64,000 nt of DNA, taken from the NCBI RefSeq assembly GCF_000691865.1, contig NZ_JMIO01000006.1, forward strand, positions 1 to 64,000. Direction: 5' to 3'. The notes beneath the pieces were generated by a model. It made no database searches, was not told the origin of the DNA, and was given only the letters and a program-made list of their open reading frames with translations. The translations under genes and the position numbers were made by a program. Source of the DNA: Methanoculleus sp. MH98A. GTDB lineage: Archaea > Halobacteriota > Methanomicrobia > Methanomicrobiales > Methanoculleaceae. Positions 1-64,000 of this stretch are shown here, one piece after another; position 1 is the stretch's first letter, and every line of letters starts with the position of its first letter.

Positions 1-39
1 ATCTTTGAAGCTGATCGGCTGATATTCATGTTCCATCAT
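1..39 (-). CDS. Partial CDS, possible PhoU/TrkA-C-type regulator (N-terminus only)
   Basis: Thirteen codons of a leftward gene are visible, reading MMEHEYQPISFKD, with two adjacent ATG codons (39 or 36). It lies 31 bases downstream of the MgtE-type transporter on the same strand, so it is probably the next gene of that operon. The opening is reminiscent of archaeal proteins with a PhoU-like and a TrkA-C domain that often travel with MgtE/SLC41 transporters. That family link is recall-based, and only the N-terminus is in the window. Confidence 0.45.
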   Translation of the reverse strand, partial: MMEHEYQPISFKD

Positions 40-70
40 GGTTTGTTAACCGTCGTTCTCCATTCTTTCA

Positions 71-1267
71 CTACAACAGCAGGCCTATCGCCGTCACGAG
101 CGCGGCTGCACCAATCAGGTCGATCAGGCTTGTGATGACAGGGATTCCGAAGTTATCGGGATCGAGACCATACCGGAATGAAAGGCTTGCGGTGGCGTAT
201 GCCACGCCGTTCACCAGTGTCATGACGACCAGACCCGCCGCAAGGCTGATGATGACCAGCATCCCGAGACCCGGGCTGTTCAACCCCATGAGCACCGCCG
301 CACCATGCGCGATGAGCGCCAGCAGTGGAAGCAGTATCAACGTATAGAGATAGGAAATAATAAAATGATGCACGACGCCGCGCTCGGGGAGGAACGAGGG
401 GTTGAGCTCGCCGGTGTGCATCCCCGTCGAGAGGCGCGACCCGATGATGCCGCCGATCGACCCGAGACCGCCCGTGAACGGCGGTATCAGGATGAGAAAG
501 GCAGCGATCGTAACCAGGGCGTCGAGGTTGAAGGAGTAGGTCAGGCCGGCCAGCGTGCCGAGGACGCTGAGCGGGATGAGCAGGAAGAGGTTCTCCCGGA
601 CGATCGGCGCGATTCCTTCCGGCCGGTGCAGGGTGTAGATGACGGCGGCGACCGCGACCGCGACCGCGATGCCCCCGAGAATCAGGCGCATCGCAGGAGA
701 GAGGAGCATGACGAACGTCGCCGAGAGCACGAGGATAGGGAGCGTTACGATATCTCCGGAGGTGGTGACGGTCGGTGCGCCGATCATGTCGAGGTCGAGG
801 CCGTAGCGGTAGCTTGCAAGGGCGATGAGCAGGGTGATCCCCGTCACCACGGCCCCCGCGACGATGCCGGTGACGACCGAGATCAGCACGAGATCGGTGA
901 TGCTGATTACGGGATACTCGAAGATGCGGCTCGCCGCGTAGGAGAAGATACCGATGACGAGCGCAATGAGAATGGTTATCACGAACGACGCGCGGATGTT
1001 GTCGCCGAGAACGCTTCCTTCCTCGAAGTCGATGGAGAACTCCCCGAGGTGCATCGCCGAGGAGAGGCGGCAGGCAAAGACACCGGCTATGCTCCCCCGG
1101 ATGTGGATGATCGACGGCAGGAGCACCATCAGGCCGGGGATCAGCGCGAGGACTTCACGTACGGAACCAAGATAGATCCCCGCAATGCTCGAGATGACGG
1201 CACTGACGAGCAGGGCGCCGAGACCGGTAAGTATCAGGCGGCTCCGGCTGGATATGCCCTGTTCCAT
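71..1267 (-). CDS. MgtE/SLC41-type divalent cation transporter
   Basis: Integral membrane protein of 398 residues, very hydrophobic, predicted to carry Mg2+ or another divalent cation across the membrane. It is an internal duplication: each half has a glycine-rich membrane loop (PSIIHIRGSIAG near residue 47, PPFTGGLGSIGG near 258) followed by a conserved small-residue helix with SRLST- or CRLSS-type ends. Each half closes with a signature like GLDPDNFGIPVITS, as in MgtE/SLC41 membrane domains. The cytosolic N and CBS domains of bacterial MgtE are absent. I prefer ATG 1267 over GTG 1276 because a GGTGAT ribosome site lies 4 bases before it. It follows RNase Z by about 20 bases and precedes the partial gene at 39, so it is probably operonic. 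Confidence 0.85.
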   Translation of the reverse strand: MEQGISSRSRLILTGLGALLVSAVISSIAGIYLGSVREVLALIPGLMVLLPSIIHIRGSIAGVFACRLSSAMHLGEFSIDFEEGSVLGDNIRASFVITILIALVIGIFSYAASRIFEYPVISITDLVLISVVTGIVAGAVVTGITLLIALASYRYGLDLDMIGAPTVTTSGDIVTLPILVLSATFVMLLSPAMRLILGGIAVAVAVAAVIYTLHRPEGIAPIVRENLFLLIPLSVLGTLAGLTYSFNLDALVTIAAFLILIPPFTGGLGSIGGIIGSRLSTGMHTGELNPSFLPERGVVHHFIISYLYTLILLPLLALIAHGAAVLMGLNSPGLGMLVIISLAAGLVVMTLVNGVAYATASLSFRYGLDPDNFGIPVITSLIDLIGAAALVTAIGLLL

Positions 1268-1288
1268 CGCAATCACCGTCCATCTCGA

Positions 1289-2242
1289 TCAACTCCGATA
1301 CGGGATCTCCAGCACGGCCAGATCGGCCGGCAGAATCACGTCTCCCTCATACTGTCGCTTTGCATCGCGTATATGGTTTGCTGTGCTTGCATAACGGGAA
1401 CTTATGTGCATCAGGGCGAGCATACGGGCGCCCAGGGCCGTTGCCGCCTCCCCTGCCTCCCCGGCGGTCGAGTGCAGGACGTCGCGGGCGCGATCGCCCT
1501 CCTGGTCGTCGAAGGTGGCGTCGTGGATCAGGAGATCCGCATCGCGGATCATCGCCGCGATGCCGGGCTGGTCCTGGAGCGGGCGGGTGTCGCCGGTATA
1601 GGCGATCTTCCTGCCCGGGCGCGGCTCTCCCATCACGTCGGCGGGCCGGACCGCGGTCTCGACGCCGTCGCGAACGACACGGACCGTCTCCCCGCGCTGC
1701 AGCCGCCCGAATAGCGGACCCGGCGGGACGCCGAGTTCGATCGCCCGCTCGCGGTTGAACCTTCCCGGCCGCTCGTCCTCCTCCAGCACGTAGCCGAGCC
1801 CGGGAATACCGTGGAGCGTCGAAAACGCCCGGACGGTGTAGCCGTTGAACGGCACGACCGAACCGTGCTCGAGGGTGTGGGCGGTGACGGAAAATCCCCT
1901 GGTGTGACGGTTGATCTTCTGCACGAGGTCGACGAACTCCCCGACCCAGCGCGGGCCGTAGATCGGGAGCGGATCGGTTCGACCCATGAACGCGAGCGTC
2001 TCGACGAGCCCGAAGACGCCGAGGAAGTGGTCGGCGTGCCAGTGGGTGATGAAGACGGCGTTCACGGTAAACCCGGTCCGGGCGCGCATCATCTGCTGCT
2101 GGGCGCCCTCCCCGCAGTCGAAGAGCAGGGTGTCGGAACCCCGCCGGATCAGGAGACAGGAGGGGTTCCTCTGCGGGGAGGGGAGCGCCCCTGCTGTCCC
2201 GAGGAAGTGAACGTGGAGAGTCTCGCCGGCTATACGAACCAC
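1289..2242 (-). CDS. rnz: Ribonuclease Z (tRNA 3' endonuclease)
   Basis: Zinc-dependent metallo-beta-lactamase-fold endonuclease (317 aa) that removes 3' trailers from tRNA precursors. The N-terminus has the family hallmark FLGTAGALPSPQRN, then DCGEGAQQQM, then the zinc motif THWHADH (H67, H69, D71, H72). Further metal ligands lie in GDTRP and LMHISSRY towards the C-terminus. Length fits short-form RNase Z. The start is GTG, inside the end of the upstream sugar isomerase gene (13-base overlap), with an AGGAA element just before it, so translation is probably coupled. It is a third gene of the UPF0200-isomerase-rnz-mgtE run. Confidence 0.95.
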   Translation of the reverse strand: MVRIAGETLHVHFLGTAGALPSPQRNPSCLLIRRGSDTLLFDCGEGAQQQMMRARTGFTVNAVFITHWHADHFLGVFGLVETLAFMGRTDPLPIYGPRWVGEFVDLVQKINRHTRGFSVTAHTLEHGSVVPFNGYTVRAFSTLHGIPGLGYVLEEDERPGRFNRERAIELGVPPGPLFGRLQRGETVRVVRDGVETAVRPADVMGEPRPGRKIAYTGDTRPLQDQPGIAAMIRDADLLIHDATFDDQEGDRARDVLHSTAGEAGEAATALGARMLALMHISSRYASTANHIRDAKRQYEGDVILPADLAVLEIPYRS

Positions 2243-3003
2243 TTCCTGAATGCTGCGAGGCTCCGCCTGGCCTCTTCAAGGTTCCGCCCCTCAATGACGG
2301 CCGGGCCGGAGTAGTCGCGGGCGATGACCCGCCCGACCTTCTCCCAGGGAATGGTGCCGTCGCCGAGCGCAAGGTGCTCGTCCGACTGCCCGTGGTTGTC
2401 GTGGATGTGCAGGTGATCGACCTCGGTGACGTGTGCAAGGAAGGCATCCACAAGACCGTTGGTGTTTGCGTGCCCGACATCCAGCGTGATCCCGATCCCC
2501 GCGATCCCTTCGGTGAGTCCGAGGATCTCCTCGGGATAGCGGCAGAGGAAGTCCTTGATGCTGATCATGTTCTCGACGCACGCGAGGACGCCGTGATCCT
2601 CCGCGCACTTCCCGATCTCGACGAGCGCGGTCTTCTGCATCTCCCAGACCTTCTCGGGAACGAGTCTTCCCACGGGGGAGACGAAACCCGGGTGAACGGT
2701 CACCCGGTCGGTCAGTTCGGCCGCGTGCTGGATGCAGCAGCAGGTCTGGCGGATCGACTCGCGCCAGATCGGGTAGTTCAACGATGCGAGGTTTAAGTCG
2801 CTGTAGGGCGCGTGCACGGTCGCGAGAAGACCGGTGCTCTCGAGGTTCTCCCGGACGGCAGCGAAGTTCTCGGGGTTGTCCAGGCGATACTTCCCGTCGG
2901 CGACGATCTCCCATCCGGTATACCCGATCTCTTCGAGCCCGTAGACCCAGTCGCGTGACTCCCAGACTTTCGACGAGGCTGAAAAATACGGGACAAGACT
3001 CAT
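2230..3003 (-). CDS. Sugar phosphate isomerase/epimerase family TIM-barrel protein
   Basis: A 257-residue protein of the xylose-isomerase-like TIM barrel superfamily (also related to endonuclease IV). Visible family features are the opening LVPYFSASSKVWESRDWV, an acidic metal-binding pattern CVENM near residue 145, TLDVGHANTNG near 175, and VDHLHIHDNHGQSDEHLALG near 195, whose His and Asp residues usually bind a divalent metal. The substrate cannot be told from sequence. ATG overlaps the stop of the UPF0200 gene by 4 bases (ATGA) and is preceded by an AGGTAGAGAAG ribosome site. Both neighbours overlap it, so it is translated as part of one operon. Confidence 0.85.
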   Translation of the reverse strand: MSLVPYFSASSKVWESRDWVYGLEEIGYTGWEIVADGKYRLDNPENFAAVRENLESTGLLATVHAPYSDLNLASLNYPIWRESIRQTCCCIQHAAELTDRVTVHPGFVSPVGRLVPEKVWEMQKTALVEIGKCAEDHGVLACVENMISIKDFLCRYPEEILGLTEGIAGIGITLDVGHANTNGLVDAFLAHVTEVDHLHIHDNHGQSDEHLALGDGTIPWEKVGRVIARDYSGPAVIEGRNLEEARRSLAAFRKWFV

Positions 3004-3551
3004 TCTTCTCTACCTCCCAGCCGGCAGAGCAGGGTGCGGACCTCTGCGGCGAACTCTTCAAGCGATCCTTCGTTCGTGACCCGGCAGTCTGCCTGTTCCA
3101 GGGCACGGCCGAGGCCCCACCCGAGTTCCCGCTCGTCGCGGGCCCGCAGTTCTTCGGGGGTGAGGGAGTCGTCGGACCGGCCCCGGTTCGTGAGCCGCCG
3201 GTAGCGCGTCGTAAACGACGAATCGATCCCGATGAGCGTGAAGTCGGGGAAATGGTCCCGAAACGTCGCCACCTCGTAATCTCCCCGGATGCCGTCCACG
3301 AGCGCCACCGGGGCGCCCGTCGCCTCGATGAGGGGGACGGTGATCCGGGCGATGGCGTCCATGCCGAGGTCCGCGCGCAACTTCCCGGCGATTTCGCCGA
3401 AGTTCGCGTCGGTCGGGGGAAGCCCGGCTTCCTTCACCCGTTCCCGTATCGCGTCCCCCATGACCACGACCGGGATCCCGAGGTCCCGGGCTATCCGTGA
3501 CACCTCTCCCTTCCCGCTTGCCGGCATACCAACGATTCCAATGACCTTCAT
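3000..3551 (-). CDS. UPF0200-family nucleoside kinase-like protein
   Basis: A P-loop protein of 183 residues, archaeal UPF0200 type, related to dephospho-CoA kinase and adenylate kinase folds. The Walker A motif GMPASGKGE covers residues 8-16. It is followed by MGDAIRERVKEAGLPPTD, which resembles the nucleoside-binding strand of small kinases, and VALVDGIRGDYE as the second acidic strand. A reaction has not been established for the family, as far as I know. It is the first gene of a tightly packed leftward group; the preceding 145 bases separate it from the radical SAM gene and contain A+T-rich TATA-like stretches on the minus strand, so a promoter there is plausible. Confidence 0.85.
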   Translation of the reverse strand: MKVIGIVGMPASGKGEVSRIARDLGIPVVVMGDAIRERVKEAGLPPTDANFGEIAGKLRADLGMDAIARITVPLIEATGAPVALVDGIRGDYEVATFRDHFPDFTLIGIDSSFTTRYRRLTNRGRSDDSLTPEELRARDERELGWGLGRALEQADCRVTNEGSLEEFAAEVRTLLCRLGGREE

Positions 3552-3696
3552 CCGGTTCCTCCTATATCCAGAACAGCGGGCCGTGCCGGCGAGAGACCGG
3601 CTGCAGAGTCACGGCGGTGCAGGTTGCGGCGGCCGCCGCAAATGTCTTCATAAACGTGCGTTCTCGACGATATTATGCTTAACGTCACCGGAACAG

Positions 3697-4395
3697 TTAC
3701 TGCTCCGGGTCGTAGACGACCTCGCCGTCCTCCCGGGTCCGTATACGAACCCTGCGGCCGAGCGGTGCCGCTGCCGCCTCGAGTTCCTGCCGGGTCAGGG
3801 GAACGAAGCCCGCGGCCACGCCCTGCTGGAGCACGAGGTCGAGCCCGCGGGTATCCTGTGCGATGGCCGGAAGGTCCTCCTCGCGGCCCCGGAAGAGGGT
3901 GACCACAGCCTGGAAGGTCTCGAGGCTGCCGTCGGCTTTCGCCCGTTTGCAGGCGGCGAGCGACCGCTTCACCGCGTCGGCGGCGGTGAGTTCAAGGAGC
4001 TCGTCGTAGCGCTCCCAGGTCGTCTTGATGTCGAGCGAGATCATATCCACCAGATGCTCCTCAAGGAGTTTCTCGATCACCCGGGGAAAGATGCCGTTCG
4101 TGTGCAGGCCCACAGAGAACCCCATGTTTCGGGCGGCGGCGGCGAGGTGGGCGAGTGCCGGCCCCTGCAGGGTCGGCTCCCCGCCGGAGAAGACCACGGC
4201 GCCCGCAACCGTGCGGGATTCCCGGATCATCGCGATGATCTCGTCTGCATCGCGCAGGTCCTCGCCGTCCTGGATGGCGACGTTGTGGCAGTAGAAACAG
4301 CGCGCGGGGCACCCCCGGAGAAAGACGGTGCAGGCCGCCCTTCCCCGCCAGTCGACGGTGCTGATCGGGACAAAACCTCCGAAATTGACGTACAA
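3697..4395 (-). CDS. Radical SAM activase, anaerobic ribonucleotide reductase-activating type
   Basis: Radical SAM protein (232 aa) with the cluster motif CPARCFYC (C29, C33, C36; CX3CX2C) and the SAM-binding glycine motif VFSGGEPTLQG near residue 70. The compact size and the opening VDWRGRAACTVFLRGC match NrdG / pyruvate-formate-lyase-activating relatives, which install a glycyl radical in a partner enzyme. No glycyl radical enzyme is in the window, so the partner is unknown. The start is TTG at 4395, chosen because GGTGAT (4399-4404 on the reverse strand) lies 3 bases before it; the same arrangement occurs before the FBP aldolase/phosphatase gene. Confidence 0.85.
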   Translation of the reverse strand: MYVNFGGFVPISTVDWRGRAACTVFLRGCPARCFYCHNVAIQDGEDLRDADEIIAMIRESRTVAGAVVFSGGEPTLQGPALAHLAAAARNMGFSVGLHTNGIFPRVIEKLLEEHLVDMISLDIKTTWERYDELLELTAADAVKRSLAACKRAKADGSLETFQAVVTLFRGREEDLPAIAQDTRGLDLVLQQGVAAGFVPLTRQELEAAAAPLGRRVRIRTREDGEVVYDPEQ

Positions 4396-4539
4396 ATAAT
4401 CACCAGGCGTTAAAGAGATGCTCTGTTATTTCTTGTAAGCCTTGGCTTTCCGGCTATGAAAAAAGATCTGAATAAGGTAAAGTCAAGTTTACTTGTTGAG
4501 AGAACAAGCCCGATTTAGCCCTAATCCCAAAAACAAGCC

Positions 4540-4547
4540 TTTATCAA
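4540..4547 (+). promoter_or_regulatory. Possible TATA box of thiC
   Basis: TTTATCAA lies about 27 bases before the thiC ATG at 4571, the spacing expected for a leaderless archaeal transcript. No ribosome site is seen between it and the ATG. Confidence 0.4.
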
Positions 4548-4570
4548 CTCTTTTCCTCAAATATAGGGCC

Positions 4571-5845
4571 ATGAGTCTCATAGAAGACGCCCGGCGCGGT
4601 GTCGTCACTGAAGAGATGCGGATCGTCGCAGCAGCAGAGGGGGTTACCGAAGATTTCGTCCGGCGCGGTGTGGCAGAGGGTCACATCGTCATTCCGGTCT
4701 CCCCCTACCGGAAGGTGAAGATCTGCGGCATCGGCGAAGGGCTCCGCACGAAGGTCAACGCGAGCATCGGAACGTCCTCAGACATCGTCGACGTCGATAT
4801 GGAGATCGAGAAGGCCCGGCAGGCCGAACTCGCCGGTGCCGATACGCTGATGGAACTCTCCACCGGCGGCGACTTTTTGGAGATCCGGCGCCGGGTCGTC
4901 GAGGCGACCACCCTCTCGGTCGGGTCGGTCCCGCTCTACCAGGCGTTCATCGAGGCCGCCCGGAAGCGTGGGGCGGTCGTCCACATGGAGCCGGACGACC
5001 TCTTCCGGATCACAGCGGAGCAGGCGAAGATCGGCACCAACTTCATGGCGATCCACACCGGGATCAACTACGAGACGATGAAGCGCCTGAAGAACCAGGG
5101 GCGGCACGGCGGGCTCGTCTCCCGGGGCGGGGCCTTCATGACCGCGTGGATGCTCCACAACGAGAAGGAGAACCCGCTTTACTCGGAGTTCGACTACCTG
5201 CTCGAGATCCTCAAGGAGCACGAGGTCACCCTCTCGTTCGGCAACGGGATGCGGGCGGGAGCGGTTCACGACGCAACCGACCGCGCCCAGGTCCAGGAGC
5301 TGCTTATCAACGCGGAACTCGCCGATAAGGCGCATGAACAGGGCGTACAGACGATCATCGAGGGGCCGGGGCACATCCCGGTCGACGAGATCCAGACCAA
5401 CGTTGTCCTGCAGAAGCGCGTCACGAACCGGAGACCGTTCTACATGCTCGGGCCGCTCGTCACCGATATCGCGCCCGGCTACGACGACCGGGTGGCCGCC
5501 ATCGGGGCCGCGCTCTCCTCCTCCTACGGCGCCGACTTCATCTGCTACGTGACGCCGGCCGAGCACCTGGCGCTTCCCACACCCGAGGAGGTCTACGAGG
5601 GCGTCATGAGTTCAAGGATCGCCGCCCACGTCGGTGATATGATCAAACTCAAGAAGCGCGACGACGATCTCGAGATGGGCCACGCCCGCAGGGATCTCGA
5701 CTGGGATCGGCAGTTTGCGGTCGCGATGAACCCCGAGCGCGCCCGGCAGATCCGTGACGAGCGGATGCCGGCCGACGCCGATGCCTGCACGATGTGCGGG
5801 GACTACTGTGCGCTGAAGATTGTCGGACGGCATTTTAATTTCTGA
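4571..5845 (+). CDS. thiC: Phosphomethylpyrimidine synthase ThiC
   Basis: Radical SAM enzyme that rearranges aminoimidazole ribotide into the hydroxymethylpyrimidine phosphate half of thiamine. The 424-residue protein shows the ThiC landmarks GTSSDIVDVDMEIEKA, MELSTGGDFLEIRR, EQAKIGTNFMAIHTGI, IIEGPGHIPVDEIQTNV and YMLGPLVTDIAPGYDD. The cluster motif is at the C-terminus, CTMCGDYC (C406, C409, C413). Spacing here is CX2CX3C, one residue shorter than the CX2CX4C I recall for bacterial ThiC, and the large bacterial N-terminal domain is missing, as in archaeal forms. An ATG-less extension upstream to 4493 is open but lacks the conserved start. It stands alone, with a terminator-like hairpin after it. 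Confidence 0.95.
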   Translation: MSLIEDARRGVVTEEMRIVAAAEGVTEDFVRRGVAEGHIVIPVSPYRKVKICGIGEGLRTKVNASIGTSSDIVDVDMEIEKARQAELAGADTLMELSTGGDFLEIRRRVVEATTLSVGSVPLYQAFIEAARKRGAVVHMEPDDLFRITAEQAKIGTNFMAIHTGINYETMKRLKNQGRHGGLVSRGGAFMTAWMLHNEKENPLYSEFDYLLEILKEHEVTLSFGNGMRAGAVHDATDRAQVQELLINAELADKAHEQGVQTIIEGPGHIPVDEIQTNVVLQKRVTNRRPFYMLGPLVTDIAPGYDDRVAAIGAALSSSYGADFICYVTPAEHLALPTPEEVYEGVMSSRIAAHVGDMIKLKKRDDDLEMGHARRDLDWDRQFAVAMNPERARQIRDERMPADADACTMCGDYCALKIVGRHFNF

Positions 5846-5880
5846 GAGGGATGGGGGCGCTCCCCCGGGATCTCTTTTTT
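5846..5880 (+). terminator. Hairpin plus T-run after thiC
   Basis: A GGGGG/CCCCC stem (5853-5857 with 5862-5866) with a four-base loop is followed by a T-rich run ending at 5880, directly after the thiC stop. Confidence 0.6.
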
Positions 5881-5984
5881 AGATGTTTTTTCCTGGTAGC
5901 GGTGGGTGTTCATGCCTGCAAGCGTATCAGACCCGATATTCCCCAGACAAACCCACGGCATCAAACGGCCTCTGTAACCCCGTC

Positions 5985-6262
5985 TATCCCACAGTCACTA
6001 ACCCCTTCAACGGCTTTCGTGGTGGTATCGCCCCTGGGGGAGGGGCTGACGGGGAGTGCGAGCGAAGCGAGTTTGAGCACCGATAGGTGCGAGGTGCGAA
6101 CAGAGTGAGCATGAGAAGACCAAAGGTCTTCGAGGGGGGATTCTCCCCCCTCCCCTGTCTCTACCCCGTAAGGCTCTACCTGTAACCCCCACTCGAAGAC
6201 CTTCGGTCTTCTCGAACTCCGGACATCCCGTCCGTCGCACCCCACCCGCATCAAAAACCACA
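5985..6262 (-). repeat. GC-rich modular palindromic repeat, copy A (inverted orientation)
   Basis: This intergenic stretch (the gene gap is 5846-6308) matches, as a reverse complement, the repeats at 21.6-22.0 kb, 25.45 kb and 54.1-54.4 kb. Shared blocks are the end module GGCGATA then CGAAAGCCGT, the block CCCCGTCAGCCCCTCCCCC, small hairpins such as GCACCGATAGGTGC and GAAGACCTTCGGTCTTC, and a GGGGGGA/TCCCCCC arm. Short ORFs across it differ between copies, so I treat it as non-coding. The edges are approximate. Confidence 0.75.
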
Positions 6263-6308
6263 CCATTATCCCCCCGTCCCGCCAAAATTTCCATAAGAGG
6301 ACAGCCCA

Positions 6309-6725
6309 ATGAAACCCGAGAACGAAAAACTCATAGACGACTTCCTCGCCCACGCAGACGACCTCGGCGACGACATCATGGCAGACATAGGGGAGATGCT
6401 CGGCGTCATGCCGTTCATCTTCTCCATCCTCCGGAACCGGCCCGACACCTTCGCGCTCTCCACCCTCGCCGATTACCGGTTCTCCCGGCCCGACTCCCTC
6501 GATGCAAAGACTGCGGAGCTGGTCACCATGGCAGCGGCAGCCGGGGCCGGGGCAGACGACTGCCTGAAGGTCCACATGAAAGCCGCGCTGAAGGAAGGCG
6601 CGTCCCGCGACGAGATCCTCGACGTCCTCCAGATCGCTGCCATGATCGGCAAGACCCGCGTCCTTGCATCCTCTCTCCGCCGGTTCCGCGAGGTCTGCGG
6701 CGACGGCCGGGAGGCGGGGGAGTAG
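6309..6725 (+). CDS. Carboxymuconolactone decarboxylase/AhpD-like protein
   Basis: An all-helical protein of 138 residues in the AhpD/carboxymuconolactone decarboxylase superfamily. The family core is clear: LDAKTAELVTMAAAAGAG, then ADDCLKVHMKAALKEGAS, then DEILDVLQIAAMIGKT. The usual CXXC redox pair is reduced to a single cysteine followed three residues later by histidine (CLKVH), so peroxidase-linked disulfide chemistry of the AhpD type is doubtful and the function is open. The N-terminal extension (about 45 residues, DDFLAHADDLGDDIMADIGE) is acidic and probably helical. The gene is flanked by repeat copy A upstream and the cyclo-ligase downstream (59 bases), same strand. Confidence 0.8.
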   Translation: MKPENEKLIDDFLAHADDLGDDIMADIGEMLGVMPFIFSILRNRPDTFALSTLADYRFSRPDSLDAKTAELVTMAAAAGAGADDCLKVHMKAALKEGASRDEILDVLQIAAMIGKTRVLASSLRRFREVCGDGREAGE

Positions 6726-6784
6726 GCCGCCCCTGCCTTTCGGCATGCATGCTTTATGGTCTGAATGAGCCAAACTCTCATGCA

Positions 6785-7360
6785 ATGAGCGGGACAAAGG
6801 CAGCCCTTCGCCTGCGGGCAAAGGAGGCCCGGGCACTCCTCTCTCCAGAGGAGATCGTCACGTACAGTGCAAGCATCGAAGAAAAACTCCTCGGCCTCCT
6901 CAACGGCTTTACGACCGTCATGGTCTACGCTGCAAAAGCCCCGGAAGCCGAGACCAAAGGCCTGATCGCTGCCCTGAACCGCCGGGGGGTGCGGGTCGTC
7001 GTGCCTATCATCGAACGGGAGACCTGCAGCCTCCGCCTATCCTACCTCCCCGACCCCTCGGCCCTCGTCCCGAGCACGTTTAACGTCCCCGAACCAATCG
7101 GCCACGAACTCCCGGCCCGGCCCGGGGACGTCGAGGCCGTCGTCATACCGATGCTCGCCTTCGACGCCGAAGGGAACCGGCTCGGCTACGGAGCGGGGTA
7201 CTACGACCGCTTCCTCTGCCGGTACCCCCACCCGAAGAAGATCGGCATCGCGTTCTCCTGCCAGCAGGCAGACTGCATCCCTGCCGATGAAAACGACGTG
7301 AAGATGGATTACATCGTTACGGAAAAGGGGATTATCCGGCATAACGGAAGGGCGGGTTAG
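6785..7360 (+). CDS. 5-formyltetrahydrofolate cyclo-ligase family protein
   Basis: ATP-dependent ligase family (191 aa) that converts 5-formyl-tetrahydrofolate to methenyl-tetrahydrofolate. The signature GYGAGYYDRFL is present near residue 138, with the basic N-terminal helix KAALRLRAKEAR and the central VPIIERETCSL strand region. In a methanogen, which uses tetrahydromethanopterin as the main C1 carrier, the true substrate may be a pterin side product or a small folate pool; this is inference. An in-frame ATG at 6749 is possible, but a TATA-like TTTATGG lies just after it, about 27 bases before ATG 6785, and the family N-terminus begins near the chosen start. Confidence 0.85.
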   Translation: MSGTKAALRLRAKEARALLSPEEIVTYSASIEEKLLGLLNGFTTVMVYAAKAPEAETKGLIAALNRRGVRVVVPIIERETCSLRLSYLPDPSALVPSTFNVPEPIGHELPARPGDVEAVVIPMLAFDAEGNRLGYGAGYYDRFLCRYPHPKKIGIAFSCQQADCIPADENDVKMDYIVTEKGIIRHNGRAG

Positions 7361-7362
7361 GG

Positions 7363-7376
7363 AAAAATATATATAG
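7363..7376 (+). promoter_or_regulatory. TATA box of the CDC48 gene
   Basis: AAAAATATATATAG lies about 50 bases before the CDC48 ATG, with a strong ribosome site AGGAGGA (about 7405-7411) between. This implies a leader of roughly 25 bases. Confidence 0.7.
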
Positions 7377-7399
7377 TGGACAGCACTTACCTATGGTAA

Positions 7400-9850
<2,451 letters not shown>

Positions 9851-9851
9851 C

Positions 9852-9882
9852 GGGAGCGCCCCCCTGCCCGTAAGGCGCTCCC
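9852..9882 (+). terminator. Stem-loop after the CDC48 gene
   Basis: GGGAGCGCC (9852-9860) pairs exactly with GGCGCTCCC (9874-9882), starting two bases after the stop codon. No long T-run follows, so it may attenuate rather than end transcription into the small HSP gene. Confidence 0.5.
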
Positions 9883-9926
9883 TTCGGGGGCCTCCGACCC
9901 CCGCTAACAGGGATAGAAACAACGTG

Positions 9927-10385
9927 ATGCACATGAGTGACAGCCCAGCAGACATCTTCGAGCAACTCAATGAACTGATGAAACGCCTCATGGAGCAGGG
10001 GCTCAAAGAGCAGGGAGATCAGAGCAAGCCGTTTGCCTACGGATTCAAGATCGTCCTTCACGACACCGGAATGGCTGAGACCCCGGCAACGGAAGCGACT
10101 CCCGTAGCAGAGCCGAATGAACCCCCCTCCGAGGGCACCATCGAGCCGATAGCAGAGATGTATACGACCGATGACGACGTGACGGTGGCAATCGATCTCC
10201 CGGGTGCCGAGATGGAGAATATTCACCTGTCACTCATCAACGGGACGCTGACGATCATTGCCGGCGGCAATCAGCTGACTTCGGTGGAGGTGCCGGCCGT
10301 GGACGCCGACTCCATGCAGTCGAGGTACAAGCACGGCGTCCTGGAAGTCAAATTCTCGCGGGGCAAGTCGATCAGGATCGACTGA
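9927..10385 (+). CDS. Hsp20/alpha-crystallin-like protein (GvpH type)
   Basis: A small heat-shock-like protein of about 152 residues. The N-terminal helix DIFEQLNELMKRLMEQ is followed by a proline- and glutamate-rich linker (about 55-75), then a CS/alpha-crystallin beta-sandwich: YTTDDDVTVAIDLPGAEMEN, SLINGTLTIIAGG, and a C-terminal YKHGVLEVKFSR. This matches archaeal proteins annotated as GvpH-like Hsp20, although no gas vesicle genes are nearby. GTG 9924, ATG 9927 and ATG 9933 are all possible starts. A diverged relative lies at 12928-13347; both share an N-terminal amphipathic helix with the LMEK/LMKR motif. It lies 76 bases after the CDC48 gene. Confidence 0.8.
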   Translation: MHMSDSPADIFEQLNELMKRLMEQGLKEQGDQSKPFAYGFKIVLHDTGMAETPATEATPVAEPNEPPSEGTIEPIAEMYTTDDDVTVAIDLPGAEMENIHLSLINGTLTIIAGGNQLTSVEVPAVDADSMQSRYKHGVLEVKFSRGKSIRID

Positions 10386-10513
10386 GACGTCGGAGCGCCT
10401 GCCGGACCGGCTCCCCGGCAGCGCCGCAATACTTTTCGCCGGGAGCGGCATCCCCCGTGAAAGAGCCGGCAGGTCGCCCTCCACGATCCGTAGTCATCCC
10501 GCTTTACCCCATC

Positions 10514-10690
10514 TCACGGCGTCGTTCCGTCAATCTCTTCCTGAGATGACGCGCGAGCGCCACCGGGGCCGTCATGCGCAATTTCCAGAAATTCCGTCAA
10601 CCATGGCAGCCCGATACCTATAATACCCCCTAAAAAGGGCATAAAGAGCAAACGGGAGCATAATATCACTGCCGTCTCCTTCGGGCGCAT
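10514..10690 (-). CDS. Doubtful small membrane protein ORF
   Basis: A 58-codon leftward ORF starting MRPKETAVILCSR, with one hydrophobic stretch (LLFMPFLGGIIGIGLPWL) and an acidic polar tail. Third-position G+C is only moderate (about 58 percent by eye), below neighbouring genes, and no ribosome site is clear. A longer start at 10756 is open. It may be chance; I list it because the gap is otherwise empty and the single membrane segment is well formed. Confidence 0.22.
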   Translation of the reverse strand: MRPKETAVILCSRLLFMPFLGGIIGIGLPWLTEFLEIAHDGPGGARASSQEEIDGTTP

Positions 10691-10768
10691 CTGCCGAGAA
10701 GGATCGCCGGGAAGGACGAACCAGCAGACCGATTGCCGCAGCCAACCTTTTTTCAAGGCAACAACACC

Positions 10769-10778
10769 TACATATACA
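10769..10778 (+). promoter_or_regulatory. Possible TATA box of the FBP aldolase/phosphatase gene
   Basis: TACATATACA lies about 60 bases before ATG 10834, predicting a leader of about 30 bases that contains the GGTGAT ribosome site at 10825-10830. Confidence 0.45.
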
Positions 10779-10833
10779 GTAATACCTATCTACTAGTCGT
10801 AAGGGCTACGCCCGTCCAGGTAGTGGTGATTAT

Positions 10834-11931
10834 ATGGTTAAGACCACCGTGTCCGTAATTAAAGCAGATATAGGCAGTTTCCCGGGGCACTCCCGAACCC
10901 ACCCGAAGATTCTTGAGGTGGCCGCCCGGAGACTCAAGGAAGCGGAAGGAAGCATCCTCATCGACTCGTACGTCACCCACTGCGGTGACGACCTCGAGTT
11001 GATCATGACGCACACTAAAGGGGAGGACAATGAAGAGATCCACAAGCTGGCGTGGGATATCTTCATGGAATGCGCCGGACTCGCCAAGGAGATGAAACTC
11101 TACGGCGCCGGGCAGGACCTGCTCGGAGATGCGTTCAGCGGCAACGTCAAGGGGATGGGCCCCGGTGTCGCCGAGATGGAGTTCGAAGAGCGGGGTTCCG
11201 ACCCGATCCTGATCTTCATGGCCGACAAGACCGAGCCGGGAGCGTGGAACTACTTCCTCTACAAGATATTCGCCGACCCCTTCAGCACGTCCGGCCTCGT
11301 CATCGACCCGTCGCTGCACGAAGGATTCACCTTCGAGGTCCACGACGTCATAAAGAAGCGCAAGATCCTCTTCAACACACCCGAAGAGTCCTACAGCCTT
11401 CTTGCCTATATCGGAGCGCCGAGCCGCTACGTCATCAAGTACGTCTGGAAGAGGGACGGCGTCATCGGAGCGTCCACCAGCACCCAGCGGCTGAACCTGA
11501 TGGCCAGGCGGTACGTCGGGAAAGACGACCCGGTCATGGTCGTCCGGGCGCAGAGCGGATTCCCGGCGGTGGGCGAGGTCATCGACCCCTTCAGGACGCC
11601 CATCCTCGTGGCCGGCTGGATGCGCGGCTCGCACCACGGGCCGTTCATGCCCGTCGGCGTCTGCGACGCAAACTGCACGCAGTTCGACGGACCGCCCCGG
11701 GTCATCTGTCTCGGGTTCCAGGTCTGCAACGGAAAACTGATCGGGCCTGCGGACATGTTCGACGACCCGGCGTTCAACCGCGTCCGCGACCAGTGCTGCG
11801 AGCTCTCCAGCGTGCTCCGGGCTCACGGGCCGTTCGAACCGCACCGCCTCTCGCTCGAGGAGATGGAGTACACCACCCTCCCGGGCGTCGAGAAGCAGTT
11901 CAAGGACCGCTGGGAAGACCTTCCCGAGTAA
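10834..11931 (+). CDS. fbp: Bifunctional fructose-1,6-bisphosphate aldolase/phosphatase
   Basis: Archaeal class V enzyme (365 aa) that condenses triose phosphates to fructose-1,6-bisphosphate and then dephosphorylates it, making gluconeogenesis one-way. The N-terminus VIKADIGSFPGHSRTHP carries the conserved metal and phosphate ligands (Asp, His). The segment RYVGKDDPVM (Tyr 227, Lys 230) corresponds to the catalytic Tyr/Schiff-base Lys pair of characterised family members. Further conserved blocks are AGWMRGSHHGPFMPV and DGPPRVICLGFQ. Length is typical. Start chosen from GGTGAT with 3-base spacing. It stands alone, followed by a T-run. It supplies hexose phosphates, matching the nearby RuBisCO-based nucleoside/pentose metabolism only loosely. 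Confidence 0.97.
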   Translation: MVKTTVSVIKADIGSFPGHSRTHPKILEVAARRLKEAEGSILIDSYVTHCGDDLELIMTHTKGEDNEEIHKLAWDIFMECAGLAKEMKLYGAGQDLLGDAFSGNVKGMGPGVAEMEFEERGSDPILIFMADKTEPGAWNYFLYKIFADPFSTSGLVIDPSLHEGFTFEVHDVIKKRKILFNTPEESYSLLAYIGAPSRYVIKYVWKRDGVIGASTSTQRLNLMARRYVGKDDPVMVVRAQSGFPAVGEVIDPFRTPILVAGWMRGSHHGPFMPVGVCDANCTQFDGPPRVICLGFQVCNGKLIGPADMFDDPAFNRVRDQCCELSSVLRAHGPFEPHRLSLEEMEYTTLPGVEKQFKDRWEDLPE

Positions 11932-11932
11932 T

Positions 11933-11941
11933 TTTTTTTTA
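11933..11941 (+). terminator. T-run terminator after fbp
   Basis: A run of eight to nine T residues starts two bases after the fbp stop codon, the typical archaeal U-rich termination signal. Confidence 0.6.
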
Positions 11942-12039
11942 TTGCCGGCGGTTGCCCGCGGCGCTTTATCCATTTCAATCGTTTGTGAATAGCCCCGGCC
12001 GCACCGCACGGTGCCTTCCGGAACTAAACGGCCCACCGG

Positions 12040-12216
12040 CAGCAGCACCTAACGGGGCCGCACCTCCCACCGACCGCCGAAGGCGGGCGCTAGTCGGCAG
12101 CGCCACCAGGCAATGACGCACCTCCCACCGACCGCCGGAGGCGGTCGGTAGTCGGCAGCAGCACCTAACGGGGCCGCACCTCCCACCGACCGCCGGAGGC
12201 GGTCGGTAGTCGGTAA
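12040..12216. repeat. Three tandem hairpin-bearing repeat units
   Basis: Three units of about 58-61 bases (about 12040-12100, 12101-12158, 12159-12216) share CACCTCCCACCGACCGCC, AGGCGG and TAGTCGG. Units 2 and 3 each form a near-perfect hairpin CCGACCGCC-GGA-GGCGGTCGG; unit 1 has two to three substitutions in the arm. Units 1 and 3 also share AGCACCTAACGGGGCCG, whereas unit 2 begins differently. The array fills most of the 325-base gap between fbp and the Sm-like gene and ends about 40 bases before its ATG. Confidence 0.85.
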
Positions 12217-12256
12217 TAGGAAAACTTAATGCATGAACATAACCATATAAGAACAG

Positions 12257-12493
12257 ATGGTTAATGGTATCGTACTCCCTGTGAAGAAGGTTTTTTCGCT
12301 CGTAGACTCTAAAATCACCGTCGAGATCAAGGATGACGGCAGGAAACTCCAGGGACGGCTCGTTGCGGTGGATGAACACCTGAACCTGCATATGGACGAG
12401 ACCACCGAGTTTACCGGGGAACAGCGGGGCCGCACCCTCGGAACCGTCGTCATCCGCGGCAACAATATCCTGACCATTGCGCCCCTGCTCTGA
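12257..12493 (+). CDS. Sm-like (LSm) RNA-binding protein
   Basis: A 78-residue archaeal Sm-fold protein expected to form a heptameric ring that binds U-rich RNA. The Sm1 motif region (KITVEIKDDGRKLQGRLVAVDEHLNLHM) and the Sm2 motif (GTVVIRGNNILTI) are both complete; the N-terminal helix is VNGIVLPVKKVFSLV. The start lies after an A+T-rich stretch (CATATAAG, and AACTTAATG further up), so the transcript is probably short-leadered. The winged-helix gene follows after 5 bases on the same strand, an operon. The tandem hairpin array lies immediately upstream. In many methanogens the Sm gene is followed by a ribosomal protein gene, so this partner is noteworthy. Confidence 0.93.
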   Translation: MVNGIVLPVKKVFSLVDSKITVEIKDDGRKLQGRLVAVDEHLNLHMDETTEFTGEQRGRTLGTVVIRGNNILTIAPLL

Positions 12494-12498
12494 TAGCC

Positions 12499-12840
12499 AT
12501 GTCCGACCAGGAGGAAGAAGCACTCAAGGTTATCCAGTCCCATCGTCAGGGAGTTCTCCAGAGCGAACTCTGGAAACTTCTCGATATCGACAGCAGGAAG
12601 TGCTCGAGGATCGTGAAGCGGCTGCTTGATGCCGGGTTGATCGAACGCATCGAGTTTCGCAGCGACGGCATCAAGACCTACCTGTTACGCGCGAAGAAAC
12701 GCGCGATCGATCCCTGCATCATCCTTGCGGGAGGAGAGGTTCTCCCGTGCATCGGCTGTGATCAGGAGTGCACCCCGGAAGAGTGCGCACTCCTTCTCGA
12801 CTGGATGTACCAGCTTGCTCTTGAAGAGTATCAGGAGTAA
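12499..12840 (+). CDS. Winged-helix regulator with C-terminal cysteine cluster
   Basis: A 113-residue protein with an N-terminal winged helix-turn-helix (about 1-65): LKVIQSHRQGVLQSELWKLL, then IDSRKCSRIVKRLLDAGLIE, like MarR/Lrp-type archaeal regulators that read through a wing (FRSDGIKTYLLR). The C-terminal half contains CIGCDQECTPEEC (C at about 87, 90, 94, 99), a candidate iron-sulfur or zinc site that would make it a redox or metal sensor; that is inference. It overlaps nothing but starts 5 bases after the Sm-like gene, so the two are very likely co-transcribed. DNA target and signal are unknown. Confidence 0.75.
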   Translation: MSDQEEEALKVIQSHRQGVLQSELWKLLDIDSRKCSRIVKRLLDAGLIERIEFRSDGIKTYLLRAKKRAIDPCIILAGGEVLPCIGCDQECTPEECALLLDWMYQLALEEYQE

Positions 12841-12927
12841 AACTTCTCTTTTTCAGACATCTCCAAGCGGTTTCAGCCGGAAGGCTACTCCGAAGGACCA
12901 GAACCCGCCGCAAAAGAGTGGTATGGT

Positions 12928-13347
12928 TCAGGACCGGGCGACCTCGCCCGGCGCGCTCTTCTTCCGGCAGACGGCATCGATCACGCCGTGCTGCACATTG
13001 TAGAAACTATGCAGTATGTCGATCTCGCAGTCGAGATCGATGACCGTCTCCTCGTCACCCCCGGTGCAGAGGGTCACGGACTCTTCCTGAAACGTGACGT
13101 ACGGGGCACCGTCTGCCCGGGCATCCGCCACCGCGGTGATGTAGATGCAGTCGTCCCCTTCGACCACCTCGACATCGGACTCCCCCTCCTCATCTTCGGC
13201 GAAATCGGGGTAGGGAGCCCCCTCGGGCAGTCCGCCGATGATGGTGAACCCGATAATCTTCGGGTCGTAAGGAGGCATCTCGCTTAAGATCTTCTCCATC
13301 AGCCGCGCGATGTTTCGAAACATTTCGTCGTATGGGTTATTCGCCAT
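12928..13347 (-). CDS. Hsp20/alpha-crystallin-like protein (GvpH type), acidic
   Basis: A strongly acidic 139-residue small-HSP-like protein. Start ATG 13347 gives MANNPYDEMFRNIARLMEK, an amphipathic N-terminal helix similar to that of the homologue at 9927. The middle is a loop rich in Asp and Glu, and the C-terminal half is a CS-type beta-sandwich (DCIYITAVADARADG, VTFQEESVTLCTGG, NVQHGVIDAVCRKK). A longer start at 13389 would run deep into the regulator gene; the chosen start overlaps the regulator's end by 11 bases. Coupling with that HTH gene suggests a regulator-chaperone pair. Confidence 0.75.
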   Translation of the reverse strand: MANNPYDEMFRNIARLMEKILSEMPPYDPKIIGFTIIGGLPEGAPYPDFAEDEEGESDVEVVEGDDCIYITAVADARADGAPYVTFQEESVTLCTGGDEETVIDLDCEIDILHSFYNVQHGVIDAVCRKKSAPGEVARS

Positions 13348-13960
13348 GTGTACCACGTATCCGGTATCGGTCGTTGATTCGCTCGACAACCCCCGTGTGC
13401 ATAAGGTTGCCCAATCTCTGTTTCAGCTCATCCGTGGACAGGCTGCTCACTTCCTCGAGTTCCGCGAGGCGCAGGTCGGCGTGTGAGAGGGTGAGAATGA
13501 TCTCCAGGTCCCCGTCGTCGGTGACGAAACCCCCCCGCATGCGCATGACCTCGGCGAACCTCGATTCGATCTCCCGCTCCAGTTGTTCGAGGTTATCCAG
13601 GAGCTCGTCGCGAGCCCGAACCATCCTCCTGAATGCCTCGAGGTTTCTTGCAAATCGTGTTCTCTGGTTCTCTTCAACGGAGGGAAATGTAACCCCATCC
13701 TGCTTCTGCAGGTTTACGATGACATTGATGTCATGCGAGAGATAGTAATACTTTCGCCTGCGTTCGTCCTGGAAGGATATGAGGAGCTGCTCGCGCTCCA
13801 TCAACTGCAGGTGTTCTATCACCGCTTTCGGACTGAGTACCAGGCGCTCGGAGATCTCGGTCACAAAACACGGTTTCTGCCTCAGCAGTTGTATTATTCG
13901 CCGCCTGTTCCGGTTTCCCAGGATATCGAGGAGACGGGAAACATCACTGCCCTCGAGCAT
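13337..13960 (-). CDS. ArsR-type winged-helix regulator with coiled-coil
   Basis: A 207-residue regulator. Residues 1-80 form an ArsR-like winged helix (LLDILGNRNRRRIIQLL, CFVTEISERLVLSPKAVIEH, RRKYYYLSHDINVIV). Residues about 95-145 are a charged coiled-coil (RDELLDNLEQLEREIESRF), suggesting dimerisation, and the C-terminal 60 residues look like a second wHTH-like segment (STDELKQRLGNLMHTGVVE). The 37 bases before it contain ACTAACATTTAGTAAAT-like partial dyad symmetry that could be an operator, but the gene also lies just after guaB, so it may be read from the mfnB-guaB promoter. It is followed by the overlapping small-HSP gene. Confidence 0.8.
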   Translation of the reverse strand: MLEGSDVSRLLDILGNRNRRRIIQLLRQKPCFVTEISERLVLSPKAVIEHLQLMEREQLLISFQDERRRKYYYLSHDINVIVNLQKQDGVTFPSVEENQRTRFARNLEAFRRMVRARDELLDNLEQLEREIESRFAEVMRMRGGFVTDDGDLEIILTLSHADLRLAELEEVSSLSTDELKQRLGNLMHTGVVERINDRYRIRGTHGE

Positions 13961-13997
13961 ATTTACTAAATGTTAGTGATTTCGGCATAAAAAGGTA

Positions 13998-15463
<1,466 letters not shown>

Positions 15464-15466
15464 ACA

Positions 15467-16156
15467 TCACCTGAGCATCATCATTGCTTTCTCCACCAGT
15501 TCCGCCCTGACCACTGTCGACCGATCGCCCCCGCAGACCATCCCCCGGACACCGATGATCTCGGGGTTGATCCGCTTTAAGGCATCGAGATCCTCGAACT
15601 TCAGCGACCCGGCAAGAGCCGTCTGCAACCCGAGATCCTGGTTCTGCCCGACAAACCGGATCAATGTCTCCTCGTCCATGAACTCAAAGAGACTCTTCCC
15701 ATCTTTAATACCGGTGTCGATCATAGCGACATCGGCACCGGCCTTTGCAACCAGCGGGCTGATCGCAAGCGGTGAGATCGTACCTATTCTCTTAAAATCG
15801 GCATATGCAGCAATGACGACGTGCTTCTCGGGAAACTCCTGTTTCACCGCCGTGGTCACCGCCTCGATGACCTCGCGGGCACGGTCTTCCCCGTCGAACA
15901 TCAGGCCCACCTTGATGTAATCGGCACCTGCATGCGCGGCACCGTATGCAGCAAGAGCTGCGGTTCCCGGTTTATACTCATTGTCCCCGATTGCAGCGCT
16001 GACAGGCTTCTTGCCGGCGATCTCCTTTATCCCGCGGACGATCCAGGGGAAATTCGCGCCAAGAGACCCCTCCGAGGGTTTTTTTACGTCGATGATGTCG
16101 GCGGAAAGCGAGCTTTTTGCCTCCTCAATGCTGCTTGGACTGACGAGTAATTGCAT
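15467..16156 (-). CDS. mfnB: (5-formylfuran-3-yl)methyl phosphate synthase MfnB
   Basis: Aldolase-like TIM-barrel enzyme (229 aa) that builds the furan ring of methanofuran from two glyceraldehyde-3-phosphate molecules. The family start LLVSPSSIEEAKSSL and the Schiff-base region DVKKPSEGSLGANFPW (Lys 25-26) are intact, with SAAIGDNEYKPGT, ADYIKVGLMFDG and MIDTGIKDGKSLFEF downstream. This is a marker of methanogens and a few methylotrophs. It is divergent from the HisA-like gene with only 44 bases between them and is followed at once by guaB, so it probably leads a four-gene operon. Confidence 0.95.
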   Translation of the reverse strand: MQLLVSPSSIEEAKSSLSADIIDVKKPSEGSLGANFPWIVRGIKEIAGKKPVSAAIGDNEYKPGTAALAAYGAAHAGADYIKVGLMFDGEDRAREVIEAVTTAVKQEFPEKHVVIAAYADFKRIGTISPLAISPLVAKAGADVAMIDTGIKDGKSLFEFMDEETLIRFVGQNQDLGLQTALAGSLKFEDLDALKRINPEIIGVRGMVCGGDRSTVVRAELVEKAMMMLR

Positions 16157-16200
16157 AGAAATTAATGATCCTTCACCCTAATAGTGATTACGTTGAGGAC

Positions 16201-16881
16201 ATGGAACTGATTCTTGCAGTCGATCTGGCAGGCGGGCTTGTGGTGCACGGGAAGTCCGGAGACCGCGCGGGTTACCGGCCGCTGACCTGGGGGATCGCGC
16301 CCTCGGCCGAACCGGAAGCCTACCTCTCCGCTCTCGCGCCCCGGTATCTCTACATCGCCGACCTCGAGGCTCTCGAGGGCAGGACACCGCAGGACGACCT
16401 CGTCCGGCGGTGCGCCGCGATGGTCGAGCGGTGCTACCTCGACCGGGGCTGCAGGTCGCCCGCCGAATGCGCCGCGGTCGAGGGAGTGACGCCGATTGTC
16501 GGCACCGAGACGGCGGCGAGAGCGATCGAGGACCTTGCGGCATACCGGAGCGGATACCTCAGCATCGACGTCAAAGGCGGCCGAGTGCTCCCCTGGGGCA
16601 TTCCGCCGGCGGAGATGCTCCGCCGTGCGGCGGCACTCTCGTTTGAAGGGTGCATCCTCCTCAATATCGGCGCCGTGGGAACGGAACGGGGGCTCGTCCG
16701 GGAGGAACTCGAAGAGATGCGGGCGTGCTACCCCGGCCGTCTCCTCTACGGGGGCGGGGTCGCCGGGACCGGCGACATCCGTCTCCTCGCCGACGCCGGG
16801 TTCGACGGGGCGATCATAGCGACGGCCGTTCACCGCGGCACGGTACCGCTCGAATGGCTCCGGAGGGGACACCCGTGCTGA
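16201..16881 (+). CDS. HisA-like TIM-barrel protein, probably not histidine biosynthesis
   Basis: A 226-residue (beta-alpha)8 protein related to ProFAR isomerase HisA. The two catalytic aspartates of the HisA fold appear conserved (LAVDLAGG near residue 7, LSIDVKGG near 121) and a phosphate-binding end YGGGVAGTGDIRLL is present. The usual HisA substrate loops differ: VVHGKSGDRAGYRPLTWG replaces the VRLxQGD motif. It fits the group annotated as HisA-related (COG1411-like by recall) rather than true HisA. Start ATG 16201 has GAGG just upstream. It is divergent from mfnB and overlaps tmk, so a role in C1-cofactor synthesis is possible (inference). Confidence 0.75.
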   Translation: MELILAVDLAGGLVVHGKSGDRAGYRPLTWGIAPSAEPEAYLSALAPRYLYIADLEALEGRTPQDDLVRRCAAMVERCYLDRGCRSPAECAAVEGVTPIVGTETAARAIEDLAAYRSGYLSIDVKGGRVLPWGIPPAEMLRRAAALSFEGCILLNIGAVGTERGLVREELEEMRACYPGRLLYGGGVAGTGDIRLLADAGFDGAIIATAVHRGTVPLEWLRRGHPC

Positions 16882-17492
16882 TCACCATCGAAGGGATCGA
16901 CGGGAGCGGGAAGAGCACGCTTCTTGCCCGTCTCCGCGAACTGCTCGCCGACCTCGACCCGCTCTTCACCCGCGAGCCCGGCGCCACCTGGGTCGGCGAG
17001 CCGGTAAGGCGGGCGATTGCCGAACGGATGGACCCGATCACCGAGGCGCTCCTCTTCTGCGCCGACCACGCCGCGCATATCGATACGGTGATCCGGCCCG
17101 CCCTCGACGAGGGAAGGCTCGTCGTCTCCGACCGCTACGCCGACTCGCGGTTCGCCTACCAGCCGGTCGTCCTCGACGGCGTCCTCCCCGACCCGCTCTC
17201 CTGGCTTCGCCGGATCCACGAAGGATGGTCGATCCGGCCCGACCGGACGTTTCTCCTGGTCCTGCCGGTCGAAGACGCCGTCTCACGACTTGGCCCTGAG
17301 AAAAAGAGAGAATACTTCGAGAACGCCGCGATCCTCGAGCAGGTGCAGGAGAACTACCTGAACCTCGCGGCATCCGACCCGGCACGGTTCGTCGTCGTCG
17401 ATGCGCTGCTCCCAAAAGAAGAAGTTGCCCGGTTCATCGCGGGCGAAATCAGGGCTGGTGCCCGATCGTCACGACGACGTCCCCGAGCGTGA
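16875..17492 (+). CDS. tmk: Thymidylate kinase
   Basis: Phosphorylates dTMP to dTDP. The P-loop [10 protein letters not shown] is at residues 5-14, followed by FTREPGATW and the DR(Y/F/H) motif [12 protein letters not shown]; the 205-residue length is normal. GTG 16875 is chosen because GGAGGGG (16862-16868) lies 6 bases before it; ATG 16854 is in frame but lacks such a site. It overlaps the HisA-like stop by 7 bases. The 3' end runs 44 bases into valS on the opposite strand and the last 15 residues are Arg-rich and unlike the family, so the true C-terminus is uncertain. Confidence 0.93.
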
Positions 17493-20040
17493 GGACGTCC
17501 ACCTCTTCTCCCGCCACCCGGTAGGCGACCTTCGGCGTGAAGGAATCGGGGGGCACCGGGATCTCCTCGCCTGCGACCGTCACGGTCGCAGGCGGGTTCT
17601 TGAGCAGTTCCGGCGGGAGCGCCTCCACTGCCTGCATGAACCCGCGGGCCTGCTTCCTGAGCGCCGGGCCGATGACCGCCATATTGAAGTCCACGCCGCT
17701 CACGACCTCCTCGAGCCGGGGCGTGCCGGTGCTCCAGCGCGCATCGGCATTGAGGGCGCGCCCGGCGTCGCCGGCGTCGTCGACCGGCTCCGGCGCGTAG
17801 ATCATGACGTGGCCGAGCGGGGCGTTCAGCGCCATGCCCTTATCATGCTTGTAGCGCCGGAGTTCGGCGACCGTCTTCACGAGGAGATCGCCGTGGCGCC
17901 GCGCTTCGTCGTCGGCGTATGAAAAGTCCGGCCAGGCTTCTTTGTGCACGCTCTCGCCGGCGAGGTTATGGTAGCACTCTTCCGCGAAGTGCGGGATGAT
18001 CGGGGCAAGCAGGCGGCAGAGGACGTCCATCGTCGTCCGGAGCGCGCTGCAGGCGCTGGCCCTGCTGCCGTCGTCCGTATAGAGGCGCCCCTTGGCAACC
18101 TCGATGTAGTCGTCGGCGAGCGTGTTCCAGGCAAACTCCCGGATCGCCCTGAGCGCCCGGTCGAACTGGTAGCCCTCCATTGCGGCGGTGACCTCGGCGA
18201 CGGTCTCGGAGAGCCGGACGAGCAGCCACCGGTCGGTGAGTTCCGTCACCGGCGCCGCGGGATCGGCCCCCTTCTCCAGGTGCCCCATGACAAACCGGAA
18301 GATGTTCCAGAGTTTGGTCTGGAACCGGGACGCGGCGACGACGTCGTTCCAGTTGAACATGATGTCCGAACCGGTCGCCGCGCCTCCCGCGCCCCACTGC
18401 CGGAGCGCGTCCGCGCCGTACTGCCCGACGATCTCTTCAGGAGAGATGATGTTGCTCCTGCTCTTGCTCATCTTGAACCCGTCTTCCCCGAGCACCATGC
18501 CGTTCACCAGGATCTCGTCCCAGGGGTGGCCGCCGACCAGCGCCTTCGCCCGGAGGATGGTGTAGAACGCCCACGTCCGTATGATATCGTGTCCCTGGGG
18601 GCGGATCTGCGCCGGGAAGAACGGAGGTTTGCCGGTTCCGTCCCACCCGGTGACGTGGAGCACCGATACTGAAGAGTCCATCCAGGTGTCGAGCACGTCC
18701 GTCTCGCCGGTGAAGTCCGATCCCCCGCACTTCGGGCAGGGGGTTTTCGGCTTATCGACCGTCGGGTCGATCGGGAGGTCTTCCTCGGCCGGGATGACCA
18801 TCTCGCCGCAGGCAGTGCAGAACCAGACGGGGATAGGGGTCGCGAAGATCCGCTGCCGGGAGATGCACCAGTCCCATTCCATGGAGTTCGCCCAGTTCTC
18901 CATCCGGGCGAACATATGCTCCGGCGTCCAGGAGACCCTCCGCGCCGAATCCAGGATCTCGTCCTGGTGAACCCGGACGAACCACTGCCGCTCCGAGAGG
19001 ATCTCGATCGGGGTCTTGCACCGCCAGCAGGTCCCCACCCGCTGCTCGAGTTCCTCCTGCCGCTTCAGGATCCCGGCCTTCTCCATGTCGGCGAGGATCG
19101 CTTCCCTGCAGACCTCCGATGACATCCCCGTATAGGGGGCTGCGGTCGCGGTCATGATTCCCTGGCGGTCGATAGCCTTGCGGAGATCCAGGTCGTGCTG
19201 CTTCCACCAGTAAACGTCCGTCTTGTCGCCGAACGTACAGATCATCACCGCACCGCTGCCGAACTCCGGGTCGACCGCGACGTCCTCGATGACCGGAACA
19301 TCGTGGCCGAAGATCGGGACGGTGAGCCTCTTCCCCCTCATCCCGCGGTACCGGTCATCCTCGGGATGGACTGCCACGGCAACGCAGGCCGCGAGCAGCT
19401 CGGGCCGGGTGGTGGCGATCTCGACGCCGTCGAAGTCGAAGTAGTTGAGTTTGGTGGTGCGGGGGGCGTAGTTGACCTCGGCGAACGCGATGGCCGTCTC
19501 GCACCGGGTGCAGAAGTTCACCGGATGCTCGCTCTGGTAGATGTCGCCGGCTTTGAGCATCTGCAAAAACGACGCCTGGGTCTTCCTGTAGTAGTCCGGG
19601 AGCATGGTGATGTACTCGTGGCTCCAGTCGGTCGAGAACCCGAGCCGCCGCATGGTCGCCCGCATCTTCTCGATGTTGCCGAGCGTGAGGTCGCGGCACA
19701 TCTCCCGGAACTTCTCCCGCGGTACGTCGTTTTTGGTGATCCCGTAGGTCTCCTCGACCTTCACCTCGGTCGGGAGGCCGTGGCAGTCCCACCCCTGCGG
19801 GAACATGACGTTGTAACCGCGCATGCGTTTGTACCGCGCGATGAAGTCGATATAGCACCAGTTTAACGCGTTCCCGATATGGAAGTTTCCGGTGGGATAG
19901 GGCGGCGGCGTATCGATGATGAACCGTGGTTTTGACGAAGCGGGGTCGAAATAGTTGTCCTCATCCCGCCAGGTATCCTGCCAGCGCGTCTCCACTTCTT
20001 CGATATCGTAGTTTTTGGGTAGTTGATGTGACGGCGACAT
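17449..20040 (-). CDS. valS: Valyl-tRNA synthetase
   Basis: Class I aminoacyl-tRNA synthetase (863 aa) charging tRNA-Val. The HIGH-type motif is PTGNFHIGN near residue 50, the second signature is [10 protein letters not shown] near 530, and the zinc-binding CPKCGG and [10 protein letters not shown] elements and a CP1 editing domain lie between. Features separating it from IleRS include [15 protein letters not shown] and [15 protein letters not shown]. The C-terminal anticodon-binding domain is complete; the bacterial coiled-coil tail is absent, as in archaea. A TATA box lies 30 bases upstream. It converges on tmk with a 44-base overlap. Confidence 0.96.
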
Positions 20041-20070
20041 TTTCAGCGTATAATCTCTCTCTTCCCAGTG

Positions 20071-20079
20071 AAATATAAT
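20071..20079 (-). promoter_or_regulatory. TATA box of valS
   Basis: On the minus strand CATTATATTT lies about 30 bases before the valS ATG (20040), matching archaeal TATA spacing for a very short leader. Confidence 0.55.
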
Positions 20080-20233
20080 GTTCGACGGGGCTTTCCGTAT
20101 CGGAGTATCCCGCGCAGCGCACGGGTTCGCCGTCCCCGGCCCGGGCGTCCCGGAACGTTCGCCGCGAAAAATCGCGGAGACGGCAGGGGTTCGACCCTAA
20201 AGGCTTTGTCCCTCCACTCCCAATCCTATATGA

Positions 20234-21430
20234 ATGACAAAGCCGCCGGGGTTGGTTCTGGCATCGGTGCTCACCCTCGTCTTCATAGGCCTTGCCCCCC
20301 TGCTCCAGCCGGCGTGGCTGCTCACGCTCTTTCTCGTTCCGTTCTCACTCGTTCTCTTCCTCATCAAAGAGACACGCTACGTATCGCTCTCGATCGTCGC
20401 GCTTGCCGTGCTCTACGGGCTCGGCTGGCTCTCGACGTTCGTCTTCACCTGCACGCTCGGCATCGTCGTGATCGGGGAGGTGGTGTTTCGGCTTACCGGG
20501 GATCGGCATGCGGCGTATCTCCATCACCTGGTTGCCGCAATCGCCGTATCGGTTGCGGTGATGCTCTACCTGCAGTACGCCGCGCCGCTCGTCGCCGTGA
20601 TGGGCGTGGTCGTCGCGGTGCTCCTCCGGGCGGCCCTCCGGGGCCGGGACGATGCTTTGATGATCGAGGCGCTCGGCGTCGCGATGACCATGTTCCTCTT
20701 CGAGGAACTCAATTTCGAGGTCGACCTGACCCTTCTCGTCGCCGCGGCCGTGATAGCGTTCGGGTTCGGCTACACCTCCTACCGCGTCCGGGTGGCCGAC
20801 ATCAGCGGCCTCTTCTCGGGCGCCATGATCGGGATCATCCTCATCGTCTTCGCGGACGTCCGGTGGTTCCTGATCATGCTCACCTTCTTCATCATCGGTG
20901 CCGGGGCTACCCGCTACCGCTACGGCGATAAGGAGCAACTCGGCGTCGCCCAGGAGCACGGGGGCGTGCGCGGCTACTTTAACGTCTTCGCGAACGGTCT
21001 GGTGGCGACCGCCGCCGCCATCCTCTACGGCCTGACCGGCCAGCCGGCTTTTGCGGCGCTTTTCATGGGCAGCGTCGCTTCGGCCGCCGCCGATACCGCC
21101 GCAAGCGAGATCGGGGTCACGGGAAAGGTGCCGTACCTGATCACGACGCTCAAGCCGGTGCCGCGGGGGATGAACGGCGGGGTGACCCTGCGGGGCGAGG
21201 CCGCGGCCGTCATCGCATCCGTCCTCGTCGCCGTCGTCGCATGGGCAATGGGCGTCGCCGACCCCTGGATGGCCGCCGTCACGATCGCCGCCGGGTTCAT
21301 CGGCACCAATGTCGACAGCCTGGTGGGCGCGACGCTCGAGAACAGCGGCAGGATCGGGAACTCGGGCACGAACCTGGTCGCTACGTTCTCCGGCGGCGTC
21401 TCGGGGATGCTGATCTATATGCTCGGGTGA
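20234..21430 (+). CDS. DUF92 family integral membrane protein
   Basis: A 398-residue polytopic membrane protein (about ten hydrophobic segments). The C-terminal half has the DUF92 hallmarks SAAADTAASEIGV, PRGMNGGVTLRGE and GTNVDSLVGATLE. The family includes the plant phytyl-phosphate kinase VTE6, so a CTP- or lipid-linked prenyl phosphate kinase is a reasonable guess, but archaeal members have no proven reaction that I know of. The N-terminal half is an additional hydrophobic region with few landmarks. The gene is divergent from valS across 193 bases and is followed by a 720-base gap holding repeat copy B. Confidence 0.85.
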   Translation: MTKPPGLVLASVLTLVFIGLAPLLQPAWLLTLFLVPFSLVLFLIKETRYVSLSIVALAVLYGLGWLSTFVFTCTLGIVVIGEVVFRLTGDRHAAYLHHLVAAIAVSVAVMLYLQYAAPLVAVMGVVVAVLLRAALRGRDDALMIEALGVAMTMFLFEELNFEVDLTLLVAAAVIAFGFGYTSYRVRVADISGLFSGAMIGIILIVFADVRWFLIMLTFFIIGAGATRYRYGDKEQLGVAQEHGGVRGYFNVFANGLVATAAAILYGLTGQPAFAALFMGSVASAAADTAASEIGVTGKVPYLITTLKPVPRGMNGGVTLRGEAAAVIASVLVAVVAWAMGVADPWMAAVTIAAGFIGTNVDSLVGATLENSGRIGNSGTNLVATFSGGVSGMLIYMLG

Positions 21431-21612
21431 TGGGGCGCGGGGGTTCCGGTGCGGTTTTTAAAGGGTATAGTCCGCTGACTGTAAGTATCCGGGCGGATCG
21501 TGGAGCAAAATGCCATGTCTCGCAAAGTACTGTCCTTTGAGACATCGTTCAACCCCTTGCACGGATTACCATCGGCTTCGCACCTTCGATACTCTAGCTC
21601 CGTTTCTCCGAA

Positions 21613-21992
21613 CCATCGCTTATCGCCACGCACTGCCCCCGCCCCTCGCGGGCGGGGTGCGACGCTCCGCTAGGAACGACCGCCGCAGGACGGGAGTTTG
21701 AGAAGCCATCAGGCTTCGAGGAGCAGAGTTTGAGCACCGAAGGTGCGAGTGAGGAGCGCGAAGCACGGGCGGGGTGCGACGGACAGACCGTCCGGAGCTT
21801 GAGAAGACCGGAGGTATTCGAGTGGGGGTTACAGGTGTCCTTTTGTGCGGTAGAGACAGGGGAGGGGGGATGCTCCCCCCTCAAAGGCCTTCGGCCTTCT
21901 CGTGCTCCGTTCCTGTCGGAACATCGCACTCCCCGTCAGCCCCACCCCCAACGGCGATATCTCCTCGAAAGCCGTGCATGGGTGTACTATCA
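21613..21992 (+). repeat. GC-rich modular palindromic repeat, copy B
   Basis: The longest copy. It begins with TATCGCCACG and ends ACGGCGATATC then CTCGAAAGCCGTGCATGGG, so the ends are inverted. Inside are GCACCGAAGGTGC, GAGAAGACC, the long match to copy A (CGAGTGGGGGTTACAGGT, GTAGAGACAGGGGAGGGGG), and CCCCGTCAGCCCCACCCCC. The remaining bases of the 21431-22152 gap before and after it (about 180 and 160 bases) show no gene. Confidence 0.8.
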
Positions 21993-22152
21993 GATACACA
22001 GGACGGAACCTGCAGGTAGAGGGTCAGAACGAAGAATGTGCGGGAAACAATGAGGAGCCGTTTCAGATGATGCGGCAGGAAAAATCTAGAAGATATTAGA
22101 TATCAAAAACCCAGCACTGGAGAAAAGGAAGTATAATTCCCGTCCAGCCACG

Positions 22153-22983
22153 TCAGTACTTATACCAGCGCCCCTTCTCGTCGTACTCCCCCTGTTCTGC
22201 CTGCACAGCACCGGCGTGGTTTTTGAAGAAACTCGCCTTGTAGGCGTAGAGAAAGACCGAGAAGAGCACGATCACGACCGCATAGACGATTGCGGTGATC
22301 CATATCCCCTCCGTCCCGATGAGCGCGAGGATATCTTCCGGCATCACCGCCTGGAGTTCCTCGGGGCTCATGCTGACGAGCGGCTCGAGTTTTTCCAGGA
22401 GGAGAGCAGTCCAGGCAAAGGAGCCGGCGAACCAGAGTACCAGGAAGGTAACGATGTTCACCAGGTAGAAGACCAGAACCCTGCCGAGATTGTTCATGAC
22501 GAACTCGACACTCCGCCGGATCGACTCGAAGACGCCCGTCTCCTCAAAGACCGCCACGGTGTCGTAGAAGAACGTGAAGAAGGCGATGGAAAGGATGACC
22601 CCGAAGAGGAGCGCTGCCATGTTTGCGGCGGCTCCGGCGCCGAGGAGCGCGAGCGGTATCGAGAGCAGGAAGAGTGTCAGGATGACCGCGAAGAAGATAA
22701 CCAGCGCCGGCAGGAGTATCCGGAAGTAGTAGGTCTTGCCCGACTGTACGAACTCCCCGACGGAGAATGCCTCACCCTTAACCATGCCGTAGACGCCGCC
22801 GGCCAGGAAGGGCAGTGCGAGCCCCAACAGCAGCAGCAGGGGTTCCATATAAAACGTCTCGCCTGAGATCATGATGATGGCGGTTGCAAAGAAGAAACCG
22901 CCTATGGCAAGCCCTATCGACCATATGAGAGGTTGCCGGAGGAGTCCGGCGGCATTGCCGACCGATTCGAGCGTCATGCTCAC
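22153..22983 (-). CDS. Conserved membrane protein (DUF7847-like)
   Basis: A 276-residue protein with about six membrane segments, resembling archaeal membrane proteins of the YciC/DUF7847 type that bear long glycine-free helices and amphipathic linkers. Visible landmarks are LLGLALPFLAGGVYGMVKGE, FFYDTVAVFEETGVFESIRR (a soluble helix typical of this group) and a Tyr- and Lys-rich C-terminus (YDEKGRWYKY). The start overlaps the stop of the pyruvate-kinase-domain gene by 4 bases, so they are co-translated. Function unknown. Confidence 0.7.
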   Translation of the reverse strand: MSMTLESVGNAAGLLRQPLIWSIGLAIGGFFFATAIIMISGETFYMEPLLLLLGLALPFLAGGVYGMVKGEAFSVGEFVQSGKTYYFRILLPALVIFFAVILTLFLLSIPLALLGAGAAANMAALLFGVILSIAFFTFFYDTVAVFEETGVFESIRRSVEFVMNNLGRVLVFYLVNIVTFLVLWFAGSFAWTALLLEKLEPLVSMSPEELQAVMPEDILALIGTEGIWITAIVYAVVIVLFSVFLYAYKASFFKNHAGAVQAEQGEYDEKGRWYKY

Positions 22984-23570
22984 CGGTTCCTCGGCATTGC
23001 GACGATCTCGCGCACCTGCAGATCGAAGAACGACGCGGTATGCGCGGGACGGATGACGCAGACGGTGTCGGCCCCGGTTGCGGTGCCCCCGACCGCGATC
23101 ACCTCTTCATCGACGCCGACCGCGCCCTGGTCCGCCGCGATGAGGACGCACTCCACCGCGACCTTCAGGCCGACCGCGACGATTCGCCGCAGGGCCTCGG
23201 CGATTGCTTCCGTGCGGGAACTCCCGCCGAGTTTCGGTGAGCGGGATATCGCGCGTTCGAGCCCGGAGAGCGCGTGCGTCCCGGTGACGATCTTCGCGCC
23301 CCCAGCCCGGAGGGTCTCGGCCGCTTCCGGCGAGAACTGCCACTCGCCGGGCTTTGAGAACCCGACCACGTAGGTGACGACGATCAGCTCAAGGTCCGTT
23401 CCTGCCATAGCGTCCCGGAAGGCAAGCGCCGTCCGGCCGCTGCTGCTCGCGACAACGACCTTTTTGACGCCGAGTTCCCGTGCCCGCTCGACGGCGAACC
23501 GGGCGGCGTCATGGGTATTCTCTCTACCCGGCGCATCGAAGTAATAGGTATTCCGGGTTACGAAGCTCAT
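22980..23570 (-). CDS. Stand-alone pyruvate kinase C-terminal (alpha/beta) domain protein
   Basis: A 196-residue protein made only of the alpha/beta regulatory domain found at the C-terminus of pyruvate kinase: ENTHDAARFAVERARELG, KKVVVASSSGRTALAFRD, VVTYVVGFSKPGEWQF, and a glycine-rich VAVGGTATGADTVCVI ending. The catalytic barrel is absent, so it cannot be a pyruvate kinase; archaeal stand-alone versions are of unknown role and may bind a nucleotide or phosphosugar. It overlaps the downstream membrane protein gene by 4 bases. It is divergent from ychF with about 150 bases between. Confidence 0.85.
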   Translation of the reverse strand: MSFVTRNTYYFDAPGRENTHDAARFAVERARELGVKKVVVASSSGRTALAFRDAMAGTDLELIVVTYVVGFSKPGEWQFSPEAAETLRAGGAKIVTGTHALSGLERAISRSPKLGGSSRTEAIAEALRRIVAVGLKVAVECVLIAADQGAVGVDEEVIAVGGTATGADTVCVIRPAHTASFFDLQVREIVAMPRNR

Positions 23571-23722
23571 GCAGTCATGTTGTCGTTGCTCCTAATTGAA
23601 TCTCCCGTACCGATGATTGGGGCTGCAACGGCACGGCCAGGGTCGCTATGGCGGGGAAAGAAGGTGATAAATGGTGGATGGCCCAACACTACTCTCAACC
23701 GAACGGTGCGGTAGGAGTTCTC

Positions 23723-24892
23723 ATGATCACACTGGCCATTGCAGGAAAACCAAACTGTGGGAAATCAACGTTTTTCAGGGCGGCGACCCTCGCCCAGGCA
23801 GAGATTGCCAATTACCCGTTCACGACCATCGACGCAAACCACGGCGTCGCGTACGTCCGGACAGCCTGCCCATGCCAGGAGATGCATGTCCCATGCGAGA
23901 ACTGCCGGGACGGGGTCAGGTTCATCCCGGTCGGGCTGATCGACGTGGCGGGCCTCGTCCCCGAGGCGCACCTCGGGCGGGGGCTCGGCAACCAGTTCCT
24001 CGACAACCTCCGGCAGGCGGACGCCATCCTCCAGATCGTCGATGCCAGCGGGGCGACGGACGCTGAAGGGAACCCGGTCGATATCGGCTCGCGCGACCCG
24101 GTGAAGGATATCGAGTTCCTCCAGTACGAGATGTCGATGTGGATGTACGGCATCCTCTCGCGGAACTGGGCGAAACTCGTGCGGCAGGCCCAGTCGAGGG
24201 ACTTCTCTCTTGCGGCGGCGATCGCCGAGGTCTTTGCCGGCCTCGGGATCACCTACGAGCACGTCCGCGACGCCACCGAGGCAGTCGGAGTCGAGCTCCG
24301 GACCGCCGGGGAGGAGGACCTGATCCGGTTCTGCCGGGAGCTGATGACGATCAGCAAGCCGATGCTGATCGTCGGGAACAAGGCCGACCAGGCACCGGAG
24401 GAGTGCCTTGAGCGGCTCGCGAATCACGACGTCGTCTTTGCAAGCGCCGCAGGCGAACTTGCGATCCGGATGGCCGCAGAGGGGAAGTTCGTCCGCTACC
24501 TCCCCGGCGACAGGAACTTCACCGAGAACCCCGGGGCGAACCTCAACGCCGCGCAGCGTGCCGGGCTCTCAAAGGTCGCGGAGTTCATGCAGACGTTCGA
24601 CGGCACCGGGGTTCAGAAGGCGCTGGACGCCGCGGTCTTCAACCTCCTTGATCGGATCGTCGTATTCCCGGTCGAGGACGAGCACAAACTCACCGACGGC
24701 AAGGGCAGGGTTCTCCCCGACGCGTTCCTCATGAAGCGCGGCTCGACCCCTCGCGACCTCGCCTACCAGGTTCACACCGATATCGGCGAGGGGTTCCTGT
24801 ATGCCATCGACGCGAAGACCGGGATGCGGATCAAGGACACACAGGAACTGAAGAACGGCGACATTATCAAGATCGTCAGCGTCCGGAAGTGA
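23723..24892 (+). CDS. YchF/Obg-family GTP-binding protein
   Basis: TRAFAC-class GTPase/ATPase (389 aa) of the archaeal YchF type, which associates with ribosomes. The G1 motif GKPNCGKST covers residues 8-16, followed by the G2 NYPFTTID, G3 DVAGLVPEAHLGRG, G4 VGNKAD, and a C-terminal TGS domain (about 315-389, ending GDIIKIVSVRK). The cysteine-bearing insert CPCQEMHVPCENCRDG after G2 (residues about 53-68) is typical of the archaeal form and may bind metal. ATG 23723 is chosen for its ribosome site GGAG 7 bases before; the open frame runs up to 23648. Confidence 0.92.
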   Translation: MITLAIAGKPNCGKSTFFRAATLAQAEIANYPFTTIDANHGVAYVRTACPCQEMHVPCENCRDGVRFIPVGLIDVAGLVPEAHLGRGLGNQFLDNLRQADAILQIVDASGATDAEGNPVDIGSRDPVKDIEFLQYEMSMWMYGILSRNWAKLVRQAQSRDFSLAAAIAEVFAGLGITYEHVRDATEAVGVELRTAGEEDLIRFCRELMTISKPMLIVGNKADQAPEECLERLANHDVVFASAAGELAIRMAAEGKFVRYLPGDRNFTENPGANLNAAQRAGLSKVAEFMQTFDGTGVQKALDAAVFNLLDRIVVFPVEDEHKLTDGKGRVLPDAFLMKRGSTPRDLAYQVHTDIGEGFLYAIDAKTGMRIKDTQELKNGDIIKIVSVRK

Positions 24893-24980
24893 TCTGCGGG
24901 CACGGAGAAACCTACCTCAACTCCTCCGTGCCCCGGCGGGCGAACCGGCATCTCCGGAGCGCCGGTATAAACCGGCAGAC

Positions 24981-24989
24981 ATTTATATG
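24981..24989 (+). promoter_or_regulatory. TATA box of the 25013 gene
   Basis: ATTTATATG is centred about 27 bases before ATG 25013, predicting a leaderless transcript. Confidence 0.6.
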
Positions 24990-25012
24990 GATTTGAGAAA
25001 TATTCGATCATC

Positions 25013-25333
25013 ATGAGCGGCGAGGTCTACCAGGCGCAGGTCCTCCGGAACTTCTTCGACACCATCACCGGAACGGACAGGAACCTGACCCGGATCTACA
25101 TGTGCGTGATGAGCCTCGCCAAGCTCCGCATGGAGTCACCCGAGAGGATGACGTTCCTCGTGGACCAGCTCCGCAAGTCCAAACAGAAGCGGGAACTCTC
25201 GGTCGATATCATCGATTATATGTGCGACGTGGCGCGTGATCTCGAACTCGTCACCATCCAGACCGCGTTCGGCGTGAAAGACATCAACGCGGTCTCCGAC
25301 GAGTTCAGCGGGATCAGCCTCGACTCGCTCTGA
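25013..25333 (+). CDS. Conserved hypothetical protein, all-helical
   Basis: A 106-residue soluble, helix-rich protein with no family I recognise. It opens MSGEVYQAQVLRNFFDTI, has a middle SLAKLRMESPERMTFLVDQL, and a basic-acidic linker RKSKQKRELSVDIIDYM, ending in a short acidic tail. Codon use is high in third-position G+C like neighbours, and a well-placed TATA box and a T-run after the stop support it as a real gene. It is monocistronic between ychF and the repeat copy C region. Confidence 0.75.
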   Translation: MSGEVYQAQVLRNFFDTITGTDRNLTRIYMCVMSLAKLRMESPERMTFLVDQLRKSKQKRELSVDIIDYMCDVARDLELVTIQTAFGVKDINAVSDEFSGISLDSL

Positions 25334-25453
25334 TTTTTTTGCCCTGAATGAGGCACGGTTTTTCCAAGGAGTTGTTACTCTCTTTCGTTGGCCTCCGGTG
25401 CGTTGCGTTTTGGGCGATTGCCGGAACGGGTATGAACGTGGCAAGATTCTGTA

Positions 25454-25565
25454 CAGTGGACTGTGGGGATATCGCCACGGAGGGGGGTGGGGACAGGGGA
25501 GGGGGGAATACTCCCCCCTCCCCGTCAGCCCCTCCCCCAAGGGCGATAGCCACCACGGTCCACTG
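25454..25565 (+). repeat. GC-rich palindromic repeat, copy C (short form)
   Basis: A 112-base compact copy. The ends are inverted repeats: CAGTGGACTGTGG plus ATATCGCC at the left against GGGCGATAGCCACCACGG plus TCCACTG at the right. The centre is GGGGAGGGGGGAATACTCCC followed by CCCCGTCAGCCCCTCCCCC. It lacks the GCACCGAAGGTGC hairpin modules of copies A, B and D, so it looks like the minimal core. The rest of the 25334-25681 gap shows no gene. Confidence 0.8.
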
Positions 25566-25681
25566 CACCGGGCTTTCCCCTCGCTTCAGTCGCCCTGTTC
25601 GTCGTGGCTAACTCACAACTTCAGGCGTATAATCCAGGGTATTTGCAGTCTCACTCACTCGAAATAGTATCCAAACCCCCC

Positions 25682-26973
25682 TCACTTCGGCTTATACCGC
25701 CCCCACTTCTCCAGCGCCTCCCGAAGCGCCGTGGCCTTCTTCGCCTTATCCTCGAGCGTTTCGCCGTCCTTCCAGGCCTCGACCGCCTGCATGGTGGCCT
25801 CGGCGCCCGCCCGCGTGCCTTCGGGTGGCCGTGGATGCCGCCGCTGACGAGGAGAACGAGTTCGGTGCCGTAGATATCGAGCACGTCCGGCACGAGCCCG
25901 GGGTGGAGACCGCCCGAAGATGCCGGGAAGGCGCTCTTGATGTTGCCCCAGTCCTGGTCGAGGGCCATGTGGTCGACGGCGTCCATGTGGTTCTCCCGGA
26001 GCATATCCGCAAGCACCGTGACCTCCGCCCGGGTGCCGACCAGTTTGCCCACAGCGGTTCCGGTGTGGATCTGCGAAACACCGATGAGCCGCATCATCTT
26101 CGCCAGGAACTGCATCGTGATCCCGTGCCTCTCGTCCCGGTCGAAGGCCGCGTGCATCGCCCGGTGGGCGTGGATCGCGAGCCCGAGGTCGGAGCAGTAG
26201 TCCCGGAGGGTCGCGACGGCCGCCGTTCCGGCCACCACGACGTCGATCATCGCGTAGTTCCAGCCGTAGTCCGCAAGCATCTTCGCCCGCTTCTCCATCG
26301 TCTCGGTATCGGCCGTGATGTTGATGAACGCGGACTTTTTCTCGCCGGTCTCCTGCTCGGCCCTATCCCGCATCTTCGTCATCGCCCGGACGCGGTCTTC
26401 GAACCGGTTGAACGGGTGGGACGTCAGGTTCTCGTCGTCCTTGACGAAGTCGAACCCGCCCATCCAGGTCTCGTAACCGATCTCTGCGTGCTCTTCGGCG
26501 GTGAACCCCACCTTCGGCTTCGCCACCGCGCCCGTGAGCGGCCGCCCCCGAACACTCATCATATCGCGTATGCCTTCAATGCCGAAGTGTGGACCCTTGA
26601 AGTGCCGGAGGTATTCGGCGGGGAACGAGGCATCGATCAGCCGGAGGCGGTCGAGCGCCTTCATCCCGAAGACGTTCCCGGCGATCCCGCTCAGGAGCTG
26701 GGCCGCGTTCCCCTCCTCCCAGAGGGCGAGGGGGTAGGCGATCTTCACGTAATTCCCCTCGATCTCGAACGCCTTCGCCTGGAGGTCCCGCATCCGGGGC
26801 GGCAGGGTAAAGAGCGTGGTCCAGGTTCCGGTCGAGCTCTCCGACGCGATGCGCCCGACTGCCTCCTCCCTGCTGATCCCCTCCGCCGGCTCGAAGTAGT
26901 AGAGGGCTACGAGTTCGTCCGGGCCGGGAGTGTGGTTTAAATCAACAAACTCTTCGTACCAGTCAATCGCCAT
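25682..26973 (-). CDS. rbcL: Form III RuBisCO large subunit, interrupted by a one-base deletion
   Basis: Archaeal form III ribulose-1,5-bisphosphate carboxylase, which in methanogens uses RuBP from AMP/nucleoside salvage or a reductive hexulose-phosphate route. The active-site Lys segment GGFDFVKDDENL, the LTGAVAKPKVGF loop, HAHRAMHAAF and LLVSGGIHGHP are present. The frame breaks near 25818: AAGGCACG reads KARGRAPR, while adding one G (AAGGGCACG) gives PKGTRAGAEATMQAVEAW and a normal end KYKPK with stop at 25682. ATG 26973 has GGTGAT 4 bases upstream. No small subunit is present or expected. It is divergent from the alpha/beta hydrolase. Restored length is about 430 residues. Confidence 0.92.
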
Positions 26974-27113
26974 AAAATCACCTTTTGAAGTGAAGGGGTT
27001 CCGGGGTGAAAAACCTTCCATTCGGAGCAGGGTAAAGAACGCTGCAATCACTTTCTCCCCGCAGGCGCCAGGTTTATCTGCCGGCGGGTCGAGAGGAAAG
27101 CAGAAGGAGTCTT

Positions 27114-27950
27114 ATGGAACGAACCGCCGATAATTTGCGCCCGCTCTTCGATTACGATGCAGAGAGACCGCCCGCGATTGAGATTGCCGGCACCGACGTC
27201 TCGGTCAGCGACCTGACCTACCAGTCCGCCCCGGATCGGGGGGTTCGGGCCTACCTGGTGGCCCCGGCAGAAGTTGACCGGTCGAAACGCTCCGCTGCCA
27301 TTCTCTTCCTCCACCCGGGACTTGGTTCCCGCGCCACGTTCCTCGCCGAGGCCGTGGCCCTTGCCGGGATGGGTGCGGCCTCCCTGCTCGTCGACGCTCC
27401 CTGGGCCGCCGATACGGCAGCAGCCTGGGGTCAGGCAGTCACGGATCCCGAGGAGGCCGTGCGGGAGCATAACCGGACGGTGATCGACCTTCGCCGGGGG
27501 ATAGATCTCCTCGTAGCGCAGCCGGGCGTCGATCCGGACCGGATCGGGTTCGTGGGCCACAGTGTCGGGGCGCTTTTCGGGGCGGTGCTCGCCGGCGTCG
27601 ATCGGCGTCTTGCGGCCGCCGTCCTGATGGCGGGCACCGGAAGGTTTGCCGACGTCGCCGCGGTGAACCTGCCCGATTTGCGGGGCGAGAGGCTCGAGCA
27701 TTACCGCCGGACGCTCGCGGAACTCGATCCTGCCGTCTGGGTCGGCCGTGCCGCACCCACCCCGCTCTTCTTCCAGGCCGCTCTTCGCGACGAGTTCTTC
27801 ACGGAGGAGCAGGCCCGGGAGTTCTTCGAGCAGGCGAGCGAACCGAAGTCGCTCGAGTGGTACGACGCGGGCCATTTCCTTGACGAAGCGGCCCGCCGCG
27901 ACCGTATCGCGTGGCTGGCCGGGGTGCTCTCGCTGGAGCGTTCCCGGTAG
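27114..27950 (+). CDS. Alpha/beta hydrolase (dienelactone hydrolase-like)
   Basis: A 278-residue alpha/beta-hydrolase-fold protein. The nucleophile elbow is GHSVGALFG (Ser near 146), the oxyanion region is FLHPGLGSRATFL near 64, and the catalytic His is probably in YDAGHFLDEAA near 255; the Asp is likely in the LRDEFFTEEQ strand end. No signal peptide. The preceding AAGGAG ribosome site (spacing about 5) fixes ATG 27114. The substrate is not deducible. It is divergent from rbcL by 140 bases. Confidence 0.8.
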   Translation: MERTADNLRPLFDYDAERPPAIEIAGTDVSVSDLTYQSAPDRGVRAYLVAPAEVDRSKRSAAILFLHPGLGSRATFLAEAVALAGMGAASLLVDAPWAADTAAAWGQAVTDPEEAVREHNRTVIDLRRGIDLLVAQPGVDPDRIGFVGHSVGALFGAVLAGVDRRLAAAVLMAGTGRFADVAAVNLPDLRGERLEHYRRTLAELDPAVWVGRAAPTPLFFQAALRDEFFTEEQAREFFEQASEPKSLEWYDAGHFLDEAARRDRIAWLAGVLSLERSR

Positions 27951-28128
27951 CGGGAAAGAAGGGGCAATTGCTACGAATGCAATTTTTTGTTATAAAGGGT
28001 AAACATTTTTATGTGGTGAGTTCTTACCCATACGTGGCCAGGCGACGACGGAACCTGCCTGCGCCTCGTCCACCCACCCTGCAGCGCGCTACTGCATGTC
28101 CTTCATACACCCCGATCACTTTTTAGCG

Positions 28129-28470
28129 TCACTCGGAGATCCCGTCGAGAACCTTCTCGATCCGGTCCACCTTTGCCTCGATCCGGTCCATCGACTGCCG
28201 CAACATCTGGAGTTCCCCGCCGGCCGCACCGCTCTTCTGTCCCGCCGCACTCGCAATCTGGTCTTCGATCCACTCCTTGAGCCTTACGACGATGATGAAA
28301 AGCAGCGTCAGAACACCAAGATTAATGATAACGTAGACGGAACCGGCAAGCACGGTGTTCAAAGAGTTCGAATCGCCAAACAAGCCGTTGATAAGGCAGA
28401 TGATCACGAGCAATGCAATAACGGCGCCCCACAGCGCCTTCAGGTAGAGTTTCCACCTATCCTGTCTCAT
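28129..28470 (-). CDS. Small two-helix membrane protein with coiled-coil tail
   Basis: A 113-residue protein with two membrane segments (ALWGAVIALLVIICLINGLF and VYVIINLGVLTLLFIIVV) and a soluble C-terminus that is a short coiled-coil (ELQMLRQSMDRIEAKVDRIEK). Function is unknown. It overlaps the end of the ArsR-like regulator by 14 bases, so the pair is translated together and the regulator probably controls it. This resembles other archaeal HTH plus membrane-protein pairs, but I recognise no named family. Confidence 0.75.
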   Translation of the reverse strand: MRQDRWKLYLKALWGAVIALLVIICLINGLFGDSNSLNTVLAGSVYVIINLGVLTLLFIIVVRLKEWIEDQIASAAGQKSGAAGGELQMLRQSMDRIEAKVDRIEKVLDGISE

Positions 28471-28780
28471 CCTTTGACCTCTCTAATGACACAATCAAAT
28501 CCAGGTTCAGCACCACCTCAAACGGCACCGCCCGGTAGCACCTCCGGAGATACGGGGGTTCGTCCGACGTCCTGCTGTTCCCTTCCGCAAAACCGAGTTT
28601 CTCGAGCTGCCGGAGATAAATGGCGGCCAGCGGGCGCGATATGCCGAGCTCTTCGGCGACCTCGCGGGCATACTTCTCTTCGGCCGCGATTGCCCCGAGT
28701 ACGGCAAGTCGCTGCTCGTTCCCGAGCAGGGAGAGCAGCCGCGCCAGTTCGGGAAGGGTGCTGAAAGACAATGTCAACAT
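28457..28780 (-). CDS. ArsR-family winged-helix regulator
   Basis: A 107-residue single-domain winged helix (ELARLLSLLGNEQRLAVLGAI, REVAEELGISRPLAAIYL, RQLEKLGFAEGN, RCYRAVPFEVVLNLD). It has no cysteine metal pair, so sensing may be by another ligand or by its membrane partner. The ATG sits inside a perfect inverted repeat (28779-28802), so autorepression at its own start is likely. It overlaps the downstream membrane protein gene by 14 bases. Confidence 0.85.
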   Translation of the reverse strand: MLTLSFSTLPELARLLSLLGNEQRLAVLGAIAAEEKYAREVAEELGISRPLAAIYLRQLEKLGFAEGNSRTSDEPPYLRRCYRAVPFEVVLNLDLIVSLERSKDETG

Positions 28781-28802
28781 GTGTTAATTATTTTTTACAC
28801 AT
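28779..28802 (-). promoter_or_regulatory. Inverted-repeat operator at the arsR-like start
   Basis: ATGTGT (28779-28784) and ACACAT (28797-28802) flank 12 A+T-rich bases that include a possible TATA element. The left arm overlaps the start codon, so a bound dimer would block both the promoter region and translation start. Confidence 0.6.
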
Positions 28803-28998
28803 ATGAGTGTTGCGATACCGCATCCTGTACGCCGCCGGGATCTCTATCGTCTCGCCACGCAGAGCGAAGGTAGTATGACCGAACGTATCGGGGAACCAGA
28901 CGTTACGTGGAGGTCGGGTTCGGGGAGAACTTCCGGGAGGCATATGCCGCCCCGGAATCGTCCGGTGGATCAGGATAGGTGGGTGTAGGAGATCCACG

Positions 28999-29232
28999 TT
29001 ACGCGTTCTCCCCGCCGGCATCGGATCCGGCCTTATGCGGTTGATGGCATCTGCATGGGCATCGGCCGGACCCGGGGTATTCGGGGCAATCACAGTACAT
29101 GCCTGCGTGGTTTCGGCCGTGGATCTTCTCCGGTTCGCCGCACATGCCGGAAGCACGGTGACTGCCGGGAAGAACCGCTTCCGGCCCGATAAACACGTTG
29201 CCCCTGCGGTGGGAATAGTTCCGCACCGGCAT
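28999..29232 (-). CDS. Small cysteine-rich protein, undescribed
   Basis: A 77-residue protein beginning MPVRNYSHRRGNVFIGPE. The C-terminal half has MCGEP, YCDCPEY and RCPCRCHQPHKAG, six Cys in all plus several His, suggesting a bound metal or cluster; no known zinc-finger or ferredoxin spacing fits. Third positions are mostly G or C across the frame, as in neighbours. A TATA box (29254-29262) is centred 26 bases before the ATG, so it would be a leaderless monocistron. It stands between the ArsR pair and the PIN gene. A longer competing ORF (28788-29417) on the same strand looks non-coding. Confidence 0.5.
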   Translation of the reverse strand: MPVRNYSHRRGNVFIGPEAVLPGSHRASGMCGEPEKIHGRNHAGMYCDCPEYPGSGRCPCRCHQPHKAGSDAGGENA

Positions 29233-29253
29233 ACAGGAGTCGCGTCGGACGAT

Positions 29254-29262
29254 GATATATTG
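29254..29262 (-). promoter_or_regulatory. TATA box of the cysteine-rich gene
   Basis: On the minus strand CAATATATC lies 22-30 bases before ATG 29232, the expected archaeal spacing for a leaderless start. Confidence 0.55.
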
Positions 29263-29413
29263 CTACGGCGGCCGCGGTAGGATCGTTGAACCGCGCGGTT
29301 CAATGCTTTCGAGCGCCGCCTGTCGCCGGTGGCGTTTTGGTTCCCGGCCGGCAAGTAACTCCCGATCAATACACAGGCGATGTACCGTCCGGATTTAACG
29401 ATTTGACGGACCC

Positions 29414-30121
29414 TCACCCTGAGTCCTTTGCACCCCCACCCTCGAACCCGACCAGCGCCGGCGACGGCGGCCTCCCGACGAGCGCCAGGGCATCGGATAT
29501 CCTATCGGTGATCGTAAGAGCGCCGCCGGTCCTCTCCCGGTACTCCCGCACAAGGTAAGCGGTGTGGTTGCGGTAGGTCCGGTCCCGGGTGATGAAGATC
29601 AGGTCTTCCTCGATACTGGCAAGCAGCGTCTCCCATATGAGCTCGTCGCCGATGGTATCCGTGCCCGCGCTTTTTGGGGGGTTGCCGAGGAGCTTGCGGC
29701 GGTGAGCCCGTGTGACGAGTTCGTCGGTCCGGCGAACGACCCGCACGGCAGGGTTGCCGGAGAGGGCGTTGAACGCCCGGGCAACCGGATCGGCGGCGGG
29801 ATTTGCGATCATGCCCTCGATGTCGCCGCAGAGGGCACCGATAGCCCTGTCGTAACCCTCAGCAGCGCGCTGCAGCATAGCAGCATCCGGGTAGCCACGG
29901 ATGATGGAGGGGAGGCGAAGCTCACCTGCCTCCCGTCTCCGCACGTCGTCCGCGATCCGTTCGAGGACGCGCGACCGGTTGCGGAGGAACTCGTCGACGA
30001 TGATGTCGGGAAAAACAAGGTGTTCCGCCAGCGCACCGACATCCGCAACAATCTCTTCCGGATCCTCGTCGGACTCGTAGAGTTCGAGGAAGAGATTCGT
30101 ATCGATACATACGGCTGTCAT
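29414..30121 (-). CDS. PIN-domain protein (predicted ribonuclease)
   Basis: A 235-residue PIN-fold protein. Conserved acidic residues are visible in VCIDTNLFLELYE (Asp near 7), PDIIVDEFLRNR (Glu near 43), TIGDELIWETLL (Asp near 165) and LIFITRDRTYRNH (Asp near 183), the usual metal-binding quartet. It is longer than VapC toxins, with a helical insert (about 55-120) and a C-terminal extension, so it fits the larger DUF4935-type PIN group. No antitoxin gene is adjacent. ATG 30121 was chosen as the first codon of the PIN fold; the frame stays open to 30439 without a convincing start. Confidence 0.75.
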   Translation of the reverse strand: MTAVCIDTNLFLELYESDEDPEEIVADVGALAEHLVFPDIIVDEFLRNRSRVLERIADDVRRREAGELRLPSIIRGYPDAAMLQRAAEGYDRAIGALCGDIEGMIANPAADPVARAFNALSGNPAVRVVRRTDELVTRAHRRKLLGNPPKSAGTDTIGDELIWETLLASIEEDLIFITRDRTYRNHTAYLVREYRERTGGALTITDRISDALALVGRPPSPALVGFEGGGAKDSG

Positions 30122-30292
30122 ACCATCGGCGGATGATGCCGCGCGGCGAGATAATGATTTCCGGAACCGCCGGAACCGGTGCCCCCGAAGAGTTGGGCGA
30201 CACCCCAAAAACATGGCGCCGACCGGAAATATGGAATATTCTCCTTCAATTTTACGGAATACCTGAATCAATGCCGAATCAAAATGCTTAAG

Positions 30293-30300
30293 GTTTATAT
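30293..30300 (+). promoter_or_regulatory. TATA box of the REC-PAS histidine kinase gene
   Basis: GTTTATAT lies about 30 bases before ATG 30329, predicting a leader of only a few bases and supporting that start over upstream in-frame codons. Confidence 0.55.
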
Positions 30301-30328
30301 TGACCATCACTCCATAAGTGGGTGGTGC

Positions 30329-33244
30329 ATGTATCGCATTCTCGTCGTCGATGATGAACCGGTGCTTCTCGAACTGAACCGGGCCTACCTGGAGATGTCC
30401 GGCGACATGCAGGTCGAAACGACGACGTCGTCGCTGCATGCTCTCGATATGCTCTCGAAAGCCCCGTACGACGCCATCATCGCCGACTACGAAATGCCGG
30501 AGATGGACGGCATCACGCTCTTAAAGGAGGTCCGCAGCAGGGGCCTTTCGATACCGTTCATCGTCTTCTCCGGCCGCGGCCGCGAGGAAGTCATCATCGA
30601 GGCGCTCAACAACGGGGCGGACTTCTACCTCCAGAAAGGCGGCAACCCCTCCGCCCAGTTTGCCGAACTCCAGAACATGATCCTCCAGGCAGTCCGGAGG
30701 AAAAAGGCCGAGGAGGAGGTGCAGTGCGCCGGTGACCTGTACCGGAGCGTCTTCGAGCATACCGGCTCCGCCACCATCATCATCGAGGGCGACATGACGA
30801 TCTCCCTCGCAAACAACGAATTCGAACACCTTACCGGCTATTCCCGTGAGGAGATAGAATCAAAGGTTCCCTGGACGGTGTTCGTCGCCGCAGAAGACGT
30901 TGAACGGCTCAGAAACTATCACCGGGAACGGCGGACAGACCCCGGTTCGGCGCCGAGAACCTACGAGTTCCGGCTGGTCGACCGGCACGGCAGCCAGAAA
31001 GACCTCCACATGACGATAGGGATCATCCCCGGGACGGATCGCTCCGTTGCGTCGATGATCGATGTCACCGACCGGAAACGGTTCGAGGAAGAGTTGGGCG
31101 CAGCGCACGAGGAGATGATCGCGGCGTTCGAGGAGACGAAAGCGAGCCAGGAGGCGCTTGAAGCGCAGTGCCGCGAGATGGAAAATTACCAGGCAAACCT
31201 CCGGGGCATCATAGATTTTCTTCCCGACCCGACGTTCGTGCTCGACCGCATGGGGAAGGTCATCATCTGGAACCGGGCAATCGAAGAGTTGACCGGGGTC
31301 GTGAAAAGCCGGATCATCGGATCGGGGCCGGAAGCCGTCTGCAAGACGATGCCGGGACTGCAGTCCCCGCTGGTGGCGGAGACCGTCCTCTCCCGGGGCG
31401 GCGGCGAGAGCGTCGCACGGGAAGTCCATATCACTTCGCCCCGCACGGGCAAGGGGGTCTGCCTCTGGGCGAAAACATCGCCGCTCTACGACGCGCAGGG
31501 CCGGCTCTCCGGAGCAATCGAGTCGCTCCGGGACATCACCGAGTCGAAACGGATGGAGGCGCAGATCCGGCACCGGATAGACCTCGAACAGGTGGTGAGT
31601 TCGATCTCCACGAAGTTCATCGGCCTCGACCCGGCGGACCTCGAAGACGCCCTCGAAGAGATGCTCCAGGCGCTCGGATCGTTCCTTGATGTCGACCGGA
31701 GTTACATCTTCCGCTTCTCCGCCGACCTCGCCCGCGTGGAGGATACCCACGAGTGGTGTGCGGAGGGGGTCGAGGCGCAGATCGATGTGCTGCAGGATCT
31801 GCCCGTCGACGTAATCTCCTGGGGAATGACGCAGATCGGGACACAAAAGTCGATCTGCATCCCCGATATCGCCGATCTTCCACAGGAGGCAGCAGCGGTG
31901 CGCGACTTCCTCCAGGGGTACGGGGTCCGGTCGCTCATCCTGGTGCCGATCGCGACCGCCGACGAGTTCCTCGGGGCAATCGGGTTTGAGACTACCCGGA
32001 AGATACGAACCTGGTCGGACGAGGACGTCACGCTGCTTGAGATCGTCGGCAACCTCTTTGCCGATCTTCTCTCCCGGATTCGTGTGCAGGAACGACTCCG
32101 CACGAGCGAGGAACGGTTCAGAAGCCTCGTGGAGCGGTCGCACGACTGCTACATCCGTGCAACCACGGCGCCGCAGGCGATCGAGTACATCAGCCCCTCG
32201 TGCGAGAGCCTGATCGGGTACACCCGGGAGGAGATCCTGGGCAATCCGGATTTCATCAGGCGGTTGATCCACCCCGACGACCGGGAGACGTTCTTCGCCC
32301 TGCTCCAGGAACGGGACGCGACGGCCCGCCAGCCGTATGTCTTCCGGGTGCGCCGGAAAGACGGGCGTTACATCTGGGTTGAGGCCTGCACGATCCCCGT
32401 CTACGGAAACGACGGACGCGCGGTTGCCATAGATTACGCGATCCACGACATCGACGCCTGGAAACAGACCGAGGCGGCGCTCATCCAGGCCAACAAGAAA
32501 CTCACCCTGATGAACAGCATCGTGCGGCACGACATCGTAAACCAGGTCACGGTGGTGCTCGGGCACATCGCTCTTCTCCGGGAACAGCCGCTCGATCCGA
32601 CCGTCGCCGACACCCTCGAGAAGCAGCAGGCCGCCGTCGAGATAATACAGTCGCAGATCGAGTTCACGCGCGATTACCAGGATCTCGGCGTCCGGGCTCC
32701 CCGCTGGTTCCCCGTCGAACCCCTGGTCACGGGCGCCTCAAAAGCCCTTCGGCCGATCGGTATCCGGATCTCCACCGATCTCGACGGGCTCTCCGTCTAC
32801 GCCGACCCGCTCCTCTCTTCCGTCTTTTTCAACCTCCTGGAGAACGCCGTCCGGCACGGGAAGACCGTGACCGAGATCCGGGTCACGGTCGTGCCGGACG
32901 GCGGCGGAGCCCGGATTGTCTGGGAGGACAACGGCGTCGGCGTCCCCAGAGAGCACAAGGAGAGGATATTCGAGCGGGGCTTCGGGAGCCACACGGGGCT
33001 CGGCCTCTTCCTGGTGAAGGAAGTCCTCTCGATCACCGGGATCGTCATCCGGGAGACCGGTGAGCCCGGGAAAGGAGCCCGGTTCGAGATTGCGGTCCCG
33101 GAGGCAACGTCCGGTACGGGTGACTACCTGTCAAAAAAGACGAGCGGCAGGTGGTGTTCCTACCGCCGCCCGTACTTCCTGAACATATACCAGAGCCCCG
33201 CACCGATCCCGGCCATCACCAGGATGCCGAGCACCGCAACGTAG
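30329..33244 (+). CDS. REC-PAS-PAS-GAF-PAS histidine kinase
   Basis: Cytosolic sensor kinase. Order: receiver domain (1-120; phosphoacceptor D53 in ADYEMPEMDG, with YLQKGG), PAS (about 130-245), a coiled-coil, PAS (about 290-410), GAF (about 420-585), PAS (about 590-710), a histidine box MNSIVRHDIVNQVTV and an ATPase domain (NLLENAVRHG, WEDNGVGVPREH, GLGLFLVKEVL). A receiver at the N-terminus and no membrane segment suggest relay from another kinase. The last 40 codons run into the opposite gene. Adding one G at 33101-33104 would end the protein as FEIAVPEGNVRYG with stop at 33123, a more normal kinase end; so the 3' end is suspect. Confidence 0.9.
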   Translation: MYRILVVDDEPVLLELNRAYLEMSGDMQVETTTSSLHALDMLSKAPYDAIIADYEMPEMDGITLLKEVRSRGLSIPFIVFSGRGREEVIIEALNNGADFYLQKGGNPSAQFAELQNMILQAVRRKKAEEEVQCAGDLYRSVFEHTGSATIIIEGDMTISLANNEFEHLTGYSREEIESKVPWTVFVAAEDVERLRNYHRERRTDPGSAPRTYEFRLVDRHGSQKDLHMTIGIIPGTDRSVASMIDVTDRKRFEEELGAAHEEMIAAFEETKASQEALEAQCREMENYQANLRGIIDFLPDPTFVLDRMGKVIIWNRAIEELTGVVKSRIIGSGPEAVCKTMPGLQSPLVAETVLSRGGGESVAREVHITSPRTGKGVCLWAKTSPLYDAQGRLSGAIESLRDITESKRMEAQIRHRIDLEQVVSSISTKFIGLDPADLEDALEEMLQALGSFLDVDRSYIFRFSADLARVEDTHEWCAEGVEAQIDVLQDLPVDVISWGMTQIGTQKSICIPDIADLPQEAAAVRDFLQGYGVRSLILVPIATADEFLGAIGFETTRKIRTWSDEDVTLLEIVGNLFADLLSRIRVQERLRTSEERFRSLVERSHDCYIRATTAPQAIEYISPSCESLIGYTREEILGNPDFIRRLIHPDDRETFFALLQERDATARQPYVFRVRRKDGRYIWVEACTIPVYGNDGRAVAIDYAIHDIDAWKQTEAALIQANKKLTLMNSIVRHDIVNQVTVVLGHIALLREQPLDPTVADTLEKQQAAVEIIQSQIEFTRDYQDLGVRAPRWFPVEPLVTGASKALRPIGIRISTDLDGLSVYADPLLSSVFFNLLENAVRHGKTVTEIRVTVVPDGGGARIVWEDNGVGVPREHKERIFERGFGSHTGLGLFLVKEVLSITGIVIRETGEPGKGARFEIAVPEATSGTGDYLSKKTSGRWCSYRRPYFLNIYQSPAPIPAITRMPSTAT

Positions 33245-34578
33245 GACTGCTCTTTCACCACGACCCGGTACTCGTCTTCTTCTTCGTCCTGGTCACATTT
33301 TGCCAGCGCGACGACCTTGTATTCGCCGGCGACGATATCGGCCGGCGGGACAACCGTCACCTGCACCGTCGCCCGTTCGCCGGCTTCAAGGCTCGCGACC
33401 GATGCCGGGTCGACGGTCACCCGCCACCCTTCCGGTGCGCTCATGTTGATCCCGATGTTCGTCAGCGCTCCTCCGACGCCGGCGTTCGTAACGGTCATGT
33501 CGAACGTGAGGGTGTCGCCGCGGTTGATCTCGTGGCGGTAGCTCTTCGTGTAGGTCCGCAGATCGTACGACCCCCGGAGCCGGAGCGTCAGGTTCTCCTC
33601 GTACTCCCGGGCGGAGGACCCGATCACCGCCGTGAGGTTGTACTCGCCGACGTCCACCGAGTAGGGCGGGATGAGATCGAGGTAGAGGGTCTTTTCCTCG
33701 CCGGACGGGACGTAGATCTCCGAGACCTCTTCGGTGGCGGTGCTGCTCTCCTTAAACCGGGCGTACCACTGCTCGGGAAGGCCCTGGACGGAGAGGGTGT
33801 AGGTATCGTCGTTTCTGCCCGCGTTTTTCAGGGTCATCTCGTACTGCGGGTTGGTGCCGATTGCCGCCATCCGGGACGGGGACTTCACCCGAACCTCGGC
33901 AAAGAAGTTCTCTTTCTCGAGCGGCACGATCCCGAGGTCGACCGTCCGGCCAATCCGGATCTCGACGTCTTTCTTCTCCCACGGCCGGTAGCCGGGCCGG
34001 GTGACCTTTACGGTGTAGGTGCCCATCGGGGCGCCGACGGAGACCTTACCCTCGGCGGTCGCAAGCATCCCCTCGATGCGGGTGTCACGGTTATAAAGGC
34101 CGACGTCGGCGCCTTTCACCACGTTACCCTCCTTATCCACCACGGTGGCTTCGAGCGTTCCCGCTTCGCCGCTGTGCGTCTTCGTGATCTTGACGTAGAC
34201 CCAGACCGTACCTTCGCCGATACCCACCCGGATGGGGTATTCCCCCACAGCGGCATGGCCGGAGGTCTCGGCCACCAGGCGGACGGTCTTCGTCTCGCCG
34301 GCCGGGATCAGCATCCGGTAGACCTCGCGGTCGTCGGCCTCGAACCGGATCTTCCAGTTGTCGGTACCCCTGTATGTCCAGTAGTTGAGGAGGCACGTCC
34401 CGGTATCTCCCCGGTTCGTGACCGCGAGATCGAAGACGGCGGTGTCGCCCGCCTCGATCACCTCACCGGGGAAGTCGCACCGGATCTCTGTGGGCATCGT
34501 CCCGCCCCCGGCTGCCGACGCCGCCGGGGCGATCAGCGCGGCAAGGAGGAGGATGAGAAAAATTCTTCTGCCGGTCAT
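33160..34578 (-). CDS. Secreted, membrane-anchored NEW3-domain protein
   Basis: A 472-residue exported protein with an N-terminal signal segment (RRIFLILLLAALIAPAASA), several beta-sandwich repeats of NEW3 or CARDB type (PTEIRCDFPGEVIEAGDTAVF; QYEMTLKNAGRNDDTYTL; YRHEINRGDTLTFDMTVTNA), a PEGA/carboxypeptidase-regulatory-like module (about 140-200) and a C-terminal membrane helix (YVAVLGILVMAGIGAGLWYM) with a basic tail. It is expected on the outside of the cell. It follows the ABC permease gene by 4 bases on the same strand, so it is the third gene of an export operon. Confidence 0.8.
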   Translation of the reverse strand: MTGRRIFLILLLAALIAPAASAAGGGTMPTEIRCDFPGEVIEAGDTAVFDLAVTNRGDTGTCLLNYWTYRGTDNWKIRFEADDREVYRMLIPAGETKTVRLVAETSGHAAVGEYPIRVGIGEGTVWVYVKITKTHSGEAGTLEATVVDKEGNVVKGADVGLYNRDTRIEGMLATAEGKVSVGAPMGTYTVKVTRPGYRPWEKKDVEIRIGRTVDLGIVPLEKENFFAEVRVKSPSRMAAIGTNPQYEMTLKNAGRNDDTYTLSVQGLPEQWYARFKESSTATEEVSEIYVPSGEEKTLYLDLIPPYSVDVGEYNLTAVIGSSAREYEENLTLRLRGSYDLRTYTKSYRHEINRGDTLTFDMTVTNAGVGGALTNIGINMSAPEGWRVTVDPASVASLEAGERATVQVTVVPPADIVAGEYKVVALAKCDQDEEEDEYRVVVKEQSYVAVLGILVMAGIGAGLWYMFRKYGRR

Positions 34579-34582
34579 CGTC

Positions 34583-35677
34583 TCACCTGATATCCATCCG
34601 CATGAACTTCACGTAGGTCGCTGCGAAGAAGGCCGACGGGAAGACGATGAGCGCGGCGATGTTCATCCAGACCTTGCCAAGGGCACCGGCAAGGCCGGGC
34701 TTCTCCTCGGGTGCTGTATCGTAAGGCGACTGCATCATCGAGAAGATCTGCGGTTGCGTCACCGCTATCGCAATGGTCTGGTAGTTACTCTGTGGCGAGA
34801 GGAGGCTCGAGATGTCGCTGATGAGTCTCCGTTTCTCGATATAGGTCTTCATCTCCTCTTCATAAGCCTTCCACTCCGGGTCTTCGTTCCCGCCGTATAC
34901 CACGCTCTGCGAGACGCTGGTGGTGGAATACCCCCCGCTGCTCGCGGTTCGCACGATCTCCTGAGGCATGCGAGGCATCTGGGGCGGCTCGGGGGGGTCA
35001 CCCGCGAAAGCGTTTGCAGCCATCGCCCCGAACATGGGGAGGAGCGAGGAGACGGCGAAGAATATTACCAGGGTGTAGATCAGCGCGTTCCCGCTCTCTT
35101 TTGCTACCGTCGACATCATGAGCGCGATGGCGAAGTAGGCGAGCAGGAACCCGAGCGAGACCGCCCCGAAGACCAGGACGGCGGCAAACTCATCCAGTGT
35201 CGGGACGATCGAGAAGAGGAGGAGCATGGCAAGGGCGATGGCAAGCGCGAGCGCCATGGCGAACCCGAGCGCGCCGACACCCCCGAGTGCCTTGCCGTTG
35301 ATGATCTCGTCGCGGTAGACCGGGTGGGAGAGGAGCGACTTGAGCGACCGGGTCTCTTTTTCCTTTGAGACCAGGTCGAACCCGATGGCGATGGCAAGGA
35401 TGCCGCCGAGCATCGTCATGTAACTCATCATGGAGCTGAAGACGAGCATGATCGAGGGTTTTTCAGGCATCCAGCCCGCGTAAGGGCCTTCGAGGTCCTG
35501 CATGTGCTGGAGTTGCAGGCTGTAGGACTCGAGCATGGTGTTGTAGTTCTCGATGCCCGAGTGCATGCCGATCGCCGATATCACGAGGAACAGGCCGAGG
35601 ATGATGATGAACCGCCTGCTGGTGATGTGGTCGGAGAACTCCTTTCGTGCTACGTTGAACAGTCGATCGAGCGCCAT
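34583..35677 (-). CDS. ABC-2 type transporter permease
   Basis: A 364-residue membrane subunit. It opens MALDRLFNVARKEFSDHITS, the typical amphipathic start of ABC-2 permeases, then a first membrane helix, a large extracellular loop (about 40-90), and a cluster of helices from 95 to 220 with GFDLVSKEKETRSLKSLLSHP (coupling helix contact to the ATPase). A second long extracellular region (about 225-320) contains a Pro-rich PPEPPQMPRMPQE stretch, then a last helix. ATG 35677 lies 4 bases from the ATPase stop. Substrate unknown; the partner NEW3 protein suggests export or assembly of a surface polymer or protein (inference). Confidence 0.85.
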   Translation of the reverse strand: MALDRLFNVARKEFSDHITSRRFIIILGLFLVISAIGMHSGIENYNTMLESYSLQLQHMQDLEGPYAGWMPEKPSIMLVFSSMMSYMTMLGGILAIAIGFDLVSKEKETRSLKSLLSHPVYRDEIINGKALGGVGALGFAMALALAIALAMLLLFSIVPTLDEFAAVLVFGAVSLGFLLAYFAIALMMSTVAKESGNALIYTLVIFFAVSSLLPMFGAMAANAFAGDPPEPPQMPRMPQEIVRTASSGGYSTTSVSQSVVYGGNEDPEWKAYEEEMKTYIEKRRLISDISSLLSPQSNYQTIAIAVTQPQIFSMMQSPYDTAPEEKPGLAGALGKVWMNIAALIVFPSAFFAATYVKFMRMDIR

Positions 35678-35681
35678 TCTG

Positions 35682-36587
35682 TCACCGCCGGTAGGCCGCC
35701 ATGAAGACGTCCTCGATCTCGGGCTCCTCAAGACGCATCTCCCGGACGTGCAGCCCCTGCTCGAAGAGGGCCGCGGAAAGACGGTCCCGGATATCGGCCT
35801 TCGCCCGGACGACCGCACGGTTTCCGTTCCTCTCGATATCGATGACCGCGGGGTCTTCGATCGCCGGCAGGTGCTCCCGGGTCTCGACGACGATCCGGAC
35901 GGCATCGCCGTCTGCAGGTGCCAGCGCCCGGGCGACCTCTTCGAGCGTCCCCTGCGCGGCAAGTTTTCCTTTCGCAAGGAGCCCGACGGTCCGGCAGACC
36001 ACCCTGACCTCGGAGAGGATGTGGGAGGAGACGAAGACCGTCTTTCCTTCGCCGGCGAGGTGCTCGACGAGTTCGCGGTACTCCCGGACGCCCTCGGGAT
36101 CGAGGTTTGCCGTCGGTTCGTCGAGGAAGAGCACCTTCGGATCGTTGATCAGCGCCTGGGCAAGCCCGAGCCGCTGCTTCATCCCGCGGGAGTACTCTCC
36201 TGCCTTCTGGGCGACGCCGTCGAGGTGGACGAGTTCGAGCAGTTCGGCGATCCGCTCCTTTCTCGCTTTCGCATCCATCCCGTAGAACCGTGCGAAATAA
36301 TCCAGGTTCTGCTCGCCGGTCATGTTCCCGTAGAACCCGACGTCTTCGGGGAGGTAACCGATGATCTTCTTCACGCTCAGCGGGTCGTTTGCGACCTCGA
36401 TCCCGTCGACGAAGCACCGGCCGCCGGTGGGCTCGATCATACCGGTGAGCATCAGGATCGTCGTGCTCTTTCCCGCTCCGTTCGGGCCGAGGAAGCCGAA
36501 TATCTCGCCTTCCCCGACCTCGAGGTCCAGGCCGTCGACGGCCGCCTTTCCATTATATACCTTCGTGAGGTTCTCCGTTCGTATCAT
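35682..36587 (-). CDS. ABC transporter ATPase (ABC-2 exporter)
   Basis: A 301-residue nucleotide-binding subunit. Walker A is GPNGAGKST near residue 35, the signature is YSRGMKQRLGLAQAL near 133, Walker B is VLFLDEPTANLDPEG near 155, and the switch His is in VFVSSHILSEV. The last 80 residues form a small DUF4162-like domain (IVVETREHLPAIEDP). It leads the three-gene operon with the permease and the NEW3 protein. Upstream is a 482-base gap with no recognised gene. Confidence 0.9.
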   Translation of the reverse strand: MIRTENLTKVYNGKAAVDGLDLEVGEGEIFGFLGPNGAGKSTTILMLTGMIEPTGGRCFVDGIEVANDPLSVKKIIGYLPEDVGFYGNMTGEQNLDYFARFYGMDAKARKERIAELLELVHLDGVAQKAGEYSRGMKQRLGLAQALINDPKVLFLDEPTANLDPEGVREYRELVEHLAGEGKTVFVSSHILSEVRVVCRTVGLLAKGKLAAQGTLEEVARALAPADGDAVRIVVETREHLPAIEDPAVIDIERNGNRAVVRAKADIRDRLSAALFEQGLHVREMRLEEPEIEDVFMAAYRR

Positions 36588-37069
36588 TTTACATTCCCGC
36601 CAGAGCCGTTTTGGCGGCGTTCTACTGCAGACTATGACATCCTCTTATTAACGTTTTCTGTGACAATCGTCTACACTTCGGGGAGTGATCACGATTCCAG
36701 TCTCTATGGTTTTACGATTATCCCGACAGAGTCCTGAGATGTACCGTGAATCAGGCGCTGGACTGCGTATCGGTCCTCGCGCGGCACCAATCATACGTCC
36801 TCTAGCGATGTCCCCCGAGGATACGGGTCATGCTCAAACCTCGTTTCGGCGTTTGGCGACAGAATATAGGGAAGATTGGGTGATAAAGCGATGGTAAACT
36901 ACGAAAAAAATCGAACCTACCCGGGGCAGGCGTTCGGAAACCGGCAAGGCAGCGGTTTGTATAACGAGCGTCCACGCCTTCCAACCGACCTTCTTCCTTA
37001 AGACCCACTGGAGAGGGTCGTAATGCAAAAACCTTTTCTCTCACGGGCCTGAAGGTTCTCCTGATTGCT
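36588..37069. other. Gap without a recognised gene
   Basis: 482 bases of lower G+C than the neighbours. Short ORFs on both strands lack ribosome sites and coding-like third positions. It must contain the promoters of the leftward ABC operon and the rightward lipoprotein gene; the A+T-rich stretch near 36885-36915 is a candidate, but I cannot assign either with confidence. Confidence 0.4.
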
Positions 37070-38059
37070 ATGAGAAGGTTATTCGGTGCGGCCGTGGTGC
37101 TCCTCTTCCTGGTGCTCGCGGCCGGATGCATGTCGTCCCAGCCTCCGGCGGGCTACGTGACGATCCGGAGCGTCGATATCAGCATCCCGGACGGCCAGCC
37201 GCCGTCGAATGTCACCCGGGTCACGGCGGTTCCCTACCTCGACGCGGTCTACGCGGATGTAGACGGCGTCGACCTGCAGGTCAGCGCAAAAGAGGCCGGG
37301 ACGGATATCGTCGTCGAGGAGACGGTTCGCTCCATCGGCACCCTGGCGTCGGGGAGGACGGCGAAGGAGGAGATCACGCTCACGCTCGAGAACGGCCGGG
37401 GTTACGATGTCTGGGTGACGATATGGCAGGACGGGCGCATGCGAGAGTCTGGTTCGGTGAACGTCTTCCTTCCGGACAGGACGGTCGCTACGCAACAACT
37501 GGCCTACTCGCTCCTCACAGTCTCCGCGATCGACGTCATGACTCCGGATCTCGGCGCCGACCCGATCACGCTCGACATCATCACCGGGATCGCAAACAGC
37601 GGCGGTTCTTCCGGGGACCTCGTGATGGAGATACGGGCAGTCAACCTCCAGACCGGGATCACCGCCGTCCGCGAGTCCCGGCCGCTCGGGACGATCCCCG
37701 GTGACCTGGGCGTCGAAAAAAGGGTGAGCATCACGGTGCCGAACGGTTACGATTACGAGATCCGCCTCCGGCTCGTCGAGGACGGCGCGGCCTTTGCGAC
37801 CAGCACCGGCCGGATCACCCTGGCACCGCCGCCGCAGGTGATCCTCGCCGACGGTGCGGTCTTCAGCCCCGCGAAGAGCACATCGCCGGTCGCTCTCTCG
37901 ACACCGGCTCCCACCCCTGGAAAGCCGTCCTCCGCGCAGGTCGGGCAGTTCAGGGTGCAGAGCAGCGGTGCGCCGACACCGACGTACTCACCCGGGTTTA
38001 CCGTCGGGCTCGCCGCCGCCGGGCTCATCGGCGCCGGGTTTTTGAGACGGAGGAAATAG
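37070..38059 (+). CDS. Lipoprotein with PGF-CTERM-like sorting signal
   Basis: A 329-residue exported protein. The N-terminus has a basic start, a hydrophobic core and a lipobox LVLAAGC (Cys near 22). The body is two beta-rich repeats (VTIRSVDISIPDGQ ... ISDM-like; a conserved STV-type pattern seen as LSTVSAIDV-like in LLTVSAIDVMTPDLGADP), the kind annotated as DUF7490 in methanogens by recall. A Ser/Thr/Pro-rich linker leads to SPGFTVGLAAAGLIGAGF then basic RRRK, a PGF-CTERM-like tail recognised by archaeosortase A. Having both a lipobox and a PGF-CTERM tail is unusual, so one may be cryptic. It is followed after 2 bases by the small membrane gene. Confidence 0.75.
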   Translation: MRRLFGAAVVLLFLVLAAGCMSSQPPAGYVTIRSVDISIPDGQPPSNVTRVTAVPYLDAVYADVDGVDLQVSAKEAGTDIVVEETVRSIGTLASGRTAKEEITLTLENGRGYDVWVTIWQDGRMRESGSVNVFLPDRTVATQQLAYSLLTVSAIDVMTPDLGADPITLDIITGIANSGGSSGDLVMEIRAVNLQTGITAVRESRPLGTIPGDLGVEKRVSITVPNGYDYEIRLRLVEDGAAFATSTGRITLAPPPQVILADGAVFSPAKSTSPVALSTPAPTPGKPSSAQVGQFRVQSSGAPTPTYSPGFTVGLAAAGLIGAGFLRRRK

Positions 38060-38061
38060 GC

Positions 38062-38307
38062 GTGGTGCCTGAGGGTCTCACGGCGTGGAAGGCCTACCTC
38101 TACGCCGTCTCGTTCATCGCACTCATCGTCGCGATCCTGGGTGGCGTGAGCCTCCTTGCTATCGCAGTCGAGGTCTTCGTCTACCCGGCCCCCCAGCCCT
38201 ACCCGGTGCCGCACTACTACCCCGAACTTCCCGGGAGCGTGGCGCAGGTCGTGGTGGGGCTCATTGTCTGGGGGTATCACTGGATGCTGCTCAAAAAAGA
38301 GCACTGA
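38062..38307 (+). CDS. Small membrane protein (two helices)
   Basis: An 81-residue protein with two hydrophobic segments (YLYAVSFIALIVAILGGVSL and VAQVVVGLIVWGYHW) linked by a proline- and tyrosine-rich loop (PAPQPYPVPHYYPELP). GTG start 38062 with GGAGG at 38049-38053 (8-base spacing), 2 bases after the lipoprotein stop, so it is co-transcribed and probably co-functional. No family recognised; it may help anchor or process its neighbour (inference). Confidence 0.7.
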   Translation: MVPEGLTAWKAYLYAVSFIALIVAILGGVSLLAIAVEVFVYPAPQPYPVPHYYPELPGSVAQVVVGLIVWGYHWMLLKKEH

Positions 38308-38314
38308 AAGGGAT

Positions 38315-39024
38315 TTACCGTTGCCGGAGGGATCTCGCGGCAACCAGCAGTCCCGCAATCGCCCCCGCCGCACCGAATCCGGGGAGCGGGGTGGGCGATG
38401 TCTCCGCCGGGAGGGAGGAGGCATAGGGTGCCGGCTGCACCCACATGCAGACGTGAACCGTCCCTCCCGGCGGCGGCAGGGGCGGGAACTGGTGCCGCGA
38501 CATCGTCCCTCTCTCCTTATCTCTGAAGACGAACTCTTCCGGAGGCGGGAGCGTGGTGTTCACCGCGACCCGGAGGGTGCCCCCCTCGACGACGCCCGCA
38601 AACGCGTTGTCGATGTAGACATCCTCCCCGTCAGCGCCGTAGATCAGGTACCAGCCGGTCTCGTTCACCTCCGCGCCCGGGACGGGCCGTTCGACCTGAC
38701 AGAACTGCGGGAAGAGGTCGATCGTCTCCCCGGCGGCCGGGCCCGTTCGATGAACCCGGTATACATCAGGCGCTCTCCATCACGGATGGTATACTCCCGT
38801 GCAGGCGGGGCCGCCGGGTCCACCGCCACGACAAGTTCGGTATCGGCGATCGTTCCCTTATACTCGCCATCGAAGGAGACCTCCGCACCGTCGCCGTTGA
38901 ACCAGTGGACGACGTACCGCCCGGAATCGTCCTCCCCAACCGCTGCCGCCGGGAGAGCCGCGGCGAGGAGAAGGATGCACGCGAGGCAGACGGGTCTCGT
39001 CGCACCTCCGGCTGAATGGTACAT
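38315..39024 (-). CDS. PEGA-like surface protein with PGF-CTERM-like tail, frameshifted
   Basis: Two adjacent leftward reading frames (38665-39024 and 38315-38668) read as one gene. The first has a signal segment (LACILLLAAALPAAAVG) and a PEGA-like module (VSFDGEYKGTIADTELVV). The second carries a similar module (VYIDNAFAGVVEGGTLRVAV) and ends PLPGFGAAGAIAGLLVAA then basic residues, a PGF-CTERM-like tail. Adding one C near 38731-38745 turns RPPGRRSTSSRSS into a continuous ...RPAGETIDLFPQF... frame joining the two halves. Restored length is about 237 residues. It converges on the small membrane gene at 38307. Confidence 0.7.
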
Positions 39025-39095
39025 GAAAGAAGAGGGGAGAAGGCACTATATATCGTTTCTGTGCCGTCCATCTACCGATCGGGTGCCCCCTGTCA

Positions 39096-39551
39096 TCATA
39101 AACTCTGCGCCACGCCGTAGACGGTTCCGTTCCACTCGCAGAGAGCATACTTCGCGAGGATCCGCCGCATCTCCTCCGTAGATATGCGGAGCGAACTGTA
39201 CTTCGCGTGATCCTTTCCTGCCGGGCAGTACGCGGAACGGGGATCGAGCCAGAGGAGTGCGTCGAACAGGGGGCCTTTCGAGACCAGGACAGGTTTCTCA
39301 TCGAGAATCAGCGCGCCGAGCGCCGGGTGATCCCGAAAGTCGGCTTTTGTGAGGGGCGTCACGGAAGCGGCGTCCACGGTGCCTCCCCGGGGAGACGCGC
39401 CAAGGCTTGTCTCGTCAATCAGGTTGATCCAGTGGAAGGACCCGAGACCGATGACGCACAGGATGACGAGGACGACAAGCGCCCCGAAGAACAGACCTCT
39501 CCCCCATTCCAGGTCTTCCGCCGTTTTACCCGGTTGTCCGTTTCCTTCCAT
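39096..39551 (-). CDS. Membrane-anchored hypothetical protein
   Basis: A 151-residue protein with one N-terminal membrane helix (LFFGALVVLVILCVIGLGSF) and an outward-facing soluble domain with two cysteines (YCPAG, ALCEWNG) that might form a disulfide. I recognise no family. It sits between the PEGA-like gene and the MASE3 kinase gene, same strand, with gaps of 71 and 108 bases, so operon status is unclear. Third-position G+C is high like its neighbours. Confidence 0.65.
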   Translation of the reverse strand: MEGNGQPGKTAEDLEWGRGLFFGALVVLVILCVIGLGSFHWINLIDETSLGASPRGGTVDAASVTPLTKADFRDHPALGALILDEKPVLVSKGPLFDALLWLDPRSAYCPAGKDHAKYSSLRISTEEMRRILAKYALCEWNGTVYGVAQSL

Positions 39552-39659
39552 CCTACACCACCGCCCGCGGCCCTAAGACCGCTGCTGCCGTTTTCCGTGG
39601 AAGAGACTGGGCCGCCGGGGTATATGAGGATTACGCGGCCGAAGGGAAGGGCCGGGGCC

Positions 39660-41575
39660 CTATTCCCTCTCACCCTCAAACCGCCACCCCCCATTCGGCA
39701 CGGTGATCTCGAACCGTGCCCCCTTGCCAAAGACCCCCGTCTCCCGGATCGTCATCCCGGTGATCCCGAGGATCCCCGCGACCAGGAACAGCCCGTGGCC
39801 GTACCGCCGCTTATAGGTCTCGCGGAAGATCGCCTCCTTCTCGCCGTCCGGGATGCCGGTGCCGTCGTCCTCGCAGAGGATCAGCAGGTCCTGCCCGGCC
39901 CTCGCGCACGAGAACCGGATCTCCGTCACGCTTTCGCCGTGGCGGACGGCGTTGTCGATGAGATTATAGAAGACCTTCTTCACCATCGGGTCCGCGTAGA
40001 TCTCAAGGGCCGGGAAGTCGGCATGGACGTCGATCCCTGTCGGGAGGGCGAGATAGGAGACGCTCTCCGCGATGAGGTCCTGCGGCCTCTGCCAGACAGG
40101 CACCTTCACTCCCACGTCGTGGTAGTCCCGGCTGAACTCGATCTGCTTCTGGATCTCGTCGACAGCGGCATGGGCACGCTCCAGGCAGGTCTGAACCCCG
40201 GGATTCTCGCCGTCCTCTCCGGCAAACTCGATGTAAGCGCGCGCGACGGTGATCTGGTTGAGGATGTCGTGACGGGTGATCCCCGCGAGAAGGTTTAGTT
40301 TCGTGTTCGCCCGGCCAAGCGCCTCCTCGGCGTGCTGCTGCTCGGTGATATCCTCCCCCGAACTCAGGATCCCGCAGACGGCGCCGTCCTCGTCACGGAG
40401 CACGGTGTTGCGCCACGCGATGATCCGTTCACTGCCATCTGTAGCGACGACCGGCATCTTCACGCGCTCGTTCACCCCGATCTCGCCCTGCGTGAGCCCC
40501 GTAAAGAGCGCACGGCAACGCTCCCGTTCCGCCGGGGAAACGAACCGCTCGGCCCAGGCTCGCCCACGGCCGCATCCGCCGGGCAGCCGAGAACCTCGGA
40601 CGCCCGGCGGTTGATGAGAGCGACCCCCCCGTCTCTATCGAGGACGACGAAGAGGGTGCCCGCAATATCCAGGTACTGCGCGAGCCGGTCTTTCTCCCGC
40701 ATGAGCCGCTCTTCACTTGATTTCAGGCCGGTAAAGACCAGCGCGTAGGGCTGCCGGATCCCGGTCTCAACGAACGCGACGTAGATGAGCCCGAACGAGA
40801 GCACCATCAGGAGGTGGCCGATCATGTTCGAAAGCCCGTAGACGCTGATATAGAGCGTAAAGGCAAGTTCCGAGGCGATCATCACGAGGACGGCCGCGAT
40901 CAGGTGGGCCGCCACCCGGGGCGAGAAGGCGTCCCGCACCCGGTAGACGGCGACCGCCCCAAGGGCGAGCAGCACCGCTATGACGTACTCGCTCCAGACT
41001 TTGAACGCCGTCAGTCCCGAACCCTCGATGTAACAGTCGGGAAAGACCGGGACGGCAAAGATCGAGAGGAGGAAGAGCACGGCAACCGCCGAAAACGCGG
41101 CAAACACCCGCCGGGAACCGGGGTTTTTCCGGAGCAGGAGAGGCGCGGCAAGTAGTGTCCCGGCGAGGAGGTAGCGCGAGGCGATCCAGAGCTGCGTCGG
41201 AAGGTTTGCATCGTAGCCGACGAAGATTCCCATGCCGTCATACGCGAGGGTGTGGACCAGTTCGATACCGGCCACGAAGAGCAGCCCGGTGCCGGCGACC
41301 AGCAGGTAGCCGTTCTCCCGCATCGCCCGGGCATTCCACGCCACGATGAAGACGGCGATTGCAATCGCGATGGCGACGAATTCGGCGATCGTGTGGAAGA
41401 GGAGGTAGCTGTACAGGCTTGTCGCCGCGAGGGCGGCCAGAAGCACCGTCAGGACGGTGAACGAACGCCAGATGCCGGATTCCACGGCCTCCTGTCCGGT
41501 ATGGCCCCACCGGCTCTCCGCTCCGCTCCGCGCTGTACGCGCCGAACGATCTGTCCGCATAAGGTTGTTCTGCAT
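39660..41575 (-). CDS. MASE3-PAS histidine kinase, interrupted by a one-base deletion
   Basis: Membrane sensor kinase. The 5' frame (to 40472) has a MASE3 domain of about seven helices (LYSYLLFHTIAEFVAIAI; GIELVHTLAYDGMGIF; SRYLLAGTLLAAPLLL) and the start of a PAS domain (LDIAGTLFVVLDRDGGVA). The 3' frame (39660-40475) continues it with the PAC part, a histidine box GITRHDILNQITVA and an ATPase domain (YNLIDNAVRHG, EDDGTGIPDGE, GHGLFLVAGIL). Adding one base near 40561-40566 joins VG to RAWAERFVSP. ATG 41575 is the likeliest start, but 41560 and GTG 41668 are possible. Restored length about 639 residues. The ligand of MASE3 is unknown. Confidence 0.85.
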
Positions 41576-41824
41576 GGCTTCCGGCTCCGGGGCGGGGAAC
41601 GCCGGGCCGGTTCCCGGACATCCCACCCGAACCCTGCCCCGGTGGTGCGGCGCCAGGGCCCGGACCATCCGCCCAACTATTATCTCACCAATAATATATT
41701 TGACTCGACATCAATATGTCGGATAAAATAAGCACCATCTACAGGATAATTCAGATAAAACGAGCATTCTATTCTGGCAACCAGGAGAATGCCTCCCACG
41801 AGGATCGAGATCCCGGAGAGATCG

Positions 41825-44677
41825 CTATACCAGTTCATTCCTCCGCAGGAACTCCCTGATATCGCGGGACTCGACCCAGCCCTCGTCAAGCTGCTTGACG
41901 ATCGCGTTGATCCGCTCAACCTGCTCCCGGATCTTTGCCGACATCGCCTCCTCGTCGGCCAGATCGGCCATACCGAGGATCACCTGCAGGGGCAGCCGGA
42001 TATGGTCCGCGAGAACTGCAAACTGCTCGATATTCTGCTCGATCTGGTAGAACGCCTGCAGTCGCATATCCTCGTAGCGCACCCTGTCCGAGACGTCCCT
42101 GCCGACGATCTGTACGCCCACCACGCGACCGTCTTCCACGATCGGAGACTCGTTCAGTTCGAGGAACGCCACGGACCCGTCTTTTCGACGGAACTCGATC
42201 TCGAGCCCCTCGACCGGTTCGCCCCGGGCGATCTTCTTTCGTCCCTCCTCCCAGACGGGGAGGGACGAAGGGACGACGTAGTCGTGACACCCGCGGCCGA
42301 TGAACTCGTCGGGAGTATAGCCGAGGATGCGGGTCACCGCCGGGGAGATGTAGGTGATCCCGCGATCATGGTAGCAGGTGTAGATCATATCGAAACTCCG
42401 CTGGGCGATCTGGCGGAACCGCTCCTCGTTCTCCGCGAGAGCGTTCTGCATCTCCCGCCAGTCGGTGATGTCCTCCAGCATCGCGATGACCAGGCCTCCC
42501 TCCCCGGTGTCGTGAAGCAGCGACGTGGTCAGCCGTCCCCAGATAATCCTGCCGTCCTTCGTCAGGTAGCGTTTCTCCCGGCGGATGCCCTTCCCCAGGG
42601 CAGTCTGCCGGTGGAGAGAATCGGCCCCCTCCCGGTCGGGCGGGTAGATCAGGTCATACGATCGCATACCGTACAGTTCGTCTTCCCCGTAACCGAACAT
42701 CCGTACGAGTGCCGGGTTCACCTCCATGATCCGTCCGTCCGAATCGATGAGCGCGATCCCGGTTCCTGCCTGCTCGAAGATCCCGCGGAACCTCTCTTCG
42801 CTCTCCCGCAACGCAAGTTCCGCTTTCTTCTGTTCCGTGATATCCTGCCCCGTGACGGCCAGCATCCCGGCCTGCGGCCGGTAGATCTGCAGATCGTACC
42901 ACCGCCCGGTTCTCGGTTCCTGCAACCGCCGCTGAACCGGACGACCGGTCTCTGCGACCGCCCCGTAGAGAGCGCAGGCACCCTTCGCAATCGTCGGAAA
43001 GATATCGAAGAGCCGCTGCCCGATCAGTTCCTCCCGGCTGCGGCCGAATACCTCGGCCGCTTTTTCGTTCAGCTCGCTGATACGGTAATCGACAGGGTTC
43101 CCGGCGTCGTCCCGGACCACCTCGTAGAGGGTGTAACTCTCAAGCATCCGTTCAAAGAGAAGGCGGTACTTCTTTTCGCTCCTCCCGAGAGCCTTGTTCG
43201 CCCGCATCCGCTCGATGACCCGGCCGAGCCTCCCGGCGACGGCGTCGATCAGGCGGCGTTCACCGATGAGAAACGGCACACCGTCATCTTTGGGCCGCGG
43301 GCGGCGGTAGCAGATCTCCACCCTTCCGACTATCCGCCCCTGAACGATGATCGGGCTTTCCTGCCGCCAGGGGGTTTCGACAAATCCGGCCGACAGGTAT
43401 TCCCGGCCGTCGACCACGATCCGGGCGGCGGCATCTTCCGGGTGGCGCCAGCCGGCGGGGAGGATGACGGTAACCTCCCGCAGGACATCTTCGACCGATA
43501 CCCCGGGCCGCTCGATGACGCCGCTCACGGCGTAAAGCGTCGCAAGTTCCCTCACCCGGTTATCCAGGGCGATCTGCTGCTCCCGCAGCATCTCTTCGGC
43601 CCTGCGCCGTTCCGTGATGTCTTCTGCGATAACGACGAGCCGGTCGTACTGCGGCCGGTATGCCTTCAGTTCGTAGCAGGCGCCGGTCGCCGGACTTGAG
43701 ACGTCGCGATGCACCGGCGTCCCGGTTCTCGCCACCCGGTAGAGGAGGTCGAATGCTGCAGGGGTGATCGAAGGAACGGCCGTGACGAGGTCTTCTCCGA
43801 CAACCTCTTCCCGGCGGCGCCCGAGGCTTTCGGCGGTTTTGCGGTTGATCCAGACGACCCGGAAGCCGGCAGGGTCCCCTGAGGCGTCGCGGAGTATCTC
43901 AAGAAGGAGGGCGGCGTCCGGCATCTGATCGAAGAGGAGGCGGTACTGGTGCCCGGACGACGCAGCCCCGGCGGGTGCCGGCGCGACGGCCGCCCCGAGC
44001 ATCATGGCGACGGCACGGACAAGGGCATGCTCCTGCGGCAGGAACGGATCGTCTCCTCCCTGCGGAACCCTCCCATACTCTACCACGATCTGCCCGGCTG
44101 AACGTTCTCCCGTATCAATCCCGGCAACAATCCTTCCGGGTCTGGAAACGGCGGTTCCGGGCTCTATCCGCACCGACACCGCTCCCGGGTGGCGGAACCC
44201 GCGGGCCAGAAGGGCGGCCGTCTCCCGGAAGATCTCGCCGGCATCGGCGCCGCCTTCGATCGCACGGGCGACCGCGGAGAGGGTGCAGAGTTCCCTCGTC
44301 TGCCAGCAGGATTCATCCCGGCCGGTGACGTCGAGGTCGACCCCCGCCCAGAGGACGATCCTGCCCGCGGCGTCCCTGACCGGGATGCCCCTGCTCGCGA
44401 TGGTTCGATACCTTCCGTCGGCACCCCGGATTCGGTAGTTGCACCTCCACGAAAGGCCGGTATCGTTGCGGCGTTCCCACTGAGCGAGCATCGTCTCGGC
44501 GTCCCCGGGGTGGAGGTTGCCCGCCCACACGGGATCACAGCGCTCTTCGCGCGTCGTCTCCCGGAGAGCAGGCGCCACTCCGTCGGGCCCACTGATCCAG
44601 ATCCTGCAGGGGACTGCCTCGTCGGCAGGCAGGTCCTGTTTATCCGGAGCAGTCGCGGTGAAGTCTGGTGGCGGCAT
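41825..44677 (-). CDS. Multi-PAS sensory protein lacking a kinase ATPase domain
   Basis: A 950-residue cytosolic protein. Order by eye: PAS (about 40-120), a helical GAF-like sensory module (about 130-235, LCTLSAVARAIEGGADAGEI), PAS (245-360), a second copy of the helical module (375-485, ELATLYAVSGVIERPGVSVE), then three PAS/PAC units (about 495-615, 620-740, 745-865, each closing with ED(I/V)T or RDVS). The end is a helix with DHIRLPLQVILGMADL, where the H-box-like spot is followed by no ATPase motifs (no N-box, no G1). So it can sense and perhaps accept phosphate or dimerise with another kinase, but cannot phosphorylate alone. Divergent from the P1B-2 ATPase region. Confidence 0.85.
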   Translation of the reverse strand: MPPPDFTATAPDKQDLPADEAVPCRIWISGPDGVAPALRETTREERCDPVWAGNLHPGDAETMLAQWERRNDTGLSWRCNYRIRGADGRYRTIASRGIPVRDAAGRIVLWAGVDLDVTGRDESCWQTRELCTLSAVARAIEGGADAGEIFRETAALLARGFRHPGAVSVRIEPGTAVSRPGRIVAGIDTGERSAGQIVVEYGRVPQGGDDPFLPQEHALVRAVAMMLGAAVAPAPAGAASSGHQYRLLFDQMPDAALLLEILRDASGDPAGFRVVWINRKTAESLGRRREEVVGEDLVTAVPSITPAAFDLLYRVARTGTPVHRDVSSPATGACYELKAYRPQYDRLVVIAEDITERRRAEEMLREQQIALDNRVRELATLYAVSGVIERPGVSVEDVLREVTVILPAGWRHPEDAAARIVVDGREYLSAGFVETPWRQESPIIVQGRIVGRVEICYRRPRPKDDGVPFLIGERRLIDAVAGRLGRVIERMRANKALGRSEKKYRLLFERMLESYTLYEVVRDDAGNPVDYRISELNEKAAEVFGRSREELIGQRLFDIFPTIAKGACALYGAVAETGRPVQRRLQEPRTGRWYDLQIYRPQAGMLAVTGQDITEQKKAELALRESEERFRGIFEQAGTGIALIDSDGRIMEVNPALVRMFGYGEDELYGMRSYDLIYPPDREGADSLHRQTALGKGIRREKRYLTKDGRIIWGRLTTSLLHDTGEGGLVIAMLEDITDWREMQNALAENEERFRQIAQRSFDMIYTCYHDRGITYISPAVTRILGYTPDEFIGRGCHDYVVPSSLPVWEEGRKKIARGEPVEGLEIEFRRKDGSVAFLELNESPIVEDGRVVGVQIVGRDVSDRVRYEDMRLQAFYQIEQNIEQFAVLADHIRLPLQVILGMADLADEEAMSAKIREQVERINAIVKQLDEGWVESRDIREFLRRNELV

Positions 44678-44946
44678 GTTTTAATACTGCTGGGAAGTCA
44701 GGAGGGGTGACGGGCGTTGACGGCAGGCCGTCACCCGGGCATGCTGTGGAGTGGGTGATCGTTCCGATCATTTGGGGCGATCTCTTCATAATGCTTCTGC
44801 TCGGTGAAAGGGCGACCCGTCTTTTGAGCGATCGCGCCGGCGACAGATCGGGATATGCGCCCGGACACCCTTTAAGTGAGACGCAGTTAAGGTTGCAGGG
44901 TTATGATAGAGACCTGCGCCCGAACGACTCCGGCCGGAGGCGGGCC

Positions 44947-46881
44947 GTGACGGAGCGTGAGGAGTGCCCGTCCTGCCCCCGATGCCGGGCCGGGATCTGC
45001 AAGATTCACAGGCCGGTCGTCGGGCGCCGGGAGATCGCGGTCTTCGGGGTCTCGGGTATCCTCCTCCTTTCGGGGATACTCGTGAACTACCTCACCCCGT
45101 ATCCCCTCGCCGGCACGGCCCTGCTGCTCGCTGCCGCGGCTATATCCGGCTACGACGTCCTGAGAGCCGGATTCTTTGCTCTCATCCGGCTCCGGTTCAG
45201 CATCGCCGTGCTCATCACGATCGCGGCGGCAGGGGCGTTCCTGACCGGAAACCCGGCCGAAGGGGCGACCGTGCTCTACCTCTACGCCGTCGCCGAGTTC
45301 ATGGAGGAGTACGCGGCCGGGAGGGCCGAGCGCTCGATAGCCTCGCTCCTCGATATCGCGCCGCAGACGGCCCGGGTCCGGCGGGACGATGGGGAGGTGA
45401 CCGTCCCGGTCGATGACGTCGGCGTCGGGGAGACTGTGATCGCGAGACCGGGCGACACCATCCCGCTCGACGGCGTCGTCGCTGCCGGCGGATCATCGGT
45501 CGATCAGGCGGCGATCACCGGTGAGAGCGTCCCGGTGGCAAAGGAGGTCGGGGACGGCGTCTACGCCGGGACGCGGAACGTCGACGGGTACCTCGAAGTC
45601 CGGGTGACGAAACCGGAACGAGAGAGCACGATAGCCCGGGTCGCCGCCCTGGTCGCGGAGGCCCAGGCCCACACCTCTCCCACCGAGGCGTTCATCGAAC
45701 GGTTTTCGCGCTACTACACGCCGGCGGTCATTCTCGGCGCCGCCCTCCTCGTCGTGGTCCCGCCGCTCGCCTTCGGCGTCCCGTTCCTCGAGGCGTTCTA
45801 CCGGGCGCTGGTCCTGCTCGTCATCGCCTGTCCCTGTGCGCTCGCGATCTCCACCCCGGTCTCGATGGTCTCGGGGATCACGACCGCGGCGCATAACGGC
45901 GTGCTGATCAAGGGCAGGGACTCGCTCGAGGCCGTGGGGCTCGCCCGGGTGGTCGTCTTCGACAAGACCGGGACGCTCACGGCCGGGAGGCTCGAGGTGG
46001 ACAACGTGATCGGGTTCGGGATCCCGGAGGCGGAGGTGCTCGCCGTCGCCGTGTCGCTCGAGTCCCGTTCGGGTCACCCGATCGCGGAGGCGATCCGGCG
46101 GCGGGCGGAGGAGGAGGGCGCCGTCCTGCAGGACGTCGAGGAGTTCGTCTCGATTGCAGGAAGAGGCGTCCGGGGACAGATCGGCGGTGCGGCCTACGTG
46201 CTCGGGAACGTTGCGCTCTTTGCCGACGGAGATACTCCGGCATGGCGGGCGGATTACGACCGTCTGGAGAGCGAAGGGAAGACCGTCGTCCTCGCCGGCA
46301 CCGCCTCAGGGGTGCTTGGGCTTATCGCCCTCTCGGACGTGGTAAAGAAGGATGCAAAAAAGACGGTTGCCGCTCTCCGGGCGCGAGGAATCCGGACGGT
46401 GATGCTCACCGGGGACAACGAGCGCGTCGGGGGGGCGGTGGCCCGCCGCATCGGGATCGACGAGTGCCATGCCGGGCTCCTGCCGGAGGATAAGGTGACG
46501 ATGGTCGAGCGGCTGATGGACCGCTACGGGCTCGTGGTGATGGTCGGCGACGGCGTGAACGACGCGCCGGCGCTTGCGCGGGCGAACGTCGGGGTCGCGA
46601 TGGGGGCGATAGGCTCAGACGTCGCGATCGAGGCCGCCGACATCGTCGTGATGGAGGACGACATCTCGCGGGTCGCCTACCTCGTCGCCCTCTCGGAGAA
46701 GACGGTCTCGGTCGTCCGGCAGAACGTCATAGCGGCGCTCGTGGTGAAACTCGGCATCGCCGGGCTCGCCGTCCTCGGGCTGGTCACGCTCTGGATGGCG
46801 GTGGCGTTCGGGGACATGGGGCTCTCGCTTGCGGTCATCGCAAACGCTCTCAGGATAGGCCGGCCGGATTCCGGGAGTTAG
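44947..46881 (+). CDS. P1B-2 type Zn/Cd/Pb-translocating ATPase
   Basis: Heavy-metal P-type ATPase (644 aa). The N-terminus has a compact metal site CPSCPRCRAGIC instead of a full HMA domain. The transmembrane metal site is CPCALAISTP (CPCX4SXP) and the last helix has GDMGLSLAVIANALR; both are class P1B-2 signatures (Zn2+, Cd2+, Pb2+ export). Phosphorylation motif DKTGTLT, SGHPIAEAI, and hinge VGDGVNDAPAL are intact. GTG 44947 is chosen because GGAGG (44936-44940) lies 6 bases before it; ATG-started extension upstream to 44668 has no such site. The gene stands between PAS sensor and bicupin lipoprotein, with a 269-base upstream gap. Confidence 0.92.
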   Translation: MTEREECPSCPRCRAGICKIHRPVVGRREIAVFGVSGILLLSGILVNYLTPYPLAGTALLLAAAAISGYDVLRAGFFALIRLRFSIAVLITIAAAGAFLTGNPAEGATVLYLYAVAEFMEEYAAGRAERSIASLLDIAPQTARVRRDDGEVTVPVDDVGVGETVIARPGDTIPLDGVVAAGGSSVDQAAITGESVPVAKEVGDGVYAGTRNVDGYLEVRVTKPERESTIARVAALVAEAQAHTSPTEAFIERFSRYYTPAVILGAALLVVVPPLAFGVPFLEAFYRALVLLVIACPCALAISTPVSMVSGITTAAHNGVLIKGRDSLEAVGLARVVVFDKTGTLTAGRLEVDNVIGFGIPEAEVLAVAVSLESRSGHPIAEAIRRRAEEEGAVLQDVEEFVSIAGRGVRGQIGGAAYVLGNVALFADGDTPAWRADYDRLESEGKTVVLAGTASGVLGLIALSDVVKKDAKKTVAALRARGIRTVMLTGDNERVGGAVARRIGIDECHAGLLPEDKVTMVERLMDRYGLVVMVGDGVNDAPALARANVGVAMGAIGSDVAIEAADIVVMEDDISRVAYLVALSEKTVSVVRQNVIAALVVKLGIAGLAVLGLVTLWMAVAFGDMGLSLAVIANALRIGRPDSGS

Positions 46882-46910
46882 GCACCTGGAAAAAGAGGAG
46901 GAGAGAGGCT

Positions 46911-47774
46911 TCACTCAAAGAGAACGGTCTTCTCCGGCGTCCATGCCGGGTCGATGAACGAGAGAATCCTCGTGGTCGAGTCCGCGGCGTTCCGGGTCTC
47001 TTTCACCTGGTCTGGCCGGACGTAGGCGGCACTCCCGGACGGGACCCGTATCAATTCTCCGTCCGGTGTGGAAACCTCTATCTCACCCTCGATCACGTAG
47101 AGGAGGTCGGAAGAGCCGTTGATACCGTCGTAGCCGAGATACCCGCCCGGGAGGAGTTCGGCGTACGCGAGGCTGTAGTCGACCGGGATCGTCGTCTCGT
47201 TCATCAGCACCGGATTTAAGAGGGTGTAGACCGCCACGCCGGATTCGAGGCTCCACTCGATCCCCTCCCGGGGATCGGCGACGACGAGCGGCGCACTGTC
47301 CGTTTTTGCGCCGATCGCGTCAGGCCCGTCCCCCGCGATCTCGATTGCGGGCGTGAAGGGCGGCTGGACCACGGTGAGGTAACGGAGCCCGGTATCCCCG
47401 GCCGAGGCTATCGACTGCAGCACGCCTTCCGGCAGGAGCACTGCCTCTCCCTCGCGAGCGGTTACCGTCTCGTTGCCGCAGCGGATCTCCGCCGCACCGC
47501 CGAGCACGTAGACGAGTTCCGTCGTCCCGATCAGGCGGTGCGGCGGCGTCGCGTTGCCCGGTGCGATGTCAACGCAGCCCATGCTGTAATTCGTCCGGAT
47601 CTGCGGCGTCTCCTCGCCGATGATCCCGGAGTAGGTTGCCCGGCCGTCGAAGATGGGCACCGGGTCAACCGGGGCGATCAGGCTGACACCCGCCCCTGCC
47701 GGAGGCTCGTCTGCGGCGAGGCATCCGGCGGAGAGGAGGATACAGACAAAGAGAAGAGGAGCAATCCTGTGCAT
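46911..47774 (-). CDS. Bicupin lipoprotein
   Basis: A 287-residue exported protein with a lipobox (FVCILLSAGC, Cys near 18) followed by two cupin domains. Cupin 1 has the pattern PPHRLIGTTELVYVLGGAAE and GEAVLLPEGV; cupin 2 has YAELLPGGYLGYDG, LLYVIEGEIEV and VPSGSAAYVRPDQ. The usual His metal ligands are only partly present (PPHR in cupin 1, none obvious in cupin 2), so metal binding is uncertain. The long ORF to 48203 includes an out-of-family N-terminus from another frame; ATG 47774 gives the signal peptide. It converges on the P1B-2 ATPase gene (30-base gap). Confidence 0.8.
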   Translation of the reverse strand: MHRIAPLLFVCILLSAGCLAADEPPAGAGVSLIAPVDPVPIFDGRATYSGIIGEETPQIRTNYSMGCVDIAPGNATPPHRLIGTTELVYVLGGAAEIRCGNETVTAREGEAVLLPEGVLQSIASAGDTGLRYLTVVQPPFTPAIEIAGDGPDAIGAKTDSAPLVVADPREGIEWSLESGVAVYTLLNPVLMNETTIPVDYSLAYAELLPGGYLGYDGINGSSDLLYVIEGEIEVSTPDGELIRVPSGSAAYVRPDQVKETRNAADSTTRILSFIDPAWTPEKTVLFE

Positions 47775-47838
47775 GGGAAAATATCTGCGACGGGAGGAAT
47801 AAAGCAGATCGTCTGCAGGCGGCATGCGCCGCGGGCCT

Positions 47839-50229
47839 TCAGGCGGGGGCGCCCCCCCCGCGTCCGGCTTTCCTGAGGGAGAACCGGAACGCCGCGCCCT
47901 CCCCCGGGCGGCCCGGAACGCGATCCTCGACCCAGATCCTGCCGCCGTAGCGGGCAGCAAGCATCCGGCAGATCGAGAGCCCAAGCCCCTGGCTCCCCCG
48001 CCTGCCGCCCTCCCGCTCGAACCGGAAGAAGATCGCCTCCTTCGCCTCGTCCGGAACACCCGGGCCGGTGTCGGCAACGGTGACGACGACGCCCTCCTCG
48101 TCCAGATCGTCGACCGCCACCGTGACCTCGACACCCGGGCCGCCGTGCTTTGCGGCGTTGCCGATAAGGTTCGTGAAGACCTCGGGAAGCAGATCGTCGG
48201 CAAAGACCTCTACGGGCTGCCCGCAGTACCGGATGCAGAGGTCGGGGAAGTGGGCGATCTCCTCCCGGATCACGTCGTGGAGGTTTTGGCGTGCAAGCCC
48301 GTTCCGGACTTCCTGGATCTTTCGGAGGGTGGCGACGTTTGCGGTGATCTCGATGCTCTTCCTGATCCCGTCCTTCAACTTCCGGGCATGTCGCGCCGGC
48401 TCGCCCTCGAGCTCGTCGATGAGGAGGTCGGCATAGATGTTTGCGACGTTGTCTGCGTTCCGGATATCGTGAGTGAGGATGTCGAGATAGAGGTTCGCCT
48501 CGCGGTTCGCCACCTCAAGCCTCCGGTAGAGCATTCCCCGCACGATGCCGGCGCCGATCTCACGTCCGACCGCTTCAAGGAGCGCGCGCTCATCGTGAGA
48601 GAAGAATCCCCGCTCCCTGCTCCCGATGAGGAGCGCCCCGACGACGTCGGACTCGACGACGAGCGGGATGCAGGCGAGTGCGGCAAACCCGAGCTCCCGG
48701 AGAAGGCGGGATCCCGAGGTGTTCGGACCCCGATCCTGTTCAAGATAGCAGGGAAGGCCGGTGGCGAGGGTATCGGCGAACGATACCCCGAAAACGGTTT
48801 CTGCCAGTTCCAGGCACGCATCAGGCATGTTTCGCCGGCACTGGAGAGCGGCCTCCCCCCGCCCGGAATCAAGGCGGTAAATAGCGCCGCCGTCGTAGCC
48901 GAGGAGGTCGAGCGTCTGGTTGAGCGCCTTCACCAGCAGTTCTCCCGGCAGATGCGTCGATGCGGATGTGCCGATGATCCGGTTGAGCAGCAGAAGATGC
49001 CGGTTCCTCGCCTGCAGTTGCTCTTCCGCCTGTTTCCGGTGGCTGACGTCCCGCATAACGACCTGAACCGCGGGCCGCCCCTCAAAAACCGTTCGGGTGC
49101 CCCTCCCCTCGATGGGGACCGTCGTCCCGTCAAGCCTGACAACCAGCAGCTCGATGAGCGGCGTCTCCTCTCCCTGGAGATCCCGCGCGGAGAAGGCCTC
49201 GACAATCTCCCGGGCGTCCGGGTGGACGATATCAAGGATAGCCTTCCCGAGGACTTCTTCCGGGCGTGAAGCGCCGAGGAGCCTCATGCCGGCGGGATTG
49301 GTGAATATGATCTTCCCGTCGCGGTGAATCAGGGTCGCTTCAGCGGAGAGTTCAACGAGCAATCGATACTTCTCCTCGCTCTCCCGGAGTTTTGCCTCCA
49401 TCTGCTTTAAGGCGGTGATATCCTGAATCCCGGCAAGGAATCCTCTGCAGGCGCCGTCGGCGTCGACGATCGGGGTGGTTGCCATCAGCGTATGTACGCG
49501 ACCACCGTCTTTACGGATCAGATCGATCTCAAAGACCTCGCGCATGTTCAGGTCCAGGTTCTGCAGGTACTCCACCAGGCACCCGGCATCCACCTCGTCG
49601 ACGAAGAGAGAAACCGGCTCTCCAATGATTTCGGCGACCGGGTAGCCGATGGTTTCGGCCAATTTCTGGTTAGCAAAGACCGCAACGCCCTCCCTGTTGA
49701 TCACCCCGATGGCCTCGTTGAGGTTCTCGACGAGGAACCGGTACCGGTCCTCGCTCTCCCGCAGGATCTCTTCCATCCGCCTCCGTTTAGCAGCATCCAC
49801 ACCCGAATCGCGGTCCTTGCCCGGGGCGATCCCGTCGCCGGAAGGTTCGGGAGAAAAGCGGACGAGCCGACTGCCGCGAAGCCGGCCTTCATGCACGGCC
49901 CGGCATGAGCAGCAAAACAGCCCTTCGCCGCCGCCGGGCAACCGCATCGCACACGGGAAATCGGCAGCCGGGGCACGGCCGGAGAGGAATGCAGCGATCT
50001 CGGTTCTGCCCGACTCCTCGCAGATACGGGATACCAGGGCCCGGCGGACGAAGCGATCCACATCGGTTCCGGCGGGCACGTCACGGGTGATGCCGAGGAG
50101 GTGCCGCAGGTGCCTGTTGATGCAGGCCACCCGGTTGTCGGGACCGACAACAAGCAGCCCCTCGTCGAACGCATCCAGGATGCCGGAGAGGACGAGGGTA
50201 TCGCCATGTGCGGGTGTGCATTCATGCAT
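47839..50229 (-). CDS. PAS-PAS-PAS-GAF histidine kinase
   Basis: A 796-residue cytosolic sensor kinase. Order: PAS (about 10-75), PAS (about 160-280, ending IQDITALKQ), PAS (about 290-400, ending MRDVSHRKQ), GAF (about 415-570, GFAALACIPLVVESDVVGAL), histidine box LDILTHDIRNADNVA (phosphoacceptor His near 589) and ATPase (TNLIGNAAKHGG, VADTGPGVPDEAKEA, GSQGLGLSICRML). N-box and G boxes are complete. It lies just after the bicupin gene on the same strand and divergent from copB. No response regulator is adjacent, though the receiver-led kinase at 30.3 kb could be a relay partner (inference). Confidence 0.92.
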   Translation of the reverse strand: MHECTPAHGDTLVLSGILDAFDEGLLVVGPDNRVACINRHLRHLLGITRDVPAGTDVDRFVRRALVSRICEESGRTEIAAFLSGRAPAADFPCAMRLPGGGEGLFCCSCRAVHEGRLRGSRLVRFSPEPSGDGIAPGKDRDSGVDAAKRRRMEEILRESEDRYRFLVENLNEAIGVINREGVAVFANQKLAETIGYPVAEIIGEPVSLFVDEVDAGCLVEYLQNLDLNMREVFEIDLIRKDGGRVHTLMATTPIVDADGACRGFLAGIQDITALKQMEAKLRESEEKYRLLVELSAEATLIHRDGKIIFTNPAGMRLLGASRPEEVLGKAILDIVHPDAREIVEAFSARDLQGEETPLIELLVVRLDGTTVPIEGRGTRTVFEGRPAVQVVMRDVSHRKQAEEQLQARNRHLLLLNRIIGTSASTHLPGELLVKALNQTLDLLGYDGGAIYRLDSGRGEAALQCRRNMPDACLELAETVFGVSFADTLATGLPCYLEQDRGPNTSGSRLLRELGFAALACIPLVVESDVVGALLIGSRERGFFSHDERALLEAVGREIGAGIVRGMLYRRLEVANREANLYLDILTHDIRNADNVANIYADLLIDELEGEPARHARKLKDGIRKSIEITANVATLRKIQEVRNGLARQNLHDVIREEIAHFPDLCIRYCGQPVEVFADDLLPEVFTNLIGNAAKHGGPGVEVTVAVDDLDEEGVVVTVADTGPGVPDEAKEAIFFRFEREGGRRGSQGLGLSICRMLAARYGGRIWVEDRVPGRPGEGAAFRFSLRKAGRGGGAPA

Positions 50230-50488
50230 CGGCCGGGATCACCTTCCTTTATTCTCGGAGAAGTTTCATCCCCATGGGGTGATAAAATATTCCCGCATGC
50301 CTCTAACGGATCCAGCCAAAATTCAGAAGAATTTTGACGGTTCCATCGGTCATGCGGGCAGGTTCATCCGAGCACAGGCATTATGCTATTTCCCTGAAGT
50401 TATAAATCTGTTCATTTCCACCGGCAGGCGACCGTCACCCGCGAGACGGCAGACACGTGCCCCGACGCTCTCAGGCTGCGCGCGGCCG

Positions 50489-50497
50489 GTATATTTA
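50489..50497 (+). promoter_or_regulatory. TATA box before the copB leader ORF
   Basis: GTATATTTA is centred about 31 bases before ATG 50524, so transcription is expected to start close to that ATG rather than near copB itself. Confidence 0.55.
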
Positions 50498-50523
50498 CAT
50501 CCCGCGAGAACGGCATCACCCCC

Positions 50524-50595
50524 ATGAACGGCTACGCACGCGGCCTGAGCATGCACGACGGGACCGCAGAAGAGAAGCAGACGGGGAGGGCATGA
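50524..50595 (+). CDS. 23-codon leader ORF before copB
   Basis: Reads MNGYARGLSMHDGTAEEKQT then GRA and stop TGA at 50593-50595, one base before the copB GTG start. The ORF begins where a leaderless transcript from the TATA box would begin, and the copB ribosome site (GGGGAGGG, 50583-50590) lies inside its last codons, so ribosomes finishing it would be delivered to copB. Too short for family assignment; could be chance. Confidence 0.3.
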   Translation: MNGYARGLSMHDGTAEEKQTGRA

Positions 50596-50596
50596 C

Positions 50597-52632
50597 GTGG
50601 GCCACGATCACGGTGAGAGCGGACGGCACTACGAGACGCATCCAGAAGAGGCCGCCGGACAGAAGCCGCCGGAGACCCGCCGGCCCGGCCACGGCACGCA
50701 CCGCCACGCCCTCGAGGACTTCCGGCGGCGTTTTGTCGTCTCGACGATACTGACGATTCCGATTCTCCTCCTCTCGGAGCCGGTCCAGGAACTTCTCGGG
50801 ATCGTCATCCGGTTCCCGGGCTCGGACTACCTGCTCCTCGCTCTTGCGACCGCGGTCTACCTCTACGGCGGCCGGCCGTTTCTTACCGGCATCGTAAGCG
50901 AACTGCGGGCGCGGATGCCCGGGATGATGACGCTCATCGCCGTCGCGATCACCGTCGCTACGTATACAGTTCGGCGGTCGTTCTCGGCCTCGTCGGGGGA
51001 GAGGGGTTCTTCTGGGAACTCGCCACCCTGATCGACATCATGCTCCTCGGGCACTGGGTGGAGATGCGCTCGGTTCTCGGGGCGTCGCGGGCGCTCGAGG
51101 AACTGGTCAGGGTCATGCCCTCGGAGGCGCACCTTCTCCGGGACGCCGGCACGGACGACGTGCCCGTCGACCGGCTCGAACCGGGTGACCGGGTTCTCGT
51201 CCGGCCCGGAGAGAAGGTGCCGGTGGACGGCACGGTGATCGAGGGGGCGACGAGCGTCAACGAGGCGATGCTCACCGGGGAGTCGCGCCCGGTGGAGAAG
51301 CGCCCGGGTGACGAGGTCATCGGCGGGGCGGTCAACGGCGAGGGCTCGATCGTCGTGGAGGTCCGGCGGACGGGTGCGGAGACCTACCTTGCGCAGGTGA
51401 TCGACCTTGTACGGAAGGCGCAGGAGAGCAGGTCGCGGACGCAGGACCTCGCGGACCGGGCGGCGTTCCTCCTGGTGGTGATCGCCCTCTCGGTCGGTGC
51501 GGTGACGTTCGCGGGATGGTTCGCCCTCGGGGAGGGGACCGGATTTGCGGTGGAGCGGGCCGCGACCGTGATGGTCATCACCTGCCCCCACGCGCTCGGC
51601 CTCGCCGTCCCGCTCGTGATCGCGGTCTCGACGGCGCTTGCCGCAAAGTCGGGGTTCCTGATCCGGGACCGGAGCGCGTTCGAGCGGGCAAAAGACCTCA
51701 CTGCGGTCGTCTTCGACAAGACCGGGACCCTGACGGAGGGGCGGTTCGGGGTCACGGACGTCCTCGCCTTCGGCGGCGCTACGGACGACAACGTGGTCGG
51801 GACGACGGCATCGGTTGAGGCGCACTCCGGGCACCCGATCGCCCGGGGCATCGTCCGGAGCGCGGAGGAGCGGGGAATCGCTCCGCTCCCGGTAGAAGGG
51901 TTCCGGGCGATCCCGGGGGTCGGCGTCGAGGGGACGGTCGGCGGCCGGAGCGTCCGGGTGGTCGGTCCGGGTTACCTCGCGGAGCGCGGCATCGATGCCG
52001 GGGACGGGCGGATTCGGGCGCTCCAGCGGCAGGGCAAGACCGTCGTCTTCCTGCTCGAGGGCGACCGGCTCACGGGAGCGCTCGCGCTCGCCGACATCAT
52101 CAGGCCGGAGTCGGGGGAGGCGATACGCCGGCTCAAAGAGATGGGCGTCCGGTGCATGATGCTGACCGGGGACAACCGCGACGTCGCCGCGTGGGTGGCG
52201 GGGGAACTTGGTCTCGACGAGTTCTTCGCCGGGGTCCTGCCCCATGAGAAGGCGGAGAAGATCCGGGAGGTGCAACGGCGCTACCGGGTGGCGATGGTGG
52301 GCGACGGGATCAACGACGCACCCGCGCTCGTCGAGGCCGATCTCGGGGTCGCCATCGGGGCCGGGACCGATGTGGCCGTGGAGAGCGCCGATATCGTTCT
52401 GGTGAGGAGCGACCCGCGGGACGCGGCGGCGGTCATCGACCTTGCAAAGAAGACCTACCGGAAGATGTTCGAGAACCTTCTCTGGGCAACGGGCTACAAC
52501 GCCGTCGCCATCCCGCTCGCCGCCGGGGTTCTGATCGGCGCCGGGATCCTTCTCACGCCGGCGGCAGGAGCGGTGCTGATGAGCGCAAGTACGGTGATCG
52601 TCGCGATCAATGCCCGACTGCTCCGGATATAG
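50597..52632 (+). CDS. copB: P1B-3 (CopB-like) copper-translocating ATPase, frameshifted
   Basis: Heavy-metal P-type ATPase with a histidine-rich N-terminus ([25 protein letters not shown]). The membrane site is [13 protein letters not shown] (CPH), and the last helix has [12 protein letters not shown]; both are class P1B-3 signatures (Cu2+/Cu+ or Ag+ export). Phosphorylation motif [16 protein letters not shown] and [11 protein letters not shown] are intact. The frame breaks near 50957-50960: restoring one base there turns [10 protein letters not shown] into [15 protein letters not shown], joining the two reading frames before [17 protein letters not shown] 50597 has GGGGAGGG 6 bases upstream. 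Restored length about 679 residues. Confidence 0.9.
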
Positions 52633-52730
52633 GCGATCGTGTACCACCGTCCGGCTAATAGGTTGAACCGGGAAGCTCAATGCGGTCAAATAGGGGGGCA
52701 GGGCCAGTATCTACCGGAGATGAGTTACTC

Positions 52731-53573
52731 ATGAAACGAGACACTACAATCCGAATCTTCTCCCTCTTCATCGCCCTTGCCGTGGTGGTTCCTGCCGTGC
52801 AGGCCGCCCTCACGGTCGATGCAGGGGGCGACCGCACCGTGCTTGCCGGGGAGCCGGTTACCATCCTCGCTGCCTGCAACGACACGGACATCTTCGACGC
52901 GATGAACCTCTCGGCTTGCGTCAACTGGAGCACCGGGAGGACCGAGGCGGAGATCGTGCAGGACGACGAGCAGAACGGCACCGTCCGGGCAACCCATACC
53001 TACCTCGCCGCCGGCACCTACACGGTCACGGTAGAGGTCGCAAACAACGCGACGGGCGCCGTCGCCTGCGACACCCTGAACGTGACCGTCGCCCCGCAGA
53101 CGGCGGAAGTGAAGGTCGCCCCGAAGACCCTGAACCAGAAGAGCAACGGTGTCATGACCGTCTTTATCAGCATCGCGGACTGGCTCGGGTTTACCGGAGC
53201 CGACAGCGCGAACACGACGGTATCGGACCCCTCGGAGTTCGCGATCGGGAACGCAACACCGGAGAAGGTCAACGTCTGCGCAAAGGACGGCGGCACGCTC
53301 ATCCTGAAGTACCGGCGCCAGGACCTCGACCTCGCCGCCGGCGACGGCAACCTGACGGTGACCGGGGGCGCCGTGACGGATAACGGTTCCGTCCCGGTCG
53401 TCGGCACCGGGTCCGTCTCCGTGATCAACCCGGGCAACGGAAATGCGGCGAAGTTCGGCAGCGATGACGGGCATGCCCGGGCCGCGATGGTGAAGGAGAA
53501 GGTGAAGAACCAGAAAGAGTTCCGTGAAGAGCAGCAGAAGTCCAACGGAAAAGCAAAGGGGCAGGCGCCGTAA
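52731..53573 (+). CDS. Secreted PKD-like domain protein
   Basis: A 280-residue exported protein. A signal peptide (FSLFIALAVVVPAVQA) precedes a PKD-type beta-sandwich (about 25-130; VDAGGDRTVLAGEP ... THTYLAAGTYTVTVEV) with two paired cysteines (AACNDT, SACVNW). A second domain (about 135-245) resembles archaeal surface modules that open VKVAPKTLNQKSNGVMTVFI. The C-terminus is highly basic and charged (VKEKVKNQKEFREEQQK), with no membrane anchor, so it may be released or bound electrostatically. ATG 52731 was chosen for the signal peptide; the frame is open to 52680. Followed by a hairpin terminator. Confidence 0.8.
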   Translation: MKRDTTIRIFSLFIALAVVVPAVQAALTVDAGGDRTVLAGEPVTILAACNDTDIFDAMNLSACVNWSTGRTEAEIVQDDEQNGTVRATHTYLAAGTYTVTVEVANNATGAVACDTLNVTVAPQTAEVKVAPKTLNQKSNGVMTVFISIADWLGFTGADSANTTVSDPSEFAIGNATPEKVNVCAKDGGTLILKYRRQDLDLAAGDGNLTVTGGAVTDNGSVPVVGTGSVSVINPGNGNAAKFGSDDGHARAAMVKEKVKNQKEFREEQQKSNGKAKGQAP

Positions 53574-53582
53574 CGGCGCACC

Positions 53583-53606
53583 GGGAGCGGGAACGCTCCC
53601 CTTTTC
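53583..53606 (+). terminator. Hairpin plus T-run after the PKD gene
   Basis: GGGAGCG (53583-53589) pairs with CGCTCCC (53594-53600) around GGAA, followed by CTTTT: a compact factor-independent-like terminator. Confidence 0.65.
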
Positions 53607-53661
53607 TCCTGTAATTATAAAGCCCGGATCAATTCTCTTATCGGTTTTCACGTCAACCTGT

Positions 53662-54024
53662 ATGCATATGGGACGCTACGCCAGCGGCGACGTCGTTTTA
53701 GCCCCCGTTCGAATCGGGGGAGGGGGCGAGCGAAAGGTGCGCCCGGCTGTGGTCGTTTCTGCGGGAGAGAGCGGGAGCCTGCTGGTCTGCCCGGTATCGA
53801 GCAGCCCGTCCGCCGACGGGATCTCGATACCCCTCTCGCTCGACGACTTCGCCCGGGGCGGGCTCGACCTCTTCACCGAGAGCTACGCTCTGGCCGCACA
53901 CGCCGCCACCATCCGGACGGCGGACGTCATCGGAAAGAAAGGCACCCTCCTGCCAGAGACGCTCGCCGCCGTCCGGGAGGCCATGCCGGGGGTGTACGAC
54001 AGGAGGGGGCGGGGACGGCGGTGA
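53662..54024 (+). CDS. MazF/PemK-like protein without visible antitoxin
   Basis: A 120-residue SH3-barrel protein of the PemK/MazF superfamily. It opens GRYASGDVVLAPVRIGGG, then RPAVVVSAGESGSLLVCPVSS, matching the family start (GDVVLVPF, RPAVVL, VCPITS). The MazF nuclease subset keeps an Arg and a Thr/Ser after the second strand; here the region is KVRPAVVVSA, compatible but not proof of RNase activity. No short HTH- or AbrB-type gene lies upstream (the PKD gene and a terminator do), so either it is orphan or not a toxin. ATG 53668 is an alternative start. Confidence 0.75.
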   Translation: MHMGRYASGDVVLAPVRIGGGGERKVRPAVVVSAGESGSLLVCPVSSSPSADGISIPLSLDDFARGGLDLFTESYALAAHAATIRTADVIGKKGTLLPETLAAVREAMPGVYDRRGRGRR

Positions 54025-54126
54025 ATGGGTAAAGACTACAAGTCTTGACTGGTGAGCCTCGGGTATTGTATGCTTTTCACGTAAGCGAGAGATGAAGCGA
54101 TCCGAGAGCGTGGAAAAATCCCAGTA

Positions 54127-54416
54127 CAGTGGACCGTGGGAGTATCGCCATGGGGGAACGACGCTCCGCAGGAGCGGAGTTCGAGCACCGAAGGTGCGAG
54201 GCGCGAACGCAGTGAGCGTGAGCACCGTTAGGTGCGAGGAGGGGCTGACGGGGAGTGCGATGGTTCGTGGAACCGGAGCTCGACCACCGTCAGGTGAGGA
54301 AGGGGGCTTGCCCCCCTCGAAACTCTTCGAGTTTCTCATGCTCGCTGCGCTCGCACTCCCCTTTGTCCCCACCCCCCATGGCGATACCCCCTCGAAATCC
54401 GTAAATGGGGTATAGC
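54127..54416 (+). repeat. GC-rich modular palindromic repeat, copy D
   Basis: Begins CAGTGGACCGTGGGAGTATC (the same end as copy C) and ends CCATGGCGATACCCCCTCGA then AATCCGTAAATGGGGTATAG. Internal modules include GCACCGAAGGTGC, GCTCGCTGCGCTCGCACTCC, GGGGCTGACGGGGAGTGCGA and GGGGGCTTGCCCCC. Orientation equals copies B and C. The remaining bases of the 54025-54532 gap show no gene. Confidence 0.8.
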
Positions 54417-54532
54417 AGGTAGCAAGTACCACCGGCGATTCCGCATGCCGATAACGTCCCCGGAAAAACCCTATGATATTAGCAAGGTTGCGGTGAATCT
54501 GCCGGACTGAGGCATTCGGCCAAAAAAAGATA

Positions 54533-55513
54533 CTACGCCTCCCCCCCACCGGCACGGAACGGGCAGAAACTCCTGAACGCGTAGAGCAGCCCCCCGTAGC
54601 CGAGACTGACCGCGACGATCTGGACGATCGCCCCGAGCAGCGGGATGAAGAGGAGGATCTGCAGGATCACGAACCCCAGGACAAATATCCACGAACGCCC
54701 CGGGCTCCATCCCGCCCGGGAGGCGATGACGTCCCCGAGGGCGTATGCGACGAAGAGCGACGAGAGCATCAGGGCGACGATGAAGAGCATTCCTGCGACG
54801 AGCGCGATGGGGAGGCCGACGATCGTGATCGCGATGATGACGAGGATGATCGCCGACACGATGATCGCGACGAACCCGAGAACCGTCAGGAGAATCGGGC
54901 TCTTCTCGACCTGCCCGACCACCGCAGCGAACAGGTCGGGGAACGCCCGGATGATGAGAAGACCGAGGATCAGGAATCCAACGGCGAAGAGCACCGAGAC
55001 AAGATCGGGCAGCAGCCCGGGCTCCGGCGGCTCTTCGAACGTCACGTTCCCGGCCGTGCCGGGATTGTTGAAGGTCTCGCCCGATACCGTCAGGTTGCGG
55101 AGAACCGATCCCGCGTTGGTGACCTCGCCCGCCGAGATGAACGCATCGCGCTCTATGACGGCATTCTCCCCGATCCTGACCGTGCCCCCGGTGATGAGGG
55201 CGTTCGTCGCGTTCCCGTTCAGTTCGATCTCGCCCCCGGCGGCAAGCACCTTCCCGCCGACATCGCCGTTGACGATCAGGGTGCCGCCCGCGGCGATGAC
55301 GTCGCCGGCGACCGGCGCATCCACCGTCACCATGCCCCCGGCAACCGTCAGGCTGTCTACGGGGGCGTTGACGGTCACGGACCCGCCCGAGGCGACCACA
55401 TCGTCGGGGATGGGGGTGTCGATAACCTGCTGATCCCCGCTGAGGAACGTGAGCGCCTGGGCTCCGGACGGGATGAGCAGCAGACCGAGAATCAGCACTG
55501 CCAGATACTTCAT
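54533..55513 (-). CDS. Bactofilin-like beta-helix plus membrane protein
   Basis: A 326-residue protein with a signal peptide (YLAVLILGLLLIPSGAQA) and a Gly/Val-rich repeated region (about 40-150) in which strands of 6-8 residues recur (VVASGGSVTVNAPV; VIAAGGTLIVNGDV; VLAAGGEIELNGNA), typical of a right-handed beta-helix as in polymer-forming bactofilins, here probably outside the cell. After residue 175 there are about four membrane helices (FLILGLLIIRAF; VLGFVAIIVSAIILVIIAI; LFIVALMLSSLFVAYALG). It could scaffold a surface layer, but the function is unknown. Alone; flanked by repeat D. Confidence 0.75.
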   Translation of the reverse strand: MKYLAVLILGLLLIPSGAQALTFLSGDQQVIDTPIPDDVVASGGSVTVNAPVDSLTVAGGMVTVDAPVAGDVIAAGGTLIVNGDVGGKVLAAGGEIELNGNATNALITGGTVRIGENAVIERDAFISAGEVTNAGSVLRNLTVSGETFNNPGTAGNVTFEEPPEPGLLPDLVSVLFAVGFLILGLLIIRAFPDLFAAVVGQVEKSPILLTVLGFVAIIVSAIILVIIAITIVGLPIALVAGMLFIVALMLSSLFVAYALGDVIASRAGWSPGRSWIFVLGFVILQILLFIPLLGAIVQIVAVSLGYGGLLYAFRSFCPFRAGGGEA

Positions 55514-55648
55514 ATATCAGGAATAGATCGCTCCCCTCAAAAATCTTCGTGCGAAAAGGGATGACGATACCGGAACAGCGGCGCTCACGGTCGATATAAA
55601 GGCCGAACCACCCGCCATCCGGAAGAACTCCGCTCCAGAGCGCTCCCG

Positions 55649-56281
55649 CTACACCAGATCATCGAGGCGGCGCTTGAGTTCGGCGATCGCCTTGTCCTTC
55701 CCGGAAACTTCCGACTCCTGGACGGAACGAATGTTCTCCTCAACCGACGTGACCACCCACTCCTTCGGGACGCCGGACGCCGCGAAGAGCTCCTGCCACT
55801 CGTTGGAGCCGAACGGGATGACCCTGACCAGTTTGCCGAGGATGTTCCAGTCGACGACCCGGTACTCTTCTCCGGTACCGGTATCCGCCACCTGTATCGA
55901 CCGGTCGTCGTTGCACCTCATGACCCGGGCGTGGATGACGTAGACGCTCACCTCGTCTTTGTCGGTGAAGGTGACCTGGACGATGTCGTCCGGCTGCGGG
56001 CTCTCGGGAACCACGTATAGGACGATATCGCCCGGATACATCAGTTTCGGCTCGTATCGGTCGGCGATGCCGATGTAACCGGTATCGGAGACGTAGAGCC
56101 GGAGATACTCCTGGTAGAACTTGCGGACGATCCAGTAGACCGCTCCCGGGTGCGTCTCCGCCAGTTTCAGGAGGAGATTGTGGATGGCGCTCGGAATGCT
56201 CTCCGGCCGATCCAGCACCTGACGGGCCAGATTCTCGTACGCTTCCACAACCCCGGCCTCTGTTTGCGTTGCCTCTGCCAT
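55649..56281 (-). CDS. Hypothetical protein with S24/S26-like beta segment
   Basis: A 210-residue soluble protein. The N-terminal 70 residues are helical (AYENLARQVLDRPESIPSAI; YWIVRKFYQEYL). The middle (about 85-160) has GDIVLYVVPESPQPDDIVQV and VIHARVMRCNDDRSIQV, resembling the beta-strand lid and product strands of LexA-like S24/S26 peptidases; the catalytic Ser-Lys dyad is not evident, so it may be a non-enzymatic fold relative. The C-terminus is a charged helix (KDKAIAELKRRLDD). ATG 56281 is preferred over 56380 for the conserved-looking start MAEATQTEAG. Divergent from the 56504 gene. Confidence 0.65.
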   Translation of the reverse strand: MAEATQTEAGVVEAYENLARQVLDRPESIPSAIHNLLLKLAETHPGAVYWIVRKFYQEYLRLYVSDTGYIGIADRYEPKLMYPGDIVLYVVPESPQPDDIVQVTFTDKDEVSVYVIHARVMRCNDDRSIQVADTGTGEEYRVVDWNILGKLVRVIPFGSNEWQELFAASGVPKEWVVTSVEENIRSVQESEVSGKDKAIAELKRRLDDLV

Positions 56282-56503
56282 ACTAACAAACCCCGGTGCA
56301 TAATACCGGCGGTAGGATAAAAGTGTTCCTCCGTGTATTCCCGGCATGCCGCCCGGATAGACGTATGTTCCCGGCCCCATACCGGTCCCGGAGAAGGGAA
56401 ACCGCCGGCCGCCGTCGCCGAGTACGCGAAGAGAAGCGGGAGGAGGAAAAACTATAACGCTTATATTCGACCGTGACCATACAGTAAAGCAGAGGATATT
56501 GAT

Positions 56504-56917
56504 ATGGGTGGCATAAAGGATTCTACGTATCTTGATGTCCAGAAGGCCCTCGCCCGGCGGTTCTCTCCCCAGGACGGGTGGCAGTTCTCATGGTCCCCCG
56601 CCGGCAGTGCGCAGCCGGAGGGTCTGCTCTCCCGCCGGGTCGCCGGCAGGACGGAGCGGGTGCTCGTGAACGTGAAGATGACTCCCAGTGTCCCGGCAGG
56701 TGCCGTTGAGGCACTCGAGGCTGCCGCAAGCGCCAGCAAAGCCGACAGGGCTGTTCTCGTCGTGCCCGGCGGGGCGGCCGTCCCGGAGGTTCCCGAGGGA
56801 GTCGACGTCCTGGAGATGGGCAACTGGCAGATCGTCGGCGGCCGCATCGCTTGGGCGAAGAACATCGAGCGGAGCGCGTTCCTCGAGGAGGAGCGTGCGC
56901 GAAGGGGTCTCGCGTAA
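56504..56917 (+). CDS. Hypothetical protein, possible nuclease-like fold
   Basis: A 137-residue protein with TERVLVNVKMTPSVPAGAVE then KADRAVLVVPGGAAVPEVPE, an alternating strand-helix arrangement that could be a restriction-endonuclease-like core (a VxVK strand after an acidic helix), but the expected Asp before it is uncertain. It ends VGGRIAWAKNIERSAFL plus a charged helix. A TATA-like element (GCTTATATT near 56458-56467) and ribosome site GAGG (56492-56495) support the start. Convergent with polB (21 bases apart). No function assigned. Confidence 0.65.
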   Translation: MGGIKDSTYLDVQKALARRFSPQDGWQFSWSPAGSAQPEGLLSRRVAGRTERVLVNVKMTPSVPAGAVEALEAAASASKADRAVLVVPGGAAVPEVPEGVDVLEMGNWQIVGGRIAWAKNIERSAFLEEERARRGLA

Positions 56918-56938
56918 AGCGGCCCCTCAAAACTTTTC

Positions 56939-59404
56939 TTACATCCCGAAATCAAAGAGCGTCGTCCGCGAGGGATCGACGTCGTGCCAGTCCCACCCGA
57001 GCGGCTCGATGATCCGCGAGAGTGGGCCTTTGAGCGTCTTCTCGAGCATCGTCTCCCAATCGACGACGAACTCCGGCGGCACCTGGTCGGCATACTCGAA
57101 GCAGACCACGTCCGTTCGCGGGTACTTCGCCGTGACGGCCTTGATGTAGACGCGTTTGGGTTTGCTGCCCCGCTTGAAGTCGGTCCCGAGATGCATGTTC
57201 GAGTACTTGGCGCCCCGGATGTGGGCGTCGTCGTTCTCGTAACTATCCAGGCTCTTCCCGATACCGCCCGGAATGCCGGCCTCGTCGAGGGAGTACTCCC
57301 CCCGGCGGTACTTTCGGATGACGTCGCGGAGATACGCCTGCACGTCGCTGAACGCGTCCCCGCGGAGGATCATCTCGATGACGGCGCGCTGCACCTCCCG
57401 CGTGATCTGCGGGGAGTCGCTGCGCCGGATCTCGAAGCCGACGACGTCCACCTCGTCGACGTCCTTGCCCTCCTTCCAGACCAGGTGCCCCGCGTAGCGC
57501 TTCTTCTTGCCTGCCTGGAAGAAACGGCGGTAGACCTTCTCGAACTTGATGGAGAAGTAGTGCGTATCGGCGTTCAGCTCGGTCTTCGCAAAGTCGCCGT
57601 AGCTCGCGTTCAGCGTCGCCTCGATCTCCCTCGCCCGCGCAATGGTCGCCTCGAGATCGCCCGGCGGAACCTCGATCATGCAGGAGTCGGTGTCGCCGTA
57701 GAGGACGGTGTAGCCGAGATTGGTGATGATATCCCGGGTGTGCCTGATGATCGCCCGGCCGACCGAAGTGACCGCCGACCCGATCTCGCGGTCGTAGAGC
57801 CTGAACCGGGTGTAGCCCGAGACTCCGTAGTAGGAGTTCATGATCACCTTCAGGACGTTCTGCTGGAGGTCGTAGAGAACGTACTCCGGCGACCCGAAGG
57901 GGTAAAGGTTTCGGAGGCGCTTGCGCTCGTCCCGCTCCTCGAGGAGCTCGGCGATGATGCTCCTCGTCAGCCCGTCCGGCTCCCGGGAGAACCGGATGCC
58001 GTTCGGGGCCCGCAGTTCGCCGTCCGGGTTCTTCGTCTCGGGCGAGGCGTTGATCGTCATCATCGCCATCGGGTAGAGCGATTTCAGGTCGAGGACCACC
58101 ACGTTCTCCCGGAGGCCCGTCGCGGGCTCAAAGACCGTCGCTCCCTCGAACTCGTCGCCTGCGGCGAGCCCTTTTGAAGGGAGGACGAACGCGCCCGACG
58201 CCTTCCGGAGAACGAAGATGTCGATGACGTTCGAGGAGTTCAGCGTCCGGTCGAGCGGGCACCCGACGTACCGGGCGATCTCCCGGTAGAACTCGATGAT
58301 GTTGTTCTTTTGATCGATCCCGACGCAGAGCTCGACGTCGCGGTAGTTGTACTCCACAAGCCGCTTCGGGTCGGTACGCCAGAGGTCGGTGATCGTCCCG
58401 GTGTAGCGGACCTTCGTCACCCCGAGTTCCTCCCCGGCGATCGCATCGAGCCGGTAGGACTCCTTCTGGGCCTGGTGCATCTTCCGGTAGGCAGCGAGGA
58501 GATCGAAGATCGAGCGGCCCCGGACGGCGTTTCGCTCGGTCTGTCCCGGGATACGGGCGAGATCCTCGGCCTTGAGACCGAGCGCCCCCATCCGTTTCAC
58601 GATGTAGGGGATATCGAACTCTACGAAGTTCCAGCCCGAGAGGATATCGGGGTCGCGTTTTTTGACGTAGTCGAGGAGCCCCTTGAGCATCGCGATCTCG
58701 TCCGGGTACCGGACAACCCGGTGCCGCTCTTGGACGCAAAGATCCGGCGCGTCGCCCGCCGCCTCGCCGGGTTGCCAGAGGAGGGTCGTGTAGTCGTCGT
58801 CGAACGAGTCCCAGCAGGTGACGCAGATGATCGGGTCGCGCTCGGGCTCGGGGAACCCCTGCTCGTCCACGCACTCGATATCCATGATGCAGGTGCGGGC
58901 CGGGGCTTTGATCTCGGCCGGCGCGAGTTCACGACACTCTATCTCAAAGGCACCATCGGGCGATTCAACTGCACCGGCAGGCAATTCGACACCGGCGGTA
59001 AGACCGCAGTCTATCATGAATCGGGTGGTAAACGGGATATCGGCCTCATAGTGCTGCGAAAATACATCGCGGACGGCACGGACATCGCCGGGACGCCGGG
59101 TGTAGAGCCGCCGGAGGGGAACGCCCTGGATAGAGCGATAGGTTGTATTTTCTTCAACGCCGACGATCTCCTGCGGGAGAGATCTGCCATCCACCTGATC
59201 GGCAGGCGCATAGAAGTAGGGCCGAAAACCGCGCACCCTGACTTGAATGGCCTTCCCGGATGCGTCCCGGCCGAAGATATAAACGACCGGGGTATCGGCA
59301 CCGACGTTACCGTACTCTACTTGATGGATGCCGATCCGCGCTTTCCCGAAGTCCCCCAGCGTTGCCGGAACGCTCATGCCGGACTCGAGCACCCGGTCAG
59401 CCAT
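56939..59404 (-). CDS. polB: Family B DNA polymerase (PolB)
   Basis: Replicative-type archaeal polymerase (821 aa) with 3'-5' exonuclease. ExoI is CIMDIECVD near residue 171, ExoII is SGWNFVEFDIPYI, and polymerase motifs are A (LDLKSLYPMAMM near 441), B (KVIMNSYYGVSGY near 530) and C (YGDTDSCM near 585). The N-terminal uracil-recognition domain is present (GFRPYFYAPADQV). Motif regions are uninterrupted, so no intein. The start overlaps the malate dehydrogenase stop by 8 bases, so the two are translationally coupled. The convergent neighbour at 56917 ends 21 bases away. Confidence 0.96.
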   Translation of the reverse strand: MADRVLESGMSVPATLGDFGKARIGIHQVEYGNVGADTPVVYIFGRDASGKAIQVRVRGFRPYFYAPADQVDGRSLPQEIVGVEENTTYRSIQGVPLRRLYTRRPGDVRAVRDVFSQHYEADIPFTTRFMIDCGLTAGVELPAGAVESPDGAFEIECRELAPAEIKAPARTCIMDIECVDEQGFPEPERDPIICVTCWDSFDDDYTTLLWQPGEAAGDAPDLCVQERHRVVRYPDEIAMLKGLLDYVKKRDPDILSGWNFVEFDIPYIVKRMGALGLKAEDLARIPGQTERNAVRGRSIFDLLAAYRKMHQAQKESYRLDAIAGEELGVTKVRYTGTITDLWRTDPKRLVEYNYRDVELCVGIDQKNNIIEFYREIARYVGCPLDRTLNSSNVIDIFVLRKASGAFVLPSKGLAAGDEFEGATVFEPATGLRENVVVLDLKSLYPMAMMTINASPETKNPDGELRAPNGIRFSREPDGLTRSIIAELLEERDERKRLRNLYPFGSPEYVLYDLQQNVLKVIMNSYYGVSGYTRFRLYDREIGSAVTSVGRAIIRHTRDIITNLGYTVLYGDTDSCMIEVPPGDLEATIARAREIEATLNASYGDFAKTELNADTHYFSIKFEKVYRRFFQAGKKKRYAGHLVWKEGKDVDEVDVVGFEIRRSDSPQITREVQRAVIEMILRGDAFSDVQAYLRDVIRKYRRGEYSLDEAGIPGGIGKSLDSYENDDAHIRGAKYSNMHLGTDFKRGSKPKRVYIKAVTAKYPRTDVVCFEYADQVPPEFVVDWETMLEKTLKGPLSRIIEPLGWDWHDVDPSRTTLFDFGM

Positions 59405-60263
59405 CGAACCTCCTGCAGAGTTCCCGCACGAACGCTCCCGCCTCCGCCATCTTCGCGGACTCCCAGGGATCGAGGTCCCACTCCTCGATGCCGAGGATGC
59501 CCTCGCGGCCTATCCGGGCGGGGACGCCGAGGGAGCAGCCGGAGAGGCCGTATTCACCGTCCAGCACGCACGAGCAGGGCAGCACCTCGCGCCGGTCGTG
59601 GAGGATCGCCCGGATCAGCATGGCGATGTGATACGCCGGCCCAAAGACCGTCCCTCCTTTGCCGCGGATCACCTCCATGCTCGCCCCCCGCATCCGGGAG
59701 AGGGTTGCTTCGCGCTCACCGGCATCAAGATCGCTGCCGGTCTTCGAGAAGATCGGTACCTGGCGATCGCCGTGCTCCCCGAGCACCCACGCAGGCCCGC
59801 CGATCCCTACCTCGCGGAGGAACCCGCCAAACCGTGCGCTGTCGAGCTGGCCGCCGAAACCGATGCACCGCTGCCGGTCGATGCCCATCATCTTCCAGAG
59901 GCCGTAGTTGTTCGCGTCCATCGGGTTCGTGACGGAGATGACGACACCGGGGAACCCCTCCAGGAGCTCGCTGCACCGCTTCGCCACCGGGATATTGGCC
60001 TCGAGAAGGTCGGCCCGGGTCCTGATATCCGGTGTCCTCGGGGTGCCCGCCGCAAAGACGAATATATCGGCATCCCGCATCGCCGCCGTTTCGGTGGAGA
60101 CCGTGACGTCGATACCCGTGTGCTGCAGGTCGAGCACCTGTGCCCGGAGGAGGGGCTCGTATACATCGTAGACGACGATCTCGTCTACGAGACCGAGCGC
60201 GGCGGAGAGGAACGCCGTCTCGCCCCCCACCTTTCCGACGCCCAAGATTGCAAGCGAGGTCAT
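59397..60263 (-). CDS. mdh: Malate dehydrogenase (L-LDH/MDH family)
   Basis: NAD(P)-dependent 2-hydroxyacid dehydrogenase (288 aa). The dinucleotide motif is GVGKVGGET (residues 7-15), followed by the Asp that selects NAD (VYDVYEP near 33), DLQHTGID, and the catalytic His in VLGEHGDRQVP with the substrate Arg in the loop GTPRTPD. It is slightly short of 300 residues but has the full C-terminal domain. In Methanomicrobiales malate dehydrogenase supports the incomplete reductive TCA route. ATG 60263 is chosen as the family start; the frame is open to 60407. It overlaps polB by 8 bases. Confidence 0.93.
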   Translation of the reverse strand: MTSLAILGVGKVGGETAFLSAALGLVDEIVVYDVYEPLLRAQVLDLQHTGIDVTVSTETAAMRDADIFVFAAGTPRTPDIRTRADLLEANIPVAKRCSELLEGFPGVVISVTNPMDANNYGLWKMMGIDRQRCIGFGGQLDSARFGGFLREVGIGGPAWVLGEHGDRQVPIFSKTGSDLDAGEREATLSRMRGASMEVIRGKGGTVFGPAYHIAMLIRAILHDRREVLPCSCVLDGEYGLSGCSLGVPARIGREGILGIEEWDLDPWESAKMAEAGAFVRELCRRFDG

Positions 60264-60436
60264 AGTATCGGTCCTGATTCTCGGTAATGGTATATGGTAT
60301 GCGCGCAAAGAGGCCCTTGACTGCACGGAGAATAACGATCCGGCGGGGAAAAGAGCCATCTTACCGTCTCCCGTGCCGGTACCCGGGCTCCGGAGAGCGG
60401 AGCACATGTTTTCCTGTTAGTACACTTGGCGCGAGA

Positions 60437-60446
60437 GTATAATAAT
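60437..60446 (+). promoter_or_regulatory. TATA box of pyrD
   Basis: GTATAATAAT lies about 28 bases before ATG 60469, predicting a leaderless or nearly leaderless pyrDK transcript. Confidence 0.6.
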
Positions 60447-60468
60447 ACTCTACTCCTACCTTTTTTCA

Positions 60469-61356
60469 ATGGTTGCGCTTTATCCAGGCCCCATCGAGGT
60501 CGGCGGCGTCCGACTGAGGAACCACCTGCTGCTCGCGGCCGGCGTCCTCGGTACCACCGGGGCGTCGCTCGCCCGTATTCTCGCGAACGGCGCGGGCGGC
60601 GTGGTCACGAAATCCATCGGCCCGAGCCCGAAAGAGGGGCACCCCGGCCCCTGCCTGGTCGTGGTCGACGGCGGCATCATCAACGCCATGGGCCTGCCGA
60701 ACCCCTCGGCCGCGTTCAAGGACGAACTGGCCGCTCTTCAAGGGGAGCCGGTGATCGTGAGCATCTTCGGCGGGACGCCTGAGGAGTTCCGGACGGTCGC
60801 CGGGTGGTTCGCCGGCACGGCCTCCGGGCTCGAGTTGAACCTCTCCTGCCCCCACGCGGAGGGCTACGGGGCGGCCATCGGGAGCGACCCGGCTCTCGTG
60901 GAGGAGTGCACCCGGGCCGTAGCCTCCCTCGGGGTTCCGACCTGGGTGAAACTCACCCCGAACGTCGCCGATATCGCCGAGATCGGGGCGGCAGCGGAGC
61001 GCGGCGGGGCGGACGCGATCGTCGCGGCCAATACCGTGAAGGCGATGCGGATATCGACTGCACTCCGTCGGCCGGTGCTCGGGAACCGGTTCGGCGGGCT
61101 CTCGGGTAAAGCCATCTTCCCCGTTGCGGTCCGGTGCGTCTACGACCTCTACGAGGCGTGCTCCATCCCGATCGTCGGGTGCGGCGGAGTCTCCACCGCC
61201 GACAACGTCGTCGAGATGATGATGGCGGGCGCGAGCGCCGTCGAGATCGGGAGCGCGATCATCGACGACATCGGGATCTTTGCTGCAATTGCAGACGACC
61301 TCTATAGCCTCGACGGCATCGACGCGGGCGAGATCGTGGGGTGCGCCCATGCATGA
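60469..61356 (+). CDS. pyrD: Dihydroorotate dehydrogenase (class 1B catalytic subunit)
   Basis: FMN-dependent enzyme of pyrimidine synthesis (295 aa), oxidising dihydroorotate to orotate. The FMN/orotate barrel shows NHLLLAAGVLGTTG, GGVVTKSIGPSPKEGH, NAMGLPNPS and the active-site Cys of class 1B in LNLSCPHAEGYG (Cys near 128). The C-terminal IVGCGGVSTADNVVEMMM is the usual phosphate site. It overlaps pyrK by 8 bases and clearly forms the PyrD-PyrK heterotetramer pair using NAD. Confidence 0.96.
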   Translation: MVALYPGPIEVGGVRLRNHLLLAAGVLGTTGASLARILANGAGGVVTKSIGPSPKEGHPGPCLVVVDGGIINAMGLPNPSAAFKDELAALQGEPVIVSIFGGTPEEFRTVAGWFAGTASGLELNLSCPHAEGYGAAIGSDPALVEECTRAVASLGVPTWVKLTPNVADIAEIGAAAERGGADAIVAANTVKAMRISTALRRPVLGNRFGGLSGKAIFPVAVRCVYDLYEACSIPIVGCGGVSTADNVVEMMMAGASAVEIGSAIIDDIGIFAAIADDLYSLDGIDAGEIVGCAHA

Positions 61357-62113
61357 GCAGATGCCCGCAGGGGTTACGATAACACAGATCGTTGAGGAGA
61401 CACCGTCGATCAGGACGTTCGTCTTCGACCGCGAGATTGCAGCACGGCCGGGCCAGTTCGCGATGATCTGGGTGCCGGACGTGGACGAGGTCCCGATGGC
61501 CCTCTCCTCCCCGTCCTCGATCACCGTCCAGAACGTCGGCGACGCAACCGCCGCTCTCTTTGCGATGCACGAAGGCGACCGGATCGGGATACGGGGTCCG
61601 TACGGGAACGGGTTTGCCGTCTCCGGCAGAACGCTTGCCGTCGGCGGCGGTGTCGGGGCCTCCCCGCTGCTGCCGCTTGTCACGGCAGGGCAGGTGGACA
61701 CCTTCCTCCTCGGCGCCAGGACGGCCTCCGAACTCCTCTTCGCGGAGAGGATACGCGATGCGGCGACGCTGATGGTCGCGACCGACGACGGCACCGCCGG
61801 CCACCACGGGTTCGTGACCCAGCTCTTATCAAGGGTGGATCTTGCCGACTTCGAGCACATCTGCGTCTGCGGGCCCGAGGTCATGATGGCGGCGGTGCTC
61901 GCCGTCCTCGACCGGGAAGGGTGTGCCGGGCGGGGGCTCTTCTCCCTCCACCGCTACATGAAATGCGGGGTCGGCCTCTGCGGGTCGTGCTGCACCGACC
62001 CGCACGGCCTGCGGGTCTGCAGGGACGGCCCCGTCTTCTCCGGCGACGTCCTGCTCGACAGCGAGTTCGGGCACTATGCGCGCGACGCAAGCGGGAGCAG
62101 ACGCCACGTTTAG
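61349..62113 (+). CDS. pyrK: Dihydroorotate dehydrogenase electron transfer subunit PyrK
   Basis: Iron-sulfur flavoprotein (254 aa) that passes electrons from PyrD to NAD+. A ferredoxin-reductase-like FAD domain (GQFAMIWVPDVDEVP), an NAD domain (LAVGGGVGASPLLPLV; CGPEVMMAAVL) and a C-terminal [2Fe-2S] site in MKCGVGLCGSCCTDPHGLRV (Cys pattern CX4CX2C plus the later Cys in VCRDG) are all present. ATG 61349 overlaps the pyrD stop by 8 bases. The next gene converges after 27 bases. Confidence 0.95.
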   Translation: MHEQMPAGVTITQIVEETPSIRTFVFDREIAARPGQFAMIWVPDVDEVPMALSSPSSITVQNVGDATAALFAMHEGDRIGIRGPYGNGFAVSGRTLAVGGGVGASPLLPLVTAGQVDTFLLGARTASELLFAERIRDAATLMVATDDGTAGHHGFVTQLLSRVDLADFEHICVCGPEVMMAAVLAVLDREGCAGRGLFSLHRYMKCGVGLCGSCCTDPHGLRVCRDGPVFSGDVLLDSEFGHYARDASGSRRHV

Positions 62114-62140
62114 CGCCCTCTCTGGCTGAAATACAGAGGG

Positions 62141-63361
62141 TCAGGCCAGGAAGTCTTCCTGGGGTTCAAAGAGAAGGGAGAGGATGTTCTCCACCCACCC
62201 GAACACCCTTGAGGTTATCGGGACTTCCCGGGCCCCGGCGCTTACTTCCGCCGCCGTATCCGTGCCGGTGTTCTCGGGGGCCGGAGGAACGGTCACGCCG
62301 ACCGTCACGTTGTCCGACGGTTCGGTCTCGTTGATCGCTGTCTCCGGCTGATTCCAGGCCTCGATCAGGTCCGGATCGTTTGTGAAGAGACGGATTGACC
62401 GATCGCCTTCGCCGCCCCCGACGACGAGGAACGAACCGTCGGGGGTCACCGCGACGGACTCCGCACGGCCCTTGAGGGCGATCTTCTGGACCTCGGCTCC
62501 CGTGTAGTCGAGGACATGGATTGTCCTGCCGGCTGCAGCAAAAATCCTCCTTGCCTCGTTCGTCAGGGCCGTCGAGATGACGGCATCCCCCACGGGGTAT
62601 TTCCAGAGGTGTTCCCCCTCCCCCGTGGAGAGGTAGAGGCACCGGTCGACCGACCCGGCCGTCACGAACCGTCCGTCGGGGGTGAGGTCAATCCCCCTCA
62701 CCATTTTGCCGGTCCCGTAACTCCAGGACTCTCCCTCCCTGCTGTTGAGGAGGTAGACCCCCTGGTTATCGCAGCCGATAGCGATCCTGCGGCCGTTCTC
62801 CGATATCGCGAGATCGTAGCTGTCGGTTCCCATGTCGTAGTCCCAGAGCTGTTTCTTGTTCCGGTCGAAGATGTAGACCGCACCGTTGTCGCATCCGGCG
62901 GCAACGTACATGCCGTTCGACGAGAGATCCACACTCCGGTAGACGAACGTCGTCTTCTCGGTCCAGAGCAGGTCTCCGTCCCCGTCGTAGAGATAGAGCT
63001 TGTCTGCAGCAACCCCTATCCCCGACCCTTCGGGCGATATCCCGACGCTGTTCACCCTTCCGCCGACATTGGCCTTCCAGAGGACGTCTCCCTGCCGGTC
63101 GAGAACGTACACCGCGGAGCCTGCAGAGGCGACGATCGTGGAACCGTCGTGCGTGACCGCCACGGAACTAACAGGGCCGTTGGCCCCCTGTCCCCAGACG
63201 GGAACGTACTCCCCCTCGTCCGCGGAGGCAACCCCACACAGGGCAGCGGTAAGGCAGCATAACAGAAGGAGCACCCTCTTGATACGCCCGGAATCCACAA
63301 GCCCGGAACAAGCCCGGACCCTGACGGTAGAACTGGATGAAGTCACTTCCCCCGATGACAT
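62141..63361 (-). CDS. Exported beta-propeller (WD40/PQQ-like) protein
   Basis: A 406-residue protein with a signal-like hydrophobic stretch at about 28-45 (VLLLLCCLTAALCGVA) and at least seven propeller blades of about 40 residues that recur as SVAVTHDGSTIVASAGSAVY, SVGISPEGSGIGVAADKLYL, SVDLSSNGMYVAAGCDNGAV, DLAISENGRRIAIGCDNQGV, GIDLTPDGRFVTAGSVDRCL and SVAVTPDGSFLVVGGGEGDR. A Thr/Glu/Pro-rich linker and amphipathic end follow. ATG 63361 is chosen over GTG 63376 because the TATA box (63385-63394) would place the transcript start at about 63362. Role is probably scaffold or ligand binding at the cell surface. Confidence 0.8.
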   Translation of the reverse strand: MSSGEVTSSSSTVRVRACSGLVDSGRIKRVLLLLCCLTAALCGVASADEGEYVPVWGQGANGPVSSVAVTHDGSTIVASAGSAVYVLDRQGDVLWKANVGGRVNSVGISPEGSGIGVAADKLYLYDGDGDLLWTEKTTFVYRSVDLSSNGMYVAAGCDNGAVYIFDRNKKQLWDYDMGTDSYDLAISENGRRIAIGCDNQGVYLLNSREGESWSYGTGKMVRGIDLTPDGRFVTAGSVDRCLYLSTGEGEHLWKYPVGDAVISTALTNEARRIFAAAGRTIHVLDYTGAEVQKIALKGRAESVAVTPDGSFLVVGGGEGDRSIRLFTNDPDLIEAWNQPETAINETEPSDNVTVGVTVPPAPENTGTDTAAEVSAGAREVPITSRVFGWVENILSLLFEPQEDFLA

Positions 63362-63384
63362 CAGGCCCTGATCCACGGAGATAA

Positions 63385-63394
63385 CATATATACC
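63385..63394 (-). promoter_or_regulatory. TATA box of the beta-propeller gene
   Basis: On the minus strand GGTATATATG lies about 28 bases before ATG 63361, supporting that codon and a leaderless transcript. The remaining bases to the mobA stop (63395-63640) show no convincing gene. Confidence 0.55.
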
Positions 63395-63640
63395 TTTCGG
63401 GCAACGTTCCGCATCAGGGTTCCGGGACGGTTCTCCGGCTCCTGCCCGGCCTCAATCAGGGACGGCCGGAGGCCGCCGCGGTTTCGGGAATACCGGTAGA
63501 ACTTTTTGAGGATTCGAGAGGGGCGGCCTCGGGAACTCACCGGCCGGGTCGCGAGAAAAGGGCGGTTCACGACCGGAATGCTCGCAAGGACGGTGCGGAG
63601 GGCGGTCTCCCGCCCGCTTACGGGCCAGGGCTCCAAACGT

Positions 63641-64000
63641 TCAGCAGGGGTCACGCGGGTCGTCGGTATCGTGCCCTGCCACAGGATCGATCGACTCCAG
63701 GTCTTCGAGATTGTTGATATTCGTAAACGTCAACAGACCCGGATCGATCTCGCGAATCTTTTCTACAGGCACGTACCGGGTATTGAGACTCCAGATCATC
63801 GGCCGGAGCGAGAGCGACTCGTGCTTCTCCAGGTAGCCGAGCAGTGCGCTCCTCCGGTAGACCGCGTGGAGCGGTTCGAGCATATCGGCATTCCAGCAGG
63901 GAATAGCGGCATCGTAGCCGACGGCGGCATCAAAGAGCATTCTCACCACACCCGGGTGAATACAGGGCATGTCGCAGGCTGCAACGAAGACGTACTCACC
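63641..64000 (-). CDS. mobA: Molybdenum cofactor guanylyltransferase (C-terminal part)
   Basis: The last 119 codons of a leftward gene that continues past the window edge. It opens GEYVFVAACDMPCIHPGVV, the nucleotide-binding strand and metal-binding Asp of MobA-type nucleotidyltransferases, then AIPCWNADMLEPLHAVYRRS, the substrate-binding 'PLHAVY' motif, and ends FTNINNLEDLESID, the usual C-terminal 'NINTPEDL' block. It attaches GMP to molybdopterin, needed for formate dehydrogenase and formylmethanofuran dehydrogenase. The first methionine visible (63970) is internal; the true start lies beyond the window. Confidence 0.85.
   Translation of the reverse strand, partial: GEYVFVAACDMPCIHPGVVRMLFDAAVGYDAAIPCWNADMLEPLHAVYRRSALLGYLEKHESLSLRPMIWSLNTRYVPVEKIREIDPGLLTFTNINNLEDLESIDPVAGHDTDDPRDPC

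What the first reader, a model, noticed from the sequence alone, without database searches (positions are those of the whole stretch)
12040..12256. Tandem hairpin array in front of the Sm-like gene
Three 58-61 base units each able to form a CCGACCGCC/GGCGGTCGG hairpin stand directly before the Sm gene. Sm-like proteins bind RNA, so if the array is transcribed it could feed back on the Sm mRNA; alternatively it is a mini-repeat or terminator array for fbp. Unit 1 is diverged while units 2 and 3 are nearly identical, suggesting recent duplication.
Basis: partly seen in the sequence, partly recalled or inferred. Interest (0 to 1): 0.5.

Follow-up and report, generated by a model that had tools for sequence, protein, structure and literature searches.

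The report
Archaeal DNA hairpin module, tandemly repeated
The repeats in front of this archaeal RNA-binding-protein gene are real, lie outside its messenger RNA, and appear to be a tandem copy array from a large, apparently undescribed class of DNA hairpin modules scattered through Methanoculleus genomes.

Summary
The array is real: three 58-bp units at 12037-12214, found once in its own genome. It lies between the fbp T-run terminator and the conserved Sm promoter, so it is not part of an Sm mRNA started there, and the feedback idea is not supported. Each unit holds two hairpins; the second is a 12-bp stem joined to a 3-bp helix through an invariant TC/TC mismatch. Across 11 species the arms change while pairing is kept. 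The same grammar recurs in a dispersed module family in 33 of 35 Methanoculleus genomes (80 modules at 24 loci in 400 kb sampled from one). A model built only from dispersed modules hits the orthologous fbp-Sm gap in 5 of 32 genomes; the window's own array is reached only through those intermediates. Loops on the GA strand favour GNA/GNNA with a C-G closing pair, the stable-DNA-hairpin type, not RNA GNRA. RAYT transposase is absent from 28 of 35 genomes. Best reading: a locally amplified, DNA-level member of a REP/BIME-like archaeal hairpin class whose promoter-proximal copy is best preserved. Mobility and promoter function are inferred, not shown.

The parts
12037..12214 (+). whole tandem array, three 58-bp units (TC strand is +, GA strand is -)
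   Evidence: TRF and the repeat finder; only copy in own genome by BLAST
12037..12094 (+). unit 1; second hairpin partly decayed (9 of 12 pairs)
   Evidence: model R1 62.5 bits
12095..12152 (+). unit 2; first hairpin decayed, second hairpin 11 of 12 pairs
   Evidence: model R1 56.4 bits
12153..12214 (+). unit 3, promoter-proximal, best preserved
   Evidence: model R1 75.9 bits at 12158-12214 (R1 was built with it)
12158..12177 (+). first hairpin of unit 3 (loop TAAC on +, GTTA on -)
   Evidence: structure of A2, 6 of 8 pairs Watson-Crick
12178..12214 (+). second hairpin of unit 3: outer 3-bp helix 12178-12180/12212-12214, TC/TC joint 12181-12182/12210-12211, inner stem 12183-12194/12198-12209
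   Evidence: covariation in A2
12219..12231 (+). conserved BRE/TATA-like promoter core of the Sm gene
   Evidence: motif at the same distance in all 31 parsed genus gaps
11932..11940 (+). run of 9 T directly after the fbp stop, probable archaeal terminator
   Evidence: sequence; T run of at least 5 in 20 of 27 parsed gaps
10834..11931 (+). fbp, fructose-1,6-bisphosphate aldolase/phosphatase
   Evidence: PF01950 E 2.7e-177; NF041126 over cut-off
12257..12493 (+). Sm-like (LSM) protein gene
   Evidence: PF01423 67.4 bits, cut-off 23.4
5990..6250 (.). dispersed composite hairpin element with modules 6061-6090(-) and 6197-6239(+)
   Evidence: model R2 E 5.7e-6 and 2.4e-4
21560..22010 (.). dispersed composite element with four modules
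   Evidence: model R2 E 3.7e-7 to 8.6e-6; absent at the orthologous place in G010
25440..25585 (.). short foldback form of the composite element, outer inverted repeats without a module
   Evidence: sequence; no R2 hit here
54110..54450 (.). dispersed composite element with modules 54157-54197, 54202-54235, 54256-54297 (all -)
   Evidence: model R2 E 1.2e-15, 4.5e-8, 3.5e-8

Best explanation
The array is a tandemly amplified relative of a genus-wide class of short DNA hairpin modules in Methanoculleus. A module is a small hairpin (GCACC-TNNC-GGTGC type) followed by a second hairpin whose inner stem is joined to a 3-bp outer helix through TC/TC (GA/GA on the other strand). SHOWN: the array, its place upstream of the Sm promoter motif, covariation of the arms, the dispersed modules, their loop and flank rules, and a statistical link through intermediates at the same gap. 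INFERRED: modules multiply as folding single-stranded DNA and copy numbers change by slippage or unequal exchange; one module sat in or reached the fbp-Sm gap in an ancestor and was amplified there; the copy next to the promoter is kept because it does something at DNA level there (boundary, roadblock or protein site), while upstream copies decay.
For: Single-locus array in own genome; all matches of the array DNA in 10 of 35 genus genomes lie in the fbp-Sm gap. The recognisable last unit ends 41-43 nt before the ATG in 15 of 15. A2 (11 terminal units): 91.2% of cells paired, 18 cells in 6 pairs changed on both sides, 0 of 500 shuffles as high. Dispersed modules: A4, 41 both-side-changed cells, 99.5% paired (inner stems partly selected by regex); outer-helix positions, not selected, pair in 16 of 18 and 15 of 18. 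R2, built without any gap sequence, hits the gap of G002 (30.3 bits, E 1.9e-7), G025, G010, G026, G024 at E<1e-3, 5 of 32; control 314 kb outside the genus: one hit at E<=1, 11.7 bits. Sample of 400 kb of G007: 80 modules at E<=1e-3, 24 loci, one a strict 46-bp tandem array. GA/GA or TC/TC flanks on 55 of 624 hairpins. GA-strand triloops GNA 25 of 58 distinct against 102 of 1104 control, tetraloops GNNA 10 of 33 against 55 of 1172. Terminal second hairpin at least as well paired as every upstream copy in 9 of 9 multi-unit gaps.
Against: R2 alone reaches the window's own array at only 11.7 bits (E 0.13 in 64 kb), the same score as the best control hit; the link needs orthologous intermediates. 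The array's second-hairpin loops do not follow the GNA rule, and its first hairpin is not flanked by TC. R1 was built from terminal units, so its higher scores for them are circular. No insertion with target-site duplication was found, no mobilising enzyme identified, and nesting is modest (5 of 45 modules enclosed by a stem of at least 6 bp, control 2.8%). Loop and pairing counts treat related copies as separate.
Confidence: 0.62

Rival explanations
1. A structured RNA: the array is transcribed (read-through from fbp, or antisense from near the Sm promoter) and acts as a non-coding RNA or untranslated region, possibly bound by Sm.
For: Strong covariation; read-through from fbp would carry the array. 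The - strand is predicted to fold better than + in the array's last unit (-41.0 vs -30.1 kcal/mol).
Against: Sm promoter motif lies downstream. Mismatches show G-T 5, A-C 8 over 300 pair cells, so neither strand shows the wobble excess of an RNA. GNNA tetraloops of the dispersed class are mostly not GNRA (3 of 10 distinct). No Rfam hit.
Confidence: 0.2
2. A plain minisatellite: a local inverted repeat that became tandem by slippage, without relation to the dispersed modules and without function.
For: Copy number and sequence turn over fast: G006 has seven units, G003 one, several genomes none; no BLAST match elsewhere in the genome.
Against: R2 hits in 5 of 32 gaps; shared first-hairpin core and TC/TC syntax; both-side changes that keep pairing.
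Confidence: 0.2
3. A transcriptional boundary: hairpins back up the fbp terminator and shield the Sm promoter from read-through.
For: Position between the T run and the promoter; last hairpin ends 41-43 nt before the ATG in 15 of 15.
Against: About half of the genomes lack it, including G009, G014, G031 with only 93-105 nt between stop and promoter motif; archaeal termination as recalled needs a T run, not a hairpin. Compatible with the best explanation as its function.
Confidence: 0.25
4. REP elements moved by a RAYT (Y1) transposase.
For: Dispersed palindromes of 40-60 bp in high copy, often in opposite orientations within one place.
Against: Y1_Tnp absent in own genome and in 28 of 35 genus genomes; G033 with 19 Y1 matches has no module at E<=1e-5; no constant GTAG tag.
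Confidence: 0.07

Closest known systems
REP/BIME elements (GTAG- and CGTC-tagged palindromes, Di Nocera 2013, PMC3733652; abstract, outline and passages read)
   Same: short dispersed palindromes, high copy, often paired in opposite orientation, variable stems; CGTC families also lack a dedicated transposase
   Different: described there in bacteria (the word archaea occurs only in two references); here two-hairpin modules with an invariant TC/TC joint and covarying 3-bp helix, longer foldback composites and nested copies; CGTC directly follows the stem in only 7 of 14 rows of A4
Miniature inverted-repeat elements (review PMC10969869; passages read)
   Same: dispersed, non-coding, outer inverted repeats on the composite element, present/absent at orthologous places
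   Different: no target duplication and no parent transposase found here; internal content is swapped and inverted between species at one place
Tandem satellites of M. marisnigri (PMC6749651; passages and section 10 read)
   Same: tandem arrays; that paper lists families of 45- and 51-nt repeats in this species, possibly including the 46-bp array of G007
   Different: its Table 2 reports tandem families only; the parts read mention no hairpin grammar or dispersed modules, and the supplements could not be read
Stable DNA mini-hairpins d(GNA) with C-G closing pair (PMC5815330, passages read; Hirao 1994 and Yoshizawa 1997 seen only as references in PMC11101458)
   Same: loop and closing pair preferred on the GA strand
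   Different: those are test-tube oligonucleotides; here the motif recurs in a genome

Membership tests
REP element (RAYT-associated) | resident REP-associated tyrosine transposase (Y1_Tnp) | tested here: not met
   0 in own genome; 7 of 35 genus genomes have any, 6 over cut-off
REP element (RAYT-associated) | dispersed palindrome in many copies | tested here: met
   for the dispersed modules: 80 in 24 loci of 400 kb; not for the array's own sequence; extragenic location could not be proved
REP element (RAYT-associated) | constant GTAG or CGTC tag at one end | tested here: not met
   constant part is GTCG after the stem; CGTC in 7 of 14 rows of A4
MITE | terminal inverted repeats | tested here: met
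   composite elements at the orthologous 6-kb place share outer inverted repeats, read by eye; not seen around the fbp-Sm array
MITE | target-site duplication and empty site | tested here: inconclusive
   one place absent in G010 (111-nt gap) but flanks too diverged to define a duplication
Structured RNA known to Rfam | match at gathering score | tested here: not met
   0 in window; only tRNAs and an eL15 leader in six loci with modules
Dispersed Methanoculleus hairpin-module class (defined here) | HP1 plus outer helix, TC/TC joint, inner stem | tested here: met
   terminal units of 13 genomes by structure; A2 consensus
Dispersed Methanoculleus hairpin-module class (defined here) | hit by a model made only from dispersed modules | tested here: inconclusive
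   met in 5 of 32 orthologous gaps at E<1e-3; window array itself E 0.13
Dispersed Methanoculleus hairpin-module class (defined here) | GNA/GNNA loop on GA strand with C-G closing pair | tested here: inconclusive
   first hairpin of window units 1 and 3 has GTTA; second hairpins do not follow it

The most novel reading that the evidence does not exclude
A new kind of archaeal genome parasite or chromosome component: a self-similar DNA hairpin module, optimised to fold as single-stranded DNA (GNA/GNNA loops, GA/GA joints), that multiplies without any RAYT, inserts into loops of its own kind and flips between inverted repeats, fills tens to over a hundred places per Methanoculleus genome, and has been recruited upstream of the Sm promoter.
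Probability: 0.3. Interest if true: 0.85.

Novelty: new variant of a known kind. Interest (0 to 1): 0.6.

Why it matters
It would show that archaea carry their own REP/BIME-like hairpin repeats, built to rules that fit folded DNA rather than RNA and apparently without the transposase that explains bacterial REPs. Because stems covary inside one genome, the family is a natural experiment on what keeps palindromes perfect: selection, transposition or hairpin-templated repair. The fbp-Sm gap gives a single, orthologous place where copy number and decay can be followed across species, next to a well-defined promoter motif.

Tried and rejected
Feedback on Sm mRNA: rejected, promoter motif lies downstream. 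RNA strand from wobble bias: no bias, 5 G-T vs 8 A-C. RAYT: rejected. Rfam: nothing for the array or modules. Phage or plasmid carriers of a 380-nt composite element: no match. ORF-based proof that elements are intergenic: not usable, 1574 of 3257 module bases fell in greedily called ORFs, probably made by the repeats themselves. Orthologous empty sites: only one clean absence (G010 at 21.6 kb), too diverged for a target duplication; the 25-kb and 54-kb places had no usable pair of flanks in the fetched stretches. MAFFT misaligned G002 and G015 in A1; they were dropped from A2 and kept only in the hand count; G010 and G025, with reduced units, were left out of both. One search's script missed the terminal second hairpin of G032, G010, G025, G015, G002 and misread that of G018; for these the hand count or the sequence was used. 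One search left out the tandem-array copies and some weaker modules (45 of the 80 modules given). A strict TATA pattern in the order-wide set matched 58 of 80; the other 22 show A/T-rich stretches at the same place by eye. Papers: ten full-text searches showed no description of these elements; only the held open-access library was searched and no supplements were read.

Full report
WHAT IS THERE. The window lies in a Methanoculleus-like genome (G000, contig C6; nearest named relatives, e.g. Methanoculleus sp. FWC-SCC3 with fbp 99.5% identical). Between fbp (10834-11931) and an Sm-like gene (12257-12493) stands a tandem array, 12037-12214, period exactly 58, three units. It is the only copy of its sequence in the genome. 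Either units exchange segments or unit 3 is the preserved form and the other two decayed in different halves.

WHERE IT LIES. The fbp stop is followed at once by nine T, a probable archaeal terminator; a T run of at least five follows in 20 of 27 parsed gaps. The Sm gene has a conserved AAAACTTAAT-like motif starting 36-37 nt before its ATG in all 31 genus gaps in which the script parsed the ATG, with or without an array. By the usual spacing (recalled), transcription starts a few nucleotides before the ATG. The array ends 42 nt before the ATG, so it is upstream of the promoter motif and outside an mRNA started there. This removes the basis for feedback on Sm mRNA; read-through from fbp is not excluded.

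RELATIVES AT THE SAME PLACE. Sm was found in 32 of 35 genus genomes; all 32 gaps were fetched and read. fbp is directly upstream in 28 of them. A recognisable last unit occurs in 15 of 32, always ending 41-43 nt before the ATG; two of these (G010, G025) are reduced. G005 and G016 keep remnants by eye; the rest have none that I could recognise. Copy number runs from one (G003) to seven (G006). Eleven aligned terminal units (A2) support one structure: an 8-bp hairpin, then a 3-bp helix, TC/TC, a 12-bp stem. 91.2% of 251 cells pair; 18 cells in 6 pairs are changed on both sides (0 of 500 shuffles as high). Two more genomes, G002 and G015, have quite different arms (20 bp in G015) with pairing kept. 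In 9 of 9 gaps with two or more units the terminal second hairpin is at least as well paired as every upstream copy, strictly better in 7.

DNA OR RNA. Over 13 genomes, the stems hold 271 Watson-Crick, 5 G-T, 8 A-C and 16 other cells. An RNA read from one strand should favour G-T over A-C in that strand; there is no such bias either way. The numbers are small.

THE DISPERSED CLASS. Model R1, built from A2, also gave weaker repeated hits elsewhere. Their sequences share the grammar GCACC-TNNC-GGTGC, TC, a 3-bp helix, TC/TC, a stem. A 145-nt query from one of them matched 34 of 35 genus genomes. The window itself holds composite elements near 6.0, 21.6-22.0, 25.5 and 54.1-54.4 kb; those at 6.0, 21.6-22.0 and 54.1-54.4 kb contain R2 modules. 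In 400 kb of G007 (one contig of 2,478,101 bases, the size recalled for M. marisnigri JR1; PMC6749651 gives 2.48 Mb) there are 80 modules at E<=1e-3 in 24 loci. If that stretch is typical this means some 150 places per genome. One locus there is a strict tandem array of the module with period 46, a direct parallel to the fbp-Sm array. In the order, R2 hit 40 of 199 genomes at E<=1e-5: 33 of 35 Methanoculleus, one other genus of the family with 27 hits (G122), and six genomes with one or two hits.

RULES OF THE CLASS. In 400 kb of G007, 55 of 624 perfect hairpins (stem at least 6) are flanked by GA/GA or TC/TC, the two commonest flanks, where equal use would give about 5; a first-order random control had 7 TC/TC among 417 hairpins. 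Fourteen aligned modules (A4) pair in 99.5% of cells, with 41 cells changed on both sides. Their inner stems were partly chosen for pairing; the outer-helix positions were not, and they pair in 16 of 18 and 15 of 18 modules. On the GA strand, among distinct stems, 25 of 58 triloops are GNA (21 with C-G closing) against 102 of 1104 in other hairpins, and 10 of 33 tetraloops are GNNA (all with C-G closing) against 55 of 1172; only 3 of the 10 are GNRA. GNA with a C-G closing pair is a known stable DNA loop (PMC5815330, passages). This points to folded single-stranded DNA of the GA strand. Five of 45 modules are enclosed by another stem of at least 6 bp (control 2.8%).

LINK BETWEEN ARRAY AND CLASS. 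R2, made only from dispersed modules, hits the fbp-Sm gap of G002 (30.3 bits, E 1.9e-7), G025 (24.3), G010 (18.9), G026 (17.8) and G024 (16.9), 5 of 32 below E 1e-3. In 314 kb of loci from outside the genus (56 loci; one, L078, labelled Methanoculleus but diverged) there was one hit at E<=1, 11.7 bits. The window's own array scores 11.7 bits as well. So the array joins the class through orthologous intermediates and shared structure, not by its own score. This is the weakest step in the argument.

CHANGE OVER TIME. At the 6-kb place the composite element is present in G000, G003, G005, G008 and G010 with related outer inverted repeats but different inner modules, and the inner block is turned round in G003 and G008 (by eye); G001 has a relic. 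At 21.6 kb it is present in G000, G007 and G012 and absent in G010. The family is thus active on an evolutionary scale, but no single event with a target duplication was caught. Y1 transposase is missing from own genome and from 28 of 35 genus genomes, and the genome richest in it (G033) has no module at E<=1e-5.

VERDICT. The finding is real and misread in mechanism. Most likely it is a locally amplified DNA hairpin module of a REP/BIME-like archaeal class with new features, whose copy next to the Sm promoter is best preserved. The class was not found in print in the library searched nor in Rfam. Mobility, the enzyme, and any effect on Sm or fbp expression remain untested.

Noticed in passing
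window 5990-6250, 21560-22010, 25440-25585, 54110-54450: Composite foldback elements with outer inverted repeats and strings of hairpins, members of the dispersed class.
   Followed up: yes
L188:9793-10435 (G007:C1:1429793-1430435): Strict tandem array of the dispersed module, period 46, about 14 copies.
   Followed up: partly
6-kb place in G000, G003, G005, G008, G010: Inner block of the composite element stands in opposite orientations in different species between related outer inverted repeats, like an inversion switch.
   Followed up: partly
L109 (G016 fbp-Sm gap): An insertion of over 1 kb in the gap right beside a remnant of the first hairpin; by eye it looks like an IS605-type tnpB gene. 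Not tested.
   Followed up: no
G000:C81:10791-10949(-), L093: A second LSM gene in the genome; the window's Sm protein scores 40 bits against the NCBIfam small nuclear ribonucleoprotein model with cut-off 101, so it is probably a divergent paralogue.
   Followed up: no
G122 (same family, other genus): 27 R2 matches outside Methanoculleus, so the class is not strictly confined to the genus.
   Followed up: no
window 12499-12840: Small winged-helix-like protein gene directly after Sm, 5 nt apart; a possible regulator of the promoter next to the array.
   Followed up: no
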